Below, one piece after another: positions 1 to 32,772 of a DNA stretch of 32,772 nucleotides. Position 1 is the first letter of the stretch; each line of letters opens with the position of its first letter. Below the pieces are notes generated by a model. It was not told where the DNA came from. It worked only from the letters and a program-made list of their open reading frames with translations, and did not search any database. A program made the position numbers and the translations under genes. Origin of the DNA: a virus; IMG/VR virus record IMGVR_UViG_3300017991_000281, positions 1 to 32,772 of that record; one strand, written 5' to 3'.

Positions 1-10
1 GGAGGAATAA

Positions 11-217
11 ATGAAAGACTCATGGATTGCCTCTCTTGTCTGGGGGCGTATAGGTGCCGCGGTTTTGGTATTGGTAGCGGCTGGTTTAAGTTTATTCGGG
101 TATCAAGTAAGCCCGGAGGAAACCAATATGGCGTATGAATTGGTCGCCGGGATCCTCGCCGGTATCGGCGGTATTTTGGCTCTTGTGTCCAAGATCAGAG
201 AGCGGAGGCTGAAATAA
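11..217 (+). CDS. Small two-helix membrane protein, holin-like
   Basis: This 68-residue protein has two predicted membrane helices, about residues 13-31 and 40-58, joined by a short polar loop and followed by a basic tail (KIRERRLK). Size, two-helix layout and charged C-terminus fit small phage holins, which make inner-membrane lesions that release the endolysin. A GGAGGA ribosome site at 1-6 supports the ATG at 11. The stop codon overlaps the next start (TAATG). No endolysin is visible nearby, so it would lie left of the window. It could also be another small phage membrane protein; the holin call rests on topology alone. Confidence 0.6.
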   Translation: MKDSWIASLVWGRIGAAVLVLVAAGLSLFGYQVSPEETNMAYELVAGILAGIGGILALVSKIRERRLK

Positions 218-459
218 TGCACGCTGAGAAATGCCCTGTGTGTGAAGGCACAGGGAAATATGAAGATAGGCAATGTCACGGATGTGATGGGAAGGGTTGG
301 GTGCAAATACTTGATAGCGATTGTGCGCCACTGCCATATCAATTATACATTCGTCCATGCTATCAACCATACTCGCCCAATTATGATCCATACCCAGGGA
401 ATGTTTGGGGTGATGATTCAGGGACGTATACAACACCTCCTGCAGGAAATATATCGTAA
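217..459 (+). CDS. Small DnaJ-type zinc-binding protein
   Basis: This 80-residue protein carries a CPVCEGTG motif at residues 6-13 and a CHGCDGKGW motif at about residues 20-28. Together they form one half of the CxxCxGxG zinc centre seen in DnaJ chaperones and small phage zinc proteins. The rest is rich in Pro, Tyr and Asp and looks unstructured. The start overlaps the upstream stop by one base, so translation is probably coupled to the holin-like gene. It probably binds one zinc ion; its partner and role are not visible. The reading frame is supported by the paired cysteines. Confidence 0.6.
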   Translation: MHAEKCPVCEGTGKYEDRQCHGCDGKGWVQILDSDCAPLPYQLYIRPCYQPYSPNYDPYPGNVWGDDSGTYTTPPAGNIS

Positions 460-525
460 TGGGCGGCATCTGGGCACATATTTTACAGTATTTGGCAATT
501 AAAATTATAGACAAGGCAATAAACT

Positions 526-972
526 ATGAAGACAAAACTATTGATCCCTATACTGGCGAGTCTCTTGTTGATAGGGTGCGCGCCAGGATCGAGTCTAATA
601 AAATTCAACGAAAATCAAGCGGCAAAAACAGGGATTAAGGGAACTGCCAGTACATTAGGCTATTTTATCGGCGCAAACAATATCGATTTAATTCCAGAAT
701 GGAATAAGTGGGCGGACAGGCTTTTAGCATTTGAACAGGGCGATAGTGTTTCATCATTTCAGGATCTGCTTATTAGCGGGGCCGATTATGTAACAGATTC
801 AGAGTTTCTAAAATTGAAATTCACCGAATTTGTCAGCCTGTTTGAATTTCCTAAATTGCAACCTGCGACTAATCCATTTCTCACCGGCCCATATCTTGAG
901 ATGGTCAAACTGGTACTTAAAGGATTTCAAGAAGGCTTAATGGCGGCACAAGCAGAGGAGGTAGATGAATAA
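526..972 (+). CDS. Putative phage lipoprotein
   Basis: This 148-residue protein starts with a lysine-containing N-terminus and a hydrophobic stretch ending in a lipobox, LLLIGC, with the lipidated cysteine at residue 18. The mature part is acidic and mostly helical by eye and resembles no family I can name. It should be exported by Sec and anchored in a membrane, most likely the outer membrane of a Gram-negative host. Its position after a holin-like gene fits a lysis accessory or superinfection-exclusion lipoprotein. The mature part is longer than a typical outer-membrane spanin, and no inner-membrane spanin partner is visible. The stop overlaps the next start. Confidence 0.6.
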   Translation: MKTKLLIPILASLLLIGCAPGSSLIKFNENQAAKTGIKGTASTLGYFIGANNIDLIPEWNKWADRLLAFEQGDSVSSFQDLLISGADYVTDSEFLKLKFTEFVSLFEFPKLQPATNPFLTGPYLEMVKLVLKGFQEGLMAAQAEEVDE

Positions 973-1115
973 TGCCAGGCAATGTTGTTAAGATTAATAA
1001 TTTTGATACATTAACGTGGTATATCGGCGATAGTCAAATGGATGATTTAATGGAATATTTAGATCAGCACGGTTATCGTATGGATGAAACGGAGAGCGCC
1101 GATGCCAAAGAATAA
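972..1115 (+). CDS. Small acidic hypothetical protein (47 aa)
   Basis: This short open frame begins with an ATG that shares one base with the stop of the lipoprotein gene (TAATG). An AGAGGAGGTAGATGA-type ribosome site lies inside the end of that gene. The product is acidic (many Asp and Glu) with no recognised motif. The tight overlap on both sides, including a 14-base overlap with the next frame, is the main support for it being translated. Function unknown. Confidence 0.5.
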   Translation: MPGNVVKINNFDTLTWYIGDSQMDDLMEYLDQHGYRMDETESADAKE

Positions 1116-1200
1116 AGACAAAAAGAAAGACGATAAGAAGGATAAGAAGAAAAAGAAGAAGGTTAAGGTTCACAAGGGCAAGTGGGCCATTAAATATTAG
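1102..1200 (+). CDS. Very small lysine-rich protein (32 aa)
   Basis: The frame encodes a 32-residue peptide in which about half the residues are lysine, ending in a short aromatic tail (KGKWAIKY). It starts inside the preceding small gene. An AACGGAGAG stretch a few bases upstream may act as the ribosome site. It is the last rightward gene before a convergent boundary. Such basic peptides are common in phages and may bind nucleic acid, but this is inference. The strongly biased composition leaves some doubt that it is a gene. Confidence 0.45.
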   Translation: MPKNKDKKKDDKKDKKKKKKVKVHKGKWAIKY

Positions 1201-1294
1201 TCGTTAGACTATACGATCCTTGATAATAGAATATCGGTCTGAAAATCCCTGCTAAGGTACAGATTTAGACAGGGTGAGCATGTGAGGATATTAT

Positions 1295-1325
1295 CCCCCT
1301 GGATGCTTAAGGTGCGTCCAGGGGG
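1295..1325. terminator. Hairpin between convergent operons
   Basis: A perfect 9-bp inverted repeat, CCCCCTGGA (1295-1303) and TCCAGGGGG (1317-1325), encloses a 13-base loop. It sits exactly where the rightward lysis-type genes and the leftward small-gene operon converge, which fits a bidirectional terminator or an mRNA 3' stabiliser. There is no clear uridine run on either side, so it is not a textbook intrinsic terminator. Confidence 0.5.
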
Positions 1326-1332
1326 TTAGGGG

Positions 1333-1545
1333 TTAGGCTCTTTTCATATATGGGATAGCTTGATTGATTCTATCCTGTACGCCATCAAAGAACTGTTTGC
1401 ATATATCTTCGCCAGTACAGGGCCACCAACAAGTTAGGCCATGCTTAAACTCTGCATCAGGGTTTGCTTTTGCTAGTTTGATGCCGTTAAGATATTGGCG
1501 CAATGTTATATGTCTTTCAATAGCAGGTAAATAGATGGTTCTCAT
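1333..1545 (-). CDS. Conserved small phage protein, WWP-motif type
   Basis: This 70-residue protein starts MRTIYLPAIERHITLRQY and carries a central TCWWPCTGEDI segment. It resembles a conserved phage protein of unknown function in which YLP, LGQY-like and TWWP motifs recur; that is recalled knowledge and was not searched. The start overlaps the upstream gene by four bases (ATGA), and an AGGAGG site lies in the end of that gene. It is the last gene of the leftward operon. No enzymatic motif is visible. Confidence 0.6.
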   Translation of the reverse strand: MRTIYLPAIERHITLRQYLNGIKLAKANPDAEFKHGLTCWWPCTGEDICKQFFDGVQDRINQAIPYMKRA

Positions 1546-1880
1546 CTCTGTTCCTCCTTTCCTGTAGCTTTGGCTATGGCTTGTTTTGTTTTTTGATACG
1601 CTTCTTTGATTGCAGACGTCGGTATATATTTCAACGGGTCTGCTGCTGGCACATCATTTAGATGTGATAAAACTCGATTCGCAGTTTTTAATGCCTCAAC
1701 CAATTCCTCATGGCTATTGCAGGCACGAAGAATAAGGTTCATGTTTGCTTTTACTTCTTGATGAACTTCTGGATCGGATAAGCATTTGGGCATCATGCAT
1801 ACAAGCATACTTCCCCTGATCTTATAATTGTCTTCTGTGGTTTCTAAATACCACGGTCCAGGTGTATGTTTACTTGTCAT
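1542..1880 (-). CDS. HTPGPW-type conserved phage protein
   Basis: This 112-residue protein has the N-terminal HTPGPWYLE motif (residues 5-13) and a later ANMNLILRACNSHEELVEAL segment. These match a very widespread family of small phage and prophage proteins with HTPGPW near the N-terminus and an NARLIAAAPELLEAL-like helix. The family's function is not established. Its presence supports a phage accessory or early region. AAGGAGGAAACCA before the ATG is a strong ribosome site. The start lies inside the end of the ribbon-helix-helix gene upstream. Confidence 0.75.
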   Translation of the reverse strand: MTSKHTPGPWYLETTEDNYKIRGSMLVCMMPKCLSDPEVHQEVKANMNLILRACNSHEELVEALKTANRVLSHLNDVPAADPLKYIPTSAIKEAYQKTKQAIAKATGKEEQR

Positions 1881-2022
1881 TGGTTTCCTCCTTCCTTAGT
1901 GCCTCATACAAGATATCTATGATGAGGCGATACATGGGGATGCCCTTGTGAGCTGCGGCAACCTTCAGGCGCTTGTGCAAGTCATCAGGACAGTTACGGA
2001 TTATAAGGGCGTGTAGTTTCAT
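1870..2022 (-). CDS. Ribbon-helix-helix DNA-binding protein (50 aa)
   Basis: This short frame encodes an N-terminal beta strand (LHALIIRN) followed by CPDDLHKRLKVAAAHKGIP and a second helix (MYRLIIDILYEALRK). That is the Arc/CopG/FitA-type ribbon-helix-helix pattern, in which a dimer inserts a two-stranded sheet into the major groove. GGAGGAACAGCT upstream is a good ribosome site. It overlaps its upstream neighbour by four bases and its downstream neighbour by eleven. No toxin gene is adjacent, so a role as operon regulator is more likely than antitoxin. Its targets could be the palindromes at 3325-3390. Confidence 0.75.
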   Translation of the reverse strand: MKLHALIIRNCPDDLHKRLKVAAAHKGIPMYRLIIDILYEALRKEETNDK

Positions 2023-2213
2023 AGCTGTTCCTCCCATTCTGCTCGATTATTAAATTGAGTATACTCGGCCACAACGGCTTCACACATTCTGACTGTCCAG
2101 TCAACGGAACCGGCCTGGATTGTGCCCTCTGCTATTTTGTGTCGAAACGCTTCTAACTGTTCGAGCATTGCCAATCCTATAATGTCATTGTGTGATAGTT
2201 TTGATGGGTTCAT
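2019..2213 (-). CDS. Small hypothetical phage protein (64 aa)
   Basis: This 64-residue, probably helical protein has no family I recognise. An AGGAGGTCACACC leader precedes the ATG, nearly identical to the leader of the gene starting at 2781. Its stop overlaps the start of the ribbon-helix-helix gene by four bases, so the two are likely co-translated and could act together. Function unknown. Confidence 0.6.
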   Translation of the reverse strand: MNPSKLSHNDIIGLAMLEQLEAFRHKIAEGTIQAGSVDWTVRMCEAVVAEYTQFNNRAEWEEQL

Positions 2214-2232
2214 GGTGTGACCTCCTTAATGG

Positions 2233-2505
2233 TTAGCGAGTTGCCGCTTTTATAAATGCTTCTATTTGTTCGTTCTGTCTTTTTTCGTATGCTTCGAGTG
2301 TGACAAAGCGTGTAGAGCCATTGCCTGAATCTATGTCATGAACCATGATTTTAAATATACCCTTAAAGGTTCGGCCATCATCAAGGGTAATGTCGTAAAA
2401 GTCTCCCCATTTATCAGCATACGATTTAGTGATAGTGCCAAAGTCTTCTATGTTGGCCATGTCGCCTCGGTAGTAAATCCGTGTTCCTGTTTGTAAGTCG
2501 GTCAT
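2233..2505 (-). CDS. Small beta-rich conserved phage protein
   Basis: A longer frame opens at 2520, but the GGAGGGA just inside it is ideally spaced for the second ATG at 2505, so the shorter 90-residue form (MTDLQTG...) is preferred. The sequence contains TRIYYRGDMANIEDFGTI and DITLDDGRTFKGIF, which alternate strand and turn like a small SH3 or KOW-type barrel. The fold is an inference. Similar small proteins are familiar from phages without known function. Confidence 0.6.
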   Translation of the reverse strand: MTDLQTGTRIYYRGDMANIEDFGTITKSYADKWGDFYDITLDDGRTFKGIFKIMVHDIDSGNGSTRFVTLEAYEKRQNEQIEAFIKAATR

Positions 2506-2548
2506 GTCTAATCCCTCCATCTAAGGTTATTGTTTAACCACCACCTAA

Positions 2549-2569
2549 GCCCATGTGCGAGACATGGGC
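2549..2569. promoter_or_regulatory. Intergenic hairpin in the leftward operon
   Basis: A perfect 8-bp stem, GCCCATGT (2549-2556) and ACATGGGC (2562-2569), closes a five-base loop. It lies between the genes ending at 2581 and starting at 2505 on the minus strand. There is no U-run, so an mRNA processing or stability element is likelier than a terminator. Confidence 0.4.
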
Positions 2570-2580
2570 AAAGGAAGGGG

Positions 2581-2781
2581 TTAAGTGGTAGCGCGATAAC
2601 AACGGCCACCATTTTCAGGGGTCCAGCGCCACCAGGCCAATGTGACACCATTAACATCAACAACAAATGTGCTATGGTTGGTGGTGTCTGTAATGCTCCT
2701 AGCGTATTTGTAGGCTTTTCGGCGATTGCTAAACTCTACCTCATTATAATTGCTTTGAGGTTTTACGGTGTAAGTTGTCAT
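2581..2781 (-). CDS. Small hypothetical phage protein (66 aa)
   Basis: This 66-residue basic protein has a segment EFSNRRKAYKYARSI followed by strands ending in LAWWRWTPENGG. The layout suggests a compact strand-helix-strand domain, but I recognise no family. AAAGGAGGACACACC before the ATG is a very strong ribosome site. It is one of a chain of small leftward genes that probably act early in infection; that role is inferred from position only. Confidence 0.6.
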   Translation of the reverse strand: MTTYTVKPQSNYNEVEFSNRRKAYKYARSITDTTNHSTFVVDVNGVTLAWWRWTPENGGRCYRATT

Positions 2782-2806
2782 GGTGTGTCCTCCTTTCGTT
2801 TTAGGT

Positions 2807-2890
2807 TTACCAAATGATTAGTGCTGCATAGGTTAAAAAGATACATATTGCGATCGCAATACTGCTTAGAATGATATCTATGTATTTCAT
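2807..2890 (-). CDS. 27-residue single-span membrane peptide
   Basis: This very short frame encodes MKYIDIILSSIAIAICIFLT followed by YAALIIW, almost entirely one hydrophobic helix. A GGAGGACACATC ribosome leader directly precedes the ATG. It matches the leaders of neighbouring genes, and the frame fills an otherwise empty gap in the operon. Both facts support it as a real gene. Such phage micro-peptides often insert in the host inner membrane, but no specific role can be assigned. Confidence 0.5.
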   Translation of the reverse strand: MKYIDIILSSIAIAICIFLTYAALIIW

Positions 2891-2911
2891 GATGTGTCCT
2901 CCAGGTTAAGG

Positions 2912-3100
2912 TTATTGTTTGCTTGCTTCGATGTATCCCTTAATAAACTGGTCTTTATAGACCGTAAAGCCCATACTTATGAATGCCCGATATGCACGAT
3001 CCTCAACAGTAGTCCAATCATTGATAAATAACCAATCATGTCGGCCTTCATTTTTGCCTAACTGATAAAAGTGATTTTTTCTATCGGCCTTATTTATCAT
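2912..3100 (-). CDS. Small hypothetical phage protein (62 aa)
   Basis: This is the first gene of the leftward operon, encoding 62 residues rich in aromatic and basic amino acids (NHFYQLGKNEGRHDWLF near the N-terminus). A CGGAGGAGAAA ribosome site precedes the ATG. No domain is recognised. Its promoter should lie in the gene-free stretch 3101-3678. Confidence 0.6.
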   Translation of the reverse strand: MINKADRKNHFYQLGKNEGRHDWLFINDWTTVEDRAYRAFISMGFTVYKDQFIKGYIEASKQ

Positions 3101-3180
3101 TTTCTCCTCCGTTTAATTGTTTGCAGTTGCCCTTTATCATTGCATCAATTATGCCAAAGGTGTCTGAAAAAAACCAAGGC

Positions 3181-3307
3181 CTTTATTGGCAAGGGATGCA
3201 AGCAATTTGAGATAAGTAATCAAATGCATCAAGATGTTAAAGGATTTGAACACAAAAATGTAGAAAATGACCTGTATCGCTTTACCGGCAAAGGATACAA
3301 GCGATTG
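3181..3307. repeat. Degenerate 27-bp direct repeat pair
   Basis: Positions 3181-3207 and 3280-3306 align over 27 bases with five differences, all of them transitions. The shared core is GGCAA(G/A)GGAT(G/A)CAAGC(A/G)ATT, and the copies start 99 bases apart. They lie in the presumed leader of the leftward operon and may be paired protein-binding sites. In one frame both copies read F-x-GKG-x-K, so a decayed coding repeat is the alternative. Confidence 0.5.
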
Positions 3308-3324
3308 TTAAAGAATTTACCCTT

Positions 3325-3342
3325 TGTTAAAATATTTTAACA
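3325..3342. promoter_or_regulatory. 18-bp perfect palindrome, operator candidate
   Basis: TGTTAAAATATTTTAACA is a perfect 18-bp palindrome in the gene-free region between divergent operons. A nearby TTGTTAAA at about 3305-3312 repeats its half-site. Length and dyad symmetry fit a homodimeric phage repressor operator. Candidate binders in the window are the ribbon-helix-helix protein (1870-2022) and the helix-turn-helix protein (3679-4173). Confidence 0.5.
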
Positions 3343-3374
3343 TGCTCGCAGACCGATATTGATTGTCTAAATGA

Positions 3375-3390
3375 TACGCGCACGCGCGTA
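3375..3390. promoter_or_regulatory. GC-rich palindrome in alternating purine-pyrimidine tract
   Basis: TACGCGC and GCGCGTA form a 7-bp inverted repeat separated by two bases. The tract 3374-3390 alternates purine and pyrimidine without a break for 17 bases, the sequence pattern that most readily adopts Z-form DNA. It is embedded in AT-rich surroundings. It may be an operator or a supercoiling-sensitive element. Confidence 0.35.
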
Positions 3391-3613
3391 ATAAAGCCTG
3401 CTCCGAGCTTGTATGGGTGTTTAGAGATAGTAGAACAGCTCTACCAAGTAGCCTAGCAGAGTAGCCATAAGAGAGTAAGTTAGCTGGGCGCATGGGATAA
3501 ACAGCATTCCATTGTAAGGATGTATAGACTGATAAAGAGAGCAGGGCGTAACAATGCTGCTATTTTAGGCTGGATCGCAACCCGTTAAACTATGAAGTAA
3601 GTACATATATGTC

Positions 3614-3670
3614 AGTATTGATACAAGGATAATAGAGAGTATTGATACTATATATCAATTATGACATAAT
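3614..3670 (+). promoter_or_regulatory. Promoter with overlapping operator repeats
   Basis: A sigma-70-type promoter is visible: -35 TTGATA (3642-3647), a 17-base spacer, and -10 CATAAT (3665-3670). The direct repeat AGTATTGATAC occurs at 3614-3624 and 3638-3648. The second copy is half of an inverted repeat, ATTGATA (3641-3647) and TATCAAT (3653-3659), that covers the -35 box and spacer. Transcription should begin within a base or two of the ATG at 3679. The layout suggests a regulator that represses its own leaderless message. Confidence 0.55.
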
Positions 3671-3678
3671 AAACCATT

Positions 3679-4173
3679 ATGGCATCTAAACAACAACATA
3701 AGCGTACTAGAGACTACTATATAGCAGAGAAACGTCTTGAGGGTATGAATCAAACAGATATAGCCAAAGAGGTGGGTATCAGTCAGAAACAAGTATCCAA
3801 TATACTCAGGGATGAAGAAATAAGAGAATATATTGACCGTGGTATCAAATACCAGGTCAACCTTATACCAAAGGCTAATGAGAGACATGAACAGTTAATG
3901 GATAGTGAGGATGAGGGGATACGATTAAAGGCAGTGGAGCTTATTTACAAGAACACAGGCATTTCACCTACACACGCACAGTCTACGTATATTCAGAATG
4001 TTTTCAACGACAACCGTAATATCTCATGCTCACCTGAAATGCTCAAGATTATAGGCTCTCACGTATCCTCCCTGGGTACATCAGGGCAACCTAAGATGCT
4101 ATGTGATACCTTCCTACCACAAGATGTAGTGTTAGAGGGGGATACGGTGGATGAGGAGAATAATAAAATGTAG
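3679..4173 (+). CDS. Helix-turn-helix protein, possible terminase small subunit
   Basis: Residues about 14-45 (AEKRLEGMNQTDIAKEVGIS, then QKQVSNILRD) form a clear helix-turn-helix. Next comes a helical segment with LIPKANERHEQLMDSEDEGI and RLKAVELIYKNTGI. The order of DNA-binding helix-turn-helix plus a DSEDE-x-RLKA helical repeat recalls terminase small subunits, which recognise the packaging site. A transcription regulator is the main alternative, favoured by the operator repeats at its own promoter and by its distance of over 10 kb from the large terminase. There is no ribosome site before the ATG, consistent with leaderless translation. Confidence 0.5.
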   Translation: MASKQQHKRTRDYYIAEKRLEGMNQTDIAKEVGISQKQVSNILRDEEIREYIDRGIKYQVNLIPKANERHEQLMDSEDEGIRLKAVELIYKNTGISPTHAQSTYIQNVFNDNRNISCSPEMLKIIGSHVSSLGTSGQPKMLCDTFLPQDVVLEGDTVDEENNKM

Positions 4174-4482
4174 TAATATCAATAACTTAGATGTTTAGTT
4201 TACATATAAATAATTATCGGACATCGACTCAAAATTGTCAGACAAGTGTAAAGAAAGTAGACAAATAGAGCCAAGGAAGGGGCGGGGAGGAGCGGAAAAT
4301 AGGGTGGTGCATGGAACCTTCTTTTTATGATAGCTCACAACACACATTACCTAAAACATAATTGGTTATCTAAAACCGTATTGGTTCGTGACTTAAACAT
4401 AGTCGTACCCTGTAAATGTCGTTGGTGGAAACGATTATGGTTTTTGCTAAGATTTGTTTAACAACACACGGGGGTAAAATAG
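4174..4482. other. Gene-free stretch with operator-like repeats
   Basis: No convincing gene is visible in these 309 bases. The stretch holds a small inverted repeat, TTGTC-A-GACAA (4235-4245), a purine-rich tract at about 4270-4312 and tandem repeats at 4351-4386. It probably contains the promoter for the rightward genes starting at 4483, but I could not pick a convincing -35/-10 pair. Confidence 0.5.
4351..4386. repeat. Tandem 17-bp operator-like repeats
   Basis: CTAAAACATAATTGGTT (4351-4367) and CTAAAACCGTATTGGTT (4370-4386) match at 14 of 17 positions and are offset by 19 bases. The second copy contains the dyad AACC-GTATT-GGTT. A weaker third copy may start at 4392. Spacing of about two helical turns fits cooperative regulator binding upstream of the 4483-13442 gene block. 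Confidence 0.4.
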
Positions 4483-4581
4483 ATGCCCTATGAGTATTAC
4501 TATGCTCTTCAGCATATTGTAGTTGAGATTTTAATATCTCGCTGGATGTCTGTTCCCCGCAACCCTTACGACGGTGATTAA
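4483..4581 (+). CDS. Micro-protein (32 aa), unknown
   Basis: This short frame begins MPYEYYYALQHIVVEILI and is preceded by GGGGGT with suitable spacing. Its stop is followed directly by the next ATG. The centre is hydrophobic and could associate with a membrane. It shares the start MPY with the micro-protein at 4776. Support comes from gene packing and the ribosome site only. Confidence 0.4.
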   Translation: MPYEYYYALQHIVVEILISRWMSVPRNPYDGD

Positions 4582-4776
4582 ATGAAAAACATAGATGATC
4601 TTATCCAACTTGAAACGATTACCTATCGTAAAAATTGGATAACGCATGATCTCTACAATAGACCTATAAGGCCCGTGGCTTCAATCAGGATAACGAATGC
4701 AGATAATGAAATCACCCTTGAGAAAAGTCAAATCGAATTAATCCACAAGATGGTAAACAATATGAGGACACCCTAA
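4582..4776 (+). CDS. Small hypothetical protein (64 aa)
   Basis: This 64-residue protein begins MKNIDDLIQLETITYRKNW and has a strand-rich middle (PVASIRITNADNEITLEKSQ) and a helical end. No family is recognised. It is packed between two micro-genes: its ATG abuts the upstream stop, and its stop overlaps the next ATG. Function unknown. Confidence 0.55.
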   Translation: MKNIDDLIQLETITYRKNWITHDLYNRPIRPVASIRITNADNEITLEKSQIELIHKMVNNMRTP

Positions 4777-4859
4777 TGCCCTATGATCTTTTCATATCAT
4801 CTCTCTACACCACTGACGGCCTTGAATACGTCATATTCTTTATAGTGGGGCTGAACTGA
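4776..4859 (+). CDS. Micro-protein (27 aa), hydrophobic C-terminus
   Basis: The frame opens at a TAATG overlap with the upstream gene and encodes MPYDLFISSLYTTDGLEYVI followed by FFIVGLN. The C-terminal half is hydrophobic. The stop overlaps the next ATG (TGATG). Overlaps on both sides suggest translational coupling, but the size makes the call tentative. Confidence 0.4.
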   Translation: MPYDLFISSLYTTDGLEYVIFFIVGLN

Positions 4860-4999
4860 TGGGACAAAACCTTTATTGCCCTGGACAATCGGTATTGTCT
4901 GAAGAGGGGCGGGAAAACTGGGAAAATATTAAGTGGGATGAACAACCCGATCAGGAATTTATAGACTCTAAAGAACAGGAGGAAGAATGCGAACAATAA
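4859..4999 (+). CDS. Small acidic hypothetical protein (46 aa)
   Basis: This 46-residue frame starts with MGQNLYCPGQSVLSEEGREN and is strongly acidic, ending EQEEECEQ. It overlaps the upstream stop by one base and the next start by 13 bases. The AGGAGGA ribosome site of the following gene lies within its own end. No domain recognised. Confidence 0.45.
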   Translation: MGQNLYCPGQSVLSEEGRENWENIKWDEQPDQEFIDSKEQEEECEQ

Positions 5000-5313
5000 C
5001 ATTGATTATCGGTTTCTGCCTTATACTGCCAGCGTTGGCATTTGGCAATCCGTTTCTAACCGCAGATCCGCAAACGAATGTAACGCAGTATCGTGTGGTT
5101 ATAGACGGTATAGACAAGGGGTTATTTCCCGCCAAAGACCTTGGGGACGGCACGGTAGTGCTTTGGTATGACCTCGCTGGCTTGACTGATGGTCCACATA
5201 CAGCTCAGGCTGCGGCAAAGAATGTGTGGGGAGAGGGGGTGTTGTCTGCCCCTTTCGATTTCACCAAGGCAATTCCGGCGGCTCCGATGGGCCTCCGTGT
5301 TTCCTTGGAATAA
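4987..5313 (+). CDS. Secreted fibronectin-III-like beta protein
   Basis: This 108-residue protein has a classical signal peptide with a hydrophobic core and ALA at residues 16-18. The mature part shows the alternating strand pattern of a single fibronectin type III or Ig-like domain (TQYRVVIDGIDKGLFPAKD, then VVLWYDLAGLTDGPHTAQAA and AKNVWGEG). It should be exported by Sec to the periplasm or beyond. It is the first of a run of exported proteins. A phage structural protein would not normally need a signal peptide, so display on or secretion from the infected host is likely. The binding target is unknown. Confidence 0.6.
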   Translation: MRTITLIIGFCLILPALAFGNPFLTADPQTNVTQYRVVIDGIDKGLFPAKDLGDGTVVLWYDLAGLTDGPHTAQAAAKNVWGEGVLSAPFDFTKAIPAAPMGLRVSLE

Positions 5314-5325
5314 TCAGGAGATACT

Positions 5326-5814
5326 ATGGCAACAATGAAGCAAACGGTAGGTTCCTTGACTGCCTTTGGATCAGCATCAAATCTGAACTCGCTTGCCAAT
5401 AACGCAGCAAAACCGCTGGGTGAAGTGGATAATGCTACCAACGACTATCCCAATGCCAAGCTGCATTTCATAATCAATCTTGCGGTTTCTGGTTTGATAA
5501 TGGGGGGCAGTATAGAAATTTACTTTTTAAGCTGTATCGAGGATGAAGATACTAATGCCAGTTGGTCTGAGGGCATAAATCCCGACGATACGAGCGATGT
5601 GGCTTCCAGCATATACAATCTTGACCCGATTGTGACGCTCAGAGCCGATAATACAATGAATTCCGTGGATATAACATGGAATTGTAACGACCTTGCCGCC
5701 CTGGTGGGCGATTTGCCGCCCTATTGGACGTTGGTGGTCTGGAATAAATCGGGTGCTGCATTGGTCAGTTCGGGGCATACGGCTGAATATGCACCTGTAA
5801 GTTATTCAACATAA
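5326..5814 (+). CDS. Beta-rich putative virion or adhesion protein
   Basis: This 162-residue protein has no signal peptide. It looks beta-rich, with a Ser/Ala/Asn-rich start and a C-terminal PYWTLVVWNKSGAALVSS. CAGGAGATACT precedes the ATG. It sits between genes with export signals and could be a tail-associated or decoration protein. I recognise no family, so the structural role rests on composition and context. Confidence 0.5.
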   Translation: MATMKQTVGSLTAFGSASNLNSLANNAAKPLGEVDNATNDYPNAKLHFIINLAVSGLIMGGSIEIYFLSCIEDEDTNASWSEGINPDDTSDVASSIYNLDPIVTLRADNTMNSVDITWNCNDLAALVGDLPPYWTLVVWNKSGAALVSSGHTAEYAPVSYST

Positions 5815-5823
5815 GGGAAAAGT

Positions 5824-6291
5824 ATGAAAAAATTTGTACTCGTGTGTTTAATTGTTCTGTTTCCGCTTGTAGCGGTTGCTGCCGACAGCGTAACGTACAC
5901 CGCTCATGGGAAATCTGATGTCGGGGTAAAAGAATATAAGTGGGTAGCATTAAGTGATGATGGTGATGGAGCTATTTCGGGTGGGCAAAGTGACCCGATT
6001 TATGGCTATATCATTGAATTCAAAGTTGTGCCCAATTCCAGCAACCCGCCTGATTCATCTTATAATCTCGAATTGCGCGATGAGAATAATTTTGACTGGT
6101 TATTTGACGAATGTTCTGCTTTGGACGGAACCGATGCCACGAATTCGGCAAATGTGGACGTGCCTGTTACGGATTCGGGCGGTTATCCGTATCTTCATGG
6201 GGAAAGACTGACAGTTTATGCTTCTGGAATGGGGGGGTCTGGAAGTGATGGATTTACACTATATCTCAGGGTAAAGGAGTTTACAAAATGA
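5824..6291 (+). CDS. Secreted beta-rich protein, unknown
   Basis: This 155-residue protein begins with a textbook signal peptide: MKK, a hydrophobic core and AVAA at residues 17-20. The mature part is acidic and strand-rich with a Gly/Ser tract near the end (YASGMGGSGSDGFTLYLRVK). A G7 tract at 6231-6237 encodes part of it. The stop overlaps the next start by four bases. It probably acts outside the cytoplasm with the neighbouring exported proteins. No enzymatic motif seen. Confidence 0.55.
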   Translation: MKKFVLVCLIVLFPLVAVAADSVTYTAHGKSDVGVKEYKWVALSDDGDGAISGGQSDPIYGYIIEFKVVPNSSNPPDSSYNLELRDENNFDWLFDECSALDGTDATNSANVDVPVTDSGGYPYLHGERLTVYASGMGGSGSDGFTLYLRVKEFTK

Positions 6292-7040
6292 CCTGGAAAG
6301 GAAAATTTTTAGTAGCCTTAATCGCTGTTTTTGCCTGCGTTGCTATCGTTTGGGCCGGAACTTTCACGAGCTATAACGACATTACCGACCTTGCCGATAC
6401 GGATGAGTTTCTGGTTTACGATGCCTCAGAGGGTGAGGGAGATGAGCTTGCCAATGTTACTTTTGGAAGTTTGCTGGATGAAATAAGGGATACAGACAAC
6501 GATATTTGGCAGGCTGTCTATGTAGCTGCTGCCGCTTTTGAATGTGACGGGACAAATTGTGCTGACCCTAGCGCCGCACAGATTAACTCAGGCCCAAACC
6601 AATATTATACGGCCTGTTCTGATGCAGCCGGTACTATCGAATTCAGTATCGGGATGCCTGAAAACTGGGACGGGGGAAGTATTATTATCGAGCCTGTTAT
6701 GTTTTCGGCTGAGGCTACCCCTGCCGGAACTATCGAGTGGGAACTGTCGATTCAGAAATGTGCCGGCGACGAAGCGATAGATAATACATGGGTCACAACT
6801 AACGGCAATGTCTATTTCGAGGATGCGGAGACATCCAATACTACCGTAGATACTCAATACGACCTCTTCAAATGTAAGAACAAGACCGCAATGGCGGCAG
6901 GCGGAGCGGGCGGAGACCAGTTGTTCGTGAAACTCACACGGGATAACGACGACGCAACCCATGATACTTCCGAGCAGACAATCAATGTGCTTGGAGTAAA
7001 GGTTTATTACCAGATAGATGATTTTGACGAAAAGGATTAA
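6288..7040 (+). CDS. Exported or membrane-anchored beta-rich protein
   Basis: Residues 5-23 form a hydrophobic export signal ending VWA. Then comes a segment typical of phage fibre-like proteins (TSYNDITDLADTDEFLVYD), where such lines often mark the start of a structural module. The remainder is rich in Asn, Asp and Thr, with paired cysteines that may form disulphides outside the cytoplasm. It overlaps the upstream gene by four bases. Likely a secreted fibre or adhesin-like protein; the function is inferred. Confidence 0.55.
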   Translation: MTWKGKFLVALIAVFACVAIVWAGTFTSYNDITDLADTDEFLVYDASEGEGDELANVTFGSLLDEIRDTDNDIWQAVYVAAAAFECDGTNCADPSAAQINSGPNQYYTACSDAAGTIEFSIGMPENWDGGSIIIEPVMFSAEATPAGTIEWELSIQKCAGDEAIDNTWVTTNGNVYFEDAETSNTTVDTQYDLFKCKNKTAMAAGGAGGDQLFVKLTRDNDDATHDTSEQTINVLGVKVYYQIDDFDEKD

Positions 7041-7041
7041 C

Positions 7042-7848
7042 ATGAAACGCATATACATACTTTTCGCTGTTGGCATTGTGTTGATAGCCTTCGCTTGCTA
7101 CGGGTTTATGTTTGTGGGCGGGAAACCACCGGCACCAGCGGGTGATACCTACGAATACATCACTATGTTTCTCACCTTTGAGCAAAACGATAATGATGGC
7201 GACTATGACATAGACGGTGATCCCGACTGTTCAAGCGGGGATACCTCGGGGGCATACGCCGGCGCTGCGGAAGTAAACGGTGACCAGAAACAGGTTGGCA
7301 CTTATGCCCTTGATTGCCCTACTGCTGCTGATTATATGGAATTTACCACTGATGCTAATACCATTGCCCCTGGTAGCTCTGGTCGTGTTGGATTTTACCA
7401 TCATCTTAATGCTGAGGTTGCTAATACGCTTGGAGTGTTAAAAATTGAGGATGATGGGGACAATTATTTACAGATACGAATAACAGATGACGGAACGAAC
7501 TATGAATATACACTCTTTTCAAAAATTGGCGGCGACGCCATCGCTAATGTAAGCACAAATAGCAATTTTACAGAGGGAACATGGTATTGGGTCGAACTTA
7601 ACTGGTACAGTACCACCACTACAATAACGCTGGAAATTTTTGATACGTCTGGAAATTCTATTGAATCTATCAACGATACTGCTGGTTTTACTGGCTTTAC
7701 AACAGCTACCATTCAGCTAGGGGAATTCTTTTCCCAGCCAGCAGATCACTCGTTTGACAATGTAATCTTTGCTGATAGCTATGAACACGCTCTAGTCAGC
7801 TTACGAGATAATACAACGTGCCAGGATTTAAGCGGATGTTGTCCATGA
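7042..7848 (+). CDS. LamG/concanavalin-like exported protein
   Basis: The start at 7042 is preferred over 7018 because AAGGA is correctly placed and the upstream gene ends at 7040. Residues 1-19 are a hydrophobic signal ending AFAC, which could be a non-standard lipobox. The mature part has the strand pattern and motifs of a laminin-G/concanavalin-A-like fold (VGFYHHLNAEVANTLGVLKI, NYLQIRITDDGTNYEYTLF, TEGTWYWVELNWYS, HSFDNVIFADSYE). Such domains bind sugars or other ligands. Cysteines near residues 62 and 92 and at the C-terminus may form disulphides. Probably a surface or tail-associated lectin. Confidence 0.65.
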   Translation: MKRIYILFAVGIVLIAFACYGFMFVGGKPPAPAGDTYEYITMFLTFEQNDNDGDYDIDGDPDCSSGDTSGAYAGAAEVNGDQKQVGTYALDCPTAADYMEFTTDANTIAPGSSGRVGFYHHLNAEVANTLGVLKIEDDGDNYLQIRITDDGTNYEYTLFSKIGGDAIANVSTNSNFTEGTWYWVELNWYSTTTTITLEIFDTSGNSIESINDTAGFTGFTTATIQLGEFFSQPADHSFDNVIFADSYEHALVSLRDNTTCQDLSGCCP

Positions 7849-8942
7849 TCAAGAAAATAATATTTGGTTTTATTGTCTTGTTTTGGCCGATAGCGGCCAT
7901 TGCTGCCCCCTCCATAACTGACATCACATGGTCGGGGTCATTGGCCGATGAAACCGTTATAACCATAACCGGCAGCAGTTTTGGGTCAAAAACAAATGCC
8001 AAACCTGTGGCATGGGCGGATTTTGAGGGGGGTTCGATTGCCTTTGATACCAGTCTTTGTGTAACCGAAACTTCAATAGTAAACAATTCCAGCAGAGTAT
8101 CCATTCATAGCACCGAAGGAGATCAACCGCACACAGATTCAAACTATTGTGGAAGATCACCGGATTTCTCAGGGCTTGGCGGGTCTTATATAGTAACTAT
8201 CGGTTTGGATGATTCTAATTACGCAAACGATCATTGGTATGTATTCTGTAGAAGGTACTATGATTCTGGTTTGTTTGATAATAATAACAGTACAAACGTG
8301 AAACTCGATGGTCGGTTTATGACCAGTGATGAAAAATCACAAACCTATATTATTCTTTGGTCAACCGATACCAACCAACTAAGAAATGGGGAAGCCAGTT
8401 GCACAGCCAATGATAGTATGACTTATCAGGTATATGACTATCTTAGCGAGTGGTTTACTGTTGAATGGGAAATGGATCAAGGAGACGCTGGTTCTTCAAA
8501 TGGCGTTTACCATAATTGGATAAATGGTAGTGCCGTTTCTCAAGAACTTACCGACATGGCTGGAAGGTGCACTGGTGAGGGAACATGGTGTCATTTGAAT
8601 ATGCAGGTATATTTTTGTGATGGTGATGATTTGCCTAGTAGTACGAAATACGCCTATTGGGATGATTTTTACGTGGACAACACATGGTCCCGCGTCATGG
8701 TAGGCGATAACGCAACCTATGAATCTTGCACATGGCGACACCCTGTTATTCCGACAGCGTGGGCCGATGGAGAGATTACGGCAGAATTTAAGCGGGGAGG
8801 GCAAACAGGAACCGCCTATATCTTTGTGGTTGATTCAAGCGGAGATGCTTCGACAGGAGAAGAAATAACGATCGGGGGGACGGGCAATGGCACACCACAA
8901 ATCACCGGCATAACCATTGTGGAAGTCCCCTTCGATTTTTAG
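7845..8942 (+). CDS. IPT/TIG plus jelly-roll exported protein
   Basis: The ATG at 7845 overlaps the previous stop (ATGA) and gives a classical signal peptide ending AIAA; ATGs at 7836 and 7818 would only extend it. Mature residues about 22-60 (PSITDITWSGSLADETVITI, TGSSFGSK) match an IPT/TIG Ig-like domain. A long concanavalin-like region follows with WYVFCRRYYDSG, WFTVEWEMDQG and YAYWDDFYVDNTW. A final Ig-like strand set ends in AYIFVVDSSGDAS. This order resembles carbohydrate-binding surface proteins. No catalytic residues are apparent. Co-located export signals suggest it works with its neighbours outside the cell. Confidence 0.65.
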   Translation: MIKKIIFGFIVLFWPIAAIAAPSITDITWSGSLADETVITITGSSFGSKTNAKPVAWADFEGGSIAFDTSLCVTETSIVNNSSRVSIHSTEGDQPHTDSNYCGRSPDFSGLGGSYIVTIGLDDSNYANDHWYVFCRRYYDSGLFDNNNSTNVKLDGRFMTSDEKSQTYIILWSTDTNQLRNGEASCTANDSMTYQVYDYLSEWFTVEWEMDQGDAGSSNGVYHNWINGSAVSQELTDMAGRCTGEGTWCHLNMQVYFCDGDDLPSSTKYAYWDDFYVDNTWSRVMVGDNATYESCTWRHPVIPTAWADGEITAEFKRGGQTGTAYIFVVDSSGDASTGEEITIGGTGNGTPQITGITIVEVPFDF

Positions 8943-8950
8943 GAGTTTAA

Positions 8951-9145
8951 ATGGCGGAAGATCGCAGAATTAAAGATGAGGCGGAAGAAGAAATAACGGA
9001 TTTAAGCGGTGTGCCTCTGTATGATGAGGCAGCATTGGAGATATTTGTTCACGACTGTGCTGACCCGATTGACTTGGGGCCGGGTCAAGCCAACCAAAAA
9101 CCAAAACCTATAGGAGGTAAGATCAAATGTTTAGCGAAGGCTTAA
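8951..9145 (+). CDS. Small acidic hypothetical protein (64 aa)
   Basis: This 64-residue protein has an acidic N-terminal helix (MAEDRRIKDEAEEEITDLSG) and a Pro/Gly/Lys-rich tail. An AGGAG ribosome site precedes the ATG. Its last 19 bases overlap the next gene, whose AGGAGGTAAGA site lies inside it. No family recognised. Confidence 0.5.
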   Translation: MAEDRRIKDEAEEEITDLSGVPLYDEAALEIFVHDCADPIDLGPGQANQKPKPIGGKIKCLAKA

Positions 9146-9600
9146 AAATTCATGGATTTAACAGGGTCGCTATTGAAGAGGATGGCAAAATAGTAGGTGA
9201 TTCTGGCTGGGTTGGCCCCAATCAAATCACTAACCTGGGCTTTCTGAATTTCCTTGTGAAGCTCTTGGGAGCATCTTCGGGCAGCTCACAGATTGGCTAT
9301 GTGGCGCTTGGAACTGGTGGTGCCCCGGCAAGTAATGCAACCACATTACCGGGTGAAATTAGTTCAAGCACCAAGAAAGAGGCGGTGACTTTTACGAATG
9401 TGGCTTCAACTACCGCTCAATTTACAGCGACATTTTCGTCCTCTGACAGCTTTCTCAGCGGTGCATCGAATCTTTCAAATATTGGTTTGTTTGCCGCCAC
9501 TGCTGCTGATGCCACTATGTTTGCAGGCAACACCTATACGTCAAGCTCCTGCAATACGAACCAGAACGTAAACGTAACCTATCAGATTAGATTTTCGTAA
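9127..9600 (+). CDS. Phage virion protein, tail/fibre-associated type
   Basis: This 157-residue protein contains DSGWVGPNQITNLGFLNFLV, IGYVALGTGGAPASNATTLP and a Ser/Thr-rich end with QNVNVTYQIRFS. The order of a G-W-x-G-x-N-x-[IV]-x-N-x-G-F segment, a VALGTG-x-[TA]-P segment and a final beta strand is common in small tail or fibre-base proteins of diverse phages. That is recalled knowledge and was not searched. AGGAGGT precedes the ATG. No signal peptide, in contrast to the genes just upstream. Confidence 0.6.
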   Translation: MFSEGLKIHGFNRVAIEEDGKIVGDSGWVGPNQITNLGFLNFLVKLLGASSGSSQIGYVALGTGGAPASNATTLPGEISSSTKKEAVTFTNVASTTAQFTATFSSSDSFLSGASNLSNIGLFAATAADATMFAGNTYTSSSCNTNQNVNVTYQIRFS

Positions 9601-9613
9601 TCGGGGGTTGCGT

Positions 9614-10318
9614 ATGATTGTTTCTGATGAGGTCGTAAAAAAGAATCGGGAAGCACTTACACCGATAGCTGAGGCTGCGGTTATCCCCTTTCATTGGCTT
9701 TATCAGGTAAACAAGGACAGAACGTGGGAAAATACGTTCTGGTTTGGCGTTCCCATCAACCAATGTCCGTTAGATGCTTGGGTATTTCAAGAGATTATAT
9801 GGAATACAAGGCCAAACATAATTATTGAAACCGGCACTCGGTATGGTGGTGGAGCTTTTTATTACGCAAGCATATTTGATTTGTTGTGGCTTTATTTTCA
9901 ACATGAAGGAACTGTTATAACCATTGATACGGATGAGAAATACAAATGTGTTTCTCATCCCCGGATGTCCTTTTTGCACGGTTCTTCTACTGATGAGCAG
10001 ATAGTTCAGAAAGTTGGTGAAGCAATAAGGGCAAAAGACAGAGTAATGGTTGTCTTGGATTCTCTTCACACAAAAAGCCACATTGCACAAGAACTGGAAA
10101 TTTATTCCAGGCTGGTTACAAAGGATTGCTATTTGATTGTTTGTGATACGAATATTGGCGGTAATCCCATGTATCTTCCCGATGGAACCGATGTGCCTGC
10201 ACCCATCGAGGCCGTAAATGAATTCCTTGCAAATAACAGTTCCTTTGTGGTCGATGAAAGGCAAGAAAAGCATTATCTTACTTTTAACCCCGGCGGTTAC
10301 TTAAAGAGGATTTTATGA
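9614..10318 (+). CDS. Cephalosporin hydroxylase (CmcI)-like methyltransferase-fold enzyme
   Basis: The ATG at 9614 sits six bases after GGGGG and is preferred over an in-frame TTG at 9608. The 234-residue protein matches the CmcI family throughout: IIETGTRYGGGAFYYA (SAM-binding loop), TIDTDEKY, HPRMSFLHGSSTDEQIV, VMVVLDSLHTKSHIAQELEI, LIVCDTNIGG and LTFNPGGYL. Members have a SAM-dependent methyltransferase fold. In polysaccharide and antibiotic clusters they methylate or otherwise modify sugars or small molecules. Here it is followed by a methyltransferase and a glycosyltransferase, so modification of a phage- or host-surface glycan is likely. The substrate cannot be inferred. Confidence 0.8.
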   Translation: MIVSDEVVKKNREALTPIAEAAVIPFHWLYQVNKDRTWENTFWFGVPINQCPLDAWVFQEIIWNTRPNIIIETGTRYGGGAFYYASIFDLLWLYFQHEGTVITIDTDEKYKCVSHPRMSFLHGSSTDEQIVQKVGEAIRAKDRVMVVLDSLHTKSHIAQELEIYSRLVTKDCYLIVCDTNIGGNPMYLPDGTDVPAPIEAVNEFLANNSSFVVDERQEKHYLTFNPGGYLKRIL

Positions 10319-10851
10319 CTGATTGTCTATGCCATATTTTACCCCGTGAATTATGTCCTGTTCACGGGCGGGATGAGTTTATATCGAAACATGGTGGAAT
10401 CCGGCTCGATATAGGTTGCGGCAACGATAAGCAAAAAGGTTTTGTCGGCCTTGATAAAAGACCGCTACCCGAAGTTGAGATCGTTCATGATCTTGAGATA
10501 TTTCCCTATCCTTTGCCGGATGAGTGCTGTTTGATAATTGTGGGTTCCCATATCATCGAACATATTAAACCCTGGCTTACCATTGATTTGTTTGATGAGC
10601 TATGGCGGATAATGCAACCCGGAGGGGAATTGCTTCTTGCTACGCCGTATGCCGGTTCTCGCCCGTTCTGGCAAGACCCAACACACTGCAACGGTTTTAG
10701 TGAAACTACCTTTCAATATTTCGATTCAAAATCACCGCTTTATGGGATTTATAAACCGAAACCCTGGAATATACGTGCGGGATTTCCCGTTTGGCAGGCG
10801 AATGGAAACCTTGAAATTATAATGGAGAAAGCAGCGGAAGAAGATGAATAA
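10315..10851 (+). CDS. Class I SAM-dependent methyltransferase
   Basis: This 178-residue protein has motif I LDIGCG (residues 32-37), an acidic residue at the end of the second strand (GLDKRPL) and the motif-IV-like IVGSHIIEHI. WRIMQPGGELLLATPYAGSR follows. This is the small Methyltransf_11-type layout often placed with glycosyltransferases. A Cys/His cluster at the N-terminus (CLCHILPRELCPVHG) could bind a metal. The start overlaps the CmcI-like gene by four bases. Likely acts on sugar or protein. Confidence 0.75.
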   Translation: MTDCLCHILPRELCPVHGRDEFISKHGGIRLDIGCGNDKQKGFVGLDKRPLPEVEIVHDLEIFPYPLPDECCLIIVGSHIIEHIKPWLTIDLFDELWRIMQPGGELLLATPYAGSRPFWQDPTHCNGFSETTFQYFDSKSPLYGIYKPKPWNIRAGFPVWQANGNLEIIMEKAAEEDE

Positions 10852-11725
10852 AAGAATAGAGGGGCAGCCCTTAATCGAGGGTTATTCGAGCGAATTACAC
10901 AAGGCACTTTCCGGTATGTCAAAGCGTGTTATGGTTGGTATTCCCATGACAGGGCTTTTGCGGTCTGAATGGGTGATTGCACGGTATAGTCAGACTATTC
11001 CTTGCAATTGGGCACAGACCGACTGTTATCACTGGCTCAATCAATACAGTCCATTGAATTTTCTTGTTGCCGATGCCAGAAACATTATTGTTTCCAAGTG
11101 CATAGAAAATGGCTTTGAGTGGCTTTTCTTCATAGACCATGATGTAATTATACCACCGGATACGGTTCTCAGGATGAACGAGCGAATGCTTAAAGAGAAT
11201 GTTCCTGTGTGGTCCGGGCTCTATTTTACCAAATCAGTTCCAAGTGAACCGCTTGTCTACCGGGGCAGGGGAAACAGCTATTACAACAAATGGAAGATAG
11301 GTGATGAGGTTTGGGTTGATGGTCTCCCGATGGGAGTTACCATGATCCATTCTTCAATTTTAAAGGCCATGTATGATGAAAGCGAAACATACATTCTGAG
11401 GGATGCCGGGGGGGTCGAAGTTAATGCACGGCGGGTTTTCGATACTCCGGCAAAGGTTTGGTATGACCCTGAACACCACAATTGGTTTACTGAAGTGGGC
11501 ACCGAAGATTTAAACTGGTGCAGAAAGGTGATTGAGGGTAACTTTTTCAAAAAGGCCGGATGGCCCCAATATCAGAGGAAAAAATATCCCTTTCTGGTAG
11601 ATACAAAGATTTATTGCCGCCATATTGATTTTGACGGTATTCAATATCCGCACAAGGGCGAAGAAGCGGAGTTTATGGATCTAAAGAGTGAAGAAGCAAA
11701 GTTTGTGGGTCTAAATGGGCGTTAG
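10844..11725 (+). CDS. Glycosyltransferase, GT-A type
   Basis: This 293-residue protein shows a GT-A layout: strand VMVGIPMTG (residues 29-37), NFLVADARNIIVSKCIENGF, then WLFFIDHDVIIPPD with a DxD-like DHD at residues 98-100 for metal and nucleotide-sugar binding. Later motifs include VWSGLYFTK, GLPMGVTMIHSSIL and TEDLNWCRKV, with a late His (YCRHIDF). It belongs to the set of phage glycosyltransferases that accompany virion genes. A G7 run at 11410-11416 lies inside the gene. It overlaps both neighbours, so the CmcI-like enzyme, methyltransferase and glycosyltransferase form a unit. Confidence 0.7.
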   Translation: MNKRIEGQPLIEGYSSELHKALSGMSKRVMVGIPMTGLLRSEWVIARYSQTIPCNWAQTDCYHWLNQYSPLNFLVADARNIIVSKCIENGFEWLFFIDHDVIIPPDTVLRMNERMLKENVPVWSGLYFTKSVPSEPLVYRGRGNSYYNKWKIGDEVWVDGLPMGVTMIHSSILKAMYDESETYILRDAGGVEVNARRVFDTPAKVWYDPEHHNWFTEVGTEDLNWCRKVIEGNFFKKAGWPQYQRKKYPFLVDTKIYCRHIDFDGIQYPHKGEEAEFMDLKSEEAKFVGLNGR

Positions 11726-13442
11726 TCTAACCGAATATGCAAAGGGCATAGTAGGTGCCCTGATACTAACTGTTTTTTCTACGGTTACGGTAAGTGAATC
11801 CGTGGGCGTAGAGATAAGTGCGCCCTCTCCAACAGTCTACGAAGAGGTTTCAGCAGCCGAAAATATAGATTCGTATATAGGCGAATCTATCTCAAAACAT
11901 GACACAGTATCGACAAATGAAGATATATCTGCCTTATTGCCCGATGCACTAGCAATAAATAAATACGACAGCGTTGGTACAGCCGAGGATATAGATTCCA
12001 AAACTACTGTAAAACCATCTGCTTATGATAGCATTGGTGCGGCTGAAAGTGTTACGGGTACACTTTCCGACCACAAAATAAGCGTAACGGATTCACCGGC
12101 TATTACAGAAAGCGTTTCCGGTGCGCTACCTGATCTTGAAATAAACTCCAATGATACTGTTAGTGTCTCTGAAAGTGCCACGCTACATATTGCGTTTGGC
12201 GCAAGTATAACCGATTCTGTTTCTTTGTCTGAATCGGTTAGCCACGTTGTTTCGCTGGTATCCAGCCCCCATGATGACGTAACGGTTTCAGAAAATGCAA
12301 ATGCTTTTGTAAGGCTTACCAGCCTTGTCATGCTTGAATCTGTCACCGTTGAAATTTCCGCCGTTGATCTTTCGGTCAATGTAACTGATGATGTGGGTAC
12401 TGCTGAGAACATTGATGAATATATCGGATTCGGTCCAGATTTATACGACTCTGTATCCATCACTGGATCGGCTAGTGCAGCGGTTGAGGCACCCAACACA
12501 AGTCTTTTCGAGTCAATTTCTGTAGCGGAAAGTACCTCGCTTGAAACAACTACCACTCTCAGCGTTGATACCTATGAGAGTATAAGCCTTACAGAAAATT
12601 ACGATGTTAATGTTACATCATTAGCAGATTATTTATTCTGGAAATCCAAAGGCAGGATTAGGCTGCTCGAAGTAACAGCGGAAACGTCTGCCCTGCTTAT
12701 TGATGAATCGGAAACGGTATCTGCGGCAGAAAACATTAGTGCTGGAGTTGCCTCGCCAAATACGTCAGTTGCCGAAACCATTTCGGTAGCGGAAAGCACC
12801 GACCTAAAATTATCCTATCAGATTTCTGTCAATGATAGTGCCAGCATTGCTGAATCCAGTGCTGGTCAGATTGCTCTGGTAAAAAGCACTTCGGAGTCGA
12901 TAACCACGGCTGAAAGCGTTACCGGCTTAACAGGTGCCCCGGTAGCATCGGCATATGATGGCGTTTCCGTAGCTGAAGCCATAACGGTCAGCACAGCCAC
13001 ACCGGTTGAGATAAGCACCTATGATTCGGTCAGCATAGCTGAAAGTGTATCGCTTGCCCCATTTCTTGCTCTTAGTGTATCCGATACCGTTACCACGACT
13101 GAATCCATCACGAGTTCGGTATCGACATCGAATATCTCCGTATATGATGCACTGTCTATAACAGATGTTGGGGAACTGCATAGGCCGTATTTAGAGATTT
13201 CAAAATATGAAACTGTAACCATATCGGAAGTAGTTCAAAAACCTCACGTAACAATTGCGTGGCGATGGTACACGGAATATGCCGGTTATGGAATACTGGC
13301 AAATGAGCAAGGGATTTATGCCAATTCACAGAAATACGATGCTACGGGGGCAATTGTAATGACGGATGAGGCTTCTGGCAGTACAACATTTACGAAAGAG
13401 GCTTCCGGCACAAAAACATGGACTAAAGAAAGATTACCATAG
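11715..13442 (+). CDS. Repeat-rich fibre or adhesin-like protein
   Basis: This 575-residue protein has a hydrophobic N-terminal segment at about residues 12-26, then roughly twenty copies of a 19-22-residue unit with the pattern [YTN]-D-[ST]-[VI]-[ST]-x-[AS]-E-[SN]. They span about residues 40-500. A non-repeat insert near residues 305-335 contains YLFWKSKGRIRLL. The C-terminus holds two or three short units with T-K/D-E (TTFTKEASGTKTWTKE), like the ends of some phage fibres. The repeats predict a beta-rich stalk, and Ser/Thr density makes it a plausible glycosylation target of the adjacent enzymes. It overlaps the glycosyltransferase gene by 11 bases. Confidence 0.6.
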   Translation: MGVSLTEYAKGIVGALILTVFSTVTVSESVGVEISAPSPTVYEEVSAAENIDSYIGESISKHDTVSTNEDISALLPDALAINKYDSVGTAEDIDSKTTVKPSAYDSIGAAESVTGTLSDHKISVTDSPAITESVSGALPDLEINSNDTVSVSESATLHIAFGASITDSVSLSESVSHVVSLVSSPHDDVTVSENANAFVRLTSLVMLESVTVEISAVDLSVNVTDDVGTAENIDEYIGFGPDLYDSVSITGSASAAVEAPNTSLFESISVAESTSLETTTTLSVDTYESISLTENYDVNVTSLADYLFWKSKGRIRLLEVTAETSALLIDESETVSAAENISAGVASPNTSVAETISVAESTDLKLSYQISVNDSASIAESSAGQIALVKSTSESITTAESVTGLTGAPVASAYDGVSVAEAITVSTATPVEISTYDSVSIAESVSLAPFLALSVSDTVTTTESITSSVSTSNISVYDALSITDVGELHRPYLEISKYETVTISEVVQKPHVTIAWRWYTEYAGYGILANEQGIYANSQKYDATGAIVMTDEASGSTTFTKEASGTKTWTKERLP

Positions 13443-13450
13443 GAGATAGT

Positions 13451-13579
13451 ATGGCTAGGAAGAGAAAAGGTAAAAGGGATGGTACTGGACCCTATAAGGG
13501 TTCCTACCAGCAGCGTAAATACGGCACGGTAGAAATTTGCCCGGGAGAAGAAAGTTTGCAATGCAGAACAGTCAACTAA
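13451..13579 (+). CDS. Small basic phage protein (42 aa)
   Basis: The frame starts nine bases after AGGAGATAGT and encodes MARKRKGKRDGTGPYKGSYQ followed by a 22-residue tail with two cysteines. The RDGTGP segment recurs in small proteins of unrelated phages. Probably binds nucleic acid or a virion partner; function unknown. A further 24-residue frame at 13561-13635 overlaps its end but has no clear ribosome site. Confidence 0.5.
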   Translation: MARKRKGKRDGTGPYKGSYQQRKYGTVEICPGEESLQCRTVN

Positions 13580-13624
13580 TACCTGGCTGGGGCGATCCCC
13601 GGAGACGATTTACGGAGTTTTTGA

Positions 13625-13810
13625 ATGAAAGGTAAAAAACCAAAACCCCCCAAAAACTGGGAAGATATAGACGATTTTTATACCCATTGCACTTGTAATG
13701 ACTATGAATGGGAAAGCCACGAATGTCCCTATGGTGTTGAAATTAATGATGACCATGAAGAGTGCACCTGTTGCCCGTATTGCACGCAACAATGCGCAGA
13801 CGATATATAA
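13625..13810 (+). CDS. Cysteine-rich small phage protein
   Basis: This 61-residue protein has cysteines in CTCNDYEWESHEC and in a final CTCCPYCTQQCADDI cluster, with several histidines, which fits one or two zinc sites. The terminal CCPxCxxxC-x-DI pattern is familiar from small phage proteins. The start lies in the end of a doubtful micro-frame. Role unknown. Confidence 0.6.
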   Translation: MKGKKPKPPKNWEDIDDFYTHCTCNDYEWESHECPYGVEINDDHEECTCCPYCTQQCADDI

Positions 13811-13948
13811 ATGATAGGCCATAGATGTAAAAATTGTTTGTGGTGGGACAATCAGCATGAACGACTGAAAAGCGAGACTGTCCCGCACGGATATGGCTTT
13901 TGCAGAAAACACAAACCAGCCATGTTAAGCCACAAGGGTTTTTATTGA
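13811..13948 (+). CDS. Small zinc-ribbon phage protein (45 aa)
   Basis: The frame begins immediately after the upstream stop and encodes CKNCLWWDN near the N-terminus and GYGFCRKHKP further on. This CxxC plus CxxH spacing is common in tiny phage zinc proteins (CKNCRFW ... YGxCRRH pattern). Its stop overlaps the next start (TGATG). Probably a single zinc knuckle; partner unknown. Confidence 0.55.
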   Translation: MIGHRCKNCLWWDNQHERLKSETVPHGYGFCRKHKPAMLSHKGFY

Positions 13949-14106
13949 TGAGCCCATCAATTTTGGAAAGATGTGTCCGTAAAGTACGGGCCAAGAATAG
14001 AAAGGGAAAGAAAAAGGTCGATCCCTATGCCGTTTGTGTTGTCCCTACCGGCTATAAGCGCAAGAAGGGAGAAGGGTGGACAAAACGGAAAACAAAGAAG
14101 AAATAA
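13948..14106 (+). CDS. Small basic conserved phage protein
   Basis: A longer frame opens upstream, but the ATG at 13948 overlaps the previous stop and has AGGG upstream, giving 52 residues. The sequence ILERCVRKVRAKNRKGKKKV then YAVCVVP matches a widespread short phage pattern (LE-x-CV-x-KV ... A-x-A-x-C). The C-terminus is very basic (KRKTKKK). Function is not known; nucleic-acid or capsid binding is a guess. Confidence 0.55.
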   Translation: MSPSILERCVRKVRAKNRKGKKKVDPYAVCVVPTGYKRKKGEGWTKRKTKKK

Positions 14107-14276
14107 TCGACACTATGCTCACCACATTGGAAACCACACAAACGCTGATTGAGCATGGGTATGATTGTATCGTAAAGGAAAGCAGATATGATGCTGCTTT
14201 GTTCTTTACGAAGGCAATAGAATATATCTTGTCACAAAAAAGAGCGTTTAACCAATTAAAACAGGGGGCTAAATGA
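14076..14276 (+). CDS. Small helical hypothetical protein, GTG start
   Basis: This 66-residue protein opens with GTG at 14076, preceded by AAGGGAGAAG, and overlaps the previous gene by 31 bases. It is predicted to be a helical hairpin (IIDTMLTTLETTQTLIEHGY, then ALFFTKAIEYILSQ) without motifs. Its stop overlaps the next start by four bases. Function unknown. Confidence 0.5.
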   Translation: MDKTENKEEIIDTMLTTLETTQTLIEHGYDCIVKESRYDAALFFTKAIEYILSQKRAFNQLKQGAK

Positions 14277-14698
14277 CACAATTTCGAGTAGCATCCAAGG
14301 CAAACAAAGAGACAGAGGGCGAAAAATGTCCCAAATGTCTTACCATTTGGCAGGATTTCGGTAAAATAGAGGAACATCTCTGGTTCTGTTATGCCTGTGG
14401 TACGGTTTTTGTGCCAAAAAAGGTACGTGAACCGGAACGATGGGGCAAAAAAGAGCAGATATTGAAACAGATGGCGGAAGAAAAGGAAGAAGTCGTGGAA
14501 TGGAATTTTGAAACTACGGCAACAAGACAAACAATTCTTTCTCAAAAACCAGATAAAGTTATTTGTAAGCCACACCAAGAAAAAGAAGTTAAAGATGTTA
14601 TTAATGGGACATTTTCTTGTCCTCATTGTGACTATGTTGGCAAAACTAAACTTGCCCTTGCATCTCACATGAAGAAACATAAGAATGAAAACCGATAA
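14273..14698 (+). CDS. Two-domain zinc-finger protein with C2H2 end
   Basis: This 141-residue protein has an N-terminal zinc ribbon (CPKC at residues 19-22, CYAC at 39-42) and a charged middle. Its C-terminal finger, CPHCDYVGKTKLALASHMKK then H, matches the C2H2 spacing C-x2-C-x12-H-x3-4-H. Phage C2H2-like fingers are known but uncommon. It may bind DNA or RNA. Its position before the terminase block is compatible with a late regulator, but a packaging accessory is equally possible. Confidence 0.65.
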   Translation: MTQFRVASKANKETEGEKCPKCLTIWQDFGKIEEHLWFCYACGTVFVPKKVREPERWGKKEQILKQMAEEKEEVVEWNFETTATRQTILSQKPDKVICKPHQEKEVKDVINGTFSCPHCDYVGKTKLALASHMKKHKNENR

Positions 14699-14822
14699 AC
14701 TAAATAAACTTATCGAATATATAAAAACCTTGACAAGAAAAACTTTCAATGGTAGCATAGAAATACACTTTAGTCAAGGCGGGATTGCAAAAATCATAAA
14801 ACACGAAGAAATACAATCATAA
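14685..14822 (+). CDS. DUF2292-like small protein (45 aa)
   Basis: This 45-residue frame overlaps the zinc-finger gene by 14 bases. It encodes a helix (DKLNKLIEYIKTLTRKTF) followed by two strands (NGSIEIHFSQGGIAKIIKHE). The helix plus G-x-[IL]-x-[IL]-x-F-x-x-G-x-I-x-x-I pattern matches the DUF2292 family of small bacterial and phage proteins as I recall it. Function is not established. A promoter candidate lies inside the gene at 14730-14758. Confidence 0.5.
   Translation: MKTDKLNKLIEYIKTLTRKTFNGSIEIHFSQGGIAKIIKHEEIQS
14730..14758 (+). promoter_or_regulatory. Candidate promoter for terminase leader
   Basis: TTGACA (14730-14735), a perfect -35 consensus, is followed after 17 bases by TAGCAT (14753-14758), a 4-of-6 match to the -10 box. 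It lies inside the 45-residue gene. Transcription would start near 14765, giving a leader of about 145 bases that holds both hairpins before the terminase ATG. The -10 match is imperfect. Confidence 0.4.
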
Positions 14823-14837
14823 CGGGTACTTAGCTGA

Positions 14838-14852
14838 CCTAATATAATTAGG
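14838..14852 (+). promoter_or_regulatory. Hairpin upstream of terminator
   Basis: CCTAAT (14838-14843) and ATTAGG (14847-14852) form a perfect 6-bp stem with a three-base loop, nine bases before the terminator stem. Together with the terminator it gives the leader a two-hairpin layout, as in attenuators or small structured RNAs. Confidence 0.4.
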
Positions 14853-14860
14853 GATTAGTA

Positions 14861-14908
14861 AGCCCTCAAGGGATATCACAAACTGTGATTTCTTTTGAGG
14901 GCTTTTTT
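14861..14908 (+). terminator. Intrinsic terminator directly before terminase
   Basis: AGCCCTCAA (14861-14869) pairs with TTGAGGGCT (14895-14903), and an inner stem, ATCACA/TGTGAT (14875-14880, 14884-14889), caps it. Six thymines follow at 14903-14908. This is a canonical rho-independent terminator, yet the terminase ATG is only five bases beyond the T-run. The 3' arm also holds GAGGG, the only ribosome-site-like sequence before that ATG. Confidence 0.75.
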
Positions 14909-14912
14909 AATT

Positions 14913-16490
14913 ATGCAAGCACAAGCACTAGCACAAAAAGCGGAAGAACAGCTTTATAGCTTCTTCACCTTTGTTCCCACGGAGCATTTGCGGGTATTGC
15001 TGCACCTGCCCCACAAGGTAATCGGTCTGTTTTCGGGCAACCAGGGAGGCAAGACAAGCAATGTTGCCTATCAGTATTGGCTTAGAGTAATCGGGCAGCA
15101 CCCCGTAGCAGATAAGAACAGGCTGGCAAAGAAGATCAGGTGTATGAGTTCTACCCTGCCGGAATCGGCGGAAGCGGAAGAACAGGACAACACTCAGTAC
15201 CTTGAACTTAAAAAGATTATACCGCCCGACATGATTCTGCGGGACATAACCGCCCGTGCCCAGAACCTTGTGGTGAAAAGCCCGACGCACGGCAAAACGG
15301 TATTTGAGTTCAGGAGTTCAAAACAGGAATTGCAAGACCTTGGAAAGATTCAACTTTCCTCTGTCTGGCACGATGAGGAAACGCCCAAGCGTATCAGGGA
15401 AGAATGCAAGGTACGGCTTCTGGCAGAGGGCGGAGATGAAATCTTCTCGCTCACGCCCATCAATTATATGAGCTACACCTTTGATGAGGTCTGGAACCGT
15501 AAATCGTACCTGTATCGCTCCGATTCGATAATAAACCAGTTCGGGGGCCAGAAAGAAGAAATCATCAAAGACGGCAACCCGAATGTGGCCTGTATCCAGA
15601 TAGCCACGGATGACAACCCTATTCTGACCCTGGATGAAATAAACCGGCTCTTTGAGGATATTGTCGATCCCGATGAATTGGCTATCAGGCGTTACGGGGT
15701 GTTCAAGCACATATCGGGGCAGATACACAAAAGTTACAACCCCCACTATGGCTACATTGATTATGAGAAAACCTTTCCCAGCGGGATTCCCTATGACTGG
15801 GTGCATGTACGGGGTATCGACTACCATGAATCACGGATTCCGTGGAGTGTGGGCTGGATGGCTTGCAGCCCGCAGGATGAGTGGTTTTTGTGGCAGGAGT
15901 TTCACCCGGCCATAGACGGGCCGAATGCCTATAACACCTATGATATTTCCAGGGCGATAGCACGGAAATCACTCGATTATTACTATCAGGCGAATCTTAT
16001 TGACCCCCTTGCAGCCAAAAAGCAGGCCAACACGTTGTTCAGCACGGTAGACGATCTGAACCGTTATTTTGATGAAGTGCGGCAAAGCGAGGGCCTGGGA
16101 ACCCCGGCATATTGGGAAAGCTGGGATACCAAGGGAACAAACGGCAGGGATGAGATAGCCAAACGGTTCAAGAATGCGGCTCGGTGCGGAAAGCCCTTTA
16201 ACAATGCCATTAAAGAACGGGGAAAAATGACGCACTTGCCGACACTCTGGATCTGCAACACCTGTCCGAGATTCCATTATTCGCTGAAGAACTGGCGGTA
16301 TCAGGAATGGGCCACAGTAACCACACAGGCAGTTAATGACCCCAAGCCGACACCGCAGCAACGGCATTCTCACGACTGTATGGTGTTGGAATGTTTGGCC
16401 AAAGACCACAGGCTATTACATGCAGCACACTTGATGAAGCACAAGCCGCCCGTACAGAATTATCGGAAGGTAAGCATAACAGGGAGATAA
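14913..16490 (+). CDS. terL: Terminase large subunit
   Basis: This 525-residue protein has a Walker A SGNQGGKT at residues 41-48 and a Walker B region IQLSSVWHDEE at 146-156, ending in the acidic pair used for ATP hydrolysis. A C-terminal RNase-H-like nuclease begins with VRGIDYHE (D303), and its later acidic residues include ANLIDPL. It pumps DNA into the prohead through the portal and cuts the concatemer. The frame extends upstream to a TTG at 14895, but that start falls in the terminator stem, so the ATG at 14913 is chosen. Length is typical. The portal gene follows directly. Confidence 0.9.
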   Translation: MQAQALAQKAEEQLYSFFTFVPTEHLRVLLHLPHKVIGLFSGNQGGKTSNVAYQYWLRVIGQHPVADKNRLAKKIRCMSSTLPESAEAEEQDNTQYLELKKIIPPDMILRDITARAQNLVVKSPTHGKTVFEFRSSKQELQDLGKIQLSSVWHDEETPKRIREECKVRLLAEGGDEIFSLTPINYMSYTFDEVWNRKSYLYRSDSIINQFGGQKEEIIKDGNPNVACIQIATDDNPILTLDEINRLFEDIVDPDELAIRRYGVFKHISGQIHKSYNPHYGYIDYEKTFPSGIPYDWVHVRGIDYHESRIPWSVGWMACSPQDEWFLWQEFHPAIDGPNAYNTYDISRAIARKSLDYYYQANLIDPLAAKKQANTLFSTVDDLNRYFDEVRQSEGLGTPAYWESWDTKGTNGRDEIAKRFKNAARCGKPFNNAIKERGKMTHLPTLWICNTCPRFHYSLKNWRYQEWATVTTQAVNDPKPTPQQRHSHDCMVLECLAKDHRLLHAAHLMKHKPPVQNYRKVSITGR

Positions 16491-18413
16491 ATGAACAAGC
16501 AAAATAAAAATCCTGAAACCCCCGACGAAGTTACGTTTCTTTCTCCCGAAGAAAAGCTCTGCAACTTGGTTTTGGACGAGTGGGAACAGGGCCAGCAATA
16601 CGTCAGCGAGTTAAACCATCTTTACGATGATATTTACTCAATGATTCGCGGGGAAAGGCCGGAGAAGAACTACGATTGGCAGTCCAACGTGGTTATCAAC
16701 AAGGTGTTTCAGGTGGTCTGGACAGCCATACCGTATATCACACAGAAGATATTCGGCGGCTCACCTGTTATCGGCGTGCGGTCTTTTAACACCAAGGGTG
16801 CATGGCAGAGGGAGCAGATACTTGAGTTCTGGCACACCATGCAGGCCACGGCTGACAAGGAGCACATAACGTATTTCCTGATTGTGGTCATGTGGCTGCT
16901 GCGGGCGCTCTTGAACGGCGTGGGTATTCTCAAAAAAGGCTGGCACCAGAAACTTACCACCAAAACCATTGAGTTCGATGTGCCGACTGAACTCGGCGAA
17001 AACGGGGAAACCCTGAAAAGCGAAACGCACTCCAAGACCTACAAGATTCCCGTTGAGGACTGGCCCCACAACAGGATCGTGAATAACCGCGACATAGTGG
17101 TGGATTGGCTGCTCCAACCCGGCCAGAGTATCAGAAGCGGCAGGTTTATCATCGAGCGCAATATATTGGACCTGGATTACCTGCATTCATCCGACATCAA
17201 TTACAAGAACCTTGACCAGCTAGAGGTCACATCTACGGGTGTCAATACAACCACAACAGAGGGCCACAGTGAGGCGAGAAGCAAGGATGGTCTTGACACC
17301 CCCCCTGAATCGGACGTTTACGCCGAGATAGAAGTATTTGAAAGAATCGGCAAGCTCCCTGTTTACAAGGAAAAACAGGATGGTGAATGGGTTGTGTGTA
17401 TGGAAAAGGAAAACCTCGACAGCGACGATGTGGTGACAAAAGAGATGGTTGTCACGGTTGCCAAGTGCCAAAAGAAAAAGGTGCTTATTCGCTGCGAGCC
17501 GAATACCTACGGGCTTAAAAACTACATCGACATGCACATCTATTTCGATGAGGAACGCTGGCAATCAATGGGCATGGTGGAACCGGTCAAGGATGCCCAA
17601 ACTGCACTAAACGATAACATTAATGCAGCTTTTGACAAAATATGGCAAGAACTCATGCCGCCCGTAATCGTCAACAAGTTCGCCCTGTGGGATTGGGATA
17701 CCATGCAGTATGCCCCGCAGCAGCGGTGGCTTGTGGGAGGGAACCCGGCAGATGCGGCATACTTCAGGGAACCGTCCCGTGTTACCCCCGATACATGGCA
17801 AAAGCATGTTTTATTCGACAACGAAATCCAGCTTACCACGGCCATTACTCCGCCAATGCAGGGGGGCGGCAAGGAGAAAGCGGCGACAACCAATGTGCTG
17901 AATGCACAAATGGCTGCCGGTAGGCTGGATTTTATCGTGAAGATGATAGAGCAGACCGCCCTTATTCCCTCCGCCCAGATGGATGTGATGTTCGCCAAGA
18001 AGTTCGCCCATCCCATGACCTTGAGATCCATCCTGGGAGAACCGTTTGAATACGGCGAATGGGAAGAGGTCTACAAGTATATACCTGCTGCATCGAGCGT
18101 GAAACTTGAGCAGCAGAAAGAAATAGAGATTCAGCAGGACTTGCAATTGATTCAAATAATCGGCTCGATCCCAAATCCGCAAACACCAAAGCTGCTGAAC
18201 ATATTCCTGCAAAATATCCTCAGAAACAGGGATATGCCGAAAGAGGCACAACTGTTCGATGAGGATTATTTCGAGCCGTCAAGCGAAGCAGGGAACTTAC
18301 AAATGATGCAGCGCACACTTGGACCGGGAACACCGTCAAACCAGAATCAGGTTCCCATGAGTGCTAATGAACGCAGTACACGGCAACTAACGTATGAGTC
18401 GAGAGGGGGATAA
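16491..18413 (+). CDS. Portal protein
   Basis: This 640-residue protein follows the terminase without a gap. The N-terminal helices (YDDIYSMIRGERPEKNYDWQ then SNVVINKVFQVVWTAIPYIT) and the middle segment (NDNINAAFDKIWQELMPPVI) match the wing and stem regions of large podovirus portals. A GGGGKEKAATTNVLNAQMAA-like segment lies in the C-terminal half (residues about 460-480). Twelve copies should form the ring at the capsid vertex for DNA entry and tail attachment. CAGGGAGATAA precedes the ATG. The family call rests on position, size and these segments. Confidence 0.85.
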   Translation: MNKQNKNPETPDEVTFLSPEEKLCNLVLDEWEQGQQYVSELNHLYDDIYSMIRGERPEKNYDWQSNVVINKVFQVVWTAIPYITQKIFGGSPVIGVRSFNTKGAWQREQILEFWHTMQATADKEHITYFLIVVMWLLRALLNGVGILKKGWHQKLTTKTIEFDVPTELGENGETLKSETHSKTYKIPVEDWPHNRIVNNRDIVVDWLLQPGQSIRSGRFIIERNILDLDYLHSSDINYKNLDQLEVTSTGVNTTTTEGHSEARSKDGLDTPPESDVYAEIEVFERIGKLPVYKEKQDGEWVVCMEKENLDSDDVVTKEMVVTVAKCQKKKVLIRCEPNTYGLKNYIDMHIYFDEERWQSMGMVEPVKDAQTALNDNINAAFDKIWQELMPPVIVNKFALWDWDTMQYAPQQRWLVGGNPADAAYFREPSRVTPDTWQKHVLFDNEIQLTTAITPPMQGGGKEKAATTNVLNAQMAAGRLDFIVKMIEQTALIPSAQMDVMFAKKFAHPMTLRSILGEPFEYGEWEEVYKYIPAASSVKLEQQKEIEIQQDLQLIQIIGSIPNPQTPKLLNIFLQNILRNRDMPKEAQLFDEDYFEPSSEAGNLQMMQRTLGPGTPSNQNQVPMSANERSTRQLTYESRGG

Positions 18414-18677
18414 ATGGGTGTAAGAAAAAATTGGGGGCCAAGCACAGAGCGAAATTTTCAAAAGTGGTATGCCAAGCAAGCAAAAAAAACAGGATTAAAC
18501 CCAAATCCAGATGACAAGCGGCATCACTATGATTATCGGGCTGCATATAAAGCCAGAGTTGAACCAGATGCAAGCGGACATTGGCCATCTAAATACAAGC
18601 ATAGCACACACCCACGACTAATTGTTGGTGGCAGAAATACCAAAACTGGAAAGAAAGTTAAATCAAGGAGGAAATAA
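18414..18677 (+). CDS. Conserved small phage protein, portal-adjacent
   Basis: This 87-residue basic protein has the segment GLNPNPDDKRHHYDYRAAYK then PDASGHWPSKYKH. An LNP-x-P-D-D-x-x-H-x-YDYRAA...GHWPS pattern is common in small proteins beside phage portal and capsid genes. The ATG directly follows the portal stop, with AGAGGGGGA upstream. Function not established; probably a minor head component. Confidence 0.65.
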   Translation: MGVRKNWGPSTERNFQKWYAKQAKKTGLNPNPDDKRHHYDYRAAYKARVEPDASGHWPSKYKHSTHPRLIVGGRNTKTGKKVKSRRK

Positions 18678-18869
18678 ATGACAGAATTAACCGAAAATGA
18701 AAAATTTGTACTATGTGAGAGATGTGGAAAACCATTGAGTACCGAAAGTATAAAAGATGGAACAACGATGATAATGCTAGATGGGTCTAAAATCAATATA
18801 TGCCATAGATGTGCAGCAATTGAAAATGGTTTTAAGCCTGAAGATGTTAATGCAGCATGGGGGACATAA
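18678..18869 (+). CDS. Small zinc-ribbon protein (63 aa)
   Basis: This 63-residue protein has CERCGK (residues 13-18) and CHRCAA (42-47), two CxxC knuckles spaced as in a zinc ribbon. It is packed between neighbours without gaps, and AAGGAGGAAATAA precedes the ATG. It could assist virion assembly or bind nucleic acid. No enzymatic signature. Confidence 0.6.
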   Translation: MTELTENEKFVLCERCGKPLSTESIKDGTTMIMLDGSKINICHRCAAIENGFKPEDVNAAWGT

Positions 18870-19220
18870 ATGAACGAAGAAAATCTTGAATTAATACTGG
18901 CCTGGGAGATTCTCTATGATGAACATTTCAAAACTCCACCCGACCCTAACAAGCCGGAGAACATACCCTATGCAAGGGCTAAATCCAGGGAGCGGGCCAA
19001 GAGTTTTGAGCGGCTTATGAAAGGGCCGGGCAAACCACTGTTCGAGGAATGGAAGGATAAAATAAGAAAGTACAATCTGGCGCTGCTTTTTCTTCCCAAA
19101 GACAAGCTCTGTAATTGTGCTGCTTGTATGGCAATTCGGGAGATGAGGGCCACGCTGGAATTATGGCTGGAAGCCAAGAAAGTTTTGGCGGAAGAAGAAC
19201 CTAAAACCAAGGAGAACTAA
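18870..19220 (+). CDS. Helical hypothetical protein between portal and scaffold
   Basis: This 116-residue, charged, helical protein contains a CNCAACMAIRE segment (residues about 83-93) that might bind metal. Its stop shares a base with the next start. The position between portal and scaffold-like protein suggests a head-assembly role, but no family is recognised. Confidence 0.55.
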   Translation: MNEENLELILAWEILYDEHFKTPPDPNKPENIPYARAKSRERAKSFERLMKGPGKPLFEEWKDKIRKYNLALLFLPKDKLCNCAACMAIREMRATLELWLEAKKVLAEEEPKTKEN

Positions 19221-19945
19221 TGGCAGAGGAACAGGAAACCGTGGAAACCCAGGAGACTGAGGAAACCATGCAAACCGAAGAGTCTGTGGAAGGTACGGAA
19301 ACTACCGAATCCACAGAGCAAGAAACTGGTTTTAACAAGAAACAATTAGCCCAAATTTCCTCGATTATGGGGAATATTGTCAAAAAGCAGATTTCGGAAA
19401 TGACACCGGGACAACCAGCAGATGCACCTGTTTTTCCGAATCCGAGCGGCAATGAGGCGATAGACAATTTTAACCAAGAAGTAATGAGCAAATGGATGGC
19501 CGGGGATGCGCTTGGTGCATACAACATGCTTCAGGATGTGAGCAACCGGGCCAAAAATAACCTGACCCAAAAACAAAAAAGTGAAACGGATAAGTTCGTA
19601 GTCAGTCATGCGGAGAAACCCTATTACAAGGACATCTTCAAGGAAATGCAGACTATGGCTCACGATTTAGTAGACCAGGGATACCCCCCGCAGGCCGCCG
19701 CCGATGCCGCCTATGCGAAAACATCATTGGCGCATCTTGAGAAAATAAAGGCAGGTGACTCGGACACGGGCGATCTCGGTATGTTGGAAGGCGGTAAGAA
19801 AACAAAGACCGCCAAGAAACCCGTCTTGCCCCCGCAGTTTAAAGACGCATGTGAAAGGGATATAGAGGCGGGCTTGTTTAAGGATGAGCAGGATTGGATT
19901 GCCAATCTCGCTCCCAACGTGCGTAAAGCGCACGGACTGGAGTAA
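19220..19945 (+). CDS. Scaffold-like head assembly protein
   Basis: The first 35 of 241 residues are almost entirely Glu, Thr, Gln and Ser. Helical segments follow, with a Lys-rich C-terminal third that includes KTKTAKKPVLPPQFKD. This acidic-start, helical, basic-end layout, placed between portal and major capsid genes, is typical of scaffolding proteins that fill the prohead and leave before DNA entry. The C-terminal part would contact the capsid protein. No protease domain is present. A minor capsid protein is the alternative. Confidence 0.65.
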   Translation: MAEEQETVETQETEETMQTEESVEGTETTESTEQETGFNKKQLAQISSIMGNIVKKQISEMTPGQPADAPVFPNPSGNEAIDNFNQEVMSKWMAGDALGAYNMLQDVSNRAKNNLTQKQKSETDKFVVSHAEKPYYKDIFKEMQTMAHDLVDQGYPPQAAADAAYAKTSLAHLEKIKAGDSDTGDLGMLEGGKKTKTAKKPVLPPQFKDACERDIEAGLFKDEQDWIANLAPNVRKAHGLE

Positions 19946-19952
19946 CCGTTAA

Positions 19953-20171
19953 TTGAAAACGAAAACTCCGATAGGCACCGAGGATAAAAATTTCTTCCGG
20001 TGCCGTCGGTGCGGGTTCCCCTGTGATTTGAGCAGGGACAAAACTGGCTCCGGCAGCGGGCTCACGTATGCGTCCGTTACCCATACGGCTGATACGTGCC
20101 CGGATGATCCAACTGTAGTTAGTGGATGCCCTTTCTGTGGTACCAAAAATTACCGCAACTGGGAAAAATAA
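19953..20171 (+). CDS. Small zinc-ribbon protein, TTG start
   Basis: The frame starts with TTG at 19953, ten bases after GGAG. It encodes 72 residues with CRRCGFPC (residues about 17-24) and CPFCG (59-63), a split zinc ribbon. Between them is a Gly/Ser/Thr-rich loop. Similar zinc ribbons sit next to capsid genes in other phages without assigned function. The start is uncertain since no in-frame ATG is available. Confidence 0.55.
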   Translation: MKTKTPIGTEDKNFFRCRRCGFPCDLSRDKTGSGSGLTYASVTHTADTCPDDPTVVSGCPFCGTKNYRNWEK

Positions 20172-20190
20172 TAACGGAAGGAGAATAACA

Positions 20191-21012
20191 ATGGCAGATT
20201 TTTTCTACGATCTTGCCGGAGCGGACCCCATTGTTAAGGATCTCATCTACAACAGCGCTGCTGATGCAGACGGCGATACCATAACATACCGGGGTGCGTG
20301 GTGTAAGGTCCACGATTATGACGACATCGCCGATGGAAGGAATGTCGTCAGTATTCGGGAAACTACTGTCAGCGAAAACATACTCGGAATTGTTATGGAG
20401 CAAGTTGCTGCAACCACGGAATCATATCTTTTGAATACGGCTTCTGCAACGGGATACTGGCAAAGAAAGAAGATTCTGGTCAATCCCAATGCCGTATATC
20501 TTATGGAATATGCACGGAAGGATGCAGCAGGAACGGCTTGTACGGATACCGGGCTTGTAATCGCGGCAGCGGGGACAGCGTCAACTACCTGTCCAAATAT
20601 CGGTGTTGATCTCGATAATGGCGGGTGGTTTTATATGCTTGACGGCAGCGCCGCTGGTGAACTTCACCAGATCCTGAATACCACAGGCGACAACGACGGA
20701 ACCGACATGGATTCGATTCGGAGTGCAATGACTTCGGCCACTGCCTCCGGGGATACGTTTCTGGTTATCAATCCACCCTTCGATTATTCCTATCTTTTAA
20801 ATGATACCAAGACCGACATCAAGAGCGAGTTGGTTGGTGCTTCGAGAACGGATAGGTTCGTGGGGATTGATTACTGGATGAAGGCACCGGGCTGGCCTTT
20901 TCAAAAGCTCGATGCCTCGAAACATGACGGTCTAATCATAGACAATGCACGGTTTTTCCACGAAGTAGCCATTTCCAAGGGCTATCTGAGTGGTGTGCAT
21001 ACCCTAGCATAA
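20191..21012 (+). CDS. Putative head decoration or minor capsid protein
   Basis: GGAAGGAGAATAACA precedes the ATG at 20191, giving 273 residues; an upstream extension to 20122 overlaps the previous gene and is not supported. The protein is beta-rich with AWCKVHDYDDIADGRNVVSI near the N-terminus and ends FFHEVAISKGYLSGVHTLA. Its place between scaffold and major capsid genes is where decoration or head-stabilising proteins lie. The family is not recognised. Confidence 0.5.
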   Translation: MADFFYDLAGADPIVKDLIYNSAADADGDTITYRGAWCKVHDYDDIADGRNVVSIRETTVSENILGIVMEQVAATTESYLLNTASATGYWQRKKILVNPNAVYLMEYARKDAAGTACTDTGLVIAAAGTASTTCPNIGVDLDNGGWFYMLDGSAAGELHQILNTTGDNDGTDMDSIRSAMTSATASGDTFLVINPPFDYSYLLNDTKTDIKSELVGASRTDRFVGIDYWMKAPGWPFQKLDASKHDGLIIDNARFFHEVAISKGYLSGVHTLA

Positions 21013-21030
21013 GGAAGGAGGTAACCCAAA

Positions 21031-21945
21031 ATGGCAGCTAGAGGAATTGCTATAAGTGAAAATTTTGGAGACCTCCTGGACCCGAGGTTTCGCAAAATTT
21101 ACACAACGGAATACGAGGAAAACATCAAGGACAGCATGATTTCGTATCTCTACGGGATTGTGAATCCGGGCAAACACTCATCTTACAAGGTGAGTGGGAT
21201 TGGCGGGTTGACCGACCTGGCCGATTTCGACGGAACCATCACCTATGATTCTCCGAGCCAGCTCTATGACAAGACCATAGAGTTTCCAGAAAAGGTTTTG
21301 GGGATGAAGGTGGAGCGGAAGCTCTTTGATGATGATGAGTTTGGGATTATGGACCGGAGGCCCTGGCAGATGGCTATTTCGGTAGCCAGAACCAGGGAGA
21401 AGAAAGCGGCAAGTATCTTCAACAACGCTTTCACCGGAACCACCGGCCCTGACAGTTTATCGCTGTGCAATGATTCCCACCCCTACTCGCCTGACGATGC
21501 GACGACATGGGATAACAAGGGGACCAGCGCGCTTTCGGCGGTTAATGTTGAGGCTACGCGCCGGATCGGTCACAATTCCATAATGAATGACCGGGGAGAA
21601 TTGATGATGATTAATTACGATACAATTCTCTGCACGGTGAACAATGAAGAGACCGCGTGGGAGATTATCAATTCCACGGGTAAGGTTGACACGGCTGACA
21701 ACAACCGGAACTTCCACCAGGGACGTTACAAGCTGGCTGTATGGGATCGTCTAAGCGATTCAAATAACTGGTTTATGATTGATTCCAGGCTGGCCAAGAT
21801 GTTCTTGCTCTGGTTGGACCGGGTTAAGCCGGAGTTCAACTACGACAGGGATTTCGAGACCTTAGTGGCCAAGTGGTCGGTATATGCCCGTTACAATTGT
21901 GATTGGGCGGACGCACGGCCTATTTACGGTCATCTGGTATCGTAA
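21031..21945 (+). CDS. Major capsid protein
   Basis: This 304-residue protein has the length and segments of a major head subunit: an N-terminal FGDLLDPRFRKIYTTEYEE, then AISVARTREKKAASIFNNAF, LCNDSHPYSPDD, ALSAVNVEATRRIGHNSIMN and a C-terminal FETLVAKWSVYARYN. The SHP segment followed by L-S-x-x-N-V-E-A-x-R is characteristic of Mu gpT-like heads with the HK97 fold. It should form the icosahedral shell around the scaffold. AAGGAGG precedes the ATG. Two hairpins follow the stop. Confidence 0.8.
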   Translation: MAARGIAISENFGDLLDPRFRKIYTTEYEENIKDSMISYLYGIVNPGKHSSYKVSGIGGLTDLADFDGTITYDSPSQLYDKTIEFPEKVLGMKVERKLFDDDEFGIMDRRPWQMAISVARTREKKAASIFNNAFTGTTGPDSLSLCNDSHPYSPDDATTWDNKGTSALSAVNVEATRRIGHNSIMNDRGELMMINYDTILCTVNNEETAWEIINSTGKVDTADNNRNFHQGRYKLAVWDRLSDSNNWFMIDSRLAKMFLLWLDRVKPEFNYDRDFETLVAKWSVYARYNCDWADARPIYGHLVS

Positions 21946-21956
21946 CTTTGGGTAAG

Positions 21957-22005
21957 TCACAGTGAGATTCTGTGAGGCACCCAAGGGGATACGCTCTTGG
22001 GTGTC
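21957..22005 (+). promoter_or_regulatory. Tandem hairpins after capsid gene
   Basis: TCACAG/CTGTGA (21957-21962, 21970-21975) and CACCCAAG/CTTGGGTG (21978-21985, 21996-22003) form two back-to-back stems in the 82-base gap after the capsid gene. The second can extend by a G-U and a G-C pair. There is no U-run. They may protect the highly expressed capsid message or cause partial termination. Confidence 0.5.
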
Positions 22006-22027
22006 CCGACTACTATAGGAGATTACA

Positions 22028-22957
22028 ATGGGATTAACTCATTTTCCCCACGGCGTTTCCAGCTTTGGGGTGCCCGTAATGGGCGGCGGTAACCTTATTC
22101 CGCAGACCACGGGTGATTATTTTTTCGTTGATGATTCAGGCAGCAACTCAAATGAGGGTACTGATCCGGATCATCCGGTAGCAACTTTAGATACAGCAAT
22201 CGGCTTGTGTACGGCGGATCACGGCGACGTGATTATCCTTATGCCGGGCCATGCCGAAAGCGCAACGGCTATTGCCGCTGACGTGGCCGGTGTAACGGTT
22301 GTCGGTCTTGGCTCTGGCGAGGCAATGCCTACCATTACCGGGACAACCGCCGCTGCCGACTTGATAGACGTAACCGCCGACAGTTTTGTCATGAAAAACG
22401 TGAGTCTGGTGGGTGGTGCTTCTGGAACGACAGCGTTGGTTGATATTTCCGCTGACGGTGATTATGCGGTATTCGAGGGTTGCCGATTTACGAGTGGTGC
22501 GGCCGCTCCCGTAGATATGATTACTTTGGCCACGGGCGCAGATCATCTGTCTTTCATTAACTGTGATTTTATCGGAAGCGGATCGGAGCTGGATAACTGC
22601 ATTCTTTGTGAAGGCTATGTGGCCTACATGAACATAAGGGGTTGCTATTTCGATACTACTGCTTCTGCTGGTGTTGATGAAGCTATCATTCAGTTTGCGG
22701 TGTGCGGTAGTGGGCCAGTGTGGATTGATAACTGTATGTTTATGACCAATACCGACAATGATAGTGTTTTCTTGGCAGTATCCGAGAATGACCCCGCTAT
22801 GTTAGTTAGCAACTGTCTGAGTACTGGTGTGGACTTCACCGATGTTGCAAATCAGATTACCTACGAGTCTATGGCATGGGCTAACAATCGATGGGGCCAG
22901 CCTGGATTTTATGCTCCAGAAGGAAGCGGTCAAATACCATCGGCATCTACATCGTAG
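22028..22957 (+). CDS. Parallel beta-helix virion protein
   Basis: This 309-residue protein starts MGLTHFPHGVSSFGVPVMGG, an N-terminus seen in virion proteins encoded just after the capsid in many phages. GDYFFVDDSGSNSNEGTDP, PVATLDTAIGLC and ADHGDVIILMPGHAES are typical of right-handed parallel beta-helix (pectate-lyase-like) proteins. The rest shows helix-rung patterns with N-C/D-x-F turns. It may be a decoration, spike or fibre protein. No lyase catalytic residues can be assigned. TAGGAGATTACA precedes the ATG. Confidence 0.65.
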   Translation: MGLTHFPHGVSSFGVPVMGGGNLIPQTTGDYFFVDDSGSNSNEGTDPDHPVATLDTAIGLCTADHGDVIILMPGHAESATAIAADVAGVTVVGLGSGEAMPTITGTTAAADLIDVTADSFVMKNVSLVGGASGTTALVDISADGDYAVFEGCRFTSGAAAPVDMITLATGADHLSFINCDFIGSGSELDNCILCEGYVAYMNIRGCYFDTTASAGVDEAIIQFAVCGSGPVWIDNCMFMTNTDNDSVFLAVSENDPAMLVSNCLSTGVDFTDVANQITYESMAWANNRWGQPGFYAPEGSGQIPSASTS

Positions 22958-22984
22958 TAAACCTTTAACCAGCAAGGGGGCATT

Positions 22985-23752
22985 ATGGATTACTCTGAAG
23001 CCAGTGCGTGGGCAGCAAAAACTCTTAGACCTAAAAAGATTGCTGTTTGCACGGCTTGGGGATCTCCTTTTTGTTGGACAAAGCCAACGTATAATATGGC
23101 TAACCTACTGAGGCCGGAAGGGGTAGAAGTTCTATTCCTTCCCGGCTTCGGCTGGTGTCCGGCAAGACGACACATGCAGGGTGTAGAGGAAGCCCTGAGA
23201 TGGGGAGCTACACATATTTGCTTTCTCGGACCCGATCAATTGCATCCGAGGGATATTTTACTCAAATTTACTAAGCACATAGAGGATGGGTGGCCTGTAG
23301 TTGCTGCTCGTGTGCCGTGTCGCGGGCAACCTGACACAGGGCTGGTGGAAAAACCATTTCAAGAGATAGCCTTCAAGTGGAAGGAAAACATTGATGAAAG
23401 GAAGTTTGACGAAGAACACCTTGAACTCGTTAAAGATGAGGATGGCCCATATCAGGAAATAGCTGTCATTGGCACTGGTGCTTTGATGTTTGACGTTAAT
23501 GTGATCAAACGCCTAAAGAAGCCCTGGTTTAAAGAAGTTATCCGTGATGATAATTATGAGCGTCATGTCATAATGGATACCACCTTCTGCTCTCGACTAA
23601 TTAAAGAGGGTGGCGCACGGATACTCTGTGACTTGACTATTAAGATATTTCATATTGATATTTTTCCTATCGACTCAGGCTATGCCGAGAAGTTTACTGA
23701 TATGCCAGAGAGATTAAAAAGTAAAGAGTTTGAGCAATATCTATATTTTTAG
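22985..23752 (+). CDS. Glycosyltransferase-like protein (GT-A type)
   Basis: This 255-residue protein has a first strand KIAVCTAWGSPF (residues 18-29) and ATHICFLGPDQLHPRDIL (75-92), where PDQ stands in the place of a DxD motif. The later segments VIGTGALMFDVNVIKRL and FCSRLIKEGGARILCD fit, with a late His (IFHIDIF). The layout matches the family of the next two genes. The altered DxD leaves activity uncertain. Its AAGGGGG ribosome site follows the beta-helix gene closely, so it is co-transcribed with virion genes. Confidence 0.6.
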   Translation: MDYSEASAWAAKTLRPKKIAVCTAWGSPFCWTKPTYNMANLLRPEGVEVLFLPGFGWCPARRHMQGVEEALRWGATHICFLGPDQLHPRDILLKFTKHIEDGWPVVAARVPCRGQPDTGLVEKPFQEIAFKWKENIDERKFDEEHLELVKDEDGPYQEIAVIGTGALMFDVNVIKRLKKPWFKEVIRDDNYERHVIMDTTFCSRLIKEGGARILCDLTIKIFHIDIFPIDSGYAEKFTDMPERLKSKEFEQYLYF

Positions 23753-23760
23753 GGGGGGGC

Positions 23761-24399
23761 TTGAAAAATAAAAAACTATTCATAGGAATACCAAATTCAC
23801 AAGAACAAATGCCATCCATGTTTTTTTGGTCGTTCATACAAAGCACAATACCATGCGCCAACGTGGTACTTAGGGCAGTAAGTTCAGTCTCAGCAATACG
23901 AAATAATTTCCTGTATACTGAATTTTTGAAAACTAACTGTGATTACTTTGTAAAAATGGACATCGATCAGGTTTACCCCAGCGATTATTTTACCACAATG
24001 CTCCCTCTTTTAGGTGAGTATAAGGCGATCGGTCCATTGATCTATGATCGGCACGAGGAGAACGGGTTTGCCCCGATGGTATTCGAGAATGTAGATATAG
24101 AAAATTCAATGATGTCTCGTAGGGATATATCAAAAATGAGTGGTATTATTGAAGTGCCATTTTGCCACGCTAACCTGTTTCTGGCTAGAGAGGTAATAGA
24201 GAAAATTTCATTTCCTCCGCATGAGGGTACTCTAAGTGCTGATGGCTTGATCCGGGCCAATCATCCTGATTTTCTTTTAAACAAGAAGATACATGATGCC
24301 GGATACAAGATCTATGTGAATCTTGATGTGGTCGTTAAGCATATAGCAAAACTCTATGTTACCCCTGAAGTACACAGAAAGTGGCACAATGATGGGTAA
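23761..24399 (+). CDS. Glycosyltransferase-like protein, tandem copy 1
   Basis: The frame opens with TTG at 23761, directly after a G8 tract (23752-23759). No nearer ATG preserves the conserved N-terminal strand KKLFIGIPNSQ, which aligns with copy 2. The 212-residue protein has YFVKMDIDQVYPSDYF with a DxD motif (DID, residues 67-69), LIYDRHEENGFAPMVFE, VPFCHANLFLAREVI and a late His (VVVKHIAKL). It should use a nucleotide sugar and a metal ion. The acceptor is unknown; virion proteins are the obvious candidates from context. Confidence 0.65.
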   Translation: MKNKKLFIGIPNSQEQMPSMFFWSFIQSTIPCANVVLRAVSSVSAIRNNFLYTEFLKTNCDYFVKMDIDQVYPSDYFTTMLPLLGEYKAIGPLIYDRHEENGFAPMVFENVDIENSMMSRRDISKMSGIIEVPFCHANLFLAREVIEKISFPPHEGTLSADGLIRANHPDFLLNKKIHDAGYKIYVNLDVVVKHIAKLYVTPEVHRKWHNDG

Positions 24400-25033
24400 A
24401 AAGTTATTCATAGGGATTAAAAACTCTCAGAATAGAGTACCCGCTGATTTCTTTTGGTCATTCATTAACATGACTGGTGTTCCTGGGTGTGCGGCTTCTG
24501 TGGTAAGAGCGCAGCATCCTTGGAGTCCAGCCAGACATAATCAACTCTTTCGATGGTTTTTGGATTCAGGTGGTGATTACTTTGTTGAGATGGACATCGA
24601 CCAAGTATATCCCAGAGATTACCTGACAAAAATGGTGCCACTCATTGATGAATACAAGGCCATAGCCCCATTGATCTACGATCGAGTACCCAAAAATAAT
24701 TTCTTTCCTCTTGTGTTTGAGGACGCAGATATAGACAACTTCACATTTACACCTATGGATATTGCGGGCAAACATGGCATTATTGAGGCACCGTACTGTC
24801 ATGCCAATGTTTTCATGGCTAGAGAAGTGGTGGAGAAACTACCATTTCCACCATATTCAGGGGAACTCAAACCAGACGGGCTAGAGAAAGCCCAACATGC
24901 CGATTTTCGATTCAATAAGTTTATATGGGATGCTGGTTACAAGCTTTATGTCAACCTTGATGTTGTTGTAGAGCACATTGTTGAAATGCCTATGAATACC
25001 GAGAGATACAAGAGGTGGCATGGAACCAAATAG
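24389..25033 (+). CDS. Glycosyltransferase-like protein, tandem copy 2
   Basis: The ATG at 24389 gives an N-terminus that aligns residue for residue with copy 1 (MMGKKLFIGI versus MKNKKLFIGI); an adjacent ATG at 24392 is equally possible. The 214-residue protein has YFVEMDIDQVYPRDYL (DID at residues 69-71), LIYDRVPKNNFFPLVFE, APYCHANVFMAREVV and VVVEHIVEM. Many identities with copy 1 along the whole length show a tandem duplication. It overlaps copy 1 by 11 bases and the next gene by 14. The two may have diverged in acceptor or donor. Confidence 0.7.
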   Translation: MMGKKLFIGIKNSQNRVPADFFWSFINMTGVPGCAASVVRAQHPWSPARHNQLFRWFLDSGGDYFVEMDIDQVYPRDYLTKMVPLIDEYKAIAPLIYDRVPKNNFFPLVFEDADIDNFTFTPMDIAGKHGIIEAPYCHANVFMAREVVEKLPFPPYSGELKPDGLEKAQHADFRFNKFIWDAGYKLYVNLDVVVEHIVEMPMNTERYKRWHGTK

Positions 25034-25700
25034 GGAAGAAGTTATTCAATATTTTAATGAGCGCCTTGATTATTACTTGGGAAAACCATTTAAGCCTGAG
25101 CACAATCCGCGACTAAAAAACATGCAGACCTTTCTTGATTTTAATGGGTATAACGGCAACAAGATTCTCGATGTTGGGTGCGGGCTGGGCGTTCTTTCCA
25201 AATATTTTGCTAACCGTGGCGGAATAGTAACCGCAATTGATGTTGCCGAAAGGCTCCTTGAGTATGCCCAAGAACACAATAATCATCCGAACATTACCTA
25301 TCTAAACCAGGATATTACCACCTATGTATCGGATGAAAAGTTCGATTATCTGGTTTTTTGCGACGTGCTAGAGCATTTGCCGAAAGAGCAAATCTTTCAG
25401 ATATTGCAAAGGATAACAGAGCACAATGCACATAAAGGCTCTATTGTCATTATGGAAGTTCCAAACGCGGCCTTTACCGCTGCCATGCAAAAATATTACC
25501 CGGATGAGCTTCAGATAATTGATAACGGATATAAGATGGATTACCTCATATCCGTTATGGATTATTACGGGTTCATTCCGGTAAGAATAGGTATTTTTCG
25601 CGGGGATACCAATGTTCAATACGACAGGTATGAATTTGCTACAAAAGAGCAAATGGACGAATACTATCATACGGAATTAAGCAAAATATATGGGAGGTAA
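25020..25700 (+). CDS. Class I SAM-dependent methyltransferase
   Basis: This 226-residue protein has motif I ILDVGCGLGVLSKYF (from residue 49), an acidic second-strand end (VTAIDVAERLLEYA) and motif-IV-like FDYLVFCDVLEHLPKEQIF, then GSIVIMEVPN. This is a typical Methyltransf_11/23 small-molecule or sugar methyltransferase. AGAGGTGGC precedes the ATG inside the end of the glycosyltransferase gene, so it is coupled with it and may methylate the transferred sugar. Confidence 0.75.
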   Translation: MEPNREEVIQYFNERLDYYLGKPFKPEHNPRLKNMQTFLDFNGYNGNKILDVGCGLGVLSKYFANRGGIVTAIDVAERLLEYAQEHNNHPNITYLNQDITTYVSDEKFDYLVFCDVLEHLPKEQIFQILQRITEHNAHKGSIVIMEVPNAAFTAAMQKYYPDELQIIDNGYKMDYLISVMDYYGFIPVRIGIFRGDTNVQYDRYEFATKEQMDEYYHTELSKIYGR

Positions 25701-25702
25701 GA

Positions 25703-26068
25703 ATGGATAAGAGAGCAAAATACACAGAAGTAACCGGGACCGGCATTGTCGAGGAAGATGCCGCCAGCCTCGAAATTGTCAGCCCGGATACCGGCACAAC
25801 CGATGTCTATTTGTATATCGAAAAGATGTACTTTTCAGTATTCAAAGCAGCGGCAGGCGGCGGCGGCATACTGGAAATAAAAGATACGGATGGTGAGGTT
25901 TTCTTCACTGTCAATGTCGATGCGATTAAGGATGTACCGTTTGATTTCGGGGAAGAAGGTATCAGGATAAGTGATACAAAAAACGTAGGGCTTCAGGCGG
26001 TAGTTTCGGGCGCAGCGACACAGGCATCTGCGTCAGTTGCCGTAATCTGTCATTTTTCGCCAAAGTAG
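25703..26068 (+). CDS. Small beta-rich virion protein
   Basis: This 121-residue protein is beta-rich (DVYLYIEKMYFSVFKAAAGG, GILEIKDTDGEVFFTV, ASVAVICHF) and resembles small decoration-type proteins in phage operons. GGGAGGTAAGA precedes the ATG. Together with the next gene it forms a pair often seen between capsid and connector genes. Family not firmly recognised. Confidence 0.5.
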   Translation: MDKRAKYTEVTGTGIVEEDAASLEIVSPDTGTTDVYLYIEKMYFSVFKAAAGGGGILEIKDTDGEVFFTVNVDAIKDVPFDFGEEGIRISDTKNVGLQAVVSGAATQASASVAVICHFSPK

Positions 26069-26077
26069 GAGACTAAC

Positions 26078-26416
26078 ATGTATTTGAAACCAGGATTTTT
26101 TGCAAAAACTGTTGCTGATACTGGCACCGCAGAACAGTTGACTGTCAGCAATCTTAGAGTTCCGTGGGTGAGAATTCAGCCAGAGGATGATAACAGTACG
26201 CCCATGTATATAGGTAATAGCGAAGTATCGGCTACGAATGGTTTAGAACTCAATATAGATTTGAATGACACTACGGATATTCAATCGGCTAAATATATTG
26301 AATTCGGCTCTACCCTTGTAGGCGCAGGAAATATTTCGCTAAAAGATATTTGGGTACTCTGTGGAACCAATGGTGATGGTGTCCTTGTTTTTTACTTAGA
26401 ATGGGTACACGAATAA
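26078..26416 (+). CDS. Small virion-associated beta protein
   Basis: This 112-residue protein has GTAEQLTVSNLRVPWVRIQP, PMYIGNSEVSATNGLELNID and a final GDGVLVFYLEWV. The sequence of a V-x-I-Q-P-x-x-x-N segment, a Y-I-G-x-S-x-V-S-x-x-N-G segment and a terminal strand recurs in small phage structural proteins. It probably decorates the head or forms part of the neck. TAGGAGACTAAC precedes the ATG, and the stop overlaps the next start. Confidence 0.55.
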   Translation: MYLKPGFFAKTVADTGTAEQLTVSNLRVPWVRIQPEDDNSTPMYIGNSEVSATNGLELNIDLNDTTDIQSAKYIEFGSTLVGAGNISLKDIWVLCGTNGDGVLVFYLEWVHE

Positions 26417-26622
26417 TGGCGGGCTATAAATATCCGGTAGACCCGATTATCAACTATACGTTTCTGTGCCCTAAGTGTATGCAAATGCGCTCCATTGTTC
26501 GTACAGTGAACGAGACTGAGATGATATGTCCCGTGTGCGGGTATCATTTACGGCGGGGCAACATACACCACAGGCTGGACAAGAAACCCAAGTATTTCTT
26601 TTTACACCACTTACGGAGGTAA
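26416..26622 (+). CDS. Small zinc-ribbon protein (68 aa)
   Basis: The ATG at 26416 overlaps the upstream stop (TAATG) and is preferred over the ATG at 26401. The protein has CPKCMQM and CPVCGYH, two CxxC knuckles forming a zinc ribbon, and a basic His-rich tail. Function unknown; another of the many zinc ribbons in the window. Confidence 0.6.
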   Translation: MAGYKYPVDPIINYTFLCPKCMQMRSIVRTVNETEMICPVCGYHLRRGNIHHRLDKKPKYFFLHHLRR

Positions 26623-26625
26623 CAG

Positions 26626-27108
26626 ATGGGGAGACCACCGAAAGACCAGTTTGAACGCACGTACATGACTGAGGCGCAGCTTCGGGAAAACGAGCAGGAT
26701 GTCCGGGAACTTAAAAGAATGCTCGAACAGGACAGCCGCAGGCCCAGCCCGAAGATTCAAGACCCGTATTTAATCGAAAAGGAAATAAAGGAAAAAGAGG
26801 AATTGATACGGCGGCATGGGCCGCAAAAACTCAAGGGCAACAGGGCGAATCAGGCGTATGCGGAAGCCAGGGAGCTTGAGAAAAGAATCCAGGAATCCTT
26901 GCAGAAGGGCAAGGACTTCAAACGCCCCTACCCTACCAGCAAGTCAAGCCACAGGGCGGAGGGGGATTTTGAACGGGCTGTCCAGCATGAAATGAAGGTT
27001 ATGAAGGACAGGGGGTTAAAGAAAGATATTACCCGATGGAAAGCCATTTTACGCAATCTCGATCCAGACGATCCCACACTTGCCAACATTGAAAGGTTAA
27101 GGAAGTGA
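26626..27108 (+). CDS. Charged coiled-coil phage protein
   Basis: This 160-residue protein is highly charged and helical. It starts MGRPPKDQFERTYMTEAQLR and has heptad-like stretches and a conserved-looking end (ITRWKAILRNLDPDDPTLAN). It sits directly before the adaptor gene and overlaps it (GTGA). Similar charged proteins lie before adaptor genes in podoviruses, where they may act in head completion; that role is inferred. CGGAGGTAACAG precedes the ATG. Confidence 0.55.
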   Translation: MGRPPKDQFERTYMTEAQLRENEQDVRELKRMLEQDSRRPSPKIQDPYLIEKEIKEKEELIRRHGPQKLKGNRANQAYAEARELEKRIQESLQKGKDFKRPYPTSKSSHRAEGDFERAVQHEMKVMKDRGLKKDITRWKAILRNLDPDDPTLANIERLRK

Positions 27109-27983
27109 GCACAACCACTATCCAACAAAACATCATTTATGGCATCGGTGAGGGTGCCCTCGTAGCCGACACCACAATGCTCGCCTATGCGCTCCGCTGG
27201 GCTAACTCGGCATACCGTGAGGTGTTTGGCCGCTATCGGTTTCAATCCATAAAAACCCGTTCGATTGCCGCGGCTACCGATGGACAGCAAACCTATCAGG
27301 CCCCCTCTGATTTCTTCGGGTTTCTCACCCTGAAAGACGAGACCAACGAAACTATCATAGCCCAGGAGACGGCAGAGGAATTTCAGCGCAATGTCGGCAC
27401 CAGCGAGATCGAAGATGAAACCTTTACGTCCAGTTCCGATACGGCTGTTTCGCTGGATAACAAGGCCATAGTCCAATACAGCGAAAGAATCTGTGATGAT
27501 GCCGATGAAACTACGACTTACACGCGGGATACCGATTACACCATGAACTACGTCGCCGGAACGGTTACGGTTGATTCCACGGGTTCCATGTCGGATGCTA
27601 CGGAGTATTATGCCAACTACCTGTATTACTCAAAGAACACCCCGGATCACTTCTGCCTTGAATATGATGCCGCAAGCAATCGGTATTTCTTTCGCTTGCG
27701 TCCCGTACCTGACGACGATTATGTATTAAGCCTTCTTTATCCCGCCGTGCCCTCAGACCTTTCCGGCTCGGTTGCCCCCATCTGGTCGGAAATGGAATTC
27801 TGTATAGAGCGCGGCGGGATTTATTACGGAGCGCTTGAGCTGCGGGAACCGAATGACCCAAGTATAGAAAGGTTCAAACGGGATTATGAAGCCGCTATTC
27901 AGGCATTGATTCAATTAGACCAGGACCTGCAACCAAAACATAGCCGCATGAAGGTAGTTATGCGATCAGTGGATTATAATTAA
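27105..27983 (+). CDS. Head-to-tail adaptor protein
   Basis: The frame starts with GTG at 27105, overlapping the previous stop, with AAGGAA upstream. It encodes 292 residues. N-terminal helices (LAYALRWANSAYREVFGRYR) are followed by SIAAATDGQQTYQAPSDFFG, the pattern of adaptor (gatekeeper) proteins that bind the portal ring of short-tailed phages. The C-terminal helix (SIERFKRDYEAAIQALIQLD) fits the same family. It should connect portal and tail hub. Confidence 0.7.
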   Translation: MSTTTIQQNIIYGIGEGALVADTTMLAYALRWANSAYREVFGRYRFQSIKTRSIAAATDGQQTYQAPSDFFGFLTLKDETNETIIAQETAEEFQRNVGTSEIEDETFTSSSDTAVSLDNKAIVQYSERICDDADETTTYTRDTDYTMNYVAGTVTVDSTGSMSDATEYYANYLYYSKNTPDHFCLEYDAASNRYFFRLRPVPDDDYVLSLLYPAVPSDLSGSVAPIWSEMEFCIERGGIYYGALELREPNDPSIERFKRDYEAAIQALIQLDQDLQPKHSRMKVVMRSVDYN

Positions 27984-29506
27984 TGCCCAGTAGAACCATA
28001 GGATATTGTTATCATGGTGTTGATTATTCGACACCGCCCCACAATCTGAACCTTACAACTTTGGCAGATGCCAGAAATATCGTGCCAAGTCCTGCCGGGT
28101 TGCCTATGGGGAGAAGCGGGAGCGTTAAGCTGAACAGCACGGCTGTCGGTTCGGGGGCGCGGGTAACGTCCGTCCATGAATTCAGAAGCGGAACTACCCG
28201 GACAACCCTTTGTTCATACAGCACCAAGGTTGCCAGTTATAGCTCTGCTACAGGTGAATTTTCCGATCAGATAACCGGACTTACCGATGATAAAATGTTT
28301 CAGTGGGTTAATTTCGGGGGCAAGGCAATAGGGGTAAACGAAGGTTCCGATACTGCTCAATATTACAATGCTTCCGGTAGCGGCGATTTATGCGCCTCTG
28401 CGCCGAGCGGTCTGTGCGTAGCTGAATGGGCAAACCGGGTGTGGTTTATGGATGGCGCCACGCTCAAAGGTTCGCACCTTAACGATGAGGATGGGGATTA
28501 CACGGATACGGGGAGTGCAACCAACGCAGTAAGTCAGGTGGTTGGAGACAGCGGGGATAATGGAATCGGCCTTATCGGGTTTTTTGATATGCTGCTTATC
28601 GGCAAAACAAATCAGATTTTCAAACTCACGGGTGCCCCTGCAACGGACGGTGAAACCTTGAGCATTGAACCGCTGGTTGACAAAAGCGCCGACAATATCG
28701 GCTTTACATCTCCCTGGGCCGTAACACAGGTCGGCAATGATCTCATTTTTTTGGATGGCTACGACATTAAACGCCTTTCCGGTATTACAGAATATGGGGA
28801 TGTAGAAACCGTTTCCATTATTCCGCATTTCAGAGATTTTTTGAAAGATACGGCTGACCAGGATTACCTCAAGTACACACAGTTTTTCCACTACAAGCAG
28901 GGGCAACAGATATGGGTATCGGTTCCCACAGGGGCGAGTACCCATTATGTGTTTGTTTTGGATTACAGATTCAAAAGCAAAACCGGCATCTATTCAGTCT
29001 ATCCCATGTATAATCTTAATGTGGTTTGTTTTGGGGGTGCGGAAGATGGGCAGGTGGTTGACCTGTATTTCGGGGATGAGTCGGGGTTTGCCCGGCAACT
29101 CGATTACGGAGATAATGACGATGGGAGCGCGATAGACCGTTATTTTGTCAATGTTATATCAGGCAACGAGCAGGGACAGAACGGATACACATACCGGAAA
29201 CACTTTCAGGGCTGTGATACGTACATAGAGCCTACGGCCTCTGCATTGAGCATGACCCCCTACTACGCTACCGACCTCATGGATGATTCGGATATACGAA
29301 CATCCGCCAACTATACGTCGCTTGGTGCGGAGACTGTAACCGGTTGGGGGGGCACGGGGGTATATCACCGAAAGACACCGAGGTTTTTCGGCATTTCGGG
29401 CAAGACCCTTGCCTTGAAATGGCAGCACAATACCGTAGCACAGAATTTTACGTTTTTTCCAAGCACCGTTCACTATGATTGGGGGGCGAGGATGGATATA
29501 GAATAG
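27983..29506 (+). CDS. Tail hub / DNA-stabilisation-like protein
   Basis: This 507-residue protein is beta-rich with repeated blade-like strands (MFQWVNFGGKAIGVNEGSD, CVAEWANRVWFMDGATLKG, LIGFFDMLLIGKTNQIFKLT, FTSPWAVTQVGNDLIFLDGY). Its N-terminus has LADARNIVPSPAGLPMGRSG, the R-N-x-x-P-x-x-G-x-x-x-R-x-G motif of podovirus tail-nozzle and packaged-DNA-stabilisation proteins. It should plug or extend the portal channel. It overlaps the adaptor gene by one base. Strong architecture match; exact subfamily not known. Confidence 0.7.
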   Translation: MPSRTIGYCYHGVDYSTPPHNLNLTTLADARNIVPSPAGLPMGRSGSVKLNSTAVGSGARVTSVHEFRSGTTRTTLCSYSTKVASYSSATGEFSDQITGLTDDKMFQWVNFGGKAIGVNEGSDTAQYYNASGSGDLCASAPSGLCVAEWANRVWFMDGATLKGSHLNDEDGDYTDTGSATNAVSQVVGDSGDNGIGLIGFFDMLLIGKTNQIFKLTGAPATDGETLSIEPLVDKSADNIGFTSPWAVTQVGNDLIFLDGYDIKRLSGITEYGDVETVSIIPHFRDFLKDTADQDYLKYTQFFHYKQGQQIWVSVPTGASTHYVFVLDYRFKSKTGIYSVYPMYNLNVVCFGGAEDGQVVDLYFGDESGFARQLDYGDNDDGSAIDRYFVNVISGNEQGQNGYTYRKHFQGCDTYIEPTASALSMTPYYATDLMDDSDIRTSANYTSLGAETVTGWGGTGVYHRKTPRFFGISGKTLALKWQHNTVAQNFTFFPSTVHYDWGARMDIE

Positions 29507-29515
29507 GAGATTAAC

Positions 29516-30439
29516 ATGGGATTATTTGATTTTGTGGGTGATATTTTAGGCGTAGACCAGCCAAGTCCTGTCCAATACAGCACACCGCAGCCCTCAGAAA
29601 CCGAAACTGAAATCCAGCAAGAAATACTTGAGATACTTCAGGAAGGCAGAGAGCCGAGCGAGAATGAACTGCTCATGCAGGATTACACCAAGCAACTGCT
29701 TGAGAACCAGCTTGCCAATATGCCGATGGAGCAGGAATACCGCGAGGCTACCATCGAGCTTATGAATGAACAGCTTGCCTATACCAGACAGCAGTTACAG
29801 AATTTGGCGGATGCGAAAGAGCTTGGTGAGATTACGGGCGATCTAACCGCAGAAGAACGCAGCCTGTTTGATGAACTTGAAGCCAATGCCCTTGCTACCC
29901 TGGAAACCAGCGTCAATAAACAACTTGAAGATGTGATGGGCAAGGAGATTGCCAGCCTTGTCAGCAGGGGAGTTTTACAGGGCGGCATTGGTGCTGAGAC
30001 CATGAGCAGGCTTGGTGAAAAGGCAACGGAGATTATTGCTCAGGGTACTGCCGATATAGCATCTACCAAAATGCAGGGCATGTTGGGTACCATTGAGGCC
30101 AACAAGCAAAGGGATTTACAGCTTAAAGCCCTGGTGCAAAGCGGCCAGTTGAGCAGAGAACAGGCAGCCCAGGCCATGACACAATCGGCATTTGGCATGG
30201 CAAATGTGGGCACTCAGATGGCACAACAAGCCACACAATGGGGAGCGGGATTAAACCAGGCGTGGAAGGGCCAGCAATTAAGCGGGCTTCAGGGCATGTA
30301 TGGTTCGTTGGCAGGGCAGCGTATGGGTACAGCCCAAAACGCTTTACAGGCAGCAATAGCGCAATCTCAGGCCCAGGCATCAGAGTCCGCAAGCAAGTGG
30401 GGGGCTCTTGGTAATGTTTTTGGCGGATTATTTGGATAA
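29516..30439 (+). CDS. Internal virion / ejection-like protein A
   Basis: This 307-residue protein has an N-terminal hydrophobic motif (MGLFDFVGDILG), a long Gln/Glu/Leu-rich coiled coil, then Ala/Gln/Gly/Met-rich helices (AGLNQAWKGQQLSGLQGMYG) ending GNVFGGLFG. Such Ala/Gln-rich, low-complexity helical proteins after the tail hub gene are typical of podovirus proteins that are packaged and injected with the DNA. TAGGAGATTAAC precedes the ATG. Confidence 0.6.
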   Translation: MGLFDFVGDILGVDQPSPVQYSTPQPSETETEIQQEILEILQEGREPSENELLMQDYTKQLLENQLANMPMEQEYREATIELMNEQLAYTRQQLQNLADAKELGEITGDLTAEERSLFDELEANALATLETSVNKQLEDVMGKEIASLVSRGVLQGGIGAETMSRLGEKATEIIAQGTADIASTKMQGMLGTIEANKQRDLQLKALVQSGQLSREQAAQAMTQSAFGMANVGTQMAQQATQWGAGLNQAWKGQQLSGLQGMYGSLAGQRMGTAQNALQAAIAQSQAQASESASKWGALGNVFGGLFG

Positions 30440-30451
30440 GGAGTAATAACT

Positions 30452-31540
30452 ATGGGATGGCCGGTACACTCTTACGGAACCGAACAATTTTTTAATTGGC
30501 GGCGCTATAAGCAAGGAATACGGCGAGAAGATCAAGAACGGACACGGCAAGAACAAGCGCAATTAGAACAGCGTATGCGGGAAGTTAAACAAAATGCAGA
30601 AGACCGCAAATATAAACAATTTGATATGGTAAATAAGGCCGTTGATACCTACCGCAAACTATATGATTCTGATTTTAGTCCCTCAGAACTACGCAGTTTC
30701 CGTGGTATAATGCAGAACCAATTAAAGGCTGTTGGTGTAGATATTGACCTAACAAACATATCAAAACCAGAAGATGTGAAGGACGAATGGGGTAAGGTAG
30801 GGGTAAAGCAATTTATCAATGCGTTTGAGTATTACAAGGAGCACCCCTATGAGCCAGAATCCGCTAATGCAGTTATGCGCGGCCTTGGGTGGTTAAAGGC
30901 CAACAACAAGCAATTTGATGTTACTCCGTATCAGAATGAGTTTCAAAGGATACAAACACAACAAGCGCAAGAAGCCAAAGCTAAAACAGAAAAACAACCA
31001 TCCCAGCTTGAAGCAGGAAAGGCGGCGGGCCAATTACGGAAAGAATTTGAAGCACAGGAACCAGTTAAACAGTTTCGGGAAATTAGCTTTAGATACGATG
31101 TAATGCAAGAGGCCATGCGGGAAGCCACGACGACAAAGAATTTTGTGGCAGTAGATCAAGCTATTATTACTACATTCAATAAAATGACCGACCCCGATTC
31201 CGTTGTAAGAGAAAGTGAGTATATCAGAACATCTAGTGACTTATCATTGTGGAATCGGTTAAAGGGTAAAATAGAACGGTTTAAAGCCGGTGGTCCTGGA
31301 TTAACCTCACAAGACAGGGAAGCCTTATTTCGTATGGCTAAGAAATTCATGGCTGCGGCCCAACGCCGATATAATATTGAAAAAATGCGCTATGAAGGGT
31401 TTTTCAAGCAATCCGGGCTATCACCCGCAAAACATTTTTATCCCCAAGCAACACGACCACCAACCACACGCAAAAATGTTTCTGACATGACAGATGAAGA
31501 ACTCTTACAAGAATTGATGAAACTTAGGGGACAGCAATAA
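30452..31540 (+). CDS. Internal virion / ejection-like protein B
   Basis: This 362-residue protein has a basic coiled-coil N-terminus (residues about 15-60). A central helical region follows, then a conserved-looking C-terminal segment (FVAVDQAIITTFNKMTDPDS, VVRESEY, ALFRMAKKFMAAAQRR). The K-x-x-DP-x-S-VVRE-x-E motif is characteristic of phage internal virion proteins. It probably enters the host with the genome. AAGGAGTAATAACT precedes the ATG, and the stop overlaps the next start. Confidence 0.65.
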   Translation: MGWPVHSYGTEQFFNWRRYKQGIRREDQERTRQEQAQLEQRMREVKQNAEDRKYKQFDMVNKAVDTYRKLYDSDFSPSELRSFRGIMQNQLKAVGVDIDLTNISKPEDVKDEWGKVGVKQFINAFEYYKEHPYEPESANAVMRGLGWLKANNKQFDVTPYQNEFQRIQTQQAQEAKAKTEKQPSQLEAGKAAGQLRKEFEAQEPVKQFREISFRYDVMQEAMREATTTKNFVAVDQAIITTFNKMTDPDSVVRESEYIRTSSDLSLWNRLKGKIERFKAGGPGLTSQDREALFRMAKKFMAAAQRRYNIEKMRYEGFFKQSGLSPAKHFYPQATRPPTTRKNVSDMTDEELLQELMKLRGQQ

Positions 31541-32721
31541 TGCCAGAAATAAGTCCTGAAGAAGCTCAATCTCGCTTCTATTATCAACAGATTCTCGATG
31601 AAATGAGGCGACGAAGAATTGATATTTCGCCCAAAATGACTGACGTATCGGGCAAGAATATTACTGATGAACTAATCCGAAGAGGGTACAGTCCGGTAGA
31701 CATTCAAGAACAGATGAACCAATACGTTACCCAGGAAACAACCAAATGGGAACACTTTAAAGAAGAATTACCCGAATTGGCTGGTGGGGCGGTTTATGGT
31801 GCAAGATTTGGTGCAGCATTTGGGTGGCCTGGAGCATTAGGCGGAGCATTTGTAGGAGGTATAACAGGCAAAGCATTTCAGCAAGTTCATCAAGCATTAA
31901 CGGGTTCCGTGAAAGCGCCTAAGACATCGGCAGAAGCCGCCGAAGAAATGGCCAAATCGGGATTTCGGGAGGCAGCTTATGAGGCCGGTGGGCGAGTTGC
32001 CATGAAGGGAGCAATTAAGGCAACTGCTCCCATATTTCGGAAATTGAAGCCAGAGATTTTGCCCTTCGCCAGAGAAGGTCAAAAAGAAATGGTTAAATAT
32101 GGCAGTCATTTAACGCCCGCGCAAATGACTGAAAGCGGTTTGATAGATACATTAGAAGAAATCGCCGAACGGGGCTTTATAAGTCGTGGTACCATGCAGA
32201 AATTTAAAGGCCGAATACAGCAGGAAGCATTAGGTAAATGGACAAAAGATTTGGCTGATAGTTTTGCAGAGAGTGTAACCGAAAGACTCTCTCCCGAAGA
32301 AATAGGTATTGTGTTCAGGGATATTTTTGCAGGTGAAAATGAAACCTTTAAGGCTGTTGGTAGAACACTGTATGGCAAAGTAGATGAATTAACAGGCAAC
32401 AATCCAATCGTAGATTTGCGACCTATCAAAACATTTGCTCAAGAAGTTTATAATATCGCCAAAGAGCGTCATGGAATTGGCGATACTCATGCTGGCATGA
32501 AAATGCTTAAAAATGTTTTGAAATTTAGCGATAATATCACATTCAAACAAGCACAAAGCATTAGAAGCGGGTTTGGTGATGAAATCTATAATATGCCGAA
32601 TACCGGCCAGAGGCTTCCCAGAATCACAAATAATCCTGCCAGCGCCAGCGCCATCCCGACATACATCGGATTGCGGCTGTATTTGAAAGATCCCTCTATG
32701 ATAAGTACGCTTGATTCTTGA
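31540..32721 (+). pseudogene. Ejection-like protein C, 3' end replaced at a junction
   Basis: The frame encodes 393 residues. A Gly/Ala-rich hydrophobic stretch (about residues 79-112) with GGAVYGARFGAAFGWPGALG could insert in a membrane, as in pore-forming ejection proteins. Helical segments follow, including SPEEIGIVFRDIFAGENETF and TFKQAQSIRSGFGDEI. After about residue 351 the phage-like sequence ends. The remaining 42 or so residues are read from DNA whose opposite strand encodes a methyltransferase-like membrane protein. The gene therefore lacks its true C-terminus, and the stop at 32719-32721 is probably accidental. Confidence 0.65.
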
Positions 32722-32772
32722 AAGGGCTTAATTGTGGTCTCGCGTTTATCAAACAAATTCGAGGCCCAGATA
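32586..32772 (-). pseudogene. Isoprenylcysteine methyltransferase-like fragment
   Basis: Read leftward from the window edge, one open frame gives about 61 residues. It includes FDKRETTIKPFQESSVLIIE, GSFKYSRNPMYVGMALALAG and LFVILGSLWPVFGIL before a stop at 32586-32588. The T-x-[IV]-x-P then G-x-[FP]-x-x-x-RNPMY-x-G signature followed by a membrane helix is diagnostic of the isoprenylcysteine carboxyl methyltransferase/phospholipid methyltransferase family. The 5' end runs out of the window. The 3' end is cut off before the usual C-terminal EE and FG-x-x-Y segments. It looks like host-type DNA joined to the phage gene. Confidence 0.75.

Follow-up and report, generated by a model that had tools for sequence, protein, structure and literature searches.

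Metagenome assembly is documented to yield chimeric contigs (PMC7299287), and chimeras formed during multiple displacement amplification (MDA), a step that the sample behind the record described here may not have undergone, are mostly inverted and intramolecular (PMC1855051). In assemblies of metagenomic or amplified DNA, a chimeric contig end brings together two unrelated broken coding sequences close to the end of the contig, one of them in inverted orientation. The window analysed in this study is the entire linear IMG/VR record IMGVR_UViG_3300017991_000281 (32,772 bases), in which such a join lies about 180 bases from the right-hand end. We found no evident difference between this join and the chimeric contig ends of metagenome or amplified-DNA assemblies, and its cause may lie in the library, in amplification or in the assembler.

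Two kinds of protein-coding gene meet at the join. The sequence at the tip shares with the PEMT/ICMT-type methyltransferases (PF04191, PF04140; phrog_26245) the common core region around RNPMYVGM, at about 40-60% identity to bacterial members, but consists of 61 residues only and lacks both the N-terminal part and the C-terminal region with its EE pair and VRRW end. The gene on the other side resembles the large ejection or internal virion proteins of the uncultured phages G001, G002, G003, G012, G017 and G018 in its position in the gene order, in a closely spaced or overlapping start and in a weak similarity at residues 319-351, whereas the copy in the window is cut at about 351 codons as against 463-1853 in those phages. 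We conclude that the right-hand contig tip is most likely an artefactual chimera, arising from a chimeric read or an assembly tip, and not a product of biology. The main value of the finding so read is one of data hygiene. The features that bear on this conclusion are listed in Table 1.

Table 1. Positions of the features around the join and in the upstream syntenic block
Feature	Position	Strand	Basis
Conserved tail-region gene, 507 aa, synteny anchor	27983..29506	+	Relatives at 53-62% identity in 14 contigs, some of these incomplete
Second gene of the block (g307)	29516..30439	+	41-47% identity to the counterpart in L100, L105 and L106
Third gene of the block (g362), DNA-transfer-protein-like	30452..31540	+	phrog_13634, E 3e-12
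First ~351 codons (5' part) of the gene for a large virion protein, probably of the ejection type, cut at the join	31540..32592	+	ORF; gene order; weak alignment
Join interval	32589..32603	.	Methyltransferase similarity to residues 57-61 and phage alignment to codon 351
Internal 61-codon piece of a membrane methyltransferase of bacterial type, PEMT/ICMT family	32589..32771	-	PF04191, E 4.5e-7; 80 genome loci; alignment with 60 homologues
Spurious C-terminal tail of the phage ORF, on the strand opposite the methyltransferase	32593..32721	+	Chance ORF run-on; opposite strand coding by homology

A bacterial-type methyltransferase fragment at the contig tip

The minus-strand frame from 32771 to 32586 runs in from the contig end without a stop and encodes 61 aa (IWASNLFDKRETTIKPFQESSVLIIEGSFKYSRNPMYVGMALALAGLFVILGSLWPVFGIL), including the RNPMYVGM motif, before a TAG at 32588-32586. 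This fragment matched the PF04191 (PEMT) profile with 30.7 bits, above the curated cut-off of 25, and spanned profile positions 27-76 of 105, a part of the domain. It also matched phrog_26245 (E 2.5e-12) and, weakly, both the ICMT family PF04140 (0.009) and DUF1295, while a PDB search with the 61 aa returned no match. Given the matches to PF04191 and phrog_26245 and the weak one to PF04140, the methyltransferase signal is not due to chance. The minus-strand signature of the isoprenylcysteine methyltransferase type that a preliminary description had noticed is thus real, and the protein family search that it had proposed yielded PF04191 and, weakly, PF04140, with the similarity stopping at the join.

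A scan of bacterial and archaeal genomes revealed 199 relatives of the fragment from many phyla, 80 of which (80 genome loci) were kept, and 60 homologues were aligned with the fragment. Full-length relatives were mostly about 145-190 aa long. The best relatives over the fragment, found in Zixiibacteriota and Bacteroidetes metagenome-assembled genomes, were only ~56% identical, too distant for any of them to be taken as the donor genome. Every one of the 60 homologues was longer than the fragment on the C-terminal side by 36-41 residues, which include a conserved EE pair and an end of the form FG..Y..Y...VRRW, and had 47-104 residues before the first residue of the fragment, the latter range being an overestimate from stop-to-stop frames. 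In the longest matches the similarity extended to residue 61, and the stop of the fragment (32586-32588) fell outside the family alignment and sits in phage DNA. Judged by these alignments, the methyltransferase gene is broken at its 3' end by the join and at its 5' end by the end of the record.

The many relatives of the fragment in bacterial genomes had no counterpart among the viral contigs and phage records searched with the 61-aa query, and the phage GenBank records gave neither a DNA nor a protein match to the join region. A PEMT search likewise gave no match in 18 viral records related to the window, among which are contigs with lengths of 48.8 and 49.3 kb. The same search did recover the window's own fragment and was positive in 9 of the 14 control genomes.

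A phage gene cut at the same point

On the plus strand, the ORF starting at 31540 nominally runs to 32721 and encodes 393 aa, the last 42 codons of which are antisense to the methyltransferase. It is the fourth gene of a block that is conserved in uncultured viral contigs, in which relatives of the 507-aa gene and of the portal protein (16491-18413) were found with 53-71% identity. The relatives of the 507-aa gene were retrieved only with an alignment of that gene; single-sequence pattern scans with the truncated phage protein, g362, the 507-aa gene and g307 detected no close relatives. The third gene, g362, also showed a weak match to the 'DNA transfer protein' of Salmonella phage SEN22 and Escherichia coli phage Kapi1.

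In every relative with enough sequence, one or two short genes take the place of g307 after the 507-aa gene, and a gene of the size of g362 and then a long ORF in the same orientation come next. This long ORF, the fourth gene, is complete in six distinct relatives, where it encodes 463, 809, 810, 1340, 1644 and 1853 aa, and the gene after it is in each case on the same strand and starts with MALTK, MAFTK, MSLTK or a similar sequence. With its ~351 codons, the fourth gene of the window has neither the length of an intact copy nor its downstream neighbour. The large virion ORFs after the g362-like gene (L106:8743-14304, L107:13763-18697, L111:13847-17869, L113:14125-16554, L114:8777-10168 and L117:14495-16927) could hardly be aligned with one another, even among relatives whose tail gene is 53-62% identical; ranging from 463 to 1853 aa, they appear to represent an unusually fast-changing gene, probably for an ejection protein.

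The 351-aa protein lacks a confident homologue. A search of the related contigs with it produced no match, and its pairwise comparison with the large ORFs of the relatives gave no significance against shuffled sequences. As the fast divergence of this gene would account for the lack of matches, gene order was used in place of similarity. The last 33 residues of the phage part (...ITFKQAQSIRSGFGDEIYN; residues 319-351) aligned to residues 384-417 (LTPQDLQGIRQELGSELRN) of the 809-aa relative with an hhalign E of 0.02 and a probability of 2.3%. That relative has nearly 400 residues more beyond the aligned stretch, and the alignment is suggestive, but only suggestive, of a continuation past the join. 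From the gene order, the length and this one weak 33-residue alignment, the phage gene should be longer than ~351 codons. The plus-strand phage gene that had been described as extending up to ~32585 is confirmed and reads as phage to about codon 351 (32592); its 'ejection' label is probable, drawn as it is from gene order and weak similarity with no family match.

Position and origin of the join

The similarity of the methyltransferase to residues 57-61 (32603-32589) and that of the phage protein to codon 351 (32592) together place the join within about 32589-32603, which confirms a join here but puts it slightly further right than the 32585-32590 first proposed. By codon preference, a weak measure in short 90-base windows, the phage-like signal of the plus frame fades across the join and the methyltransferase frame turns from negative to positive. 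A 22-base stretch from the phage side of the join was absent from all other viral contigs scanned, a set from which very close records were possibly left out, and the join itself was absent from the related genomes, the available ones being distant relatives, and from other assemblies. On the evidence of the sequence comparisons, the phage gene and the methyltransferase share one break point, and the syntenic relatives lack the methyltransferase. The preliminary description had both genes truncated at one place, which the 60 methyltransferase homologues and the six syntenic relatives bear out, except that the methyltransferase loses its 5' end to the boundary of the record and not to the join.

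That description had left the choice between a recombination scar and an assembly or amplification chimera. The present analysis supports the reading as a chimeric junction and, of the two origins, prefers the artefact, which is favoured by the position at the tip, ~180 bases from the end, by the absence from all relatives and by the lack of a second copy. A read, or an assembly path derived from one, would have connected phage DNA, midway through a large virion gene, with ~180 bases from an unrelated bacterium, and these bases hold an oppositely oriented internal part of a membrane methyltransferase of the PEMT/ICMT type. We infer that the joining most likely took place in the tube or in the assembler and not in the cell.

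A genuine recombination, or a degraded prophage adjoining host genes, would give an end of this kind and in a single sequence would look no different, and the fragment is indeed of a bacterial and not of a phage type. We nevertheless consider it rather unlikely that the genome of a phage or prophage remnant broke within the virion gene and was linked in vivo to the host chromosome, with the disrupted methyltransferase alongside and the contig end representing host DNA. The join interrupts a structural gene and is only ~180 bases away from the contig end, the methyltransferase gene would need to have been destroyed at the very same point, and neither a tRNA nor terminal repeats were found in the window, nor any Rfam match suggesting an integration site.

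Much less probable is a rearranged phage genome, in which the phage would carry a PEMT auxiliary gene elsewhere and an intramolecular inversion would have brought it to the join. The match of the fragment to phrog_26245 implies that some phage or prophage proteins of the PEMT kind exist, and the mostly inverted, intramolecular nature of MDA chimeras (PMC1855051) would fit such an event, but no relative, including the contigs of 48.8 and 49.3 kb, contained a PEMT match. A natural gene end, at which the phage protein would stop at about 32592 or 32721 and be followed by an intact gene on the other strand, is scarcely credible in spite of the plus ORF being open to 32721, and was rejected on the length and synteny of the relatives on both sides, as the methyltransferase homologues all run past the join and the syntenic phage genes are 463-1853 aa long, each with a same-strand gene after it.

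Consequences for annotation and other genes of the phage

With the tip read as an artefactual chimera, about 32589-32772 should be trimmed from the record, and the annotation of the gene at 31540 should change from a 393-aa protein to 3'-partial. The last ~180 bases should neither be counted as a phage auxiliary methyltransferase nor serve for host assignment. Because the two longest relatives reach 15 kb or more beyond the syntenic block, the record is probably incomplete, with part of the phage genome missing.

Elsewhere in the window, a gene of the CmcI/rhamnosyl O-methyltransferase family was found at 9608-10318 (PF04989, 6e-53), followed by a second methyltransferase-like gene with a weak match below the cut-off (Methyltransf_23, 0.002) and by a gene at 10844-11725 with a weak match to the Anp1 glycosyltransferases. 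The region from 9608 to 11725, which is located after the small terminase gene (3679) and before the portal gene (16491), may thus be a sugar-modification cassette. A TIG/IPT-domain-like protein (E 0.001, just below the cut-off) is encoded at 7818-8942 and is perhaps a surface or decoration protein.
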